This document shows, piece after piece, positions 1 to 64,000 of a stretch of DNA of 64,000 nt (within the stretch, counting starts at the first letter, position 1; the number at the start of each line of letters is the position of its first letter). The DNA comes from Candidatus Nitrosopelagicus sp. (lineage in GTDB: Archaea > Thermoproteota > Nitrososphaeria > Nitrososphaerales > Nitrosopumilaceae). The translations under genes were made by a program, and so were the position numbers. Location of the stretch: positions 62,001 through 126,000 of the forward strand of contig JAOMDA010000001.1 of the NCBI GenBank assembly GCA_028345295.1, given 5' to 3'. Under the pieces are notes generated by a model. The model did not search any database and was not told where the DNA came from. It saw only the letters and a program-made list of their open reading frames with translations.

Positions 1-330
1 GCCTTGAGCAGCGTATTTACCGCTTCTGCCTCTGACGAAGAATGCTCCTGCGATGCCACCGAATATAGCAGCTGCAATTGCAGATGCACCAAGAACACCA
101 TCAGCGTCCATGTATGGAGTACCAGAACCAGCACCTGGGTTATTACCAGCATACTCAACTTTACGTTTTGCTAGTTCTAAGGTGTCTTCAAGAGACATTT
201 TTGGATATGATACACCACCTTCACCACTTCCACCTGTACCACCAGAGCCCATATACTGAGCAAAGGCTGGAGCAGTTGACAGTGATATAATTACCGCAAA
301 TAATGCGCCTAAGAGTAATCTTTTGTACAT
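1..330 (-). CDS. Small secreted/membrane Gly-rich protein, C-terminus truncated by window edge
   Basis: Open minus frame from CAT at 328-330 to the window edge: MYKRLLLGALFAVIISLSTAPAFAQYMGSGGTGGSGEGGVSYPKMSLEDTLELAKRKVEYAGNNPGAG...AIAAAIFGGIAGAFFVRGRSGKYAAQG. Signal peptide (AFA|Q) and C-terminal hydrophobic segment. Confidence 0.75.
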   Translation of the reverse strand, partial: MYKRLLLGALFAVIISLSTAPAFAQYMGSGGTGGSGEGGVSYPKMSLEDTLELAKRKVEYAGNNPGAGSGTPYMDADGVLGASAIAAAIFGGIAGAFFVRGRSGKYAAQG

Positions 331-423
331 TTGTATCTGAGAATCTGTGGCTAGAGTTATTATTTAACTTTTATCTAATTTGTGTCAAGATACATTTAAT
401 TTTGAACCTAATCAAGCGTGCGT

Positions 424-873
424 ATGGGAAGATTACACACTCATAATCATGGAAAGTCACATTCGATTAGACCAATCGATCTGAAAAAACCTGATTGGAT
501 AACACAAAGTCCAGCTGAGATCGAGGAATTGATTGTAAAATATTCAAAAGATGGTATGACAAGTAGCCAAATAGGGATAAAATTACGAGACCAACATGCA
601 ATCCCTCTTGTAAGACCAATTATCAAAAAAAGAATTTCTCAGGTTCTTGAAGAAAACAAGCTTACACCAGAAATTCCTGAGGACCTAAATAATATTGTAT
701 TAAAAGCAGTTAATTTACAAAAACACCTAAAGGAGAATAAAAGTGACAATAGAAATGTTAGATCCCTTGAGCTAATTGAGGCCAAAGTCCATAGACTTTC
801 AACGCATTACAAGAAGGTAGGAATTCTTCCAAAAAAATGGAAGTATAAATCAGTGGTCGCACAACTAGAATAA
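424..873 (+). CDS. rps15: 30S ribosomal protein S15
   Basis: MGRLHTHNHGKSHSIRP... archaeal S15P/S13e signature; start probably at 424, inside ORF 418..873. Confidence 0.95.
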   Translation: MGRLHTHNHGKSHSIRPIDLKKPDWITQSPAEIEELIVKYSKDGMTSSQIGIKLRDQHAIPLVRPIIKKRISQVLEENKLTPEIPEDLNNIVLKAVNLQKHLKENKSDNRNVRSLELIEAKVHRLSTHYKKVGILPKKWKYKSVVAQLE

Positions 874-2294
874 TGGGAAAAAAGATTCAAGAATCACTTT
901 CATATTTTGCTGATCGGGTTTCTGATTCAATAAAATCAAATAAGAAAATCTTAGTAACTACCCATATTGATTGTGATGGTCTTACGTCAGGGTCAATTAT
1001 CACAAAGGCTTTGATTAGAAAGGGTGCAAAATGTACTGTTAGAACAACTAATGAATTCAGTCAGACTCTAATCGAAAAAATGCAAAAAGAAACAAGAGAT
1101 TTGCATATTATTACAGACCTTGGAGGTGGTTTTGGAAAAATACTAGATGAAAAACTAGGAGATAATTGGCTTGTCTTGGATCATCATGAAATTCCTGATG
1201 ATGAAATTGATAATAATAGAATTATCAATGCATGGAAATTTGGTTTTGATGGTGGAGTTGAAATTTGTGCAGGAGGAATGACATATCTTGCAGCAGTAGC
1301 ATTAGAAAAAGAAAACCAGGATCTTTCAAGTATTGCAGTAATCTCAGCATTAGGTGATAGACAAGATCAGGGTGAAAAAAAATCATTTACAGGAAAAAAC
1401 TTGGAAATTGCAAGAACAGCCAAAAGTTTAGGATTAGTAGATATTGATTTAGATTTACTTTTAGTTGGTCGAGAAACAAGACCACTTTCAGATGCTCTTG
1501 CATTTACCTCACAACCATTTATCGAGGGCTTGACATGGAATAGAAGTGCATGCCTATCAATTCTAAATTCTGCAGGAATTAGACTCAAAGAAGGTGCAAG
1601 ATGGAGAGTTACTGCAGACTTGGAACAAGATGAAAAACGGGATATTATTGAGGCTATAACTAAATTTGCTCAAGGCAAAAATGCAACACAGATTATGAAT
1701 GATTTGATTGGATTTACATATACATTCCCAAGGGAGGATAGGCGAAGTTTTCTTAGAGATGGTAGAGAGTTTTCTACTATGTTAAATTCTTGTGGACGGA
1801 TTAGTAGATCTGGTGTTGGAATATCAATTTGTATGGGCGATAGAAATAAGATGCTAGAAGAAGGCAAAAAAATACTTGCTGAATATCGTGGCATGATTAG
1901 AAATTACATGAATGTCTTATCGAATGAACGCTGGAGAATGAGCAATTCAGAAAATTATGTGATGGTAAATGGAGAGGGACTTGTACCTGAAACAATGACT
2001 GGAACAATAACTTCACTTATTGCAGGTTCTCCCAAAAATTCTGGAAAGATAGTTATTTTGAGAACAGATGGGGCTGAAGGAACAATCAAGTTTTCATCAA
2101 GAAAATCAATGGATTGTAAATCAGACGTAAATCTGAGTGTGTTAATGAGAGATGGTGCAGTGAAATTTGATGGTATTGGTGGAGGTCATAATGCTGCTGC
2201 AGGAGCTAAAATAACTAAAGACAAATTAGATGAGTTTCTAGACTATATTGAAGAAAATGTCTCTAAATTGCAAGTTACAGATATCGATCAATAA
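873..2294 (+). CDS. DHH-family phosphoesterase / archaeal RecJ-like nuclease
   Basis: THIDCDGLTSG, LDHHEIP and C-terminal GIGGGHNAAAGA (DHHA1) motifs; overlaps rps15 stop. Confidence 0.88.
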   Translation: MGKKIQESLSYFADRVSDSIKSNKKILVTTHIDCDGLTSGSIITKALIRKGAKCTVRTTNEFSQTLIEKMQKETRDLHIITDLGGGFGKILDEKLGDNWLVLDHHEIPDDEIDNNRIINAWKFGFDGGVEICAGGMTYLAAVALEKENQDLSSIAVISALGDRQDQGEKKSFTGKNLEIARTAKSLGLVDIDLDLLLVGRETRPLSDALAFTSQPFIEGLTWNRSACLSILNSAGIRLKEGARWRVTADLEQDEKRDIIEAITKFAQGKNATQIMNDLIGFTYTFPREDRRSFLRDGREFSTMLNSCGRISRSGVGISICMGDRNKMLEEGKKILAEYRGMIRNYMNVLSNERWRMSNSENYVMVNGEGLVPETMTGTITSLIAGSPKNSGKIVILRTDGAEGTIKFSSRKSMDCKSDVNLSVLMRDGAVKFDGIGGGHNAAAGAKITKDKLDEFLDYIEENVSKLQVTDIDQ

Positions 2295-2499
2295 TATTTC
2301 TGAAAAAAAGGCAGAGACGGTCAAAAAAGCTCTGGAACCAGATAATATCAATTTTCCAAAAGATCTTTCATTAAAAGTAGAAAAAATTGATAACAAACTT
2401 GTTTTTAATTTTCAAAACAACGGTAATATGAAGAAGTTAATCTCTACAGTAGATGAAGTACTTGAACATGTACACATTGCACTTGAGGTAATAAAATAA
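2257..2499 (+). CDS. KEOPS complex subunit Pcc1-like protein
   Basis: Short ~80 aa protein with Pcc1-like pattern (KALEPDN...LVFNF...LISTVDEVLEHVHIALEV), between recJ-like and serS. Confidence 0.7.
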   Translation: MSLNCKLQISINNISEKKAETVKKALEPDNINFPKDLSLKVEKIDNKLVFNFQNNGNMKKLISTVDEVLEHVHIALEVIK

Positions 2500-3761
2500 T
2501 GCTTGATCCAAAAATTATCAGAGACGAACCGGAAAAAATTAAAAAAATGCTAGAAGATAGAGCACTTGATTTTGACTTTGATAAAATGCTAGAATTTGAC
2601 AAAAAAAGAAGAGACCTGATAAAATCAACTGATGATCTCCGTAAAAAAAGAAATGAAATGTCAATTGCAATTGGTAAGGCAAAAAAATCAAACGAAGATG
2701 CACCAAACCTCCTTAATGAAATGAGGAAAATCTCAAAGGAACTTGATGAACTTGAACAATCACAAAAATCTGTTGAATCAAGTTACACAAATCTTGCATT
2801 ATCAATACCGAATATGATTCATAAATCAGTTCCAATTGGACCTGATGAATCTGCCAATGTAGAGATTAGAAAATGGGGAGATATACCAAATTTTGATTTT
2901 GATGTAAAAGGTCATGAAGAAATAACTGAAAAACTAGACCTTCTTGATATTAAAAGAGCATCTAAAATTGCAGGTGCTAGATTTTACTTTCTCAAAGGTG
3001 ATTTAGTAAGACTTGCTCATGCAGTAACTGCATTTGCATCTGATTTCTTATCAGAAAAAGGTTACAAGTTGATACAGCCTCCCTATATGATTAATAAAAA
3101 ATCCATGGAAGGAGCTGTAATAGCAGATGATATGTCAGATGTGATTTACGAGATTCAGGAGGATAAACTCTTTCTAATTGGTACATCTGAGCATGCAATT
3201 GCATCTATGTATTCAGATGAAATCATAGATGGAAAATCTCTTCCAGACAGATTTGGCTCTATTAGTCCCTGTTTCAGACGGGAAGCTGGTGCACATGGAA
3301 AAGATCAAAAAGGAATTTTCAGAGTTCACCAATTTGAAAAATTTGAACAATTTGTTTTTACAAAACCAGAAGATTCAGAAAGTGAACAAGAAAAAATGAT
3401 TGGATATACTGAAGAATTTTATCAGAAACTTGGAATTCCGTACAGAGTTGTGTTACTTTCAAGTGGGGATATGGGTAAGGTTGCTGCTAAAACATATGAT
3501 GTTGAGGCTTGGATGCCAGGTCAAAATGCGTACAGAGAAATCTGCTCTGTATCAAACTGTTTTGATTTCCAAGCAAGAAGATTAATGATAAGATTTCGTG
3601 ATAAAACAAACGAAGAAACACAATACGTCCATACATTAAATGGAACATTGGTAGCAATAGAAAGAACATTGGTAGCAATAATAGAAAACTTTCAAACAAG
3701 TGATGGTCACATTATAGTACCAGAAGTTTTACAGAAATATTTAGGATGCAGCAAAATTTAG
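2499..3761 (+). CDS. serS: Seryl-tRNA synthetase
   Basis: N-terminal coiled coil; class II motifs FGSISPCFRREAGAHGKDQKGIFRVHQFEKFEQF and LNGTLVAIERTLVAIIENFQ. Confidence 0.96.
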   Translation: MLDPKIIRDEPEKIKKMLEDRALDFDFDKMLEFDKKRRDLIKSTDDLRKKRNEMSIAIGKAKKSNEDAPNLLNEMRKISKELDELEQSQKSVESSYTNLALSIPNMIHKSVPIGPDESANVEIRKWGDIPNFDFDVKGHEEITEKLDLLDIKRASKIAGARFYFLKGDLVRLAHAVTAFASDFLSEKGYKLIQPPYMINKKSMEGAVIADDMSDVIYEIQEDKLFLIGTSEHAIASMYSDEIIDGKSLPDRFGSISPCFRREAGAHGKDQKGIFRVHQFEKFEQFVFTKPEDSESEQEKMIGYTEEFYQKLGIPYRVVLLSSGDMGKVAAKTYDVEAWMPGQNAYREICSVSNCFDFQARRLMIRFRDKTNEETQYVHTLNGTLVAIERTLVAIIENFQTSDGHIIVPEVLQKYLGCSKI

Positions 3762-3801
3762 CCAGAACAGTTTATATTCAGAAAATCTAGGTTGAAGATA
3801 A

Positions 3802-4437
3802 TTGGCACGAAAAGCACGTAAAATCAAAGATAAATGGAAAGAAAAAAAATGGGTTACAGTTATCGCACCTGATGCTTTTAACGATATTTCAATAGGTTAT
3901 ATTCCAATTACAGATGACGAAAAAGCAAAAGGTAGAGTATTGGAAGTTACATTACACGACATTTTAAAGGGTGACCCATCTCAACACCAATATAAGATAT
4001 TTTTCCAAATTGAAAAAGTTGTTGATGAAAAAGCAAAAACAATTTTCAAAAAATTTGAATATTCAAAAGAATTTTTACGCAGTTTAATCAGAAGAGGTTC
4101 TTCAAAAATCAATTTTATAATAGATGTTAAAACAAAAGATGGAAATACATTTAGAATTAAAATTATTGCACTAACTTATAGACAACTAAATACATCAAGA
4201 CAGAGACAATTACGTTTAATTGCAAAGAATATAATTGAAAAAACAATACCACAGATGGAATTAGATGAATTTGTACAAGCGACTTGTTATGGAAAGATAA
4301 ATGCTGAGATAATGGCATCTGCAAAAAAAATTGTCAGATTGAGACATGTTGGATTGGAAAGAGTTAAACTCATCGAAACTGCTTCAGCACAAACTATACT
4401 ATTAGAGGCAAAAACTCCTAAGACTGAAAATAACTAG
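3802..4437 (+). CDS. rps3ae: 30S ribosomal protein S3Ae
   Basis: WVTVIAPDAFNDISIGYIP...RRGSSKI; TTG start. Confidence 0.93.
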   Translation: MARKARKIKDKWKEKKWVTVIAPDAFNDISIGYIPITDDEKAKGRVLEVTLHDILKGDPSQHQYKIFFQIEKVVDEKAKTIFKKFEYSKEFLRSLIRRGSSKINFIIDVKTKDGNTFRIKIIALTYRQLNTSRQRQLRLIAKNIIEKTIPQMELDEFVQATCYGKINAEIMASAKKIVRLRHVGLERVKLIETASAQTILLEAKTPKTENN

Positions 4438-4448
4438 TATTTATTTAC

Positions 4449-4877
4449 ATGCCAAACCAAATTAAATCTAAAATACAAATCATTATTCATGGAACAGATG
4501 ATTCTGAAAAAATTATAAAATCACTAAATAATTTATTTAATATAAATTCTGATGATTTTACAATTCAAAATTTGACAGGACATTTTGAAAATCCACTTAC
4601 AGTATTAACATTAGTAATGAAAAAACAAATTTCTGAAGACTTTGTATCAATACTTTTTTCAAAAATGAAAAAAAATGATCTTGAAACAATTTCTGAAACT
4701 CTTAATGAACAACTTAGTAGTGATGGTCTAAAAATTAGAATTAGTAAGCAGAAATTAATCATGGGTAAAATAATTCTGGAAAATAAGGATGCAGTTAAGA
4801 TTACAATTACAATACCAGTTTATGTAAAAAAGAATCTTGCAAAGATCTATCGCCAAACTCTCAAAATTCCAGAATAG
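4449..4877 (+). CDS. Archaeal RNA-binding/exosome-associated-like protein (COG1325-like)
   Basis: Size, HGTDDSEKI/TGHFENPLTVL pattern and location after ribosomal protein gene. Confidence 0.55.
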   Translation: MPNQIKSKIQIIIHGTDDSEKIIKSLNNLFNINSDDFTIQNLTGHFENPLTVLTLVMKKQISEDFVSILFSKMKKNDLETISETLNEQLSSDGLKIRISKQKLIMGKIILENKDAVKITITIPVYVKKNLAKIYRQTLKIPE

Positions 4878-4914
4878 ACAGATATCACTTAAAAATATTC
4901 AAAGTGTATTACAT

Positions 4915-4985
4915 AAGGGAATGAGGAAATAAAAGCCGCTCCAGTCTGAGTGCCAAGCGCTGATGATGCCGCGACGAACCGACCC
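4915..4985 (+). ncRNA. Candidate small RNA, possibly C/D box-like
   Basis: Intergenic GC-rich island (34 of 55 G/C at 4931-4985) with ATGAGGA (4921), CTGA (4946), TGATGA (4961) and CCGA (4979); no ORF. Confidence 0.4.
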
Positions 4986-5044
4986 AATTTTATTAATTTC
5001 TTTTTTATGATTGTTTTAAATACGGAACAGACACAGGAAATTTA

Positions 5045-6505
5045 TTGGAACCAGATTTTGATGTAATAGTTGCCGGTGGTGGCTTAACTGGAACAATTGC
5101 AGCACAAGCAATTTCTTATTATTCAAAACAAAATTTGAAAATTCTTGTAGTAGACAGAAATCCAGAACATTTACCTGGAAGAAAATCAGCACCTGGATGG
5201 ACATGTGGAGATGCATGTTCAAAAGAAGCTGTTGATTATATGACTGAAAGAATTAAGGTGCCATGGACTAGACCAGAAATTGAACATGATGTGAAAGGAG
5301 TTATGGCATTTTCCCCTGACTACGAAACTGCAATTCCATTTGATGGTGCAGGATATATGCTAAATAGACAAAAACTTCCAGAAATCCAAAATGCCAGAAC
5401 AAAAAAGATGGGAGTTGAATTTGATTTTGAGATCAATCTTTCAGGATTGATTTATGATGGAACACAAGTTGTAGGGATACAAGGAGTAGATTATAAAACA
5501 AAACAACCATACAAAAAAACTGCCAAATTAGTAGTAGATGCAACAGGAATTACATCTATGTTAAGAAATCAATTAGAAAATTCTACAAAGGTAGAAAGAA
5601 AAATTGATAGAAGAGATGTCGAATCAACTGGAAGACATATTATGTATTTTGAGCAAGGAGAGAATGATTTAGCACAATTTGATCCAGATTATTGTATAAT
5701 TCATTTAGATCAAGATATTGCACCTGGAGGATATGGATGGGTATTTCCTAAAGGAGATAATAAAGTCAATATTGGATTAGGAGTTGAAAAATCGATTCTA
5801 GAACAACGAAATAAGAGATTAGGAAAATCAGATAATGTTGCATCATTAATGAAAGAATATCTTGAACGAAACAAGGCAATTAAAAATGCAAAATTATCTG
5901 AAGATGCAGGAGACATACATAACAATACAGGAGTTTATCAAGTCTCAGTAAGAAGACAAAATGATTGTTTAGTTTCAGGAGGATACATGCTAGTTGGAGA
6001 TTCAGCATGGATGCCAAAGCCTATAGATGCAGGTGGTATTGGACCAGCTCTTATTGCAGGAACAATTCTTGGAAATAATGTTGCACATGCAATTGAAGCA
6101 AATGATGTTTCAGAAGCAAGTTTGTGGCAATATAATATAGATTTCATTAAAGAATATGGATACAAAACTGCTGGACTAGAACTTTTTAGACGACTTGTAC
6201 AAACTATGACAAATGAACAAATTAGTTATGGTATGAAACACTTTTTGGGAAATCTTGATGTCGAGGCAATCAGTAAAGGAGAACATCCAGATTTTACAGG
6301 TCTTGGGAAAATTGGAATGATAATTAGAGGTGCAATGAACAAGACAGTTGCTAGTGGACTCAAATATACATCAGGTCAAAATCAGTGGTTAGTAGATCAT
6401 TATTACAATTATCCAAAAGATCCATCTGGATTTGATGAATGGAATAAAGCGTTACACAAAACTCTAGACGAGTCTTATGTAAAGATAGCATCATTTGCAA
6501 ATTAG
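5045..6505 (+). CDS. Geranylgeranyl reductase family FAD-dependent oxidoreductase (archaeal lipid saturation)
   Basis: FDVIVAGGGLTGTIAA Rossmann motif, GGYGWVFPKGDNKVNIGLGV, LVGDSAWMPKPIDAGGIGPA; TTG start. Confidence 0.88.
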   Translation: MEPDFDVIVAGGGLTGTIAAQAISYYSKQNLKILVVDRNPEHLPGRKSAPGWTCGDACSKEAVDYMTERIKVPWTRPEIEHDVKGVMAFSPDYETAIPFDGAGYMLNRQKLPEIQNARTKKMGVEFDFEINLSGLIYDGTQVVGIQGVDYKTKQPYKKTAKLVVDATGITSMLRNQLENSTKVERKIDRRDVESTGRHIMYFEQGENDLAQFDPDYCIIHLDQDIAPGGYGWVFPKGDNKVNIGLGVEKSILEQRNKRLGKSDNVASLMKEYLERNKAIKNAKLSEDAGDIHNNTGVYQVSVRRQNDCLVSGGYMLVGDSAWMPKPIDAGGIGPALIAGTILGNNVAHAIEANDVSEASLWQYNIDFIKEYGYKTAGLELFRRLVQTMTNEQISYGMKHFLGNLDVEAISKGEHPDFTGLGKIGMIIRGAMNKTVASGLKYTSGQNQWLVDHYYNYPKDPSGFDEWNKALHKTLDESYVKIASFAN

Positions 6506-6545
6506 ATCTAATCTTAAATAAAGTGAAAAATCAAGCAATTATACA

Positions 6546-7343
6546 ATGATGGAAGAGCAACAATATTTAGACTGGAATAATTCTTTTAAGACTTTAGATA
6601 AAGCACATGAACAAGGAATTTTTGTTCTTATAATAGGTCCAAAAGGAACTGGAAAAACTAGTCTAGTTAGAGAATATGCAAAAAGAAAATCAAAACAACT
6701 GGAATCAATCAACTTCAGCTTAAGAACCAGGGAAAGTCATCTTGTAGGAACAAAAAATCTTACTGAAGGAACTATTGGATTTGATGAGGGTATTCTTGTT
6801 AAATCAATGAAGGAAGGAAATATGCTTTATCTTGATGAGATAAATGCAGCAGAAGCAGATGTTCTATTAAGATTAGATGAGGCGCTGGATGATAGAAGGC
6901 AATTGGTTCTAAAAGAATCAGATGGAGAAACTATTAAAGCAAAAGAATCTTGGTATGTAATTGCAACAATTAATCCCCTAACACATGTCGGAACAAAAGA
7001 ACTTCCACCACAACTTTTGAGTAGATTTCCTGTGAGATTAAGACTTGATTATCCACCAGAGGAAATAGAATTTGAAATAGTAAAAAAACATGTTCCAAAT
7101 ACAGATGAACAATCTACAAAACAAGGAATTAAACTGGCAAACACACTAAGACAGGCAGCTGCAGTTGAAGAATTATACTATTCACCATCTCTACGTGAAA
7201 CTATTGCATATGCAAAATTAGTTCAAAATGAAACTACGCCAAAAGATGCAGCTCAAATAGTATTTGGAAATGTATATGCACAATGGGGAAGTATTGAAGT
7301 ACAAAAAGTAAATGACATTATTACCTCTATGTATGAAAAATAA
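6546..7343 (+). CDS. MoxR-type AAA+ ATPase
   Basis: Walker A GPKGTGKTSL, Walker B MLYLDEINAA, ATINP sensor. Confidence 0.9.
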   Translation: MMEEQQYLDWNNSFKTLDKAHEQGIFVLIIGPKGTGKTSLVREYAKRKSKQLESINFSLRTRESHLVGTKNLTEGTIGFDEGILVKSMKEGNMLYLDEINAAEADVLLRLDEALDDRRQLVLKESDGETIKAKESWYVIATINPLTHVGTKELPPQLLSRFPVRLRLDYPPEEIEFEIVKKHVPNTDEQSTKQGIKLANTLRQAAAVEELYYSPSLRETIAYAKLVQNETTPKDAAQIVFGNVYAQWGSIEVQKVNDIITSMYEK

Positions 7344-8911
7344 TGTCATCGTTTTCACTACGTAATGATACCCTAATTGAAATAGCAACATTTCTAGTTA
7401 GAAGATGGTCAGAAAATGATAAAATCACTGTAGAATTCTCAAACAAAAAAACAAATGAAACTAGAATGAAGGAGAATAGAGTTATTTTAATTCCATTTTT
7501 AGATTATAACGGAGATGAATTTGGAAGGTATAGACAATTTAGAACAGCTACATGGTACGAAGCAATGCGCATCAATCATTGTAATAAAATTTTGTCAAAT
7601 GATCATGCCTTTGGGTTCATCCTAAACACTATTGAAAGAAGAAGAATCGAACTTCTAGGAAGGAAAGTTTGGCGTGGAATGGATAATGAGTTAATCTTTA
7701 ACTATACGTGGCAGTGGATTTACAGACCACTACTAAATAATGTACTAGGAAAGGCAAGGATAGTAGAAGCATTTTACCAGTATTTTTTATTTGGTGATAT
7801 TAAAGGAGAAATTCAGCCAAGTCATTTTGAAAAGGTCAAAAAAGCAGAAGAATATGCAAAAACAATACTGGATAAATCATTAGAAAATGATTATGGAACT
7901 GATTGGATTGAAAAAAGCATACCAAAAATATTAACTATGTTAGATATTGATCCACTCATCACAATTCCGTTATCTGTTCCATTAAAAGGTCCAGGAATGT
8001 TGATTCAACCTCAAGATTTTGAAAAAGCAGTACAAAAAATAGTAAAAAATCTAGAAGCTGAAATTGGTAAACTAGATCCAAAAAATGTAATTGAGGGAAA
8101 GGAAATTTCTCAGGAATTTAGTCTAATAAAAGATGAAAACAAGAAAAATGAAAACAAGGGGTTAATTCCGGAAAAAATTGGAATACAAATTCCTGAATCT
8201 ACAAATGTTGATGAAACAAAAATCTATGACCAAGATCTAATTAGTAATTTAAAAAATAAATTCAGAGAATGGAAAACTGGTTGGAAGGAACAACATATGC
8301 GAGAAGGTGATGAATTTGATGAGGAAGCATACATTGAAGGACATGAAAATCCATTTTTTACTGATGTAAAAAAAGCAATAAAATCTAGAATAGTAATACT
8401 ACTTGATCATTCATCAAGTATTACAGATCAACAAACAGAATACAAGAAAACTACAATTGCATTATGTGAAGTTCTAGCTTACCTGAAAGTTAATTTTTCC
8501 GTTTATGCCTTTAACACAGTTGATAGACAAGTTGTATGTTGGTTGGTGAAACCAGAAGATATGAAATGGAATAATTCTTCCGCAAAAAGACTTGCTCAAA
8601 TTTCTGCAAATGGTGGTACGCCTCTAGCAGAAGTTTATGATAGAATGCTACCAGTTTTGGCATCAAAAAAACCCGACATTTTTCTTACATTATCAGATGG
8701 AGAACCATCAGATCCTAATGCATTGAAAATGGTTCTAAAATCATACAAAAATCTAGGTGTAAAAATGACCGCAATTGGAGTTGGTAGAGACACATTCAGT
8801 GCCACCACAATTGCGAATAATCTCAAATACCTTGGCTATGAGAAGGTTTTAGCTGTAAGTAGACTGCCAGATATACCTAATAGAGTTCTTAGCATTCTTT
8901 CAGATTACTGA
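7343..8911 (+). CDS. VWA domain protein (CbbO/NorD/CoxE-like partner of MoxR ATPase)
   Basis: MIDAS-like LLDHSSSITDQQ...NGGTPLAEVY...LTLSDGEPSDP; overlaps upstream ATPase. Confidence 0.9.
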   Translation: MSSFSLRNDTLIEIATFLVRRWSENDKITVEFSNKKTNETRMKENRVILIPFLDYNGDEFGRYRQFRTATWYEAMRINHCNKILSNDHAFGFILNTIERRRIELLGRKVWRGMDNELIFNYTWQWIYRPLLNNVLGKARIVEAFYQYFLFGDIKGEIQPSHFEKVKKAEEYAKTILDKSLENDYGTDWIEKSIPKILTMLDIDPLITIPLSVPLKGPGMLIQPQDFEKAVQKIVKNLEAEIGKLDPKNVIEGKEISQEFSLIKDENKKNENKGLIPEKIGIQIPESTNVDETKIYDQDLISNLKNKFREWKTGWKEQHMREGDEFDEEAYIEGHENPFFTDVKKAIKSRIVILLDHSSSITDQQTEYKKTTIALCEVLAYLKVNFSVYAFNTVDRQVVCWLVKPEDMKWNNSSAKRLAQISANGGTPLAEVYDRMLPVLASKKPDIFLTLSDGEPSDPNALKMVLKSYKNLGVKMTAIGVGRDTFSATTIANNLKYLGYEKVLAVSRLPDIPNRVLSILSDY

Positions 8912-9078
8912 TGAAGAAAAATTGTTCAGAATGTGGTACTGAATTTTCATGTGATAATAATATTACATGTTGGTGCTCAAGTTTTCCAAAATTAACTGAA
9001 CAGCAGATTAATGAAAAAGATTGTATTTGTAGAGAATGCCTCTTGATTAGGTACAGGAAAAAAATTCTTGATGTATAA
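8911..9078 (+). CDS. Small cysteine-rich (CWC-like) protein
   Basis: Not in ORF track (55 aa): MKKNCSECGTEFSCDNNITCWCSSFPKLTEQQINEKDCICRECLLIRYRKKILDV; TGATG overlap with VWA gene stop. Confidence 0.75.
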   Translation: MKKNCSECGTEFSCDNNITCWCSSFPKLTEQQINEKDCICRECLLIRYRKKILDV

Positions 9079-9122
9079 TTGGTAATTAGTATATTTTTAT
9101 AGAATTAAGATGGTTTCAAATA

Positions 9123-9809
9123 ATGGAATTTGAGGATGTAAGGAAACCAGATATAAAAAAACCAATAATAATTGCTGCAATGCAAGATATGGGTAATGTG
9201 GGTTCTATAGTGGTAAATTTTATTAACAAAAGTTTAGGAACAGCAGAATTCAGAAATGTTAGTTCAACTAGACCTTCATTTGTTTATGACAAAGGAGGTT
9301 ACATAGACATACCAGAAGAAAAATGGCAATTTAGATTTGCAAAAGATTTCATAGTGTTTGGAGGTGGTCGTGGTCAACCACAAGATAATCAAGAATTAAA
9401 CGAACTTTGTCAGGAGGTAATCAATGTTGCAAAACAATATGATGCTAAATTCATCTATACTGTAGGGGGATACCATACAACACGACATTTTGGAAAATCT
9501 CCAACAACATATGTTACTACTACTTCACAAGAACTTCTAAAACTAGTACAAAAATTAGGAATAGAAACTACACCAACTGAATCTGTAATTACAGGATTTA
9601 ATGGTCTAATTTTGGGATATGCAAAATTAAATAGAATTAATGGAATTGGACTTTATGGGGAATTACTAGAACCAAGAATTCCACAATACCGTTCAGCTAA
9701 AACAATTCTAGAAACACTTGAAAAACTAACATATCAAAAATTAGGAGACTTGCGTGAATTGGAAATAAAAGCAGAAGCAATTGAGAATAAATTTCAGTCT
9801 GATGATTAA
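9123..9809 (+). CDS. PAC2 family protein (proteasome assembly chaperone-like)
   Basis: AMQDMGNVGSIVVNFI...YTVGGYHTTRHFGKSP...ITGFNGLILG. Confidence 0.85.
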   Translation: MEFEDVRKPDIKKPIIIAAMQDMGNVGSIVVNFINKSLGTAEFRNVSSTRPSFVYDKGGYIDIPEEKWQFRFAKDFIVFGGGRGQPQDNQELNELCQEVINVAKQYDAKFIYTVGGYHTTRHFGKSPTTYVTTTSQELLKLVQKLGIETTPTESVITGFNGLILGYAKLNRINGIGLYGELLEPRIPQYRSAKTILETLEKLTYQKLGDLRELEIKAEAIENKFQSDD

Positions 9810-9998
9810 CACCAGATAACTAATCAATTCTTTTAAACTAAAAAAATTCCCATTTACTGTTGATTGGCTAGATTAGGAAATATACTGAATACCTAACATT
9901 CTAAAAAAATGAATAAACGGTTTTTCATTGGCTTAGAATTGCTGGATGCCAATTAACTTATCATCTACCTTTAATTGTCTAAATGATGTAGTAGTGTT

Positions 9999-10181
9999 AT
10001 GATGTTGTGGATTATAGTTGCAGCTGCAGGAATAATTATTGCATTAATCTTGGTTTTTAAATATACTAAAACAGGTAAAAATGATGTTATTGGGTTTAGT
10101 ATGAAATGTAAGATTTGCGGTGAAACCACAAATGGACTTAAATGTTCCAGATGTTCAAATAAAAAAAACGATTGGCGATAA
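9999..10181 (+). CDS. Small membrane protein with zinc ribbon
   Basis: N-terminal TM WIIVAAAGIIIALILVF then CKICGETTNGLKCSRC. Confidence 0.65.
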   Translation: MMLWIIVAAAGIIIALILVFKYTKTGKNDVIGFSMKCKICGETTNGLKCSRCSNKKNDWR

Positions 10182-10184
10182 AAA

Positions 10185-10328
10185 ATGATGTCAAAACCAG
10201 ATTCTGAAATGGATGGAACTATCTGTAAACAGTGTAAAAGACCAATCAATGAACACCTACCTGAAGAACTTGAAGAATGTACAAGGCAAATAGAATTTAA
10301 GAAATTAAAAGACGATGATATGAGATAA
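10185..10328 (+). CDS. Small hypothetical protein with one CxxC
   Basis: Not in ORF track (47 aa): MMSKPDSEMDGTICKQCKRPINEHLPEELEECTRQIEFKKLKDDDMR; follows zinc-ribbon ORF by 3 nt. Confidence 0.5.
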   Translation: MMSKPDSEMDGTICKQCKRPINEHLPEELEECTRQIEFKKLKDDDMR

Positions 10329-10395
10329 AACATCCCAAATTACTATATTGTTTGTCATGAAAATATAAATAGACAAAGATTTGAGGAACATCAAT

Positions 10396-10590
10396 ATGGA
10401 AAATGGTACCGTAAAATGGTTCAATCAGACAAAAGGCTTTGGCTTCATTGAAAGAGAAGATTCTGAAAAAGACTTGTTTGTCCACAAAACTGAAGTTGAA
10501 GGCAACATCAGAGATGGAGACAAAGTAGAGTTTGAAGTAGGCGAAAGTGAAAAAGGCCCTAATGCTGTGAAAGTAAAAAAAGTTGAGTAA
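10396..10590 (+). CDS. cspA: Cold shock domain protein (CspA family)
   Basis: MENGTVKWFNQTKGFGFIEREDSEKDLFVHKTEV RNP1/RNP2 motifs. Confidence 0.95.
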   Translation: MENGTVKWFNQTKGFGFIEREDSEKDLFVHKTEVEGNIRDGDKVEFEVGESEKGPNAVKVKKVE

Positions 10591-10636
10591 GATAAGTAAT
10601 TTATATTAATTTCTTAATTCCTTTTAACTACATAGT

Positions 10637-10653
10637 ATTTTTTTATTTTTTTT
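10637..10653 (+). terminator. Poly-T transcription terminator-like tract between convergent genes
   Basis: atttttttatttttttt between cspA stop and the convergent queD-like stop. Confidence 0.4.
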
Positions 10654-10658
10654 AAAAT

Positions 10659-11054
10659 CTAATCTTTAGCAATTTCACAATACTTGTTTGTTCCTTCAAA
10701 AAATTTAATAGAAGAAACAGGAATCTTATTACTTAGTTTTTCAAAAACCCACGCAGCAATATTTTCTGATGTAGGAAAATCAAAAAGTTCATTTAGATTT
10801 CTATGATCAAGTTCTTGAATTGTTTCCCAACATATTTTTTTCATTGCATCAAATTCAATAACCATATTTTCTTGATATGAATCACCCTGTTTTACATCAC
10901 CTTCAACCTCAACAATAATTCTAGATGTATGACCATGTGGTTTTCCACATTTAGGATGACCACGTAATGTATGTGCAAAATCAATCTCAAATTCTACACC
11001 AAGCTTTGTTTTCATATATTTTTTCAAATATTGGCTTGTATAAACTAACATCAT
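10659..11054 (-). CDS. 6-pyruvoyl-tetrahydropterin synthase / QueD family protein
   Basis: FEIDFAHTLRGHPKCGKPHGHTSRIIVEVEG...LDHRNLNEL...PTSENIA. Confidence 0.88.
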   Translation of the reverse strand: MMLVYTSQYLKKYMKTKLGVEFEIDFAHTLRGHPKCGKPHGHTSRIIVEVEGDVKQGDSYQENMVIEFDAMKKICWETIQELDHRNLNELFDFPTSENIAAWVFEKLSNKIPVSSIKFFEGTNKYCEIAKD

Positions 11055-11130
11055 AGATATAAAAACAAAATATATTGGAAATATTGAATAATTAAGATTG
11101 TATTTTATATGATAAAATCATAACAAGATA

Positions 11131-11841
11131 ATGGTAAAAACAAAGACAATACCTATTTTTCCTCTGGATCTAGTTTTGTTTCCAAATCAAGAATTACCTC
11201 TGAAGATTTTTGAACCAAGATACAAACAGATGATAGATGATTGTATTTTATCAAATAAAGAATTTGGTGTATGTCTAAGTAGTTCAGAAATGACTGTATC
11301 AAATTGGGAGGCTCCATATGGTGTTGGTACAATTGCAAAAATAATTGATTGTAAAGACGTTGATACTACAAGTGGTCATTTACACATTAATACAAAAGGT
11401 CACAACAGATTTCGCATAATTAGAATTATCCCACCTTGCTTGAAGCAACCAAATTACTACGATCCATTTTCAATTGAAGGAGTGCAAAAAATTGATGAAT
11501 TACATCAAGATGTAGGAACTCATGAAAAAATGTACATTCAAGCTGTTGTTGAATTAATTAATGACATCGAAGAATCAATTTCTCTAAGAGAATGGAATTA
11601 TTTAATTGAATTATGGAAGAAGAAAATTTCTCTTCTGGCTGACCCACAAAATATATCATCATATGAATTAGATACTTTATTAGATAGATATTATCTCAAA
11701 ACTGAAATTCCTACATTAGATTATGTATATTCATTATGTGCATTAGGTGCTTCATCTCCAAAGGATCTACAATTAATTCTAGAATCATCAACAAAAGAAC
11801 AATTACTAAAAAGATGTGAAAAATTATTAAAAACTGATTAA
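11131..11841 (+). CDS. LON substrate-binding domain protein (stand-alone)
   Basis: IPIFPLDLVLFPNQELPLKIFEPRYKQMI motif; no AAA or protease domain. Confidence 0.85.
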   Translation: MVKTKTIPIFPLDLVLFPNQELPLKIFEPRYKQMIDDCILSNKEFGVCLSSSEMTVSNWEAPYGVGTIAKIIDCKDVDTTSGHLHINTKGHNRFRIIRIIPPCLKQPNYYDPFSIEGVQKIDELHQDVGTHEKMYIQAVVELINDIEESISLREWNYLIELWKKKISLLADPQNISSYELDTLLDRYYLKTEIPTLDYVYSLCALGASSPKDLQLILESSTKEQLLKRCEKLLKTD

Positions 11842-11891
11842 TTATTTAGAATAATTGAAAACTAATATTACATTAGAAATAGTATAATACA

Positions 11892-12326
11892 ATGACATTA
11901 ACCAAGGATGATGCAAGAGTTCTATTTGATGAAGGTGTTTTATCTGCAGATTCTGATATGCATGAAGATGCAATAAAAAATTTTGATAAAGTGATGGAGA
12001 TTGATGTAAATGCAGAGGTACTTTGCAATAAAGGAATATCGCTTGCAGCATTAGAAAAAAATGATGAGTCTCTAGAATGTTATAACAAGGCAATTCAACT
12101 TGATCCTAGTGATGAATTTGTACTGTACAATAAAGGCGTATTACTTACCGATATGCAAAAAAAAGAAGAAGCTATAGAATGTTATGATAAAGTTTTAGAA
12201 ATTGAACCTAATGACGCTGATGCATTATACAATAAGGGTACGATACTAGATGAACTTGGAAGAAATGAAGAAGCAGCGAAATGTTTTGAACGTGTCAAAG
12301 AAATAGAATCATCTGATCAATTATAA
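11892..12326 (+). CDS. TPR repeat protein
   Basis: Tandem 34-aa TPR units (LYNKGVLLTDMQKKEEAIECYDKVLEIEPNDADALYNKGTIL). Confidence 0.88.
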   Translation: MTLTKDDARVLFDEGVLSADSDMHEDAIKNFDKVMEIDVNAEVLCNKGISLAALEKNDESLECYNKAIQLDPSDEFVLYNKGVLLTDMQKKEEAIECYDKVLEIEPNDADALYNKGTILDELGRNEEAAKCFERVKEIESSDQL

Positions 12327-12781
12327 TAATTTACAATATCCAGTATTCTTTTTGCTTCCTGATTTGCAGACGATATTTCACCAGAATTCATATTAACAAT
12401 CCAAGTGTACGTTAGGATTTCTTCATTAATCATAAACAGAAAAGTTACATCATGTGAAGAATTTGAATCTGATAATTTTTGAAATTCCAATCTCAATAAT
12501 GTAATTTCAGTATCAAAAATTTTTTTATCAGGATATTTTGTAGATATCTCTTCCTCTAAGACATTCATTATAGTCATGCCAGAATTATTTAATCCGTTAT
12601 ATGACAAAAGAAAATCCACCATTGCTCTTTTGTCTTCTGTAAGATCAGTTGGAATATGTGATTCTAAATTTTTTTCCATTAGGGCAGGATATGCAAATAA
12701 GAAAAACAGACCTATTAGTCCAAGATAGATTGGTGCTCTTTTTTTTAAAAATGCTGTAAAACTCTTTTGATCTTTGCTCAT
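12317..12781 (-). CDS. Hypothetical single-TM protein
   Basis: N-terminal hydrophobic IYLGLIGLFFLFAYPAL then soluble domain; overlaps TPR gene end by 10 nt. Confidence 0.6.
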   Translation of the reverse strand: MSKDQKSFTAFLKKRAPIYLGLIGLFFLFAYPALMEKNLESHIPTDLTEDKRAMVDFLLSYNGLNNSGMTIMNVLEEEISTKYPDKKIFDTEITLLRLEFQKLSDSNSSHDVTFLFMINEEILTYTWIVNMNSGEISSANQEAKRILDIVNYYN

Positions 12782-12815
12782 TTCTAATACTTGTAAAATT
12801 TAGTGAATAATATAA

Positions 12816-13322
12816 TTATTCTTCAGTAGAAGATGCTGATAAACCAAGTAATTTATTGATCTCGTAAATAGCAAGTTTATCACGTCCTAAGAGATCAAAT
12901 TTCTGTAAAATTGTTTCAAATTTTTGTTCTTCTTCTATCTGTTCATCAACAAACCACTGTATGAAATTACGAGTTGCAAAATCTTTTTGTTTTAATGCCA
13001 TCTCTGCAATCTTTTGGATTGATTTAGTAACTGCTTGCTCATTTTTTAATGCAATCTTACATATTGATTCTAAAGATTTGAATGATTGTGAAGGTTGTTT
13101 TGTTGATGGAATTACAGGTTTCACTCCTTGACCTGACAAAAAAGTTACAAATTTCATCATATGAGTTCGTTCTTCGTTAGATTGTGTAAAGAAAGCTTCT
13201 GCAGATTCATCATATCCATTGATTTCACACCAACATGCCATAGATAAATAATTATTAGATGCGTTGGCTTCCATTGCAATTTGTTCATTTATTACTTTTG
13301 TAAGTCCAGATGAGATTTTCAT
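12816..13322 (-). CDS. Ferritin
   Basis: EANASNNYLSMACWCE...EERTHMMKF...FIQWFVDEQIEEEQ ferroxidase-site pattern. Confidence 0.92.
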   Translation of the reverse strand: MKISSGLTKVINEQIAMEANASNNYLSMACWCEINGYDESAEAFFTQSNEERTHMMKFVTFLSGQGVKPVIPSTKQPSQSFKSLESICKIALKNEQAVTKSIQKIAEMALKQKDFATRNFIQWFVDEQIEEEQKFETILQKFDLLGRDKLAIYEINKLLGLSASSTEE

Positions 13323-13415
13323 AAGATAGATTATTTTTCAGAGTTAAAATACTTCACTATAATTATTCTTAGCTAACTGCAAAAGTTCTAAATTGAAGCT
13401 TCATTATGCAATCAT

Positions 13416-14969
13416 ATGTCTGAGGGTAATATTGACAATGTACTATTAGAGAAATTTGAAAAAGAAGTTCTATCACAAGTACCTCACAGAAAAGAGAAGG
13501 ATGGAAAGGTAGAGATAGTTAATGCTACACCTTTACTTGATCTTACTAATGATCTCAAGGAATGTGCAAAGACCGTTTATGACGTAGATGTCAGTGACAA
13601 AGATTTCAAAATTTATGGCAAATTTGATGGCACACTACTTACAGGTTCAATAAAACTTAGACCTGCTATCAACATTATTCATGATGCAATAACTACAGGT
13701 AAGATCAAAACTGGAACAACAGTAATTGAAGCTACTTCAGGCAACTTTGGAATTGCTCTTGGGTTATTGTCAAAAATTGGTGTAACTGCAATTGCGCTTG
13801 TCTCAAGAAAACTTCAGGAAGGTGTGTTCAAAGAATTAAGAAATGGAAATATTAGAATTATGGATCTTGACATGGATATTTGTCCTGCTCCAGGAATGGA
13901 AGACAAGCAAGATGCTTTGGTTGCAAAAGCAACTGCTGCAAACATTCGTTCACAATTAATTGAACTTGGATTTGAGCCTGAAACTTATGACAACAATATT
14001 GGAGATATTGAAACCCTTTTAGCTAAAAAAGATATTATCAATTTAGCAAAGTTTCTTGCAAAAATTTACAATTGCTTCTGTCCTGAACAATACGATAATG
14101 ATTTGAATGTTGAAGCACACAGAACCGTAACAGGTGTTGAAATTGATCAACAATTACATGAAAATGGTGAATCACTAAATGATTACAGTATTGTTTGTAC
14201 TTTTGGAACAGGTGGAACATCTGGTGGTCTTAGTAAATATTTTGATGAACAATACAACAAAAAAGGAGTTCATGTAATATTCCCACCTGATCAACAAGAT
14301 GTTGCAGGTATCAGAACAGTAGGTAATGCTGATGGCTTAAAATATTATAATCCTGATAAATATGCTGGAAAGCACCAAGTGGATTTTGAACAGGCAAAAC
14401 CACTTTTGAAATTTATGGTAGACAAAGGACATGATATGGGTGAGAGTAGTGCTCTTGAACTTTATGCAGCTTTACAAATGATACACAGTAATGGAGGAAA
14501 ATTTGTTGTTATGATCTGTGATGGAATTGACAAATATAGAAAGAATTTTGAAAAGATTGGAAACACTGTTACTCCTACACAAGTTAGCCAACAAGAAGTT
14601 GCTTCAAATGCAAGTGAGTATGATAAAGTAATTTGGGTACATACTCAATACACTCCACGTGATGAAGGACTTGAATTACTTGCAAAATCCCTTGGTATCG
14701 ATAAAAGTAAGATTATTGTACCAAATGCTAGAACTGCACAGCAATTATTGTCAGGTCAACAAGTTCCAGAAGAAATTGATCAGGCATTACAAGAATCTAA
14801 AGGAAAATCATTGATGGTATGTATGGCAGGAAGAACATCACTAATGGCTGCTAATGTTTTGGCAGAAAAAGGTATTCAGACTGATAGTCTAACTGGAGGT
14901 ATTACTGGACTTCCTGAAAGCAAAACTAAAGATCTCTCACAAATTATTGAACAAGTATCCCAATTTTGA
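13416..14969 (+). CDS. PLP-dependent cysteine synthase-like domain fused to C-terminal rhodanese-like domain
   Basis: GSIKLRPA catalytic Lys region, EATSGNFGIAL, GTGGTSGGLSKY; C-terminal LMVCMAGRTSLMAANVLAEKGIQTDSLTGGITGLP. Confidence 0.85.
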   Translation: MSEGNIDNVLLEKFEKEVLSQVPHRKEKDGKVEIVNATPLLDLTNDLKECAKTVYDVDVSDKDFKIYGKFDGTLLTGSIKLRPAINIIHDAITTGKIKTGTTVIEATSGNFGIALGLLSKIGVTAIALVSRKLQEGVFKELRNGNIRIMDLDMDICPAPGMEDKQDALVAKATAANIRSQLIELGFEPETYDNNIGDIETLLAKKDIINLAKFLAKIYNCFCPEQYDNDLNVEAHRTVTGVEIDQQLHENGESLNDYSIVCTFGTGGTSGGLSKYFDEQYNKKGVHVIFPPDQQDVAGIRTVGNADGLKYYNPDKYAGKHQVDFEQAKPLLKFMVDKGHDMGESSALELYAALQMIHSNGGKFVVMICDGIDKYRKNFEKIGNTVTPTQVSQQEVASNASEYDKVIWVHTQYTPRDEGLELLAKSLGIDKSKIIVPNARTAQQLLSGQQVPEEIDQALQESKGKSLMVCMAGRTSLMAANVLAEKGIQTDSLTGGITGLPESKTKDLSQIIEQVSQF

Positions 14970-15002
14970 TATTTATTAAGACACTGTAAATAATGAAAAT
15001 TT

Positions 15003-15455
15003 ATGAAATGCCTTTCAGTTTGTCAGCCATTTGCAGAATTAATAGTTCAAGGTAAAAAAACAATAGAATTAAGAAAATGGAATACACAATTTCGTGGTGA
15101 GTTTTTAATTCATGCTGCAAAAAATATACTCTTAGAAGATTGCAATAGAATGAACTTATCTCCTGAATCAATGATAACAGGTGCAATCATTGGAAAAGTT
15201 AGTCTAGTGGATGTAAAAAAATATAATTCAGAAAAAGAACTTTATGCTGATAGAAAAAAACATCATGCTGAAACAGATTATATAAAAAACAAATATGGAT
15301 TTATTTTAGAGAAGCCAAAAAAATTACGAATACCCATTGAATACTCTGGTAAACTTAATTTCTTTGAATTTTATCCTGATGAAATAAAAAATAATGATAT
15401 CAAAATAGATATTTTTGAAGATGAACATAGATACATGTGGATTAACCATCATTAG
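15003..15455 (+). CDS. ASCH domain protein
   Basis: MKCLSVCQPFAELIVQGKKTIELRKWNTQFRGEFLIHAAK. Confidence 0.8.
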   Translation: MKCLSVCQPFAELIVQGKKTIELRKWNTQFRGEFLIHAAKNILLEDCNRMNLSPESMITGAIIGKVSLVDVKKYNSEKELYADRKKHHAETDYIKNKYGFILEKPKKLRIPIEYSGKLNFFEFYPDEIKNNDIKIDIFEDEHRYMWINHH

Positions 15456-15479
15456 TACAAGGCCTAAAACAACCCTGTG

Positions 15480-15490
15480 TATATATAAAG
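15480..15490 (+). promoter_or_regulatory. TATA box of tbp gene
   Basis: tatatataaag ~20-30 nt upstream of the tbp ATG at 15511. Confidence 0.5.
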
Positions 15491-15510
15491 GGCATTTATA
15501 AACTCGATAA

Positions 15511-16074
15511 ATGCCAGAGACAAAACCAATAGTTAGTGTAGAAAATGTTGTTGCTTCAGCATCAGTTGATCAAAAGATTGACTTGAATGATGTTACAAAA
15601 AAATTTCCTGACACAGAATATCATCCAGATCAATTTCCAGGTTTGGTATTTCGACTAGAAAGTCCTAGAACTGCAACCCTAATCTTTAGAACAGGAAAAA
15701 TGGTTTGCACTGGAGCAAAATCAGAAGAGATGGCAATAAAAGCAGTAAAAACAGTTGTTCAGAGACTTCGAAAAGGGAAAATAAAAATAAAGAAAGATGC
15801 AGTAATAACAGTTCAAAATATTGTAGCAGCAATTAACCTTGGTGGAAAAATTCATCTTGAACAAGCTGCCAGAAAACTACCTAGAAGTATGTATGAACCG
15901 GAACAATTTCCTGGTCTCATTCACAGAATGCTAGATCCCAAAACTGTCATTCTTTTATTTGCATCAGGAAAACTGGTCTGTACTGGAGCAAAAAAAGAGG
16001 CAGATGTATACCGTTCTGTTCATAACTTACATGCAACACTAGAAGAGAAAGAACTAATGATCTACGACGCGTAG
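15511..16074 (+). CDS. tbp: TATA-box binding protein
   Basis: Two imperfect repeats: EQFPGLIHRMLDPKTVILLFASGKLVCTGAK and DQFPGLVFRLESPRTATLIFRTGKMVCTGAK. Confidence 0.97.
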   Translation: MPETKPIVSVENVVASASVDQKIDLNDVTKKFPDTEYHPDQFPGLVFRLESPRTATLIFRTGKMVCTGAKSEEMAIKAVKTVVQRLRKGKIKIKKDAVITVQNIVAAINLGGKIHLEQAARKLPRSMYEPEQFPGLIHRMLDPKTVILLFASGKLVCTGAKKEADVYRSVHNLHATLEEKELMIYDA

Positions 16075-16101
16075 ATTCATCCATATTCTTTATTTTAATT
16101 A

Positions 16102-16473
16102 TTAACTATCGTCTATTTCCTTCAATTCGGCTTCAATTTCTTTGAGTGATTTATTTTTTGGATCAATTTCTCGTATTTTTTCACAGCATTCTTTCACCTC
16201 ATCACTCTTTTTTAGATGCAGGTAAACACTTGCCTTTATTGATAAGGCATCTATATCATACTCGCCTACTTCTAAAGTCTTATTCATATATGCTAAGGTA
16301 TTTTTTATATCACCTTTCATAAAATATACTGTACCTATAATGAACGCCACGTCAGGATCATGATCAAGGTTTTTTTCAATTTCATGACCGTATTCTAGAG
16401 CTTCATCATATTTTTTTTCTTTGATTAATTTTCTAAGACGTCTCCTTGGATTTTTTTTGAATAATCCAGTCAA
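16102..16473 (-). CDS. TPR-like protein
   Basis: TPR-like helices (YDEALEYGHEIEKNLDHDPDVAFIIGTVYFMKGDIKNTLAYMNKTLEVG). Confidence 0.7.
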   Translation of the reverse strand: MTGLFKKNPRRRLRKLIKEKKYDEALEYGHEIEKNLDHDPDVAFIIGTVYFMKGDIKNTLAYMNKTLEVGEYDIDALSIKASVYLHLKKSDEVKECCEKIREIDPKNKSLKEIEAELKEIDDS

Positions 16474-16487
16474 ATACTTTCAAAAAT

Positions 16488-17147
16488 CTATTTGGAAGAA
16501 TTTTCTGACTGTAATTTTTCCCAATCAGCTAAGAATGCTTTCAGACCCTTATCTGTTAATGCATGACCTAACATCTTACCAAGTACTGCAGGTGGCAATG
16601 TTACAACATCTGCTCCAGTCTTCGCAGCGTCAATTACATGCTGTGGATGCCTTACACTTGCAACAAGAATCTGTGTCTTAAAATCATAATTTCTAAAAAT
16701 CTGTTTGATTTCTTTGATAAGATCCATTCCAGTGTGACCAATATCATCTAACCTACCAATAAATGGACTAACGTATTTTGCACCTGCCTTTGCTGCCAAA
16801 AGTGCTTGATTTGGAGAAAAAACTAGAGTGACATTAACAGGTATTCCTTGTTCAGTCAAACTCTTGCATGCTCTTAGTCCTTCTCCTGTCATAGGGCATT
16901 TTACAACAACATGATCACCATATTCACGAAGTTTTTTTCCTTCTGCTATCATACCATCATAATCGGTACTGACCACTTCAAGACTAACATCGCCCTTGAT
17001 AATTCGTGTGATTTCCTCCATTGCTTCATGTGGGTCACCACCTTCTTTTGCTAAAAGTGAGGGGTTGGTAGTTATTCCATCAAGTAAACCCATATCGTTA
17101 TACTTTCTAATTTCATCCAGATTAGCAGTGTCTAGAAAAATTTTCAT
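16488..17147 (-). CDS. Transaldolase, fructose-6-phosphate aldolase-like type
   Basis: MKIFLDTANLDEIRKYNDMGLLDGITTNPSLLAKEG...VVKCPMT...NVTLVFSPNQALLAAKAGAKYVSPFIGR. Confidence 0.93.
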   Translation of the reverse strand: MKIFLDTANLDEIRKYNDMGLLDGITTNPSLLAKEGGDPHEAMEEITRIIKGDVSLEVVSTDYDGMIAEGKKLREYGDHVVVKCPMTGEGLRACKSLTEQGIPVNVTLVFSPNQALLAAKAGAKYVSPFIGRLDDIGHTGMDLIKEIKQIFRNYDFKTQILVASVRHPQHVIDAAKTGADVVTLPPAVLGKMLGHALTDKGLKAFLADWEKLQSENSSK

Positions 17148-18118
17148 TATTTCTTACTCCTAATCTCTTTTGCCATATTTGCTATATTAACTGATGTTAT
17201 ACCATGTTTCTCAAGTAACTCTGGAATCTCATTATCACGAGCAGATTCACCAAACATATCTTGTGCACCGATTCTTCTGATTGGGACAGGATAGGTTTCA
17301 GAAATTACTTCAGACACAGCAGAACCAAATCCTCCTAGAATATTATGCTCCTCACATGTTACAATTGCTCCTGTTTCTCTTGCAGCATTTTCTAAAATTT
17401 CTTTGTCAATAGGCTTTACAGAAAAACAATCAATAACCCTACAAGAAATTCCTTCCTGCTTTAGTTTTTCTGCAGCATCTAATGCCAATTTAACTGTAAT
17501 TCCACATGCTGCTATTGTACAATCAGAGCCGTCTCTTAGAGTGATTCCTTTACCAATTTCAAACTCTTGTGATTCATTATGAATAATTGGAACTTTGGAA
17601 CGTGCCATTCTCATATAAAATGGTCCATATTGTTGTGCAATAGTCCAAGTAAGTTTTGACACTGCAGTAGAATCAGCAGGAATAAGTACACGCATGTTTG
17701 GTATTGCACGCATAATTGCGATATCTTCAAGTTGTTGATGAGAACCGCCATCAGCACCAACTGTTAATCCTCCATGTGAAACTACTAATTTTACATCAAG
17801 TCCTTTTTTATCTCCACGTGATGGATATGCAATGGCATTTCTTATTTGATCAACACATCGTCCTGGAAGAAATATTGCATATGTACTTGCAAATGATGTT
17901 TTACCAGAATATGCTAATCCAGCAGCAACAGATACTAGATTTGCTTCTGCAATTCCAACATTAAAGAAACGTTCAGGAAACTTTTTTCCAAAACTTGCAG
18001 TTTTTAATGAATCTGTAGTATCTGCACCTAAGACTACAATATTTTTATCTTGTTCACCTAACTCAACTAAGGATTTCCCATATTCGGTTCTCATGTCACC
18101 AAGAATATCAGTACTCAT
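17147..18118 (-). CDS. Transketolase, C-terminal subunit
   Basis: VVLGADTTDSLKT...PERFFNVGIAEANLVSVAAGLA...SHGGLTVGADGGSHQQLEDIAIMR. Confidence 0.93.
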   Translation of the reverse strand: MSTDILGDMRTEYGKSLVELGEQDKNIVVLGADTTDSLKTASFGKKFPERFFNVGIAEANLVSVAAGLAYSGKTSFASTYAIFLPGRCVDQIRNAIAYPSRGDKKGLDVKLVVSHGGLTVGADGGSHQQLEDIAIMRAIPNMRVLIPADSTAVSKLTWTIAQQYGPFYMRMARSKVPIIHNESQEFEIGKGITLRDGSDCTIAACGITVKLALDAAEKLKQEGISCRVIDCFSVKPIDKEILENAARETGAIVTCEEHNILGGFGSAVSEVISETYPVPIRRIGAQDMFGESARDNEIPELLEKHGITSVNIANMAKEIRSKK

Positions 18119-19782
18119 TGATATCCTAACTCCTGAGAAATTTGTAGTAACTCGTCCTTTTTCTTACCTACTACATGCAAATCTATCCATTTATTCACTA
18201 AATCTGTTCCACCAAGTTCATTTGCTTTTTGGATTAAGAGTTTCCTTCTTGATCTTAGAATTTTGTTTCTAAATTCTCTAATAACAACTCTTACATCATT
18301 TTGGCCAATTATTGCACTACCACCAACAAATGCTCTAGCACCATCAGTAAAACAAGCCCCAACATTATCTAATGTAACGCCACCATCAGCCTCAATATAG
18401 CCATCAAATTTGTGTTCTTTTAGATTTTGAGCAAGTTTTTGGATTTTTTCATGAGACGATTCGATAAATGTTTGACCAGACTTACCTGGTACTACAGACA
18501 TTACAATTATCTGATCTAATGAAGAGATGAATTTTTCTGACCAAGTAGGAAGATCTGTATCAGGATTTATTGCAAGACCAACACCAACTTGACTGGATTT
18601 AAGAATATCATATATTTCCCCAAAACTTGATTCATCACATACTTCTGTATGAACTGTAATTATGTCACTACCAGCATCAATGTAATCTTTCACATGTTTT
18701 ACTGGTTCATTAATCATAAGATGTGTATCAAATGGAATTACAGTTAACGGTCGCAGTTCTTTTATTTTTTCATTATCAAAAGTTGTATTTGGAACAAATT
18801 GACCATCCATTACATCTAAATGGATATAATCTGCACGACCATCAACACATCGTTTCACCTCATTTTCCAGATGAGTCATATCACCAGCTATGATAGATGG
18901 AGAAATCATAAACTGTGATTCAAGTTCTTCTTCAATAATTGGAACAAATTCTGGTTTTGCAGCTTTTCCATGCCACTGTGGATTATCTTCCATGTGTTCA
19001 ACAGCTTTGCCCTTTATTGTTCTGGCAATAATGATTGTTGGTAATCCTTTAATTGATTTTGCTCTAGTAATGGCATTAGAAATTTGTTCAATTCGATGAC
19101 CATCAACTTCTATAACATTCCAACCAAATGAACGCCATTTATCACCAGTTTTCCATCTACTTGCATCTTTCCACATTTCTGATAACTCATCACTTTCAAG
19201 GTGTTCATCTAATGGCATAATTTTTTCAGTATAGGAATCTTGTTGAATAAAATTTCTGTCTAGAAAAACAGTAAGATTATCAATCTTATATTTAGCTGCA
19301 GTCATTGCAGCTTCCCAAACTTGTCCTTCATCAGTTTCGCCATCTCCCATAACCGTAAATATTCTAGTATCTTTTCCATCAAGTCTTGCAGCTAATGCAT
19401 TACCAATTGAATACGAAAGCCCTATTCCAAGTGAACCTCCACAAAATTCTACACCAGGACATTTTAAATCTGGATGTCCTTGTAGAGTTGTGCCAAACTG
19501 TCTGAGAGTCTCCATTTTAGACTCATCAAAATATCCAGATACAGCCATATTTGAAAAAAGACCTGGTGAAGCATGTCCTTTAGATAAAATTAGCTTATCT
19601 CTACCATCCCATTCCGGATTTTTTATATCATATCGAAGATGTTTATAAAATAGGCATCCCATTATTTCAGCCATTGAAAATGAACCTCCAGGGTGACCTG
19701 AGCCAGCAGCAGTTGTACCTTTGATTACTAGTTTTCTAGCTTTGAGAACATTTTTTTTAATTTGGTAATAATTTAGTCCCAT
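18115..19782 (-). CDS. Fusion: transketolase N-terminal (ThDP-binding) subunit + ribulose-phosphate 3-epimerase
   Basis: N part GSGHPGGSFSMAEIM...VMGDGETDEGQVWEA; C part from Met at ~18909 ISPSIIAGDMTHLENEVKR...IHLDVMDGQFVPNTTF...DTHLMI...VMSVVPGKSGQ...EADGGV; single ORF of 555 aa. Confidence 0.92.
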   Translation of the reverse strand: MGLNYYQIKKNVLKARKLVIKGTTAAGSGHPGGSFSMAEIMGCLFYKHLRYDIKNPEWDGRDKLILSKGHASPGLFSNMAVSGYFDESKMETLRQFGTTLQGHPDLKCPGVEFCGGSLGIGLSYSIGNALAARLDGKDTRIFTVMGDGETDEGQVWEAAMTAAKYKIDNLTVFLDRNFIQQDSYTEKIMPLDEHLESDELSEMWKDASRWKTGDKWRSFGWNVIEVDGHRIEQISNAITRAKSIKGLPTIIIARTIKGKAVEHMEDNPQWHGKAAKPEFVPIIEEELESQFMISPSIIAGDMTHLENEVKRCVDGRADYIHLDVMDGQFVPNTTFDNEKIKELRPLTVIPFDTHLMINEPVKHVKDYIDAGSDIITVHTEVCDESSFGEIYDILKSSQVGVGLAINPDTDLPTWSEKFISSLDQIIVMSVVPGKSGQTFIESSHEKIQKLAQNLKEHKFDGYIEADGGVTLDNVGACFTDGARAFVGGSAIIGQNDVRVVIREFRNKILRSRRKLLIQKANELGGTDLVNKWIDLHVVGKKKDELLQISQELGYQ

Positions 19783-19857
19783 CCCAAACAGAAAATCACA
19801 AAGATTACATAAATAGCTATATCTGAAAATTTTAATCCTGAAAGATCCTAGTAGAGT

Positions 19858-20250
19858 ATGGATTTGGAAAAAAAACTACCTCTAATGATCTATGATGACA
19901 GATGTTATGTATGCATACAGTTTGCAAAAACGGTTAATTTCTTTACAAAAGGGAAATTAAGGATGGTTGGACATTATACTGAACTTGGCAAGTCAATTAG
20001 AGATAATTTTCTTGATGCCAGCGCATTAGAGATGTTTTGGTTTATCAATAAAGATACGGCGTTTGGTGGGAGAGCTGCCATTTATCCATTGATCTCAGCA
20101 ATTTTTAATCTAACAGGTACTAGTTCTAATAAAATACCAATTCAAGAATCATGTGATATTGGTTGTAAAGATTCGATGGCAGTATTTTTCAGATCTGCTA
20201 GTCTGATTACTCACAGCAAAAAAATTTCTCTTAGAAAGCAAGACAACTAG
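19858..20250 (+). CDS. DCC family (DUF393-like) thiol-disulfide oxidoreductase-like protein
   Basis: PLMIYDDRCYVCIQFAKTVNFF; CxxC in DxxCxxC context. Confidence 0.7.
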   Translation: MDLEKKLPLMIYDDRCYVCIQFAKTVNFFTKGKLRMVGHYTELGKSIRDNFLDASALEMFWFINKDTAFGGRAAIYPLISAIFNLTGTSSNKIPIQESCDIGCKDSMAVFFRSASLITHSKKISLRKQDN

Positions 20251-20255
20251 TAATT

Positions 20256-20429
20256 TCAGCCAAATATCATGCATTGTTCACAATCACAGTTTGGTTGTTG
20301 TTTCGATTTTGCTAAACATTTTTTGTGTTGACCAGCTTGACACTGAACACAGATTTTTTCCAGATTTTCAACAGATGTATATTTTTTTGATTGATCAAAT
20401 CCAAATCCGCCATCTTGAGGACCTACCAT
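20256..20429 (-). CDS. Small cysteine-rich protein
   Basis: Not in ORF track (57 aa): MVGPQDGGFGFDQSKKYTSVENLEKICVQCQAGQHKKCLAKSKQQPNCDCEQCMIFG. Confidence 0.65.
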   Translation of the reverse strand: MVGPQDGGFGFDQSKKYTSVENLEKICVQCQAGQHKKCLAKSKQQPNCDCEQCMIFG

Positions 20430-20478
20430 ATTAGGAATATATCATACTGCTATTTTTATGTCATGTGTTGAGTTTTTA

Positions 20479-24281
<3,803 letters not shown>

Positions 24282-24282
<1 letters not shown>

Positions 24283-27200
24283 TAGACTCTCTCCTTTAGT
24301 TTTAATCTAGGTGCAATATTTAGGCTAAGAATTTCTTGTAAAAGTAATTTGAAGGCATATGCAACAGACACAGAAGATATTGGTGCAGTATCTCCACATT
24401 GTGCACAGACAAATTTCCTTTTTCTTGCATCATGAAAACCTGTTAGACCACATTTTTCACAAACAAGAACTTCAGTTTTATCAGATTCATCTAATAATCT
24501 GTCTTTAAGTAACATTGATGCACCATAAGCAATTAAACAGTCACGTTCCATTTCACCAAATCTTAGACCTCCTCCACGTGCTCGTCCCTCAGTAGGTTGT
24601 TTTGTGAGCATCTGTACTTGACCTCGTGCTCTGGCATGAATCTTATCAGCAACCATATGATGAAGTTTTTGATAGTAAACAACGCCAATAAACACATCAA
24701 CTAAAAATGATTTACCAGTTCTACCATCATACATTTTCTCTTTACCAGAATATTTGAAACCTGCTTTGTCTAGAATTTCTTTTACAACATCCATCTTTTC
24801 ACCTACAAATGCAGAACCGTCAAATTGTTTCCCTCTCATTGCTGCGGCTTTACCAGTAACTGACTCCATCATCATTCCAACTGTCATTCTAGATGGAAAT
24901 GCATGTGGATTAATTAACACGTCAGGAGAAATACCTTGTTCTGTATATGGAAGATCCTCATTCTTTGCTAAAATCCCTAGGACACCTTTCTGACCATGTC
25001 TAGATGCAAACTTGTCGCCAATCTCAGGAACTCTCATATCCCTAGCCCTAATCTTGTACATTTTTCCACCTTCATGTGATTGTGTCATTACAACTGTATC
25101 CACTACACCAGTTTCTGATGGACGAACACCAATTGATGTATCCCTACGATATGGTCCACTTGATTCAAATTCCTTGTATTCTTCCATAAATCTTGGAGGG
25201 CTAGTTTTTCCAATTAAGATGTCACCACCTGTAACTGATGATTCAGTGGCAACAATTCCATCCTCTTCTAAAACTCTATATGATTTTTCACCTTTGTATC
25301 CTCTTATATTATCATCTGCGTTTGGAATCTCAAAATTATCCCTCATACCACCAGGATATTGTTTTGCTTCAGCATCATAGATTCTATAAAAGAATGTTCT
25401 AGCAAGCCCTCTATCAACTGATGATTTACTTAGAACAATAGCATCTTCAATATTATAGCCATCAAATGGTAAAACTGCTACAACACAATTTTGTCCTGCC
25501 GGTCGTTCTTCCATTCCCAATAAACTTAGAGATTTTGTTGTTACAATAGGAGTTTGAGGATACAGCATAAAGTGTTGACGAACATATGTACTGGTGTTCA
25601 TCATAGGAGTAGAAAATCCTAAACTCTGTTTTGCCATTGCAGATTCATATGTATTTCTTGGAGATTGGTTATGTTCCGGATATGGTATAATTGAAGCACC
25701 AGCGCCCAAAATTGCCGAAGGAAATATTTCTAGATGTGAATATTTCTTGGTATTTGCTAAATCAAATGTAACATAACAATTCTCTTCCTCGTTTGCATCA
25801 ATTAATTCAATTATTCCCATTCTAATCAAATCATTCCATGAAATTAGTTTCTTAGAAATTTTGTCTAGAAACTCTTCTGTTAAACGTGTTTTGTCATTTT
25901 CAATTATTATTAATGGCCGTAGAACTCTACCTGCATTACAATTTACATATAATCTACCTGTAGCGTCTTTTTCATCTGGTTCATATATTGAAATACCAAC
26001 ATGGGGATGAATTTTCGAACTTCGTCTCAAAGTACGTAGTTCTTCAGTTAATTCTTTGCCATTTTTATGAAATCCAATTAATTTACCATCTACAAAAATT
26101 CTAGTACCATCTTTTTTCATTTCATTATGAGCGGAGTTTAAATCAACAACCCCAGAACTGTAAAGTGTTTCAACTACATCTTCTGAAGGAACATTTTGAG
26201 AAATTATTGCAGATAATGCAAGATTCTTTACTAAACCACAATTAGAGCCCTCAGGTGTCTCAGCAGGACATATTCTTCCAAAATGTGTAGAATGAAGATC
26301 TCTTGCCTCAAAATTAGGTTGTGTACGACTTAATGGTGATTGGACTCGTCTTAGATGACTAATAGTTGAAAGATAATTTGTTCTATCTAATAATTGCGTG
26401 ACACCAACTCTTCCACGTCCCCAATTTCCAGTTGCAATTGCATTATTCAGTTTATCAGAAATAATTCCAGGCCTAATGGCAGCAGCAACTGCATTAAGTC
26501 CTCTTTTTTGTCCTGAGCGTTCTAACTGATATTTCATATCTCTAACTAGATTTCTAAATGCAGTTCTGAACAGATCAGCAAGCATTTGTCCTGCAAATTT
26601 GATTACTTTATTTCCATAATGATCTTTGTCATCAGGCTCAATCCATCCAAGTTTTAATTCAATTAATTTACAAGCAGCCTCACCTAAGAAAAATGCTTTT
26701 TCTTTTCTATTTTCTGGATGTTTTCCTAAGTGAGGTAATAACCCCCAGTCAAGTAAAGTTTCTGCCCTTTTTATTTGGAATTCTTCTAACATTCCTGGTG
26801 CAATTCTTTTACTAATGTATACAATTGCATCTTTAGGTGAAGGAACATCACCAGCCTTTTCAAAAGAACCTTCCAATTGATTTTGAATTGTATCAACTAA
26901 AGAAACAACACCTGCAATTTCCTTATCTGATTCTAAACCTAGTGCACGTATTAGTGTCACAACTGGAATATCAACTGGAGAACCTGGAATTTTTGCAACA
27001 ATCAACCCATCTTCTTTCATTACAAGTTCAAGTTTTGCACGATACCCAACAATTGATGAATAAACCTTTGCCTTATGTACTATTTTACCACCAATTTTTT
27101 CTGCATCAACAATTATTTTATTGTAAGACAGATCTTCTAATCCAACAATTACTCTTTCAGAGCCGTTAATTATAAAGTAACCACCAGGATCTTTTGCATC

Positions 27201-27626
27201 TTCTCCATGATCAATTAATTTTTGATCAGTAAAGCTGTGTAAAATACATCCATGTGATTTTACCATAACAGGCATATCTCCTATGTGTACATAACGAGAT
27301 TCCAAAATTTTTCCATCTTCTATTACACTTGCTTCCATCATTATTGGTGCAGCATACGAAATATTTCGAAGTCTTGCCTCTGCAGGAGTTATATGAGTAA
27401 TTGAGCCATCCAACTCCATCATTCTTGGTTGTTGTAGCTTGATTTTTCCTAATTGAATTTTGTATGGATATTCAGCATTTTCAATGTCAACATGTTCAAC
27501 TTCATGAATTATACTTTGTAATCCAGCATCAACAAATTCATCAAATGAATTTAGATGTTGTCGTGCAATACCCTCTGTTTTTAAAATATTTTGAATCACT
27601 GACCAGTTTCTATTTTTATTCTTCAT
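24282..27626 (-). CDS. rpoB: DNA-directed RNA polymerase subunit B (unsplit)
   Basis: GYFIINGSERVIVGLED...VCPAETPEGSNCGLVKNLAL-like (ICPAETPEGSNCGL)...GDKFASRHGQKGVLG. Confidence 0.97.
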
Positions 27627-27901
27627 TATGTTTCCACCACATATCGATAATAGAAACTCTCACCTGCGGTACCACTTTTTCTAGTAATTTTTATCATATC
27701 ACCTGGCTTTACACCAAGTCCTAAAATTGCAGGATCGGTTATAAAAATAAATGGTAATTCAGTTGGATTACAATTGAAATCTTCTAACACTTTTTCGGCA
27801 TCTTTTTTTGTCATAATTTCATGTTTTGGAACATATACATGATTGGGGACAAGAGTTGGGATTTTTTTAGTTGCCAAAAAATTTACCCCCATGCATAACA
27901 C
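27626..27901 (-). CDS. rpoH: DNA-directed RNA polymerase subunit H
   Basis: VPNHVYVPKHEIMTKKDAEKVL...GVKPGDMIKITRKSGTAGESFYYRYVV. Confidence 0.93.
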   Translation of the reverse strand: MLCMGVNFLATKKIPTLVPNHVYVPKHEIMTKKDAEKVLEDFNCNPTELPFIFITDPAILGLGVKPGDMIKITRKSGTAGESFYYRYVVET

Positions 27902-28055
27902 TAGTTATTTGAGAAAACAATCGCAACAAACTGAACAAAAGTCTCTGTGAGGTCAATATATATTTAATTAGTTTTTTTAGAAAAAACCAAAAATTATCCC
28001 AGTAATCTGTTTTTTTTATTCTATGTTGGTTAAATATAACAAAATACTTTAAGAA

Positions 28056-28961
28056 TTGTTGAGATTGAGAACAAAGACAATTTTCCTGATTTTGGCTATA
28101 GTGGTTTCACCATTATTTATGAGTCAAAGTTTTGCTAGTTCACATGACGAACAATTATCTGGTAGTGGAATTACGCTTGATGTAACTACTGACAAAGAAG
28201 CATATAATCCAGGAGAAACAATTACGGTTTCTGGTAATGTCCACCCTCAAGTTCCTGGAACTGATGTAATTTTACGAATTATTTCTCCTCAAGCAACTAA
28301 TATCATTCAAGTAGAACAACTTGAAGTTGATTCTGATGGTAATTTTAGTGGAAATATTGAAACAGATTTTGGTGGAGCATGGAAGAATTCAGGGACTTAT
28401 GTGATTAATGTATTTTACTGGAAAGATGTAAGAGTTGATATACAATTTGATTATGGAATGACTTCTGTTGGTATGCAAGAAACAATGCCTGTGCCTGAAT
28501 CAATACAAAATGAAGAAGGAATACAATCATCTGAAATTGTTGGTGTTGAAATACTAGATTCATTTTTAGTAATAGATGGAATTAATGTGAATTATACAAT
28601 TACTAATGCAAAAATTATTTCGATAACACCTGATCTTGATGCAAAATCACTAATCATTAAAATCAGTACCACCGATGATGGAGAACTTGTAATCACATTG
28701 CCAAAAGATGTCATTGATACTGATGAAGAAGGATTTTTTGTTTTAGTTGATGGTGAAGAAACGGCATATATTGAAGAGTTACATGATAATTCTCGGACTT
28801 TAACAATTCCATTTTATTATGGATCTGAAGAAATTGAGGTAATTGGAACATTTGTAATTCCAGAATTTGGTCTTATCGGTGTACTAGTATTAGCTATATC
28901 AATTATTGCAATAATTGCAGTAACTTCTAAATCAAGACTTAGTTTAATGCCAAAACTCTAG
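28056..28961 (+). CDS. PEFG-CTERM surface protein (paralogue 1)
   Basis: Signal peptide; beta-sandwich ITLDVTTDKEAYNPGETITVSGNV; C-terminal VIPEFGLIGVLVLAISIIAIIAVTSKSRLSLMPKL. Confidence 0.85.
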   Translation: MLRLRTKTIFLILAIVVSPLFMSQSFASSHDEQLSGSGITLDVTTDKEAYNPGETITVSGNVHPQVPGTDVILRIISPQATNIIQVEQLEVDSDGNFSGNIETDFGGAWKNSGTYVINVFYWKDVRVDIQFDYGMTSVGMQETMPVPESIQNEEGIQSSEIVGVEILDSFLVIDGINVNYTITNAKIISITPDLDAKSLIIKISTTDDGELVITLPKDVIDTDEEGFFVLVDGEETAYIEELHDNSRTLTIPFYYGSEEIEVIGTFVIPEFGLIGVLVLAISIIAIIAVTSKSRLSLMPKL

Positions 28962-29028
28962 AAATCTAATAAAATAACCAAGAGAATTTGAAAATGCATA
29001 AATATAGAATAATTTTGAGATCGAATAG

Positions 29029-29871
29029 ATGAACGTTCAATCTATAGTACTACTAATGGCAGTTTTGTCAATAGGTAGTATGGGCATCGCTTCACAAGCA
29101 TTTGCCGATCATCACAGTGGAGGTCAGGGAATACCAATTCAAATTTCAACTGACAGTGATACATATGATCATGATTCAACAATTTCAATTACTGGACAAG
29201 TAAGTACAGTAAGAGATGGTGCTGCAATAGCTATTGTAGTATCCGGACCAATGGGAATTGTTTCAGTTGATCAAGTCACCCCAAGTGCTGATGGCAGTTT
29301 CTCTAGTTCAGTAGGAACTGGAAGTAACTTGATGAAGTATGATGGTGAATACAAAATAAAAGCAACATACGGAGATAAGAGCATTAACGACTCTGTTATT
29401 GTAACACTTGAAGGTGGAATCGCAGCTGGCTCATTGTCAGGTGGTGATGACCATCATGAAGAAGGACACCATGAAGCAGCAGAAGCTTATGACCTTACAG
29501 ATGATGTAAGTACAAGCATAAGTGGAGGTCATGTGGAAAGCGTAACTGCAGGAAACAACTCAGTAGTTATAGCAATTCATGATGCTGAAGACGGTGGAGA
29601 ATTAACATTAACAGTAGATAGTGATGTGCTAACACCATTTAATGATGGTAGTTACTTTGTTCTCGTAGATGGAGAAGAAAGTGATGATGCATCACAAAGT
29701 GGTAATACAGTAACAATTCCATTGGAATTTGGCGTAGAATCAGTTGAAGTAATTGGTACACACGTAATTCCAGAATTTGGTACAATAGCAGCATTAATTC
29801 TTGTAGTAGCAATTACTTCAATAATTGCAATAACTGCAAAGTCAAGACTTAGTTTAATGCCAAAACTCTAG
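29029..29871 (+). CDS. PEFG-CTERM surface protein (paralogue 2, His-rich segment)
   Basis: Signal peptide; IQISTDSDTYDHDSTISITGQV; GGDDHHEEGHHEA; VIPEFGTIAALILVVAITSIIAITAKSRLSLMPKL. Confidence 0.85.
   Translation: MNVQSIVLLMAVLSIGSMGIASQAFADHHSGGQGIPIQISTDSDTYDHDSTISITGQVSTVRDGAAIAIVVSGPMGIVSVDQVTPSADGSFSSSVGTGSNLMKYDGEYKIKATYGDKSINDSVIVTLEGGIAAGSLSGGDDHHEEGHHEAAEAYDLTDDVSTSISGGHVESVTAGNNSVVIAIHDAEDGGELTLTVDSDVLTPFNDGSYFVLVDGEESDDASQSGNTVTIPLEFGVESVEVIGTHVIPEFGTIAALILVVAITSIIAITAKSRLSLMPKL
29764..29850 (+). repeat. Exact 87-nt duplicate shared with 30671-30757
   Basis: gtaattccagaatttggtacaatagcag...gcaaagtcaagactt identical in both copies by direct reading. Confidence 0.93.
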
Positions 29872-29950
29872 AAACCTCATCTTTTTTCATTTTTTTTATT
29901 TTACTTAATTCAGGAGTAAAAGAAATATACAATCTCAACAGAGTCGTATA

Positions 29951-30775
29951 GTGAATAAACTAATTTTTCTGATAATCTTAATTGCATCAATTACCATTGT
30001 TCCTGCATTTGCTGTAGAAGGACAAAAACTGACAGTAACTACAGATAACACTGCATACCAACAAGGAGACATAATTACAGTTACAGGCAACATCGAAAAA
30101 ATTATTCCAGGAACACCAGTAATAATACAACTATTTTTTGATAGAACCCAAGTTGATATTGCACAAGTTAATGTGTCACAAAATGGTAAGTTTTCAAAAA
30201 CTTTTGTTGCAGATGGCCCACTATGGAATTCAGATGGAATTGTAATAATAAGAGTTGCATATGGTAATATCAATACAGAAGCAACTTTTGATTATTTTCA
30301 AAAAAGAACACAAAGTGAAATGATTTCAAATTTTGAAGTAAATATTCCAGATGCAGGTACATTTGATATTCCATATACAATGAAAGGAGGAATATTAGAA
30401 TCAATCTCACTGAATAAAAACAACTTTGGTCTTGATATTATAATTAATTCACATTCTGATGGGTACCTTACATTACAACTTGATCGTGATTATATAGACT
30501 CGATAAAAAATGATGGTACTGATGAGGAGTTTATAATTTTAATCTCTAATTCAGAGAATGAAACTAGCATACAAACAGAATTTCGAAAAATTGAATCAAA
30601 TGGTGATTTTCGTACTATAGAAATTCCACTTAAAAATGGAGATTATACGATTCATATCATTGGAACATTTGTAATTCCAGAATTTGGTACAATAGCAGCA
30701 TTAATTCTTGTAGTAGCAATTACTTCAATAATTGCAATAACTGCAAAGTCAAGACTTGGAATAAATAATTTCTAA
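29951..30775 (+). CDS. PEFG-CTERM surface protein (paralogue 3)
   Basis: Signal peptide; LTVTTDNTAYQQGDIITVTGNI; VIPEFGTIAALILVVAITSIIAITAKSRLGINNF. Confidence 0.85.
   Translation: MNKLIFLIILIASITIVPAFAVEGQKLTVTTDNTAYQQGDIITVTGNIEKIIPGTPVIIQLFFDRTQVDIAQVNVSQNGKFSKTFVADGPLWNSDGIVIIRVAYGNINTEATFDYFQKRTQSEMISNFEVNIPDAGTFDIPYTMKGGILESISLNKNNFGLDIIINSHSDGYLTLQLDRDYIDSIKNDGTDEEFIILISNSENETSIQTEFRKIESNGDFRTIEIPLKNGDYTIHIIGTFVIPEFGTIAALILVVAITSIIAITAKSRLGINNF
30671..30757 (+). repeat. Exact 87-nt duplicate shared with 29764-29850
   Basis: Same block at the 3' end of paralogue 3. Confidence 0.93.
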
Positions 30776-31563
30776 ATATTTGCTTTACCGGGCATATATC
30801 CATCATAATCTACAATAACAGAAGAAAATCCAATCATTTGTAATTTTTCTGAAACTTCTTCGATTTTTTGTTGATCAATGAGTAAGGGAATCTTATCTAG
30901 ATCAACTTCAATTTTTGCAACACCATCTAAATCTCTAACACGAACTTGTTTTACATCAATACTTTGTTTAATCATTAATTCTCCCATCTCAACTCGAGCT
31001 AATTTTTCTGCAGTTACTCTTTGTCCCCATGGAATACGAGATGCCAAACATGAGTTAGATGGTCTATCATAGACAGTTAAACCAAGAGTCTTTGTTTGCT
31101 TACGGATTTCTTGTTTTGTGAAATTTGTTTCTACTAATGGGCTTTTAATTCCATTCTTATGTAATGCATCAATTCCAGGTCGATAATCGCCAAGATCATC
31201 TACATGAGTTCCATCAACAATTACATCACTACCAAGTTTTTTTGATGTTACAAGTAGTTTCTCAGATAATTCATCACGACAATAAAAACAGCGATTTTTA
31301 TCGTTTCTTACAAAATTTTCATTCTGTAATTCATCATAACTAATCAGTATATGCCTAATTCCAATTTCCTCAGTAATTTTTTTTGCAGAATCTAATTCAT
31401 CCTCTGCCAGTGTTTTATAATCCGCGGTGACAGCAACTGCATTTTTTCCAATTTTTTCAAATGCTGCATAAGCTACTAATGCACTATCAACACCACCAGA
31501 CAATGATACTAAAACACTATTTTTATCACTAAACCAGTTGAGTAGATCTTGATATTTTTTCAT
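30772..31563 (-). CDS. larE: ATP-dependent sacrificial sulfur transferase LarE
   Basis: VLVSLSGGVDSALVAYAA PP-loop; NRCFYCRDELSEKL; PSNSCLASRIPWG. Confidence 0.9.
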   Translation of the reverse strand: MKKYQDLLNWFSDKNSVLVSLSGGVDSALVAYAAFEKIGKNAVAVTADYKTLAEDELDSAKKITEEIGIRHILISYDELQNENFVRNDKNRCFYCRDELSEKLLVTSKKLGSDVIVDGTHVDDLGDYRPGIDALHKNGIKSPLVETNFTKQEIRKQTKTLGLTVYDRPSNSCLASRIPWGQRVTAEKLARVEMGELMIKQSIDVKQVRVRDLDGVAKIEVDLDKIPLLIDQQKIEEVSEKLQMIGFSSVIVDYDGYMPGKANI

Positions 31564-32777
31564 TTTCTTACTTGATTGATTTTTTCTCTAAGTAACTCTT
31601 CAGTCTGATTAAATGACATATTTAATGAATTTGAGATGGATTTTATGTCTTCAAATTCTATTTTAAAATGAGAATTTCCTTTGACTACTTTATAATTAAC
31701 TGGAAATTTATGCCCATCAATTTCAACCGTATCTTGTTCCATTGATCTAGGAACAACATATCTTTCTGAATTTCGAATTCTGACACCAAGAGTTTTGGTT
31801 TCAGCAACTAGTAATTCCAAAATAGAATTCATTGATTCTGAATCACAGATTACAGATATCAATTGAGTTGGTCTACCTTTTTTTGTGATACCAGAAGTAA
31901 TCGTTACATCTTTTGCACCATTTATCATGATTTTTTCAATCATATTTCCTAAAATTTCACCAGATACATCATCAACATTAGTCTCTAGAACTTGAACTGT
32001 ATCTTTGACTAGATTGATTTTGGTTTTTCCATTTACAATTTTTAGGACATTAGCAAATTCTCCAAAATCCTTTGAGCCTGCACCATATCCTACAGAATTT
32101 ATCTTGACTGGTGGATAAAACTCAGAACATATTTTTGTCAAATTAACTAAAATACTTGCTCCAGTAGGAGTGGTTAATTCCTCTGTAATAGTTCCACCTT
32201 GAATAATTATTTCAGAATTTTTAAAAATTTCTAAAATTGCATATGCAGGATTTGATGTTTTTCCATGTGAAAATGTAACACTGCCACCGCCAATTGCAAC
32301 AGGCGAACAAATTATTTCATCGTTAAACAGGTTCAAATCATCTAGGGCAATTGCTGTACCAAGAATATCAACTACTGTATCAATACTTGCTGCTTCATGA
32401 AAATGGACTGATGATTCTGATTCTCCATGGACCTTGGATTCTGCAGAAATTAGAGTGTTAATAGTATTTGTTACAAAATTCAAACCAGATTTAGATAGTC
32501 CAATTTTTTTTGCTGCTTCTATAATACAATTCTTTACATCTATACCCTTTCTTTCATGAATATTTTCATCAATTTCTAAAACTAACTTAGTTGCGTCTTT
32601 TCCATTTTTTTGTACAGATATAAAATCAATATTTATAATCTTAGAATTATCTAAAAATGATTCTGCAGTGTAAATACCCTCAATAATTCTTGATTTATTT
32701 GCTCCAAGACTTACTAATGATGATAATATCATATCTCCTGATATCCCAGCAATCTGTGCATCAATGATTAGAACCAT
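31560..32777 (-). CDS. larC: Nickel pincer cofactor biosynthesis protein LarC
   Basis: IDAQIAGISGDMILSSLVSLGA...VHFHEAASIDTVVDILG...ELTTPTGASIL...LETNVDDVSGE; start probably inside ORF 31560..32822. Confidence 0.9.
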   Translation of the reverse strand: MVLIIDAQIAGISGDMILSSLVSLGANKSRIIEGIYTAESFLDNSKIINIDFISVQKNGKDATKLVLEIDENIHERKGIDVKNCIIEAAKKIGLSKSGLNFVTNTINTLISAESKVHGESESSVHFHEAASIDTVVDILGTAIALDDLNLFNDEIICSPVAIGGGSVTFSHGKTSNPAYAILEIFKNSEIIIQGGTITEELTTPTGASILVNLTKICSEFYPPVKINSVGYGAGSKDFGEFANVLKIVNGKTKINLVKDTVQVLETNVDDVSGEILGNMIEKIMINGAKDVTITSGITKKGRPTQLISVICDSESMNSILELLVAETKTLGVRIRNSERYVVPRSMEQDTVEIDGHKFPVNYKVVKGNSHFKIEFEDIKSISNSLNMSFNQTEELLREKINQVRK

Positions 32778-32846
32778 AAAGTATGGATAGTAAAAATACA
32801 TAAAAATCTGTTTAAAGTTCAAAATAAGATTTAATTAATCAAAATC

Positions 32847-33773
32847 TTGAGCGCATATATGATCACAATAATAGGTGCAGGCAAAGTAGGTGGAGACGCA
32901 GCACTGTTTTCTGCAATAAAGCAATTAGATGATCAGATACTTCTCTTAGATATTGCAGAAGGACTTCCACAAGGTGAAGCGATGGATATCAATCATATGT
33001 TATCTGAGCAAGGCATTGACGTTGAAATCAAAGGTTCTAATAATTACGAAGATATGAAGGGTTCAAAAATTGTAGTAGTTGTTGCAGGTGCTGGACGAAA
33101 ACCTGGAATGACTAGAATGGATTTGCTGAAGATTAATGCAGGAGTTGTAAAAGATGTTGTAGGAAATATCAAAAAATATGCTGATGACTCGCTTATAATC
33201 CCTGTAACTAACCCATTAGATCCAATGGCATACATTACTTTCAAAACTTCTGATTTTGAAAAAAGCAGAGTTTTTGGAATGGGTGGAATGCTGGATTTAT
33301 CAAGATTCAAGCAATTTATCCATGAAGAAACTAATTCTTCACGAAAAGAAATCAATGCGTTAGTAATTGGTGAACATGGAGAAAACATGCTTCCCTTAAC
33401 CAGACTTGCAAAAATATCTGGAAAGCCTCTACCAGAAATTATTTCTCAAGAAAAACTTGATAATATCTTTACATTAACAAAAAATGTTGCAGCTGAAGTC
33501 ATCAAACTAAAGGGTGCCACAGTTCACGCACCTGGAAATGCAATTTCTGCAATGATAGATAATGTAGTCAATGATAAAAAACAAGTAATGCCAGTCTCTA
33601 CATACTTAGATGGAGAATATGGTTTTTCTGATGTTTCAATTGGAGTTCCTGCAATATTAGGTAAAAACGGTGTAGAGAAAATTATTGAGCTTGAATTAAA
33701 CGATAATGAGAAAGATTGGTTTGAAAAAGGTGTAAAAAGCGTTAAAGATGCAATTTCAGGCATAAATGTATAA
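32847..33773 (+). CDS. mdh: Malate/lactate dehydrogenase family, likely malate dehydrogenase
   Basis: [56 protein letters not shown]. Confidence 0.92.
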
Positions 33774-33808
33774 ACAGTTTTTAAATTCATTACACAACAA
33801 GAAAAGAA

Positions 33809-34579
33809 TTGGATATTTCAGAAGTCTTAGAATCATTAAATCAAGGTAAAATTTCAGTAAGTAAAGCTAAGAAGCTTTTGGAATTATATTCAATTGAAGA
33901 AGTAGAAAAGTTTGCAAAAATTGACATTAATCGTAAAATGAGAAAAGGTATACCGGAAGTAATTTTTGCAGAGAGAAAGCAGTTACTAGAAATAAAAAAA
34001 ATTATTTCAAAAGTGTTAAAAAAATCAGATAGTGTTTTAGTCTCAAGAATTCAGAAAAAAGATTATCAAAAAGTAATAGACTATTCTAAAAAAAATAATT
34101 ATAAAATAAAAAGAGGAAAAAATACAACAACTACCTTAATTTTTAGAAAAGTTATTAAAAAATCTGGAGGTAAAATTGGAATCATCACTGCCGGAACATC
34201 AGATATTGGTGTTGCAGAAGAAGCCAAACTCATGTGTGAATCTATGAATTGTGAATGCATTACAAGTTATGATATTGGAATTGCAGGATTACACAGAACA
34301 TTTCCTATATTGAAAGAATTTGTTAAAAAAGATGTAGATGTTATTATTGTAGCAGCTGGAATGGAAGGTGCGTTAGCTTCAGTTGTATCATCTATAGTAA
34401 ATGTTCCAGTAATAGGGGTACCAACATCTGTTGGATATGGATATGGTGAAAAGGGAATAGCTGCATTAGCATCTATGCTTCAAAGTTGTTCATTAGGTCT
34501 TTCAGTTGTTAACATTGATAATGGAATAGGTGCAGGTGCAGTAGCTGCAAAAATAGCAAATCAAAACTCAAAAAAATAA
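33809..34579 (+). CDS. larB: Nickel pincer cofactor biosynthesis protein LarB
   Basis: N-terminal PEVIFAERKQLLE, PurE-like GIITAGTSDIGVAEEA...AAGMEGALASVVSSIVNVPVIGVPTSVGYGYGEKGIAALASMLQSCSLGLSVVNIDNGIGAG. Confidence 0.93.
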   Translation: MDISEVLESLNQGKISVSKAKKLLELYSIEEVEKFAKIDINRKMRKGIPEVIFAERKQLLEIKKIISKVLKKSDSVLVSRIQKKDYQKVIDYSKKNNYKIKRGKNTTTTLIFRKVIKKSGGKIGIITAGTSDIGVAEEAKLMCESMNCECITSYDIGIAGLHRTFPILKEFVKKDVDVIIVAAGMEGALASVVSSIVNVPVIGVPTSVGYGYGEKGIAALASMLQSCSLGLSVVNIDNGIGAGAVAAKIANQNSKK

Positions 34580-34647
34580 TTTCTTACTAATTAATCGTTA
34601 GTTTTCTCGTAAATCATATATATCATACAAAAAGGTGGAAGTTAACG

Positions 34648-36216
34648 TTGAATGGAAAAAGAATTGTTCTTACTGCTGATAGAAGTTTAATGACAAATTA
34701 TAGAGGAAATTTTCTTTATGGCTTTATTGCATGTGGTCCATACGAAGTCTTACCAGAATGGGTTTTTGATAAAGTGTTTTGCCCACCAGTAGAAACTGAT
34801 ACTATTACAGGAGAAGCCAAAGTTGCACAAGTGGGTCTAAGAAGAGTTGAGGCTGCATTACATCAAGGTTACAAAAAAGAAGATGTATTTGTTGCAAATC
34901 CAGATTATTTAGCAAAATCAATTGGACCAGATACAAAAGTCGTAGGAATTAATGTTATGGATCCACTTGGAATGGCACCAGTTACAACTACAATGGCTCC
35001 AGAAAAACTATCCTATGTTGCAATGAAATTCAAAAAAATGTGTGCTGACATTATTCAATTGAAAAAAAAATATGATTTTAAAGTTGCAGTTGGTGGAAAT
35101 GGAGCATGGGAATTAGCAAAATCAGATAGGATGAAAGTTCATGGGATAGATACGGTTGTTGTTGGTGAAGCCGATGAACTTGCATTAGATTTGTTTCATG
35201 AATTAGAATCAGGCGAAGCCCCAGAAATGATGCATTGTTTTGTTAAGAATATTCAAAATATTCCAGAAATTACTGGTCCTACTGTGAATTCATTGATTGA
35301 AGCTATGAGAGGTTGTGGAAGAGGATGTGATTTTTGTGACGTCAATAAGCGCTCTAAAAAAGATCTACCAGTTGAAAGACTCGTAAGAGAAGCAAAGATG
35401 AATCTTGATTATGGATTTGATTCTGTTTGGTTACATTCAGATGAAATGTTACTTTATGGATGTGAAAGCAGAGACTTTCAGCCAAACTATGATGCAATTG
35501 TAGAACTTTGGAAAGCATTAAAAAATTTAGGTGCAAACTTTATCGGAACTACACATATGACATTTTCTGCAATAGCTGCAGACCCAAAACTGCTACACGA
35601 TATTTCAGAAATTAATGGAATGCATAACAATGGAAGATGGCTATCAACGAATTTGGGGATTGAAACTGTAGCACCCAGTATGGTAAAAAAACATCTAGGA
35701 GTAAAAACAAAACCATTCTCAGTTGATGAATGGGGTTGGGTTGTTCGCGAGGGTGCAAAAATAATGAATGAAAATCATTGGTTCCCAGCAGCTACAATAA
35801 TAATTGGATGGCCCGATGAAACTCCTGATGAAACTCAATATACAATTGATATGATGCAGGACTTCAGAGCCACTGACTTTAGGGGTCTAGTAGCTCCACT
35901 ACTATACCAAGATTTTAGTGAAAAGAATTCTATGCACTTTGGAAACTTGAATGAAGCACAGTTTACACTATTTTGGAAATGTTGGGAAAATAATTTACGT
36001 GTGATTAATGATATAATCCCAATAATTCTAAGAAACAAGACGTATGGACCGCCAATGAAGATTTTCATGTATGGAATTCTCAAAGCAGGAACATGGGCTA
36101 TAATGAGATATCTAAGAGGTCTCTGTAAGGACTTGTTTAATGGTAGATTACCAGAAGACATTGTAGAAAAATATGCTAGAAGTAGATCTGTTGCTGCACC
36201 AAACTATACAAAATAG
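34648..36216 (+). CDS. B12-binding-domain radical SAM protein
   Basis: CGRGCDFC (CxxxCxxC) radical SAM cluster motif; N-terminal cobalamin-binding-like domain with IGPDTKVVGINVMDPLGMAP. Confidence 0.87.
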   Translation: MNGKRIVLTADRSLMTNYRGNFLYGFIACGPYEVLPEWVFDKVFCPPVETDTITGEAKVAQVGLRRVEAALHQGYKKEDVFVANPDYLAKSIGPDTKVVGINVMDPLGMAPVTTTMAPEKLSYVAMKFKKMCADIIQLKKKYDFKVAVGGNGAWELAKSDRMKVHGIDTVVVGEADELALDLFHELESGEAPEMMHCFVKNIQNIPEITGPTVNSLIEAMRGCGRGCDFCDVNKRSKKDLPVERLVREAKMNLDYGFDSVWLHSDEMLLYGCESRDFQPNYDAIVELWKALKNLGANFIGTTHMTFSAIAADPKLLHDISEINGMHNNGRWLSTNLGIETVAPSMVKKHLGVKTKPFSVDEWGWVVREGAKIMNENHWFPAATIIIGWPDETPDETQYTIDMMQDFRATDFRGLVAPLLYQDFSEKNSMHFGNLNEAQFTLFWKCWENNLRVINDIIPIILRNKTYGPPMKIFMYGILKAGTWAIMRYLRGLCKDLFNGRLPEDIVEKYARSRSVAAPNYTK

Positions 36217-36221
36217 AAAAA

Positions 36222-36545
36222 TTAAAGTTGTTCTATTGCTTGATCGGCAATTGTATTTCTTTTTGGTGTTATTGAAATAAAATACTGCTTGTCAGCACGT
36301 TCAACTGCTTCAACTTTTGTAATACTTTTTGATACAACATCAAACTCGTGTATTCCATTTTCTAGTTCACCTTTTGTATATAACATTAGAAATGTATCAC
36401 CGCCGGTTGGACTTAATGGGATAAAAGAGCAGATGTATCCTTTGTACGAATTTATTGGCATTGTATTTTTCATTGGTGGTGCCACGGATGCAAGATACAT
36501 GAACATGTCTTCTACATTATCAAATTCTTCATACTCAACATTCAT
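36222..36545 (-). CDS. Conserved hypothetical protein
   Basis: Complete ORF of 107 aa, convergent with radical SAM gene. Confidence 0.55.
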   Translation of the reverse strand: MNVEYEEFDNVEDMFMYLASVAPPMKNTMPINSYKGYICSFIPLSPTGGDTFLMLYTKGELENGIHEFDVVSKSITKVEAVERADKQYFISITPKRNTIADQAIEQL

Positions 36546-36582
36546 GATCGTAATGATATGATAGAATATAATAAGTTAGAGA

Positions 36583-37551
36583 TTACTTCATTCTCTTTTT
36601 GAGTGCAATAATCACAACTGCTGGGGCTACAAAGTACATTCCAATGTTTAGCATTATGATTCCAATACCATAACCTAGCATTTCTTGTTCTGTATCAATG
36701 TCAACATAGTTTAGTATAGTAAGTGATGTAAGTAGTGGTGTTAATCCAACCTTTACTGCCTCTTTGAATACTGGATTCTCTCTTTCATAGTCTGCTATTG
36801 TTGGGCTGAATGAATAATAGAATTGATTAAATGCTGTCATAAATGATATGCCAGACTGTGTTTGTAGTACTGTGTTATCACGAATTTCTCTCAAGAACTG
36901 TACTTGTGGTGCCATTTCACTACCATATGCTGCTGTTGCAATTAGACAGCCACCGCCTTTTTCTTCTTGTGCAACTACACACTTACCATCTTCAAGAACA
37001 GTTCCTTCTCCACACATTGGTTCTGGTTCTGGTTCTGGTTCTGGTTCAACAATTGCTACTGGTTCTGGTATTGGTTCTGATATTGGTTCTGGTGTTGGTT
37101 CTGGTGTTGGTTCTGGTGTTGGTTCTGGTGTTGGTTCTGGTGTTGGAATAGCTACAGTACCACCACTTCCTCCAGTATAATTGAAACTAGTTGAACCTTC
37201 GTTTTTATTATAAATTGCAGTGACAGTGTATTCTCCAGCTGAACTCATTTGACCGCCAGGGGTGATTTGTGTCACAAAGTCTCCATCTCTATCTAGTGAT
37301 ACTTGTGCAATTGCAACTAGTGATCCATCATCTTTTTGGACTTTAATAATTACAGGTACGTTAAATTCAGATAGTATAGATTCTTTTACATGACCTGAAA
37401 TTCCTATAACACCAGTTTCTCCATATGCTGGAAAATCAGTTGTTACTGAGATTGGTGGAACATTACTCTGTGCACTAACTGCACCAGTAAGGCCATATGA
37501 CATAATTGATAAACTAAGTAATAAAATTGCAAAAGTTCCATATATTCGCAT
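36583..37551 (-). CDS. Secreted protein with beta-sandwich, TPEP repeats and CFI-box-like C-terminal domain
   Basis: Signal peptide; [27 protein letters not shown] repeats; [28 protein letters not shown] followed by C-terminal TM segments. Confidence 0.85.
37085..37144 (+). repeat. 12-bp tandem repeat (ggttctggtgtt)x5 encoding TPEP on the minus strand
   Basis: Five exact tandem copies, flanked by degenerate ggttct copies from 37019. Confidence 0.95.
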
Positions 37552-37638
37552 TTATGATAATTCAATACTGCGACTATTTATCATAGAGTGATAAAAAAAT
37601 TGACAAAAATAAGACAAATTTTGTTATTTTAGAAAATT

Positions 37639-38808
37639 TTAGATGAAAATACTGGTCAAATACATTACAACTAATCCTAATCCAATACCAAGAATAATTG
37701 ATGTGTTAGAAAGTGTATTTTCGCTCTCTTCTCGTATATACTGAATAATTGATACAACTACTTGAAATATTGCACCGGCTCCTATTGACAAAAAAACGAC
37801 AGTTGAAAAAGGTGAGAAAGAGAATCCTCCTACCCATGTCCCAAAAATTGCTGGTGTTCCTGCAATAAGTCCTAGGCAGATTAATCTTAAAATCATGGCT
37901 TTTGTTCTTGCCATTGGAGCAGCAATTGCAAATCCTTCTGTTGTATTATGAATTGCAAAGCCTACAATTAGGAAAGTACTCAATGCAACCTGCCCAAGTG
38001 CTATTGCAGCGCCTACAGCCAAACCTTCACCAAAATTATGAAATCCTATTCCGACAGCAATCATCAAAGAAATTGCTAGAGGTTTTGAAATTTTGGAAAA
38101 TTGTGATTTTCTGATTAAACTGTTACCTATAGCAAATAGAATCAAAAATGATAATATTGTTACAGTTACAATGAGTAATTGACCATTAAAAATTTCCGAT
38201 AGGTGATTTTGAGAGATCTCTGATGCTTCTTCAATTGCATCAAATGCTAAAAAGAGAAGTAACCCTACTGTAAAAGCCAGAAAAAATCGATATTTGTTAC
38301 TTCCAAGTTTTTGAATAAATGAAAACCATAAAAGTCCAATCATTATTGGTACTATGCCAATTAGAAATCCAATTAATCCTAAATAACCAATAAGTTCTGC
38401 ATTTACTTCGAGTTTAAGTGATGCTGCATCCACAGATTTTTCAAACCGTGTTCCATCATCAGTTGTTAGACCAATACTATATGGTTGACCTTCATTCCAA
38501 TCATAAGGAATTCTAACCAACGCTGTTTCAAATTTTGTTAGATGATTATCAGGTTCTATTGCTGCAGGTTGTATTCTGTCATTAACATCAGCTACTGTGA
38601 TATTGACATCAATAGGTCCAGTGTTTCTAACTATTGCTTGTATCTCGCCATCAACAAAATCAATTTGTTCTATATGAATATCAGGTAAGACTAAACCAAA
38701 TTCAAGAAAACTTGTACCTGGACCCATTAAAAAAGCAATTACAATTGCTAAAAGCATTAATGGACCAATAGCACTTAGTACAATTTTATAATTTGAAATC
38801 TCTGCCAT
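37639..38808 (-). CDS. ZIP family metal transporter
   Basis: Multi-TM; IGFHNFGEGLAVGAAI and FAIHNTTEGFAIAAPM metal-binding motifs. Confidence 0.88.
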   Translation of the reverse strand: MAEISNYKIVLSAIGPLMLLAIVIAFLMGPGTSFLEFGLVLPDIHIEQIDFVDGEIQAIVRNTGPIDVNITVADVNDRIQPAAIEPDNHLTKFETALVRIPYDWNEGQPYSIGLTTDDGTRFEKSVDAASLKLEVNAELIGYLGLIGFLIGIVPIMIGLLWFSFIQKLGSNKYRFFLAFTVGLLLFLAFDAIEEASEISQNHLSEIFNGQLLIVTVTILSFLILFAIGNSLIRKSQFSKISKPLAISLMIAVGIGFHNFGEGLAVGAAIALGQVALSTFLIVGFAIHNTTEGFAIAAPMARTKAMILRLICLGLIAGTPAIFGTWVGGFSFSPFSTVVFLSIGAGAIFQVVVSIIQYIREESENTLSNTSIILGIGLGLVVMYLTSIFI

Positions 38809-38810
38809 GA

Positions 38811-39863
38811 TTAAATTTCATCACTAATATTTTTGTTAGTGTCTTTAGCTAAGAAAGAACCGACCCAACCTTTTTCAGAAAATTCTGTGTTATGTGCATG
38901 AAACATGTAAAGACCAGGATATTTGTACTCAAATTCAAGAATTTCTCTTTCACCTTGTGACATTGTTAACATATCATTGAATCCTGCTGGAACTGTGTCA
39001 GTTCCTGCAGGATAATGATGGAAAAGAGTTCCATGTAAATGAAAATTATTTACTGGATCAAATTCTAAAATATTTACTACGTATGCACGGATTAATTCAT
39101 TTGTTGAAATTTCTACTGGATGATGTTGATAATAGAATGGAACTGTATTTGCACCATAAAAATTATTTTCGCCATCAAAGTCTGTATCTAATCCATTTAG
39201 AACAAAAACTAGTTCATCTGCTTGGGCTCTTCCTTCCTTTGGATCTACTATGTATGCACCATAAAGTCCATGAGCAATATGCTCTTCAACAGGATGAACG
39301 TGGCAATGATACAGGTGTAAGCCTACAGGCTCAGCAAAAAATTCATAGATAAATTTTCCACCAGGTCCTACATTTTCAAAAACACCGTCCATTTCGGCTT
39401 TATGAATACCATGAAAATGCATTGTATGAGATTTTGAACCCTCATTTGAGAAATGGACACGAACTAGATCACCTTCTGTTGCACGAATTGTTGGTCCTGG
39501 TACAGTTCCATTAAAAGTCCAGACATTATAAAATACTCCTGGTGAAACCTCCATCACCTGATCATCTCGTGCAGTAATTGTAAATTCTCGAAGTATTGTA
39601 CCATCTTCTAGTTCAGAGACAGTTCCATAATCAAAATCTCGTAAATAAGATTCTGGATCAAACTCTAGTAATTCTCCTGTATATCCAATTGGGTCAATTA
39701 TATCACCTGTAGTTTGTATTGCAAGTCCAGTGTGTGTAAGAAATGTTTTTGGTTCTTCTGCAGCGTCACTTACTGCTGGAATAACAAAATACAATGTTGA
39801 AATTGAGACTACTATTACCAATATCATAAACATTTTTTTAGATTGATTATTTTTCTCCAACAA
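38811..39863 (-). CDS. Two-domain multicopper oxidase
   Basis: HTMHFHGIH, HLYHCHVHPVEEHIAHGLYGAYIV, NFHLHGTLFHHY, MFHAHNTEFSEKGWVGSF. Confidence 0.92.
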   Translation of the reverse strand: MLEKNNQSKKMFMILVIVVSISTLYFVIPAVSDAAEEPKTFLTHTGLAIQTTGDIIDPIGYTGELLEFDPESYLRDFDYGTVSELEDGTILREFTITARDDQVMEVSPGVFYNVWTFNGTVPGPTIRATEGDLVRVHFSNEGSKSHTMHFHGIHKAEMDGVFENVGPGGKFIYEFFAEPVGLHLYHCHVHPVEEHIAHGLYGAYIVDPKEGRAQADELVFVLNGLDTDFDGENNFYGANTVPFYYQHHPVEISTNELIRAYVVNILEFDPVNNFHLHGTLFHHYPAGTDTVPAGFNDMLTMSQGEREILEFEYKYPGLYMFHAHNTEFSEKGWVGSFLAKDTNKNISDEI

Positions 39864-39892
39864 AATTCCACTATTTGAATGATATTTAAAAT

Positions 39893-39925
39893 TTAGCCTA
39901 GGCTAACTTTATTAGCCATGACTAA
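39893..39925. promoter_or_regulatory. Paired palindromic operator-like sites upstream of multicopper oxidase/ZIP operon
   Basis: TTAGCCTAGGCTAA (perfect 14-bp palindrome, 39893-39906) and TTAGCCATGACTAA (39912-39925), centres 19 bp apart. Confidence 0.6.
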
Positions 39926-39995
39926 ATTTACCAATTCCACTAAAAACAATAAATTGTAATTAAACAAATTTAACTCTGAGTTCTGCGAACAATGT

Positions 39996-40502
39996 ATGGC
40001 AAATAAACCAAAGTTTCTGGTTATTGTGGGAATAATGATTGGAATTGGGGCCGCACTATTATTTTATGGATCTCAATCAATTACTGCTGATATTGTAATT
40101 ATAGAAGGACAAATAGATGAAATTAATACAGTTAAGATTGAGGCTATTTTAGATCCAAAAATCAATAATGAAGGAGTATTTGCTGTACAAACATTAGAGG
40201 AAAACCAAGAAAAGATTACAGCAACGGTTTTTGACCCTTTCGGAATACCAATAGTTGTAAGTACAATCAACCAAAGCTCTTTTGAAGAAATATTTGAGAT
40301 ATCGGAAATTGGTACGTATACATTAGTGATTAAAACAGACAGTGATGAAATGATTAATGTTGTAGGAGGAATTGGACATGTTCCTGATAGTTCATCATAT
40401 TCTATTTCAACCGCAGGATTTTTCATCTTACTTTCAGGTATGATAGGTGTAATAGTGTTAGGAATACTTCTTGTCAGAGAAAGAAAGCAGAAAGCTAGTT
40501 AA
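39996..40502 (+). CDS. Hypothetical membrane protein
   Basis: N- and C-terminal TM segments with extracytoplasmic domain; 168 aa. Confidence 0.65.
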   Translation: MANKPKFLVIVGIMIGIGAALLFYGSQSITADIVIIEGQIDEINTVKIEAILDPKINNEGVFAVQTLEENQEKITATVFDPFGIPIVVSTINQSSFEEIFEISEIGTYTLVIKTDSDEMINVVGGIGHVPDSSSYSISTAGFFILLSGMIGVIVLGILLVRERKQKAS

Positions 40503-40809
40503 GAAAACTATCCATTTTGGCAAGACCATCTTCAACATTTTTGTAATTATGACCAGATTCCATTATCTCAGATAGTTTTTCAGAATCAACAGAATATTGA
40601 ATATCATCTAAACTTCCATTTTTAGTGACAAATTGGTTCTGTATGAGATATGATAGTTTTTCCTGAAGATCCTCTGGCATAATACCAAATTTTTCCGATA
40701 GAAATGTACAGTGTTTTGGACCACTTTCCATCTCAGCTAAGATTTCAGATATCTCTGGATCAAATAGATTATCAATAATTTTTTTTGTATCCAAATCTGG
40801 TTTTTCCAT
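40495..40809 (-). CDS. Hypothetical protein, possible winged-helix
   Basis: ILAEMESGPKHCTFLSEKFGIMPEDLQEKLSYLIQNQFVTKN. Confidence 0.55.
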   Translation of the reverse strand: MEKPDLDTKKIIDNLFDPEISEILAEMESGPKHCTFLSEKFGIMPEDLQEKLSYLIQNQFVTKNGSLDDIQYSVDSEKLSEIMESGHNYKNVEDGLAKMDSFLN

Positions 40810-40916
40810 AAAATTATGTCATATTTTTGATTTATAATACTATTCTAAAATTATTCTTGAGATTACGCATAATTTTCAGCATGGTTTTTAATGGGGTAAC
40901 TAAGAATCTTGCTTAC

Positions 40917-41507
40917 TTGAGCACACAATATGAGAATCTTATTAGAATATTGGGAAATGATATTCCTGGTGAAAGAAAGATCCTAGTTGGGCTAACTCAG
41001 ATTCGTGGAGTTGGAATGATGTTTGCAAATTCAATCATTAATCATCTAAAAATAGATCCTAATTCAAAGATTGGATACCTTAATTCTGAACAAGTTTCTT
41101 CTATTGAAAAAGTTATAGAAGATCCACAATCATCAAATTTTCCAACATGGTTTTTGAATCGTAGAAAAGATGCTGAAACTGGAAAAGATTTGCATTTAGT
41201 TACATCAGATATTGCATTTAATGTTAGAAATGATATTGAAAGAGAGAAGAGTGTTTTTAGTTGGAGAGGTTACAGACATATGTTTGGATTGAAAGTTCGA
41301 GGTCAGCGCACTAGATGCACTGGTCGTAAAGGAGGAGCAGTAGGAGTTGCAAAAGGTGGAAGAGTTTTACCAGCTAGAGGAGGAGCAGGAGCACCAGCAG
41401 CAGAAGGAGCTGCTGCAGCAGAAGGAGATACTGCACCAGCAGCAGAAGGAGATACTGCACCTGCTACAGAAAAGAAAGAAGCACCAGCAGTAGAAAAGAA
41501 AGAATAG
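40917..41507 (+). CDS. rps13: 30S ribosomal protein S13 with Ala/Glu-rich C-terminal extension
   Basis: [28 protein letters not shown]...[22 protein letters not shown]; likely TTG start at 40917. Confidence 0.94.
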
Positions 41508-41516
41508 GTGATAATA

Positions 41517-42143
41517 ATGGGAGATACTAAGAATTTTAGAAGAGTTTGGAAAAAACCAAAACGACCACTTAATTTTGATTTAAAGATGGAAGAATTAAAA
41601 ATACTAGGAACTTTTGGATTAAAAACAAAGCGAGAGTTATGGAAAGCTAGAACTGAATTATCACGAGTAAGAAACCAGGCTCGTTCTCTCTTGGCTTTAA
41701 GACAAGAGGTAAGGGATAAAGAAGAACCAATTCTAATACAATCATTAACTAAAGTAGGATATGTACAACCTAATGCAACATTAGATGATGTATTAAATCT
41801 TGAAATAAGTGATTTATTTTCTCGTAGACTTCAAACTGTTGTTCAGAAAAAATTTTATTTTAAAACACCATATCAAGCAAGACAAGCAGTTTCTCATGGG
41901 CATATATTGATTGGAGATAGGATAGTAAATATTCCATCATATGTTGTAAGTGTTGACGAAGAACCAAAAGTTAAACTTACTACAGAATCTATTTTTAACG
42001 AGATTCTATCAGAACCAGAATCTGACTTGGGTAGTCCTGAAACTGAAAACCTAGAAATTCCTGCTGAAGAAGTAAAAGCTGAAGCACCTGCTGAAGAAGT
42101 AAAAGCTGAAGCACCTGCTGAAGAAAAAGTTAGTACTGAATAA
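41517..42143 (+). CDS. rps4: 30S ribosomal protein S4
   Basis: GDTKNFRRVWKKPKRPLNFDLKMEELKILGTFGLKTKRELWKA...SRRLQTVVQKK...QARQAVSHGHILIGDRIVNIPSYVV. Confidence 0.95.
   Translation: MGDTKNFRRVWKKPKRPLNFDLKMEELKILGTFGLKTKRELWKARTELSRVRNQARSLLALRQEVRDKEEPILIQSLTKVGYVQPNATLDDVLNLEISDLFSRRLQTVVQKKFYFKTPYQARQAVSHGHILIGDRIVNIPSYVVSVDEEPKVKLTTESIFNEILSEPESDLGSPETENLEIPAEEVKAEAPAEEVKAEAPAEEKVSTE
42063..42116 (+). repeat. 27-bp tandem repeat in rps4 3' end (2 full copies plus partial third)
   Basis: gctgaagaagtaaaagctgaagcacct repeated exactly. Confidence 0.95.
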
Positions 42144-42147
42144 CTAT

Positions 42148-43224
42148 CTAGGTAAATTTAAGATCAGAAATTCTCTCATATTCTTTTTCAATTAATTCTA
42201 ATAGTTTTTCTGAAGTCATTCTACTTTTTAATAAAGATGCAATTATACATCCTCCAGCACCAGCTCCCTCCTTAACAAATCCTTCAGAATATGATTTTAA
42301 TCCAGCAAACTTTGATTGACTTAACAGAGGATCAACTGATAATACAGGAATGTCATCTATTTGTTTAACAGTCTCTAAAAATTTGGAATCTACATCATCA
42401 ATAATATATGAAGTACATCCAACAGCAATATTCTGCTTGTTATATCCAATTCTTTTTGCAAATGCAAGTACTGCAGTCATCTGTGTTCCCCCAGCCAAAA
42501 TTACACGTGTAATTTTTGATGATTCAGATAGTATTCCAGCAACAACTGGAATCATTGGATCGCCTAATTCAGAAATTACATTAATTGGATCATCTGATGT
42601 TAAACGTTTTAGAGCATTAGAGACTGCTTGATTTTTAATTTCAATTGGATTTTTTGGCATGCTTGAGCTGACACTTGTGTTAATACCAAAACCTTTGAGA
42701 ACCGCTAATGCTGTAGTTGTACCACCTGGTATACTTTCACCAACAACAAGACATTGATTTGGTTGTGAAATTGATCGCCCAATAATTTTTCCAAATTCTA
42801 CCGCTTCAGATACTTTTTCAGGAGATAATGCTTTAGATTCTGAAATATTTTTGCCAAATTCTAATTGTGAATCAAAATGAGATGTGTCAGGAGAAATCTT
42901 ACTTCCTGCATTGACTACAAAATGAGGAATTTTTGCTGAATCAAGTGCTACTTTAGTTAATAATGCAGGAGTTGGCTTTCCATCAGGTGACATTGGAATA
43001 GTATCTATACACTTGCAGTGTCCATGTCTAAGAAATTCAGCATCTGCAGGTGATGTAAATTTTAAGAATTCTTTATCTGCTCCAGCAATAGTAATTCCAG
43101 GTATTTCAGACGTTTCAGTATAAGAAATTACAAGGCAGAAAGTAAATTGACTTTTTTCTAATGAATTGGTAAATTCCTTTGCACTTTCAATATTTCCATG
43201 ACTGGATATTGTCAATTTATCCAC
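42148..43224 (-). CDS. CobT-like (nicotinate-nucleotide-dimethylbenzimidazole phosphoribosyltransferase-related) protein
   Basis: VVGESIPGGTTTALAVLKGFG, LAGGTQMTAVLA, KEGAGAGGCIIAS. Confidence 0.75.
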   Translation of the reverse strand: MDKLTISSHGNIESAKEFTNSLEKSQFTFCLVISYTETSEIPGITIAGADKEFLKFTSPADAEFLRHGHCKCIDTIPMSPDGKPTPALLTKVALDSAKIPHFVVNAGSKISPDTSHFDSQLEFGKNISESKALSPEKVSEAVEFGKIIGRSISQPNQCLVVGESIPGGTTTALAVLKGFGINTSVSSSMPKNPIEIKNQAVSNALKRLTSDDPINVISELGDPMIPVVAGILSESSKITRVILAGGTQMTAVLAFAKRIGYNKQNIAVGCTSYIIDDVDSKFLETVKQIDDIPVLSVDPLLSQSKFAGLKSYSEGFVKEGAGAGGCIIASLLKSRMTSEKLLELIEKEYERISDLKFT

Positions 43225-43828
43225 CCATTCTCATAACAAATTCTTCTTCAGAAATTGGTTGTATTACTGGATTTGTGTTTTTTTCGTTAGAAATAGTAGA
43301 AGTTGGATTTGAACCATAATCATGACCTGGATACATTACTAGTTTTTCATCTAATTTTGCAATTACATCAAATAGACTATGGTAAAGTTCCTTTGGACTT
43401 CCACCGGGAAGATCAACTCTTCCACAGTTTCCCACAAAAAGTGTGTCACCAGAGAAAATTTTACCATCACCAACTAAACAAATACTGTCCTTTGAATGAC
43501 CAGGTGTATGATATACCAAAAGTTCTGAGCAACCAAACTTGATTGAATCTCCATCTTTGACGGTCATATCATTTTGTAAAGTTGATGCCTCATGTTGTAC
43601 AATCTTGACACTAATTTCTGCTGCTAATTCCTCATTACCCCTTGTATGATCATCATGCCAATGTGTATTGACAATATACTTTGGGTTAAGATTTTGTTCT
43701 TCAATTATCTGAATTATTTTATCCAGTTCCCAAGATGGATCAATTACTATGCACTCTTGAGTAGATTCATCCTCAATAATATACGAAAAGTTCTGCATTG
43801 GACCTACTGAAATCTGATAAACTTTCAT
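43217..43828 (-). CDS. MBL-fold metallo-hydrolase (glyoxalase II-like)
   Basis: VNTHWHDDHTRGNEELA, HTPGHSKDSICLVG, SGDTLFVGNCGRVDLPGGS. Confidence 0.9.
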   Translation of the reverse strand: MKVYQISVGPMQNFSYIIEDESTQECIVIDPSWELDKIIQIIEEQNLNPKYIVNTHWHDDHTRGNEELAAEISVKIVQHEASTLQNDMTVKDGDSIKFGCSELLVYHTPGHSKDSICLVGDGKIFSGDTLFVGNCGRVDLPGGSPKELYHSLFDVIAKLDEKLVMYPGHDYGSNPTSTISNEKNTNPVIQPISEEEFVMRMGG

Positions 43829-44502
43829 AGAATACCATCCTCTGCCTCTGGAGGTATTCCAATTTTTTCAACAAATAGTTCACCTGTAAGATCTTTTCTT
43901 TTAGGAATCCCTTGTTTCATCTTATGAAATGTTACAGTCATATCGCATTTAGTATAGATATTGGCAGTATCTCCTGTTTGAGGATCTAATCCTGATGGCA
44001 CATCAACTGCAAACTTGAAGCAATTAGATTCATTGATATAATTTATCGCTGATGCATATGGTTCTCTTATCTCTCCTGTTATTCCAGTACCCAGAATACC
44101 ATCAATTATGACATCAGGGTGGAAATCAACAAATGCAGAATAGATTGGTTTTGGCATTAGTTTTACAGATTTCATTTTTTCTAAAATTGACCAATTCCAT
44201 TTACTCTCTTCAGTTTTAATTTTATCAGGCGTACCAAGTAGGAATACCCTAACGTTTGCATTATGACCTGCAAGATGTCTAGCCATGACTAACGCATCAC
44301 CACCATTATTTCCCAGTCCGGCATTTACAACAATTTCTTTTCCCTCAACACTTCCAAATTTTTCTACTAACCGTCTAACTGCTGCAGCGCCAGCATTTTC
44401 CATCATAAATTTTTTCAAGAAACCCATGTCATGACCCTTGTTTTCAATCTTATACATATCATCTACAGAAATTTCCATATTGTTAGAAAAAATCAAATTC
44501 AA
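43825..44502 (-). CDS. NAD(P)H-hydrate epimerase domain protein
   Basis: MENAGAAAVRRL...VVNAGLGNNGGDALVMARHLAG...AVDVPSGLDPQTG. Confidence 0.88.
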   Translation of the reverse strand: MNLIFSNNMEISVDDMYKIENKGHDMGFLKKFMMENAGAAAVRRLVEKFGSVEGKEIVVNAGLGNNGGDALVMARHLAGHNANVRVFLLGTPDKIKTEESKWNWSILEKMKSVKLMPKPIYSAFVDFHPDVIIDGILGTGITGEIREPYASAINYINESNCFKFAVDVPSGLDPQTGDTANIYTKCDMTVTFHKMKQGIPKRKDLTGELFVEKIGIPPEAEDGIL

Positions 44503-44552
44503 ATAAGAGCTTTTGCAAACGCCTTTAACTAAGAATAGTAGAAAAATAGCCG

Positions 44553-45167
44553 ATGGGATTAAAAAATGTCAAAACATCATTGCCAATAATTTCTAAAGAA
44601 TTAGAAAAAACAAATTCATCACGAGAATTCTTAATAAAAAACAATCGTGCTGTGGTAATTAATTGTAGCCAGGCAATAATCTCTATTCATAAAAAAGATC
44701 TAGTTACAGCTAAAAACAAAATAAAAAATGCAAAAGAGCAACTATTAAAATTAAAACAAAAAGCAGCAGGGGATCTTGATAGATATGTTCTTACTCCTGA
44801 ACAAGAATTGGTTGAAGCAGTATCACTTTTATCAATTATAGAAGGAAAAGATATTCCATCTTACAAATCACTCAAAGTTTCTGGCGAATCATATATTCTT
44901 GGTTTACTAGACTGCATAGGAGAACTAAAAAGACAAGTTATAGATACAATTCGAGTTGGAAATTTAAAAAATGCAGAAAATTTGTTTGATCTGATGGAAA
45001 ATTTGTATTTAATGTTATATCCATTTGCAACTTATGATAAGATTGTCAAAGAAACAAGAAGAAAATTGGATGTTAATAGAAGTTTGGTGGAAGATACAAG
45101 AACTATACTTACTGAGGAAATTAGAAGACAGAAATTAATCGAGACTATCAATAAAACCAAAAAATAA
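44553..45167 (+). CDS. Translin family protein
   Basis: NNRAVVINCSQAIISIHKKDLVTAKNKI...DCIGELKRQVIDTIRVGNLKNAENLFDLMENLYLMLYPF. Confidence 0.78.
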   Translation: MGLKNVKTSLPIISKELEKTNSSREFLIKNNRAVVINCSQAIISIHKKDLVTAKNKIKNAKEQLLKLKQKAAGDLDRYVLTPEQELVEAVSLLSIIEGKDIPSYKSLKVSGESYILGLLDCIGELKRQVIDTIRVGNLKNAENLFDLMENLYLMLYPFATYDKIVKETRRKLDVNRSLVEDTRTILTEEIRRQKLIETINKTKK

Positions 45168-45181
45168 TTTTAAGAAAATAA

Positions 45182-45266
45182 TGCGGGCGATGGGATTTGA
45201 ACCCACGAACTCCTAAGAGACTAGGCCCTCAACCTAGCGCCTTTGACCAGGCTGGGCGACACCCGC
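45182..45266 (-). tRNA. tRNA-Leu (anticodon GAG)
   Basis: 85 nt; GCGGGTG/CGCCCGC acceptor (one G-U), anticodon stem-loop CTAGG TTGAGGG CCTAG, long variable arm, GTTCAAATC T-loop; no intron. Confidence 0.95.
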
Positions 45267-45298
45267 ACAGACAATTTCATGCAGGGTTTTTATAATCC

Positions 45299-45553
45299 TT
45301 GATTGGATCTGGAAATGTGTTAGTACCTGTTAGATGTTTTACTTGTGGAAAATTAATTGCCGATAAGTATGAAGATTATCAAAATAGAATTAAGGCAGGT
45401 GAAGAACCAGTAAAAGTTCTTGACGAACTTGGAATGAATAGATATTGCTGTAGAAGAATGCTATTAACCTCAGTTGAAACAATCCAGCAAGTAATTCCGT
45501 TTTATGAAGCAATGCACAAAAGAAACCAAGAAGTGCAAAGCGAGCTAGAATAG
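45299..45553 (+). CDS. rpoN: DNA-directed RNA polymerase subunit N
   Basis: VPVRCFTCGKLIADKYEDY...LDELGMNRYCCRRMLLTSV; TTG start. Confidence 0.95.
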   Translation: MIGSGNVLVPVRCFTCGKLIADKYEDYQNRIKAGEEPVKVLDELGMNRYCCRRMLLTSVETIQQVIPFYEAMHKRNQEVQSELE

Positions 45554-45554
45554 G

Positions 45555-46793
45555 TTGCCAGAAATTACATCAATAACAGGAAGAATTCTCTATAATAGTC
45601 GTGGTAGTAAAACTATTGAAGTTGACATAATATCTGATAACGAATTTCTAGGTAGAGTTTGTGCACCATCTGGTGCAAGTGTTGGAAAATATGAAGCTGT
45701 AAGTTTTCCTAATAATAAACCTGAACAAAGCTTAACAGTTCTAAATGAAAATTCTAAAAAATTTCTTGGTTCTGATGCATCTGATTTAAAATTAATTCAT
45801 GATATTATCAAATCAATTGATAATTCAGATAACTATTCAGAAATTGGTGGTGCATGTGCATTTGCAATAACAATTGCAGCAGCTCAAGCAGCTGCAAATT
45901 CACTAGAAGAACCACTATACAATCTTCTAAACAAAGATGATGAATTAAAATTTCCATTTCCATTAGGAAATATACTTGGTGGGGGAGCACATGCAGGTCC
46001 TGGAACACCAGATATTCAGGAAGTTTTAGTTGCATCAATAGGTGCAAAGGGAATAGAAGAAGCTATTGATATGAATTTACAAGTTCATAAAGAACTGAGA
46101 AACTTAATTCAGAAAGAGGATCTAACTTTTACGAATGGTAGGGGTGATGAAGGCGGTTGGGCACCAAAATTTGATAATGAAAAAGCTTTGGAAATTTCCA
46201 CTAAAGCAATTGAAAATCTAGGATTTACACTGGGAAAAGAAGTAGCTCTGGGAGTTGATTTTGCATCATCAACTCAATGGAATGATAATAAGGGAAAATA
46301 CATCTATGATAGAGCAGGATTTGAGAATGATTCTGGTCAACAAATTGATTTTGCTGCAGAAATAATAGACAAGTACAAACTAATCTATGCAGAAGATGCT
46401 GTACATGAAGAAGCATTTGATGACATGGCAGTTCTGACAAAAAAATTTCCAGACAGAATGATTACTGGTGATGATCTTACAGTTACAAATACAAAAATTT
46501 TGGATAAAGCAATTAAGCGTGGCTCATGTAATGCTGCAATTCTCAAGGTTAACCAAGCAGGAAGTCTTTTTGATGCATTAGAATTTGCTACAATGGCTAA
46601 TGAAAATAATATAAAATTAATAACATCTCATAGATCAGGTGAATCAACAGATTCACAGATATCCCATATCGGGATAGCAACAAAGTCAAAACTACTGAAA
46701 GTTGGTGTTGTGGGAGGGGAAAGAGTTGCAAAATTAAATGAATTAATTCGACTCTCAGAGCATGATTTAATACATGGCATGATAGACATTTAA
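45555..46793 (+). CDS. eno: Enolase
   Basis: SITGRILYNSRGSKTIEVDI, GRGDEGGWAPKF, ITGDDLTVTN, SHRSGESTDSQISHIG. Confidence 0.96.
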   Translation: MPEITSITGRILYNSRGSKTIEVDIISDNEFLGRVCAPSGASVGKYEAVSFPNNKPEQSLTVLNENSKKFLGSDASDLKLIHDIIKSIDNSDNYSEIGGACAFAITIAAAQAAANSLEEPLYNLLNKDDELKFPFPLGNILGGGAHAGPGTPDIQEVLVASIGAKGIEEAIDMNLQVHKELRNLIQKEDLTFTNGRGDEGGWAPKFDNEKALEISTKAIENLGFTLGKEVALGVDFASSTQWNDNKGKYIYDRAGFENDSGQQIDFAAEIIDKYKLIYAEDAVHEEAFDDMAVLTKKFPDRMITGDDLTVTNTKILDKAIKRGSCNAAILKVNQAGSLFDALEFATMANENNIKLITSHRSGESTDSQISHIGIATKSKLLKVGVVGGERVAKLNELIRLSEHDLIHGMIDI

Positions 46794-46801
46794 AAATCAC
46801 A

Positions 46802-47431
46802 ATGAGCGAACAAGCAGAAATTTCAAGTATAAAGAAGAAAGTTTTATCGACTGGTATTAGAGTAGGTACAGCAGTAAAGACCAAATTTATGCGTCAATAT
46901 ATCACCGAATCAAGTCCTGAGGGATTGTACATGTTGGATATAGATATGACATTAAGTAGAATTAAGACTGCAGCAAAATTTGTTAGTCGTATGGATATTA
47001 AACGAGTTATCGTTTGTTCAGGAAGAGAATATGCAGGAACTCCAATTGAAAAGTTTTGTGAATGTACAGGAGCAGAAATGATGCTTCGAAGATTCATGCC
47101 AGGAACTCTAACAAACCCATCATTACCATTTTACACTGAACCACAGTTACTAATAATATCTGATCCTCAAGTAGATTCACAAGCAGTTACTGAAGCAACA
47201 AATGCAGGAATACCAGTTATTGGTGTAGCAAATACAGATAATTTAACATCCCAATTAGATTTAGTAATACCTGCAAACAATAGAGGCAGAAAAGCTCTTG
47301 CAACAGTATATTGGCTTCTTGCTCGTGAAATTCTGATTCAAAAAGGTGAACTTACAGAAGATCAAGATATGAAATATGAAATAGATGATTTTGAGACTAA
47401 AATTAAAGACATTGAAGAAGACGAGTCTTAA
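46802..47431 (+). CDS. rps2: 30S ribosomal protein S2
   Basis: GRRF-like: RVGTAVKTKFMRQYI, FMPGTLTNP, IISDPQVDSQAVTEATNAGIPVIGVANTDN. Confidence 0.95.
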   Translation: MSEQAEISSIKKKVLSTGIRVGTAVKTKFMRQYITESSPEGLYMLDIDMTLSRIKTAAKFVSRMDIKRVIVCSGREYAGTPIEKFCECTGAEMMLRRFMPGTLTNPSLPFYTEPQLLIISDPQVDSQAVTEATNAGIPVIGVANTDNLTSQLDLVIPANNRGRKALATVYWLLAREILIQKGELTEDQDMKYEIDDFETKIKDIEEDES

Positions 47432-47476
47432 TAGTCTTAGAAGAAGAATTATACAAGTACATTTTAAAATAATTAT

Positions 47477-48430
47477 TTGATTTCAAAAGCATCAGCGCCA
47501 GGTAAAATAATTCTTTTCGGAGAACATTTCGTAGTTCATGGTACAAAGGCAATTTTATGTGCAATCAACAAACGAGTAACAATAATTTCAGAAAAAAATA
47601 AAAGTCAAAATATTTCTATTAAATCGTCTTTAGGTGAAAATTCTATTCCAATTTCTGAATCAATAGAGAATGTTGATAGTATGTTTAAACCATTTTTCTT
47701 TATTGCAAAAAAAATAATCAATGAAAATAATTTTAGTAATGGGATAGACATAGACATACAGTCTGATATTCCAATTGGAGCTGGTCTAGGTTCATCCTCT
47801 GCATGCTGTGTTGCAGCAGCAGCATCAGTATCAAATTTATTTTCAAAACCTGAAAAAAATCAAATTTTAGAGCTGGCAATAGAAGCTGAACAAACCATAT
47901 TTCCAAAAACATCAGGTGCAGATTGTACAGTTTCAGTTTTTGGTGGTATAATTGGTTATGAAAAAGGCATTACATATGAAATCATAGAAACTGAACATGA
48001 ATTTGATTTTATTGTAGTAAATTCAAAAAAGCCACATTCAACCAGTATTGTAGTAGACCGTGTAAATAAATTCAAAAATGAAAATAAAGAAATCTTTAAT
48101 GGCTTATGTGATGATGAGCGTAAATTAATAATCCAAGCAGTTAAGGCACTACAAAAATTTGATCTAGAAACAGTAGGAAAGTGTATATCACAAAATCAGA
48201 TTTTTCTAGAACAGCTTGGTGTATCAAATGATCAACTACTAGAAATTATAAAAATAATTGAAAAAGAAACATTTGGTGCAAAAATTACCGGTGCGGGAGA
48301 TGGCGGGTGTATTATTGCGCTAACTGATAAAAATGAAAAAGAAGCAGTAGTTGGGCATATGAAAACTGAATATGAAGCATATTCAGTAACCATAGACAAG
48401 ACAGGTATGCAAGTTTTTAACGACAATTAG
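47477..48430 (+). CDS. mvk: Mevalonate kinase
   Basis: SAPGKIILFGEHFVVHGTKAI, IPIGAGLGSSSACCVAA, KITGAGDGGCIIAL. Confidence 0.93.
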   Translation: MISKASAPGKIILFGEHFVVHGTKAILCAINKRVTIISEKNKSQNISIKSSLGENSIPISESIENVDSMFKPFFFIAKKIINENNFSNGIDIDIQSDIPIGAGLGSSSACCVAAAASVSNLFSKPEKNQILELAIEAEQTIFPKTSGADCTVSVFGGIIGYEKGITYEIIETEHEFDFIVVNSKKPHSTSIVVDRVNKFKNENKEIFNGLCDDERKLIIQAVKALQKFDLETVGKCISQNQIFLEQLGVSNDQLLEIIKIIEKETFGAKITGAGDGGCIIALTDKNEKEAVVGHMKTEYEAYSVTIDKTGMQVFNDN

Positions 48431-48442
48431 CAAAGAAATGAT

Positions 48443-49183
48443 ATGATACTAATCAAACTGGGTGGTTCCATTATCACTAACAAAGAAAGACCACTATCAC
48501 CTAGAAAAAAGACAATAGAAAATATTCTGAAACAAATTAAGAAAATCAAAGAACCTGTGATAATAGTCCACGGAGGAGGCTCTTATGGTCATTATTGGTC
48601 TCTCAAATATGACATGCATACAAAACCAGCAAAAAATGATATGCGTGGTGTAGCAATTGTAAAAAATTCTATGGTGGAACTAAACAAGATAATTCTAGAC
48701 ATTGCAGTAAAAAATAGAATTAATGCCTATTGTTTACCACCAACTGACTTCATGAATGGAAACAAGCCAATTAAAAATAAAATTCTAACAATAAGTGACA
48801 TCTCAAAATCAGGCTTGACACCCGTCACATTTGGTGACGCATTATGGTTTGGTCAAAAAAAATCCTTCATCTTATCAGGTGACGTAATAATGAGTACACT
48901 TGCAAAAATTCTAAGACCAAGGTTAACTATTTTTGTATTAAATGTAGATGGGGTATACTCTAACATTAAATCCAAAAAACTAATCTATGATTTCAAAAAA
49001 GATGCACCAAAAATTGCAACAAATTCAATGGATGTTACTGGAGGAATGACAAGGAAAATTACAGAAGCAGTCAAAATCTCCAAGGCTGGTATGAAAGTAT
49101 TTTTTGTAAATGGTAACAAACCCCAAAGAATTTCCGATGCTGTAACAGGAAAAAAATTTGAGGGGACTATGTTTAGGAGTTAG
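48443..49183 (+). CDS. Isopentenyl phosphate kinase
   Basis: MILIKLGGSIITNK, VHGGGSYGHYWSLKYDM, SGDVIMSTLAKIL, DVTGGMTRKITEAVKIS. Confidence 0.92.
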   Translation: MILIKLGGSIITNKERPLSPRKKTIENILKQIKKIKEPVIIVHGGGSYGHYWSLKYDMHTKPAKNDMRGVAIVKNSMVELNKIILDIAVKNRINAYCLPPTDFMNGNKPIKNKILTISDISKSGLTPVTFGDALWFGQKKSFILSGDVIMSTLAKILRPRLTIFVLNVDGVYSNIKSKKLIYDFKKDAPKIATNSMDVTGGMTRKITEAVKISKAGMKVFFVNGNKPQRISDAVTGKKFEGTMFRS

Positions 49184-49184
49184 A

Positions 49185-49823
49185 ATGGACGAATATGTAA
49201 TACTAGTTGATGGAAACGATCATCCAATAGGAAAAGAAGAAAAAGTAAAATGCCATTTACCAGATGGCAAACTTCATAGAGCATTTACTGCGTTAATCTA
49301 CAACAAAGAAGGAAAATTACTTCTAACACGAAGAAGTAACTCAAAAATGCTATGGCCAGATGACTGGGATGGAACGGTTGCAAGTCATCCTAGGGAATCT
49401 GAGAGTTATGTATCATCAGCCGAGCGTAGAATGCCTGAAGAGATTGGCATAACATGTAAAATGAATTATGTGAATAAATTCGAGTATCATGTTCCATACA
49501 AAGACATTGGTTCAGAAAATGAGGTTTGTGGAACATTAATGGGAGTTATAGATGATTTTGACGAGTCATGTTTGATAAAAGATGAGATTTCTGAAATTAG
49601 GTGGATTACACCTAATGAATTAAAGACTGAATTAGAAAATAACAGAGATGTTTACTGTCCATGGATGGTAATAGCATTATACTTTCTTGATGAGTGCGAA
49701 TCTGATACAAAAGAAAAATTCAATTCGTTAATCTCAAATTGGACCACAGATGAATTGAAGACTACATATGAAAACGCAATTAAACATTACATTCCTCAAG
49801 ATAATTGGAGATTAGTAAAATGA
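49185..49823 (+). CDS. idi: Type-1 isopentenyl-diphosphate isomerase (Nudix fold)
   Basis: HRAFTALIYNKEGKLLLTRRSNSKMLWPDDWDGTVASHPRESESYVSSAERRMPEEIGI; internal start within ORF 49158..49823. Confidence 0.88.
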   Translation: MDEYVILVDGNDHPIGKEEKVKCHLPDGKLHRAFTALIYNKEGKLLLTRRSNSKMLWPDDWDGTVASHPRESESYVSSAERRMPEEIGITCKMNYVNKFEYHVPYKDIGSENEVCGTLMGVIDDFDESCLIKDEISEIRWITPNELKTELENNRDVYCPWMVIALYFLDECESDTKEKFNSLISNWTTDELKTTYENAIKHYIPQDNWRLVK

Positions 49824-50803
49824 ATACATCTGAATCAATCAAAAAAAATGCAGTTTTAGTAAACAAATTCTTGAGAAATGAGCTAAAGGGGGAACCAAAA
49901 CAGCTGTATGACGCAGCATCACACTTGATCATTCACGGAGGAAAACGTCTAAGACCATATCTTGTATTGAAGAGTTGTAAGGTTTTAGGTGGAAGACAAT
50001 CTGATGCTATGGTGGCAGCAAGCTCTGTTGAGATGATTCATAATTTTACATTAGTTCATGACGATATTATGGATAATGATGAGATGCGGCACGGAGTACC
50101 CACTACTCACAAGAAATTTGATATGCCATTAGCAATTTTGGCTGGCGATGTTTTGTATTCAAAAGCGTATCATACAATATCTGCAAACTCAAAGCTTTCA
50201 GCAAGCTATACCGCACAACTTGTGAAAAAACTATCAAAAGCATGTGTAGAAATTTGCGAAGGCCAGGTAGATGATATCAAACTTGCTGAAAACAAGCGAA
50301 TTCCAACTGAACAAGAATATATCAAAATGATAGAGAAAAAAACTGCGGTTCTTTTTGAGGTATCATGTGCAATGGGTGCAATATGTGCCAAAAAGAAACC
50401 AAAAGACGTGAAAAACCTTTCATCATTCGGACGTAATCTTGGAATTGCATTTCAGATAACAGATGACCTGATTGGAATAATGGGTGATAGTAAAATTACT
50501 AAAAAGCCTGTAGGAAATGATATTCGAGAAGGGAAAAAGTCACTACCAATACTTCTAGCAATTCGAAAGGCAAAAGGAAAAGACAAACAAAAGATAATCA
50601 AAGTTTTTGGTAAAGCTAATGCTTCAAAAAAAGATGTCCAAACTGCAGTAAACACAATCCGCTCATTGGGAATTGAAGAAGTAGTTAGGAGAAAAGCACT
50701 TGGATATGCAAACAAAGCAACAAAATCACTTGATCCCTATTCTGGAACTAATACAAAAGAGATGATTAGTTTATTAGACTTTGTTGTAAAACGAAGTCTT
50801 TAA
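49820..50803 (+). CDS. idsA: Polyprenyl diphosphate synthase (GGPP/FPP synthase)
   Basis: GGKRLRPYLVL, VHDDIMDNDEMRHG first Asp-rich motif, ITDDLIGIMGD second; start at ~49820 overlaps idi. Confidence 0.94.
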   Translation: MNTSESIKKNAVLVNKFLRNELKGEPKQLYDAASHLIIHGGKRLRPYLVLKSCKVLGGRQSDAMVAASSVEMIHNFTLVHDDIMDNDEMRHGVPTTHKKFDMPLAILAGDVLYSKAYHTISANSKLSASYTAQLVKKLSKACVEICEGQVDDIKLAENKRIPTEQEYIKMIEKKTAVLFEVSCAMGAICAKKKPKDVKNLSSFGRNLGIAFQITDDLIGIMGDSKITKKPVGNDIREGKKSLPILLAIRKAKGKDKQKIIKVFGKANASKKDVQTAVNTIRSLGIEEVVRRKALGYANKATKSLDPYSGTNTKEMISLLDFVVKRSL

Positions 50804-50812
50804 CAGAATTTC

Positions 50813-51046
50813 TTAGGGATCTAATTCACCAACATCAAGGATGTATTGGTTTACACATTCCTGTGTTTGACTAGAGTTATGATCAAGCATTTCCTCGCCA
50901 CATGTAGGGCAAATTAACTTAGTTCTAGAGGCATATACAACTGGATTTCTTGCTTCTCTGGTAAAACGCCATAAACATTTTTCTCTCTTTTCTTTGTGAT
51001 GATTTCTTAGATCCTCATTACAAATTGGACATGCAGTAGTTATCAT
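50813..51046 (-). CDS. Small double zinc-ribbon-like hypothetical protein
   Basis: CPICNEDLRNHHKEKREKC and CPTCGEEMLDHNSSQTQEC. Confidence 0.65.
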   Translation of the reverse strand: MITTACPICNEDLRNHHKEKREKCLWRFTREARNPVVYASRTKLICPTCGEEMLDHNSSQTQECVNQYILDVGELDP

Positions 51047-51095
51047 GCTACCTTAGGTGAGATACCAGCTGTTTTAACAATTCCAGTAGGGATAA

Positions 51096-51914
51096 TTATT
51101 TCTTAGATAATAATCCTAGAGATCTTATTCCCATTGTTGCAGCAAGTAATCCAATTGAGAACAAAACTATGGTTCCAGCAGGAGTAATATCAAATATGTA
51201 TGAAATTAAAATTCCTGAAAGAACTGAAAATACAGAAAAGCTTATTGAAATTATTGCAGTTTGTTTGAAACCCCTACCGTACATAATTGCTGTAACATTT
51301 GGAATAACAAATAGTGCTGAAATTAATAATACACCGACAAGCTGAATTGATGTAACAACAGTAAGTCCTGCCATAAATATAATCAAATAATTAATTTTTT
51401 CTACTGAAATTCCACTAACTTTAGCCTGTTCTTCGTTAAATGTAGAATAGAGAATTTGTCTATACAATAATAAAATTACAATTAAAATACCTCCGGTTAA
51501 GGCTAAAATCAAAACTGTATCATTTACACTAATGAGAAGAATACTTCCAAATAGAAAACTAAAGATATCAATTGAAAAGCCTCCTGAAAAACTAATAATT
51601 ACAAGTCCAGTTGCTATGCCGGAGGATAATAGTACTGCAATTGAGGCGTCACCGGATATGTTGTATCTATCCTTAATTTTTGTAATAATTAATGCACTAA
51701 TTATTGATACACCATATGCAGTCCATAATGGATAAACTCCAGCAAATAGACCCAATGCAATTCCACCAAATGATGAATGCGCAAGTGCATCACCAAATAA
51801 AGAATAACGTCTTAAAACTAAAAACAATCCAATAACAGAACATAAAATTGCTATTGCAATTCCAGAAATTAATGCTCTATGCATAAAGCTGTAAGTTAGA
51901 ATTTCAAAAGACAT
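51096..51914 (-). CDS. Metal (Zn/Mn-type) ABC transporter permease
   Basis: ALISGIAIAILCSVIGLFLVLRRYSLFGDALAHSSFGGIALG, ABC-3 family multi-TM. Confidence 0.92.
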   Translation of the reverse strand: MSFEILTYSFMHRALISGIAIAILCSVIGLFLVLRRYSLFGDALAHSSFGGIALGLFAGVYPLWTAYGVSIISALIITKIKDRYNISGDASIAVLLSSGIATGLVIISFSGGFSIDIFSFLFGSILLISVNDTVLILALTGGILIVILLLYRQILYSTFNEEQAKVSGISVEKINYLIIFMAGLTVVTSIQLVGVLLISALFVIPNVTAIMYGRGFKQTAIISISFSVFSVLSGILISYIFDITPAGTIVLFSIGLLAATMGIRSLGLLSKK

Positions 51915-51916
51915 GA

Positions 51917-52639
51917 TTAATGATGATGCATGTGTTCCTGCATTGATGCTTCAGAATATTGTTTAACAAGCTCATCATCAGAAAAGAATTTTTCAGATTC
52001 TCCATGAAAAAATAATGTTCGATTCAAACATGCAACATGGTTTGCTAATTTATTTACTGCATCCAAATCATGAGAAGACCAAATAATTGTAATTCCTTGT
52101 TTAGAATTTAATTTTTTAAGAATACTAAAGAATAATTCTATGCTTTGTTGATCAACACCTGTAACAGGTTCATCTAAAATCAAAATTTTTGGATTATTTA
52201 CTAAGGCTTTTGCAATAAATACACGTTGTAATTGTCCACCAGATAATTCACCTATTCTTCTGTTACGAAGTTCATGTATCCATAATTGCTGCAAAATTTC
52301 ATCGATTTTATTTTCATCAGATTCAGTTCTCAATCCCATTCTTACAACATCACTAACTGTTGCAGGAAAATTTTTTTCAAATTCAGGTTTTTGTGGGACA
52401 TATCCAATTTCTTTATGATATTTTTTTGATTTTTTAATATCCTGTTCAAAAAATTTGATTGTTCCAGTATATGTTGTATTTAGACCCAGCATTGAATCAA
52501 AAAGTGTAGATTTACCTGCACCGTTAGGCCCAATTATGCCTAAGAAATCACCTTCCTTTACTACAAAACTTACATCATCTAATGCCTTTACTTCTGGATA
52601 TTTGACTGTGAGATTTGATATTTCTACAGCATTCAACAT
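51917..52639 (-). CDS. Metal ABC transporter ATP-binding protein
   Basis: GPNGAGKST, LSGGQLQRVFIAKAL, ILDEPVTGVD; C-terminal EHMHHH. Confidence 0.95.
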   Translation of the reverse strand: MLNAVEISNLTVKYPEVKALDDVSFVVKEGDFLGIIGPNGAGKSTLFDSMLGLNTTYTGTIKFFEQDIKKSKKYHKEIGYVPQKPEFEKNFPATVSDVVRMGLRTESDENKIDEILQQLWIHELRNRRIGELSGGQLQRVFIAKALVNNPKILILDEPVTGVDQQSIELFFSILKKLNSKQGITIIWSSHDLDAVNKLANHVACLNRTLFFHGESEKFFSDDELVKQYSEASMQEHMHHH

Positions 52640-53886
52640 AATGCCTCGCTCAAATTTTCGAGATTTTTAGTCATTTTAGAGACATAATTTTCTTCATTTG
52701 AGACAATTTCTAGAGGAGATAAAACGAGAACTTTTCCGCCAATTTCATCTGCAATAACTTGAGATGTTTTTGTAGAGGTACTTTCTTCAGCAAAAATTAT
52801 TTTAATGTTTAATTTTTTTGCAGTAGAAATAATTTTTTCTAATGTTTTTGGAGTAACATCACCATGCGGATCAGTTGAAGCAACAATTGTATGTTGAGTT
52901 AAACCATATTCTTCAGCAAAGTATGAAAACGCATCATGGAAAGTTATAAAATCAGATCTACATCCAGATAGTTCAGTTCTAATTTTTGAATCAAGCAAAT
53001 CTAATTCTTTAATATAGATTTCAGCATTAGATTGATAATAATTTTTATTCATAGGATCAGAGTTGGATAAAGCATTTGCAATGTTTTTAGCTTGTAATTG
53101 TGCATATACCGGATTTAGCCAAATGTGTGGATCTTGACCACCATGATCATGTCCATCATGATCATCTTCTTTTGCATGCTCATCATGTACATCTTCACCA
53201 GAAACTAAGTGGTGAATTTCTTCTAATCCATGTGAACCTTCAATGTGTCCATCTTCAATTTCATGTAACAAATGTTCAATATCTTCAATTGCACCTATTC
53301 CATGACCATGTCCATCACCCTCATGCTCATGAAGTATTTCTTCTATAGCTTCAATTGATTGTAATTCGGTCATATGTCCATGTTCAAATTCTTCAATTAC
53401 ACTTGCAATCTCTTCATAAAATTCTTCTATGTGAGAATCATCATCATGTTCATCTTCGTTTGCATGTTCATCATGTTCATCTTCTTTTGCATGTTCATCA
53501 TGTTCATCATGTTCAATTGAAATTCCGTTACTTGTGTCAACAATGATTCCTTGATAATTAGATAAATCTAATGAACTAACCCAATTTTCATAGCCTAGAC
53601 CATTGATAATTATCATATCAGATTTTTCCAATCTTTCGGTATCTCTAATGGTAGGCTCCCAATCATGTGGATTGATGCCCATGGGTATTAACAAAAATGA
53701 ATCAATCTTCTCTTTTCCTATATTTTGTGAAAATTCGTGAAGAAAACCGGCAGAAGTGACTATTTGTAATTTTGAATTATCAGTAGTAGAAATCTCTGAA
53801 TTAAGATTAGTTTGAGAGACTGCAAGAGAAGCTAATGTAATTACAACTACTATTGCAATTATCGCTAGTTTAATCTGAATATTCAT
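52633..53886 (-). CDS. Metal ABC transporter substrate-binding protein (ZnuA-like) with very long His/Asp/Glu-rich insert
   Basis: GINPHDWEPTIRD, HIWLNPVYAQ, FHDAFSYFAEEYGL, FAEESTSTKTSQVIADE; start probably MNIQIKL at 53886. Confidence 0.92.
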   Translation of the reverse strand: MNIQIKLAIIAIVVVITLASLAVSQTNLNSEISTTDNSKLQIVTSAGFLHEFSQNIGKEKIDSFLLIPMGINPHDWEPTIRDTERLEKSDMIIINGLGYENWVSSLDLSNYQGIIVDTSNGISIEHDEHDEHAKEDEHDEHANEDEHDDDSHIEEFYEEIASVIEEFEHGHMTELQSIEAIEEILHEHEGDGHGHGIGAIEDIEHLLHEIEDGHIEGSHGLEEIHHLVSGEDVHDEHAKEDDHDGHDHGGQDPHIWLNPVYAQLQAKNIANALSNSDPMNKNYYQSNAEIYIKELDLLDSKIRTELSGCRSDFITFHDAFSYFAEEYGLTQHTIVASTDPHGDVTPKTLEKIISTAKKLNIKIIFAEESTSTKTSQVIADEIGGKVLVLSPLEIVSNEENYVSKMTKNLENLSEALC

Positions 53887-53927
53887 AGAAAAAATCGTGC
53901 CTAGATTATTAATAAATGTATAAAAAG

Positions 53928-53970
53928 TTAATAACATTTAGTTAAAATTTTTATGTTTCTTAATAACATA
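53928..53970. promoter_or_regulatory. Candidate operator in divergent promoter of metal ABC operon and NikR-like gene
   Basis: TTAATAACAT direct repeats at 53928-53937 and 53960-53969; inverted TATGTT (53952) / AACATA (53965). Confidence 0.4.
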
Positions 53971-53976
53971 TGACAT

Positions 53977-54360
53977 ATGCCAATAGTCTCTATATCACTA
54001 ACTGAAGAAATTCTCAAAGAAATTGATTCGTTGCAAAAGAATCTAGGATTCTCAGGAAGGTCAGATGCGATTAGGGCGGGAATACGAAGTTTTGTTGCAG
54101 AAGAAAAGCAAAAAGAGGATCTTTCTGGAAATGTAAATGCCATCTTGCTAGTAGTGCATAATGACGAGTATGATAATCAAGTAAACGGAATCAAGCACTC
54201 ATACGAGGATCTCATTACAACCCATCTTCACAGCAAGATAGAGGGAGACAAGTGCATGGAACTTTTCATGTTAAAAGGAGAGGCGGGTTCTGTTAGCTCT
54301 ATTACTAAGGATTTTCAAATTAACAAAAGAATGGATACTGTAAAGTTAGTGACGCTATAG
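53977..54360 (+). CDS. NikR-like ribbon-helix-helix transcriptional regulator
   Basis: VSISLTEEILKEIDSLQKNLGFSGRSDAIRAGIRSF RHH plus NikR C-terminal ACT-like domain LLVVHNDEY...IKHSYEDLITTHLHSKIEGDKCMELF. Confidence 0.85.
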   Translation: MPIVSISLTEEILKEIDSLQKNLGFSGRSDAIRAGIRSFVAEEKQKEDLSGNVNAILLVVHNDEYDNQVNGIKHSYEDLITTHLHSKIEGDKCMELFMLKGEAGSVSSITKDFQINKRMDTVKLVTL

Positions 54361-56076
54361 ATGAACGAAGAAGAAATAAAAAAAGAAATTAGAAAATTTG
54401 CACTACAAAATGCTGCAGAACATGAAGGACAAACAAGAGATAAAACAATTCTTGCAAAAATTTTAGGATCTATCCCAGAACTGAGGCAGAAAGTACAGGA
54501 GATATCACCAGTCATAGTAGAAATAGTTTCTGAGATTAATCAAATTCCATTAGAGCAACAGAAAAAGGAAATCACTGAAAAATATCCAGAACTTTTACGG
54601 GTTGAACAAAAAAAACCTGAACAAAATGTTCTACCTGCCCTAAGAAATATTGAAGGAAAAACAATAATTACAAGATTTCCACCTGCACCAAATGGATACC
54701 CTCACATAGGTCATGCAAAGGCTGCAATAATAAGTGAAGAATATGCAAAAATGTATGGTGGAAAGATTATTCTCAGATATGAGGATACAAATCCTGGAAC
54801 TGAGCGATTAGAATATTATGCTGCAATCAAAGTTGGAATGGATTGGCTTGGAATACAATTTGACAAGATAGAACATGTTTCTGATAACTTAGAAAATCTA
54901 TATGAGAATGCCGAGAAATTAATAAAATCCAATGATGCCTATGTTTGTACTTGTAAACAAGATACCATAAGTAAAAACCGTAGAGAAATGACAGAATGTG
55001 AATGTACAAGACGAAGCATGCAAGAAAATGAACAAATGTGGCATGAAATGTTTGGAGAGAAAAAATTCAAGGAAGGTCAAGCATTATTACGATTTAGAGG
55101 AGACATGAAATCTGGAAACACGACAATGCGTGATCCTACATTATTTAGGATAAATACCAAAAAACATGCACGGGCAGACCAAAAATATCGTGTCTGGCCA
55201 ACATATGACTTTGCAGGCATAATTTTCGATAGTAATTCAGGCGTAACACATGCCATGCGCTCAAAGGAGTTTGAACTGCGAAAAGAGCTACATTATAACA
55301 TACTAGATAAACTTGGTATGGAAAAAGCAGAATTCATCTTTTTTGGAAGACTTGATCTTGAAGGAATGCCTGTCTCAAAAAGTGAACTAAAACCACTAAT
55401 CGAGGATGGCAAAATTCCCTGGTATGATGATCCACGACTTCCTACATTAGAGGGCTTAAGGCGTAGGGGAATAAAACCAGAAGCAGTAAGAAAATTTATC
55501 CTTTCACTTGGATTGACAAAAAATGATACAAATTCACCATTTGCAACACTTGAGGCATTTAACAAAAAAATTATTGATTCAGAAAGTGTTCGACTACACA
55601 TGGTAAGTAATCCAAAGAAAATGAAGATATCAAACTTTGAACCTAAAGAAATAACACTTTCAAATCATCCTACAAAGGATCTTGGAAAAAGAACAGTAAT
55701 GGTTAACGGTATTTTATTAATTTCAGGTTCTGATGTTGCAGAGATGAAAGTAGGAGAAAATATACGATTACTAGGACTGGGTGTTGTAAAAATAAATGGT
55801 TTGACAGACGAAATTGATGCTGAATTAATCGATAATTCAGTAAATACCGAAAAAAAGATTCAATGGGTTGCAGGTAATGATGCACTACAAATTAAGGCAA
55901 TTATTCCAGATTTACTATTCATTGATGAGAAATTTAACAAAGATAGTTTGCAGACCCATCAGGTAATCACAGAATCTGCATATTCAAATTTAAAGGACGA
56001 CTCGGAAATTCAGTTTGTTAGACTTGGATACTACAGAAAAGAATCATCTCATCAAGCCATATTCAGTCACAAGTGA
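54361..56076 (+). CDS. gltX: Glutamyl-tRNA synthetase (archaeal type)
   Basis: TRFPPAPNGYPHIGHAKAAIISEEYA; VSKSELKPLIEDGKIPWYDDPRLPTLEGLRRRGIKPEAVR. Confidence 0.95.
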   Translation: MNEEEIKKEIRKFALQNAAEHEGQTRDKTILAKILGSIPELRQKVQEISPVIVEIVSEINQIPLEQQKKEITEKYPELLRVEQKKPEQNVLPALRNIEGKTIITRFPPAPNGYPHIGHAKAAIISEEYAKMYGGKIILRYEDTNPGTERLEYYAAIKVGMDWLGIQFDKIEHVSDNLENLYENAEKLIKSNDAYVCTCKQDTISKNRREMTECECTRRSMQENEQMWHEMFGEKKFKEGQALLRFRGDMKSGNTTMRDPTLFRINTKKHARADQKYRVWPTYDFAGIIFDSNSGVTHAMRSKEFELRKELHYNILDKLGMEKAEFIFFGRLDLEGMPVSKSELKPLIEDGKIPWYDDPRLPTLEGLRRRGIKPEAVRKFILSLGLTKNDTNSPFATLEAFNKKIIDSESVRLHMVSNPKKMKISNFEPKEITLSNHPTKDLGKRTVMVNGILLISGSDVAEMKVGENIRLLGLGVVKINGLTDEIDAELIDNSVNTEKKIQWVAGNDALQIKAIIPDLLFIDEKFNKDSLQTHQVITESAYSNLKDDSEIQFVRLGYYRKESSHQAIFSHK

Positions 56077-56079
56077 TTA

Positions 56080-56946
56080 ATGATGAAAATAGCAAGTATA
56101 AGAAAAGGAGAAAATGAAACATATGGTCTAGTCCAAGATGACAAAATTGCTACAAAAGATGATATTACATATTCTACTGGCGTACCAATTCCAATAAATG
56201 TAAGAGATTTTTTGTTTGATGGTTGGCTGCAAGAGATAAAATCAAAATATTCAAAGATATCATTTAATCATGATTTGGCTGAATTTGAGATTTTGGCACC
56301 CCTGCCAAATCCCCAAAAAATAGTCTGCCTTGCATTCAATTACATTGACCATGCCAAAGAGCAGGAACTTACGCCTCCAAGCGAGCCTTCTATCTTCATA
56401 AAGCCTCGTACAACGCTATGTGGTACAAATAGTGATATCATATGTCCTAGATTTGTCAAAGAATTAGATTATGAGGTTGAGCTTGCCGTAATCATAGGTA
56501 AAAAATGTAAAAATGTATCAGAAGAAGAAGCGATGAGCCAAGTATTTGGTTACATGGTTTTCAATGATGTATCTGCAAGAGACATACAATTTCAAGATAA
56601 GCAATTTACAAGAGGTAAATCCTTTGATACATTTGCACCATGTGGTCCATGGATAATAACAAGAGATGAAATTGATGAACCACAAAATCTTCGCCTATTG
56701 ACAAATATTAACGGCGAGCAAAGACAGAATTCAAATACAAAAAATATGTATCTAAAAATTCCGCAAATTATCTCAAAGCTTAGTAAGGTGATGACGTTAG
56801 AACCTGGTGATATAATATCCACTGGTACGCCAGAAGGAGTAGCGCTAAAAAATCCTGATATACCATTCCTAAAAGATGGTGACAAAATTCACATGGAGAT
56901 AGAAAAACTTGGTGCAATACAAAATACTATAAGATTTATTGATTAA
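56080..56946 (+). CDS. Fumarylacetoacetate hydrolase family protein
   Basis: IVCLAFNYIDHAKEQ, ELDYEVELAVIIGKKCKNVS, NDVSARDIQFQDKQFTRGKSFDTFAPCGPWI, STGTPEGV. Confidence 0.93.
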   Translation: MMKIASIRKGENETYGLVQDDKIATKDDITYSTGVPIPINVRDFLFDGWLQEIKSKYSKISFNHDLAEFEILAPLPNPQKIVCLAFNYIDHAKEQELTPPSEPSIFIKPRTTLCGTNSDIICPRFVKELDYEVELAVIIGKKCKNVSEEEAMSQVFGYMVFNDVSARDIQFQDKQFTRGKSFDTFAPCGPWIITRDEIDEPQNLRLLTNINGEQRQNSNTKNMYLKIPQIISKLSKVMTLEPGDIISTGTPEGVALKNPDIPFLKDGDKIHMEIEKLGAIQNTIRFID

Positions 56947-57740
56947 AGTATTTTTTCTACAAGATAGAATGGAAATTTCTTTTGTATAGACACTATTGGA
57001 ATTTCATCTTGTTGTGTAAGAATTCTTAACTTTGAATAGTTTTTTTCTAGAGCCAAACGTTGAACATACTGGATAAATTTTTGTATACCATAAGATTTCC
57101 CAAAGAGAATTGTCAGTATCATTGTATTATCAAATGATCTTGAATCTGTCATAATACCCAAACTTTGTATTTTTTTATTATCTCTTATGCATAAGATTTG
57201 TCCATCAGAATTTAATCTTTGAAAATTAGATCTGGTTAGAGGAATCCATCTCCACGATTCAACAAATCGTAATTCTGAGTAATTTAGTTCATCATAATCT
57301 ACAGAATCAAATAGTGAAGAATACGAAGTCTTCTTTGATTCAACAGCAAAATAATTCCATTGTGATTTTATTTCATAGCCAATCTTTGCTGCAAGATTAA
57401 GTGAAGGAACATTTTCTGATTCAATTAGCATGTCAGCGTGACTTATACCCAAATCATGTGCGTTTCTTTCAAGATGTGATATTAGCAATTCAGCAAATCC
57501 CTTCCTTCTGTAATCCTGTCTAACCCTGATACCTTCTATCCATAACATTTTTTCTTCCGAATATATTACACCATGGCACATTGCAATTGGTTCATTATTC
57601 TCTTCTAGTATTACAAGCTCACCTTCATTTGTCCATGAATCATAAACTTCGTGAATATAATCACCCCACGAGAAAGTATTTGTACAAAAACCCAATATTT
57701 GCTGTTTATCAGACGCGACTGGTTTACGAATTTGTGTCAA
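56943..57740 (-). CDS. GNAT family N-acetyltransferase
   Basis: WIEGIRVRQDYRRKGFAELLISHLERNAHDLG acetyl-CoA motif. Confidence 0.85.
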   Translation of the reverse strand: MTQIRKPVASDKQQILGFCTNTFSWGDYIHEVYDSWTNEGELVILEENNEPIAMCHGVIYSEEKMLWIEGIRVRQDYRRKGFAELLISHLERNAHDLGISHADMLIESENVPSLNLAAKIGYEIKSQWNYFAVESKKTSYSSLFDSVDYDELNYSELRFVESWRWIPLTRSNFQRLNSDGQILCIRDNKKIQSLGIMTDSRSFDNTMILTILFGKSYGIQKFIQYVQRLALEKNYSKLRILTQQDEIPIVSIQKKFPFYLVEKIL

Positions 57741-57782
57741 GTATAATAAGAAAAAATATTAAGAATAATTAAAGGAGATCTG

Positions 57783-58094
57783 TTGATGACTAAAATTATT
57801 GCATGTAAAGCAAATGAGCTTGAATCTGGAAATATGAAGAAAATTACAATTGATGGAAAAGAAATTGTGGTTGCAAATGTTGGTGGAAATTATTTTGCAT
57901 GTGATGATACATGTACACATTCTGGTGCTAGTTTATCAGAAGGAACAATTGATGATTCAACAATTACTTGTGGATGGCATGGTGCTCAGTTTGATTGTAC
58001 AACAGGCAAACTTTCTCAATTCCCAGCAAAAATTAATGACTTAAAATCATATAATGTAAGCATAGAATCTGAAGATGTATTTATCGAGGTCTAA
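57783..58094 (+). CDS. Rieske-type [2Fe-2S] ferredoxin
   Basis: CDDTCTHSGASLSEGTIDDSTITCGWHGAQFD (CxH...CxxH). Confidence 0.92.
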   Translation: MMTKIIACKANELESGNMKKITIDGKEIVVANVGGNYFACDDTCTHSGASLSEGTIDDSTITCGWHGAQFDCTTGKLSQFPAKINDLKSYNVSIESEDVFIEV

Positions 58095-58105
58095 ACATAG
58101 GAATA

Positions 58106-58375
58106 ATGAAGATGAGTAATAATAATCAAGAATCATGGGAAAGTGCTATACAGACACTAAATCAGCTTGCAACAAGCCACTCAACTCCTAAAAATTTTAA
58201 AAAGACAATTACTGACCTTATCACCGAATTAAAATCAGATGAATATTCTATATCAGTTAGAGCAGCTAATGCAATAAGTGCTCTAGATGATATTACACAG
58301 GATCCAAATGTACCTTCTTTTGTTCGTACCTCACTATGGCAAGCAGTTTCTGTACTTGAGAGCATAAGAGAATAA
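58106..58375 (+). CDS. UPF0147 family protein
   Basis: DEYSISVRAANAISALDDITQDPNVPSFVRTSLWQAVSVLESI. Confidence 0.85.
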   Translation: MKMSNNNQESWESAIQTLNQLATSHSTPKNFKKTITDLITELKSDEYSISVRAANAISALDDITQDPNVPSFVRTSLWQAVSVLESIRE

Positions 58376-58400
58376 ATTATCTGTAAATACTTTAGTAACA

Positions 58401-59162
58401 TTGAAAATTGAAGAATATCTAACAACACTACCGGAATCAATTCTATCAGGTGAGAATGTTCAATTACCTAGAGATGCATTTCTGCGAATCTTCAAATTTG
58501 TAAATCTAAGCAAAGATGATGTTTTTTATCATTTGGGTTGTGGTGATGGTAAAGGACTTGTAATTGCTAAAGAGGAGTTCAATACAGAAAAAATTATAGG
58601 CATTGATATATCAAAAGAAAAAACTAATGCTGCAGCTAAATTACTAAAAGAGAAAAATTATTCTGATGTAAAAATAATTAATGAAGATATTATAAATTCA
58701 CATTTTGATGATGCAGATGTGATCCTTTTTTGGTTTGTAGACTATAATATCATAGAAAAAATGATGCCAAAGTTTTCTAAATTAAAACAAGGAACGCGAA
58801 TAATAACAATTTGGGGACCATTACCAGGATGTCTACCTGAACAAGTAGAATTTCCATACATAATGAATAAAATTCCTTTTTGTAAGGCAAAAGATCTCAA
58901 AGAACAACTCTTAGCTATTTTCGATGTTAAATGTATTGATTTTGTCACATCATGGGAATTTGCTGAAAGATACACAAAAGCTATTGGAAGTGATAATCCA
59001 GAAAATGACAGATTTCTAACAATAATACAATCACTAGTTATTTGGATTAATGCAAAAAATTTAGGTGTTGCATGTGAAAATGAGATGCCAGAACCGATAA
59101 AAAATTATATTTCAATTTTAAAAAAATTTTTTAATATAGAAATTGAGCATCTGTTAAAATAA
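58401..59162 (+). CDS. SAM-dependent methyltransferase
   Basis: VFYHLGCGDGKGLVIAKEEFNTEKIIGIDISKEKTNAA class I MTase motif. Confidence 0.8.
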   Translation: MKIEEYLTTLPESILSGENVQLPRDAFLRIFKFVNLSKDDVFYHLGCGDGKGLVIAKEEFNTEKIIGIDISKEKTNAAAKLLKEKNYSDVKIINEDIINSHFDDADVILFWFVDYNIIEKMMPKFSKLKQGTRIITIWGPLPGCLPEQVEFPYIMNKIPFCKAKDLKEQLLAIFDVKCIDFVTSWEFAERYTKAIGSDNPENDRFLTIIQSLVIWINAKNLGVACENEMPEPIKNYISILKKFFNIEIEHLLK

Positions 59163-59199
59163 TCCATCAACCTTTTATTTTCGAAATACAAGCAAGAAC

Positions 59200-59547
59200 A
59201 TGGAAGAAAGAATCAATATTAATGTCTCATCAACCGAATATGATAATACAAGTAAGGAAATTAAAAATACACTTGCTTTAGTTGAAGAGATGGTACACGG
59301 TCAGGATGATTTTGTAATAACTGATTCTGAATTTGCATTTGGTTGGCACTTTTATGTTGTGTCAGTGAATAGAGAACTTGCTGTGAAACTTTCAGAACAA
59401 ATGGGTTCTGAATTTGAAAAATTAAAGGGAAAAGGATTAGACAAGAAATTCTTAACTTGGCTAACAAATCAAATTTCTCAAAAAGGAATTAAAGTAAAAT
59501 TTGCCATTAAAGAAGAGATGGAATCCAGTAAATTCGGAATTTTTTAA
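59200..59547 (+). CDS. Conserved hypothetical protein
   Basis: Complete 115-aa ORF, no recognised motif. Confidence 0.55.
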   Translation: MEERININVSSTEYDNTSKEIKNTLALVEEMVHGQDDFVITDSEFAFGWHFYVVSVNRELAVKLSEQMGSEFEKLKGKGLDKKFLTWLTNQISQKGIKVKFAIKEEMESSKFGIF

Positions 59548-59556
59548 TTAAAAGGA

Positions 59557-59628
59557 GGCCTCCGGGGGGAATCGAACACCCATCCGGGGATCCACAATCC
59601 CCTATCCTAGCCATTGGACGACGAAGGC
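59557..59628 (-). tRNA. tRNA-His (anticodon GTG)
   Basis: Acceptor GCCTTCG/CGGAGGC, anticodon stem-loop GGGGA TTGTGGA TCCCC, GTTCGATTC T-loop; discriminator C73 with genomically present G at -1 (59629). Confidence 0.93.
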
Positions 59629-59676
59629 CACAAGAAAAATAGATTGTATTTGCCGTATTAATCTTAGTGTATAGGG

Positions 59677-60750
59677 CTACTTGCGGAATTTGTTTCGTAT
59701 TCTTGATAGCTTCCGACGCCCAAATGGCAATACACGATACTGCTTTGTCCATCTGTATGTTACAACAACTGAAATGCCTGTCGCAATAACGAGTATTGGA
59801 ATAACCCATATGTATGATATGTGTAGATCCGGTATACCAAAAACTGTTGCAAGTGTGTTTGGAACAAGCACTGCAGTAGCTGCTACCGTTAGCCAAACAA
59901 TTAGTTTAGTTAATTGATTTGATGATTCTGTGTTTATTGCTGTAATTCCAGTTGAAATTACTTCCAAAACATTTTCTGCCATCTGAATCTGTCTGTCAAG
60001 AGTTGCTAGTACGACTTCGAATTTTTCTAGTATGTCATCATCGTCTGATATCATATCAGGATCACCATACTTTAGATTTCTAACTATATCATGTGTTGCC
60101 CATACTGCGTTAAGAAAAGACAGCACTGATCGTTTCATGTTTGAAAGTTCAAGTGACAAATCACGACTTATCTGACGTGCGCCTGCAAGATCAATCTCAA
60201 CTTGCTCTGCTCGCTCTACTATAGAACGAAGAACAGAAAAATTAGTTTCGCTTACTTCATCTAATAATCTAAAAAGTAACATTGTCTGTCTTTCTGCCCA
60301 ACTTTCAGGTGCTTGAGGGAGTTTTCGCATCAATGTATCAGTATAATTGTAAAGTTTTGTTATCTTTCCGCCATAGTCATCATGTATTGTTAGAATGAGA
60401 TCTTTTTTCATAAAAATTAAACATGGTGATGTTTGAGTTCTGCTCTCCCCTGTAAAAATAAATGGTACCATTATTCCAAGTGTGTCACCCGCGTCCTCAT
60501 ACTCTGTAATGTATCCAGAAAGTAGTGTACTTGCTTTCATGGTAATTCCTAATCTATCAAGAATTTCTGGAGTCTCAGCCACAATATCATCTACAACTAT
60601 CTCTATCCATGTGAGGTTACCCAAAGAAACTATTTTTGCAGCTTCTTCTAGATTTACACTCTCTTTCTTGAATGGAACTCCTTGTCCCTCAATACCTGCA
60701 ACACTTACTGTCTTTAACATGGCAGTACGACTAAATTCACCAATATACAC
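59677..60750 (-). CDS. CorA-family divalent cation transporter-like protein
   Basis: Long soluble alpha-rich N-terminus ending in two TM helices with CorA topology; GMN region reads FGIPD. Confidence 0.8.
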   Translation of the reverse strand: MYIGEFSRTAMLKTVSVAGIEGQGVPFKKESVNLEEAAKIVSLGNLTWIEIVVDDIVAETPEILDRLGITMKASTLLSGYITEYEDAGDTLGIMVPFIFTGESRTQTSPCLIFMKKDLILTIHDDYGGKITKLYNYTDTLMRKLPQAPESWAERQTMLLFRLLDEVSETNFSVLRSIVERAEQVEIDLAGARQISRDLSLELSNMKRSVLSFLNAVWATHDIVRNLKYGDPDMISDDDDILEKFEVVLATLDRQIQMAENVLEVISTGITAINTESSNQLTKLIVWLTVAATAVLVPNTLATVFGIPDLHISYIWVIPILVIATGISVVVTYRWTKQYRVLPFGRRKLSRIRNKFRK

Positions 60751-60778
60751 TTTTTTGCAGAATTACACAAATGTAATA

Positions 60779-61717
60779 CTAAGATTTTTTATGCTTTTTG
60801 TTTTTATTTTGTGCACGACGAATCATGAGTGATAAAATTGTTCCAGCAGGTATACCTACTATTGTTCCAATCGATACATATGGAGCAATGAAAAAGTCAC
60901 CTATCCATATTCCAAAGTCGTTTGTAATTTCCATAAACATTTTTGGTCGTAAAAGTAATGGGACCGATTGTGTTTCTGTCTTTTCTTCATCAAGATCATC
61001 AGTATATGATACAAGTACCTTTACAGGTATTGTATACTCCATTGTAACATCCTTTATTGGAGTAATCATCTCTGCAGTAACTGAATATGGTTTCATTTTT
61101 TCTAGAAGAGATATTGTGTATGATGTATCTCCACGAAATTCTATATCACCTGGAGTGATAATTTTGACTGTGACATCCCTGATGTCTATATCTTCTGAAA
61201 TAATTGTAGTCTCAAATGTAAACTCTGAGTTTGCGAATATTGATTCTGGTGTTACAGTTTCTATAGAAATAACTGGTTCACCAAAAACAAGAATTGGTAA
61301 TGCAATGTCTGTCTGTGTGGATGACATAGGTTCAGTATTGTTACGTACAAGTACCTGTGTATAATCAATATTAAGAAAATGAACTCCTTCGTTTGCATTA
61401 CTAACTACTTCATAATCAATTGTAGTCCCAAATGAGCTAGTAGTTGTAAGTTCATCAATCACAATAGTTTGATTACCTTCTGTGACAAACACTGCGTCAG
61501 GATTATTTAGTACGAATGAAATATCTTCTTTATTTTCCCATCCATTATTTTGTAAAAGAATTGAAATAGAAAAAGTTCGTTGTTTCATTACAGACTCAGG
61601 ATAAGTAATCTCAAGATCCATACCTCCTTCCATAGATTGATTAAATGTTTCAGCATAAACTGTAGGAATACTAAAAATTATAACTGCTAATGCCAAAAAA
61701 ATAAAAAAATTTATCAT
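60779..61717 (-). CDS. Secreted/membrane-anchored Ig-like-fold hypothetical protein
   Basis: Signal peptide, beta-rich body, C-terminal TM (APYVSIGTIVGIPAGTILSLMI) and basic tail. Confidence 0.7.
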   Translation of the reverse strand: MINFFIFLALAVIIFSIPTVYAETFNQSMEGGMDLEITYPESVMKQRTFSISILLQNNGWENKEDISFVLNNPDAVFVTEGNQTIVIDELTTTSSFGTTIDYEVVSNANEGVHFLNIDYTQVLVRNNTEPMSSTQTDIALPILVFGEPVISIETVTPESIFANSEFTFETTIISEDIDIRDVTVKIITPGDIEFRGDTSYTISLLEKMKPYSVTAEMITPIKDVTMEYTIPVKVLVSYTDDLDEEKTETQSVPLLLRPKMFMEITNDFGIWIGDFFIAPYVSIGTIVGIPAGTILSLMIRRAQNKNKKHKKS

Positions 61718-61818
61718 GAGGATTATTGGTCTTACTTGAATTTTAGAATTAGCATTAAATGTTTAGATTTGCCAGATTCAGAGTGTAGATTTAAGTAAAC
61801 CAAAATAAAAAAACTTGT

Positions 61819-62838
61819 ATGAGTTGTTCTGGCGAGTTTGTAGAAAAAGAACCAGAATTAATACAAATTAAACCAAATATTGTTCAGCAGTTAAAAAAAG
61901 CAAAATATGGTGTTGCAGATCATTCTACTGTTGAATTATGTCATTGGACAAAAAAATCATTCAAAAATGAGGGTACATGCTATAAACACAAATTCTATGG
62001 AATCTCCACGCACAAATGCATGGAATTTTCTCCTGCAGGCATGCACTGTGAAAACAGATGTGTCTATTGTTGGAGACCAATGGAATTTTATGATTCATTA
62101 AAAATGGATAAACAAAAAGTTGCAGAACCAAAAGACATTATGTCAAAATTAATGGAAGAAAGAAGAAAATTAATTGTGGGACATTTTGGAGATCCAAGAC
62201 AAGATAAACAAAAAATTGAAGAATCACTTATTCCAAGTCATTATGCTATATCACTTTCTGGTGAACCAACAATGTACCCAAAGTTACCAGATTTGATAAA
62301 ATATCTTAAATCATTAGAAGCCACAAAATCAATTTTTCTTGTAACAAATGGTCAAGAACCAGAAATGATTCAAAGACTTGCAGATGAAGATGCATTACCA
62401 ACTCAGCTATATCTTTCAACAAATGCATCAGATTATGATTCATTTCTTAAAATTAATAGACCAAAGTATGATGATTCATGGCAAAGATGGAATAAAACTC
62501 TAGAGATGCTTGCAGATCTAGATACGAGAACAGTTCTTAGGGTTACGTTGATCAAAGATTGGAATGATTCGGAAAAAATGATGTCAGGTTACAGATCAAT
62601 ATTTGAAAAATCAAATGTTCATTTTATTGAGATTAAATCCTATATGCATATTGGACGTTCAACGAATCGTCTTGAATATGAAAATATGGTAGAAATGGAT
62701 GATGTTAGAAAGTTTTCAGAACAAATAACAAAAAAGTCTGATAGATTTGAAGTAATGGATGAAAGTGAGGTTTCTCGAATTGTAGTTTTACAAAACAAGA
62801 AACGATTCACAGAACGTTATCTTAGTGCTTATGCATAA
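61819..62838 (+). CDS. taw1: 4-demethylwyosine synthase Taw1 (tRNA-Phe modification)
   Basis: GISTHKCMEFSPAGMHCENRCVYCWRPMEFYD radical SAM motif; SLSGEPTMYPKLPDLI; LVTNGQEPEMIQRL. Confidence 0.92.
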   Translation: MSCSGEFVEKEPELIQIKPNIVQQLKKAKYGVADHSTVELCHWTKKSFKNEGTCYKHKFYGISTHKCMEFSPAGMHCENRCVYCWRPMEFYDSLKMDKQKVAEPKDIMSKLMEERRKLIVGHFGDPRQDKQKIEESLIPSHYAISLSGEPTMYPKLPDLIKYLKSLEATKSIFLVTNGQEPEMIQRLADEDALPTQLYLSTNASDYDSFLKINRPKYDDSWQRWNKTLEMLADLDTRTVLRVTLIKDWNDSEKMMSGYRSIFEKSNVHFIEIKSYMHIGRSTNRLEYENMVEMDDVRKFSEQITKKSDRFEVMDESEVSRIVVLQNKKRFTERYLSAYA

Positions 62839-63391
62839 ACCAATCTGAGAATTTTTTTAATGATGATGCTCTATGAGATAGTCTGTCTTTATTTGGTACA
62901 TTTGCATATGTCTTTGATTCCCCAGCAGGAATGAAAATTGGATCATATCCCCATCCACCTTTTTCAATGGAAGACGAAATTTTTCCAGGTATACTAGACT
63001 CAAATAATTGAACATCATTATCTCCACTACAATAAGCAATAATTGCTACAAATTTTGCATCTCGAGATTCAATATTTTCTAGTAAACGTATGATTCCCTT
63101 GTTTCCAATTGTGTCATAGATGTAAGATGAATATGGACCTGGAAATCCATCAAGAGAGTCAATAAAAAGACCATCATCCTCAACAATCACTGGTTTTTGT
63201 ACTTTCGTATATGCGTCAATTGCTTTTCTCTCTGCAATCTTGCTAAGAGAGTCTGATTGAATTTCTTCTAATGTTGTTTTGAATAAAGTGATATTTACCC
63301 CTAAATTTGAAAGAATTCTTTGGACTTCTTCAAATTTATGTGCGTTTGATGATGCAAAATAAAGATCAGACAACTGTTGCGTACCTACCAC
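62822..63391 (-). CDS. XTP/dITP diphosphatase (Ham1/RdgB family)
   Basis: LYFASSNAHKFEEV, VEDDGLFIDSLDGFPGPYSSYI, GGWGYDPIFIP, LSHRASSLKKF. Confidence 0.92.
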   Translation of the reverse strand: MVGTQQLSDLYFASSNAHKFEEVQRILSNLGVNITLFKTTLEEIQSDSLSKIAERKAIDAYTKVQKPVIVEDDGLFIDSLDGFPGPYSSYIYDTIGNKGIIRLLENIESRDAKFVAIIAYCSGDNDVQLFESSIPGKISSSIEKGGWGYDPIFIPAGESKTYANVPNKDRLSHRASSLKKFSDWFMHKH

Positions 63392-63986
63392 GACTCTCTA
63401 TAACTGCAACTAATTTGATAATTTTTTTGCAGTATTTTTCTCCAACTGATTTAGAATAACCTTTTAAGAAATTATCCCAAGATTTTTTCAATATGTTAGC
63501 ATGAGCACTGTTTAGTATCTCTTTGAATAATCGTAGATCAACTGCATGATCATCAGGTTTTTCTGTTCTATTTGCAAGACCAAAATCAATTAAGACAAGT
63601 TGTTTTTTAGTTAAAATAAAATTTGATGTAGTAAGATCACCATGCATTATACCATTTTTATGTAAAACACCAACAACCTTTCCAATTTCAAAGCAGCATT
63701 TCTCAATTGCTTTTTCATTCATGTCTCGTACTAATTTACCATCAATGTATTGCATCAAAATAGAACATTTGTTAACATCAAGAAAATAAATCAAAGGTGT
63801 AGAAACACCAAATGATTTCACCTGGGAGATTATTTCAGATTCTTTAATTGTTCGTTGTTTTCTTATTCTTTTATCAAGTACCGAGTTTCTGTAAGTTTTC
63901 TCTTTTCTAATTTTTAATATGGCCTTTTTGCCATTCCATGATGACAAATAGACATCTGCCTCAGCGCCTTTTTTAACCAATTTCAT
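63366..63986 (-). CDS. bud32: KEOPS complex kinase Bud32
   Basis: KKGAEADVYLSSWNGKKAILKIRKEKTYRNSVLDKRIRKQRTIKE, GIMHGDLTTSNFIL, LIDFGLAN. Confidence 0.94.
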   Translation of the reverse strand: MKLVKKGAEADVYLSSWNGKKAILKIRKEKTYRNSVLDKRIRKQRTIKESEIISQVKSFGVSTPLIYFLDVNKCSILMQYIDGKLVRDMNEKAIEKCCFEIGKVVGVLHKNGIMHGDLTTSNFILTKKQLVLIDFGLANRTEKPDDHAVDLRLFKEILNSAHANILKKSWDNFLKGYSKSVGEKYCKKIIKLVAVIESRGRYATVV

Positions 63987-64000
63987 TAGAATTATAACTT

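Follow-up and report, generated by a model that had tools for sequence, protein, structure and literature searches.

The fusion of a transketolase N-terminal half (TktN) with ribulose-phosphate 3-epimerase (Rpe) is already known and is not new: cluster 341.1 of Padalko, Nair and Sousa (2024, mSystems, PMC11237513) is a TktN-Rpe fusion reported in 73 of 98 Thaumarchaeota assemblies. The split-gene transketolase of Carboxydothermus hydrogenoformans has been solved and is an active alpha2beta2 enzyme (PMC7661550). How does the present locus compare with these and related systems? With TktN first and Rpe following in one chain, its product is the same fusion as the Thaumarchaeal cluster, and the description of cluster 341.1 in PMC11237513 gives nothing different in kind. 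The N and C halves of transketolase are separate, as in C. hydrogenoformans (6yak), but the C. hydrogenoformans N half has neither an epimerase nor a tail. The epimerases 1rpx, 2fli and human 3ovp/3ovr share the fold and the catalytic residues of the Rpe half, at roughly 30-39% identity in structural matches, whereas they are free-standing, without a fused TktN and without a helical tail. Finally, the archaeal Hps-Phi fusion, cited in PMC11237513, likewise joins two consecutive sugar-phosphate enzymes, but these are other enzymes of another pathway (ribulose monophosphate). Our analysis gives the junction, a fusion-specific tail, unfused adjacent precursors and single-origin trees, which the treatment of the cluster in PMC11237513 does not describe, and it corrects a first-pass annotation of this DNA on strand, internal start, origin of the tail and direction of flux.

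The window, the whole stretch of 64,000 nucleotides that was analysed, contains the following features:

18115..19782, minus strand: tktN-rpe fusion gene encoding 555 aa, with its stop codon within the coordinates (full-length homologues)
18931..19749, minus strand: TktN, ThDP diphosphate-binding domain, residues 12-284 (PF00456, 6yak chain A)
19147..19209, minus strand: insertion of ~20 residues after the ThDP motif, residues ~192-212
18907..18930, minus strand: junction, residues 285-292, Met292 included (Pfam bounds, alignment, AlphaFold)
18307..18906, minus strand: ribulose-phosphate 3-epimerase domain, residues 293-492 (Pfam, alignment, structure matches)
18118..18264, minus strand: C-terminal tail, residues 507-555, ~48 residues (alignment, profiles, AlphaFold)
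17147..18118, minus strand: transketolase C-half (TktC), Pyr and C-terminal domains, 323 aa (PF02779, PF02780)
16488..17147, minus strand: transaldolase (Tal), small TalC type, 219 aa (closest solved structures)

The 555-aa protein is a genuine TktN-Rpe fusion that keeps the catalytic residues of both halves. The first-pass annotation had reported this ORF without a strand; it is on the minus strand, the plus-strand reading of 18115-19782 being full of stops, and every motif that had been quoted is found in the protein. Pfam places Transketolase_N (PF00456, E 9.8e-43) at residues 12-284 and Ribul_P_3_epim (PF00834, E 3e-54, 183.9 bits against a cutoff of 21.1) at residues 293-492; the last TktN helix runs into the first Rpe strand through a linker of near-zero length. 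The closest solved relative of the TktN half is 6yak chain A (7.7e-72), and its GDG...N cofactor motif, as expected of a split-type N subunit, is formed by G146-D147-G148 and N177. The Rpe half matches solved Rpe structures with Foldseek TM-scores of 0.84-0.90 (target length), as befits a TIM barrel, and each half matches its expected family in Foldseek. Its metal-binding and catalytic set (two His, two Asp, Ser and Met) aligns with that of solved Rpe. Against the NCBIfam Rpe equivalog TIGR01163 the protein reaches 189 and so falls short of the cutoff of 212.6, which is an annotation threshold rather than a biochemical criterion; the broader Rpe subfamily NF004076 passes with 199.2 against 165.

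Are both active sites intact? An active site missing from one half had been named as grounds for abandoning the fusion, and in the alignment, across 69 fused homologues (60 rows from family f1 and nine from f3) every tabulated position except 489 is invariant, including TktN H30, H70, H103, GDGE 146-149, N177, H263 and H271 and Rpe S296, H321, D323, M325, H354, M356 and D466. The AlphaFold model of the single fused chain without TktC has a mean pLDDT of 80.6 and a pTM of 0.83; the Rpe core and tail are mostly at about 90 or above, and confidence is lowest at residues 179-210, around the insertion. We note that this insertion is seen in most f1 proteins and is missing from f3 and from unfused relatives. 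Judged from sequence, both halves look active and the protein is probably bifunctional; we found no proteomics or enzyme assay of the fused protein in the literature.

The fused gene, tktC and tal form an operon in which rpe lies between tktN and tktC. The neighbouring tktC overlaps the fused gene by 4 bases and shares one base with tal. That a transketolase C-half gene stands beside the fusion at 17147-18118, as first proposed, is borne out by PF02779, PF02780 and a match to the 6yaj/6yak chain (1.5e-95). The NCBIfam name for the family of the 16488-17147 product is fructose-6-phosphate aldolase; we nevertheless call it a transaldolase because its best matches among solved structures are transaldolases (1vpx, 2.1e-77), whereas fructose-6-phosphate aldolases reach only about 1e-33. 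Elsewhere in the window, a 517-aa protein (13416-14969, plus strand) has a PLP-dependent cysteine-synthase-like domain at residues 65-368 followed by ~130 C-terminal residues that have no Pfam name and look rhodanese-like by eye, and a LarC-like nickel insertion protein (31560-32822, minus strand; PF01969) is encoded in this small marine ammonia-oxidizer genome.

How did the fusion arise? We compared archaeal families: f1 is Nitrosopumilaceae, and f3 and f2, named partly on the evidence of amoA, are probably Nitrososphaeraceae and Nitrosocaldaceae respectively. In f2, f56, f61 and f62, tktN and rpe are separate but adjacent in the order tktN-rpe-tktC, followed by tal in most of the loci seen; f2 and f56 carry amoA, which was not found in the f61 and f62 genomes tested. 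Family f11 has the genes as tktN-tktC-rpe, and f66 has its rpe elsewhere. Single matches that looked like fused proteins in f61 and f62 were rejected, being really separate adjacent genes whose stops had been bridged by the search. These split families may account for the remaining assemblies of the 98. In f56 and in one f2 genome (G336) the Rpe core starts 9-12 nt beyond the TktN stop in another frame, and therefore a small frameshift close to that stop would yield the fused gene. In trees whose root is not fixed, a single branch separates the 18 fused rows from the others, with support of 100/99 for TktN, 99/97 for Rpe and 98/97 for TktC. A single origin is the simplest reading: most likely one fusion event preceded the divergence of f1 and f3, a small frameshift having removed the stop that separated two overlapping neighbours.

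The separate tktN and rpe genes of neighbouring families might suggest that two genes were joined here by an assembly or frameshift artefact, a reading that we consider virtually without a chance. The recommended search for the same fusion in other archaea covered samples spanning the phylum and the order and found it throughout f1 and f3, at full length (58-95% identity within f1 and 47-51% in f3) and with no internal stops in the matches listed, which refutes an artefact. The best 80 loci of the genome scan have it at full or near-full length and belong by record to ammonia-oxidizer lineages or unclassified archaea. Many independent assemblies thus carry it, single-contig genomes such as G003, G013, G045, G053, G102, G108, G144, G215 and G344 included, and most of the fragmented f1 cases inspected are found where a contig ends. 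One seemingly unfused member of the same genus (L163/L165, on contig C157 of G519) was set aside because that contig is probably chimeric: a bacterial-looking TktN and TktC N-half are joined mid-gene to an archaeal TktC C-half, and the end of contig C28 carries the start of the true G519 fusion. The archaeal part of C157 continues with a Tal, TPR and TBP block. In one f1 genome (G433), a second, divergent split transketolase-like pair (L162:787-2531; TktN of 272 aa, TktC of 309 aa) is present in addition to the fusion. The same relatives bear on whether the locus also yields a separate Rpe of about 28 kDa. The in-frame Met pointed out at the outset, near 18909, is residue 292, at the Rpe start; its position is precisely that of the first Rpe strand, and most f1 proteins keep it (54 of 60 rows). 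However, the other 6 of 60 have A, L or V at this position, and seven of nine f3 rows have L or F, Met also occurring in f3. Of 52 relatives, only 9 have Shine-Dalgarno-like matches of at least 4 bases upstream of this position. In the window, the sequence ahead of Met292 contains no GGAG or GGTG and nothing that convinces as a ribosome-binding site; the TktC start, by contrast, is preceded by AGGAG. A separately made epimerase is on this sequence evidence unlikely, and we give translation from Met292 very little credence.

The C-terminal tail had been read as resembling a segment of a transketolase subunit, with Rpe perhaps inserted rather than appended; the tail would then be a displaced piece of the transketolase chain. 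By eye the tail does vaguely resemble the helical TktN N-terminus, but none of TktN, TktC and Rpe needs it to be complete, and profile-profile comparison (hhalign) put the probability of a match at no more than 1% for TktN, TktC, Rpe and Tal (at most 0.3% for TktN and TktC), the value against Rpe being due to a five-residue overlap alone. A PDB search with the tail returned one chance match (E 1.4). Counterparts occur in the fused proteins of f1 and f3 and are absent from the unfused epimerases seen. In the AlphaFold model the tail extends the last epimerase helix, as a 37-residue helix (498-534) followed by a second helix (540-551). An inserted Rpe is accordingly extremely improbable, and we regard Rpe as appended to TktN, with a tail that would have arrived together with the fusion. 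Our guess is that the tail probably acts as a brace for the epimerase barrel or for the assembly. We also entertain, as a tentative and on balance unlikely proposal, that the fused Rpe and its helical tail set up a fixed assembly of transketolase and epimerase; the tail would touch either TktC or a second Rpe and would tune the two activities or couple them. Also doubtful is direct channelling of xylulose-5-P between the two active sites. In its favour, the two enzymes have this sugar phosphate in common, the linker is of nearly zero length and relatives conserve the fusion. However, the N-terminus of a TIM barrel enters the face opposite the active-site mouth; because the junction is short, the Rpe mouth should point away, and the transketolase active site sits between TktN and TktC.

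What, then, would the TktN-Rpe fusion do? We propose that the TktN half very likely forms with separate TktC a split-type alpha2beta2 transketolase, each alpha chain carrying a complete C-terminal Rpe barrel; this assembly is suggested by likeness to the solved split transketolase, which is alpha2beta2 (PMC7661550). Both enzyme activities would reside in the fused protein, and the fusion would hold transketolase and epimerase near each other at a 1:1 ratio. The source genome (92% complete) contains a single match each to PF00834 and PF00456, both falling in the fused ORF, one RpiA encoded away from the locus and one gluconeogenic FBP aldolase/phosphatase; a search for G6PD in it found none, and PHI, the ribulose monophosphate isomerase, gave only sub-cutoff matches. 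The sole-copy status of Rpe and TktN and the lack of G6PD could change with the remainder of the genome. The first-pass annotation had the epimerase delivering xylulose-5-P to transketolase. With no G6PD found and FBP aldolase/phosphatase present, transketolase should instead supply xylulose-5-P to the epimerase: transketolase would convert fructose-6-P and glyceraldehyde-3-P to xylulose-5-P, the epimerase would convert this to ribulose-5-P, and RpiA would yield ribose-5-P. We infer that pentoses probably come from fructose-6-P via the reverse non-oxidative pathway.

Transketolase, epimerase, isomerase and transaldolase are probably the organism's only route to ribose-5-phosphate, and the fusion would link two steps on which all synthesis of nucleic acids depends in these very abundant marine archaea. 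The survey offers a clean case of gene fusion in which the precursors are still visible and a new, fusion-only tail has appeared, and the fused enzyme is a testable case of whether joining consecutive enzymes alters kinetics. If the tentative tail-mediated assembly proved true, it would constitute a lineage-specific pentose-phosphate metabolon of ammonia-oxidizing archaea.
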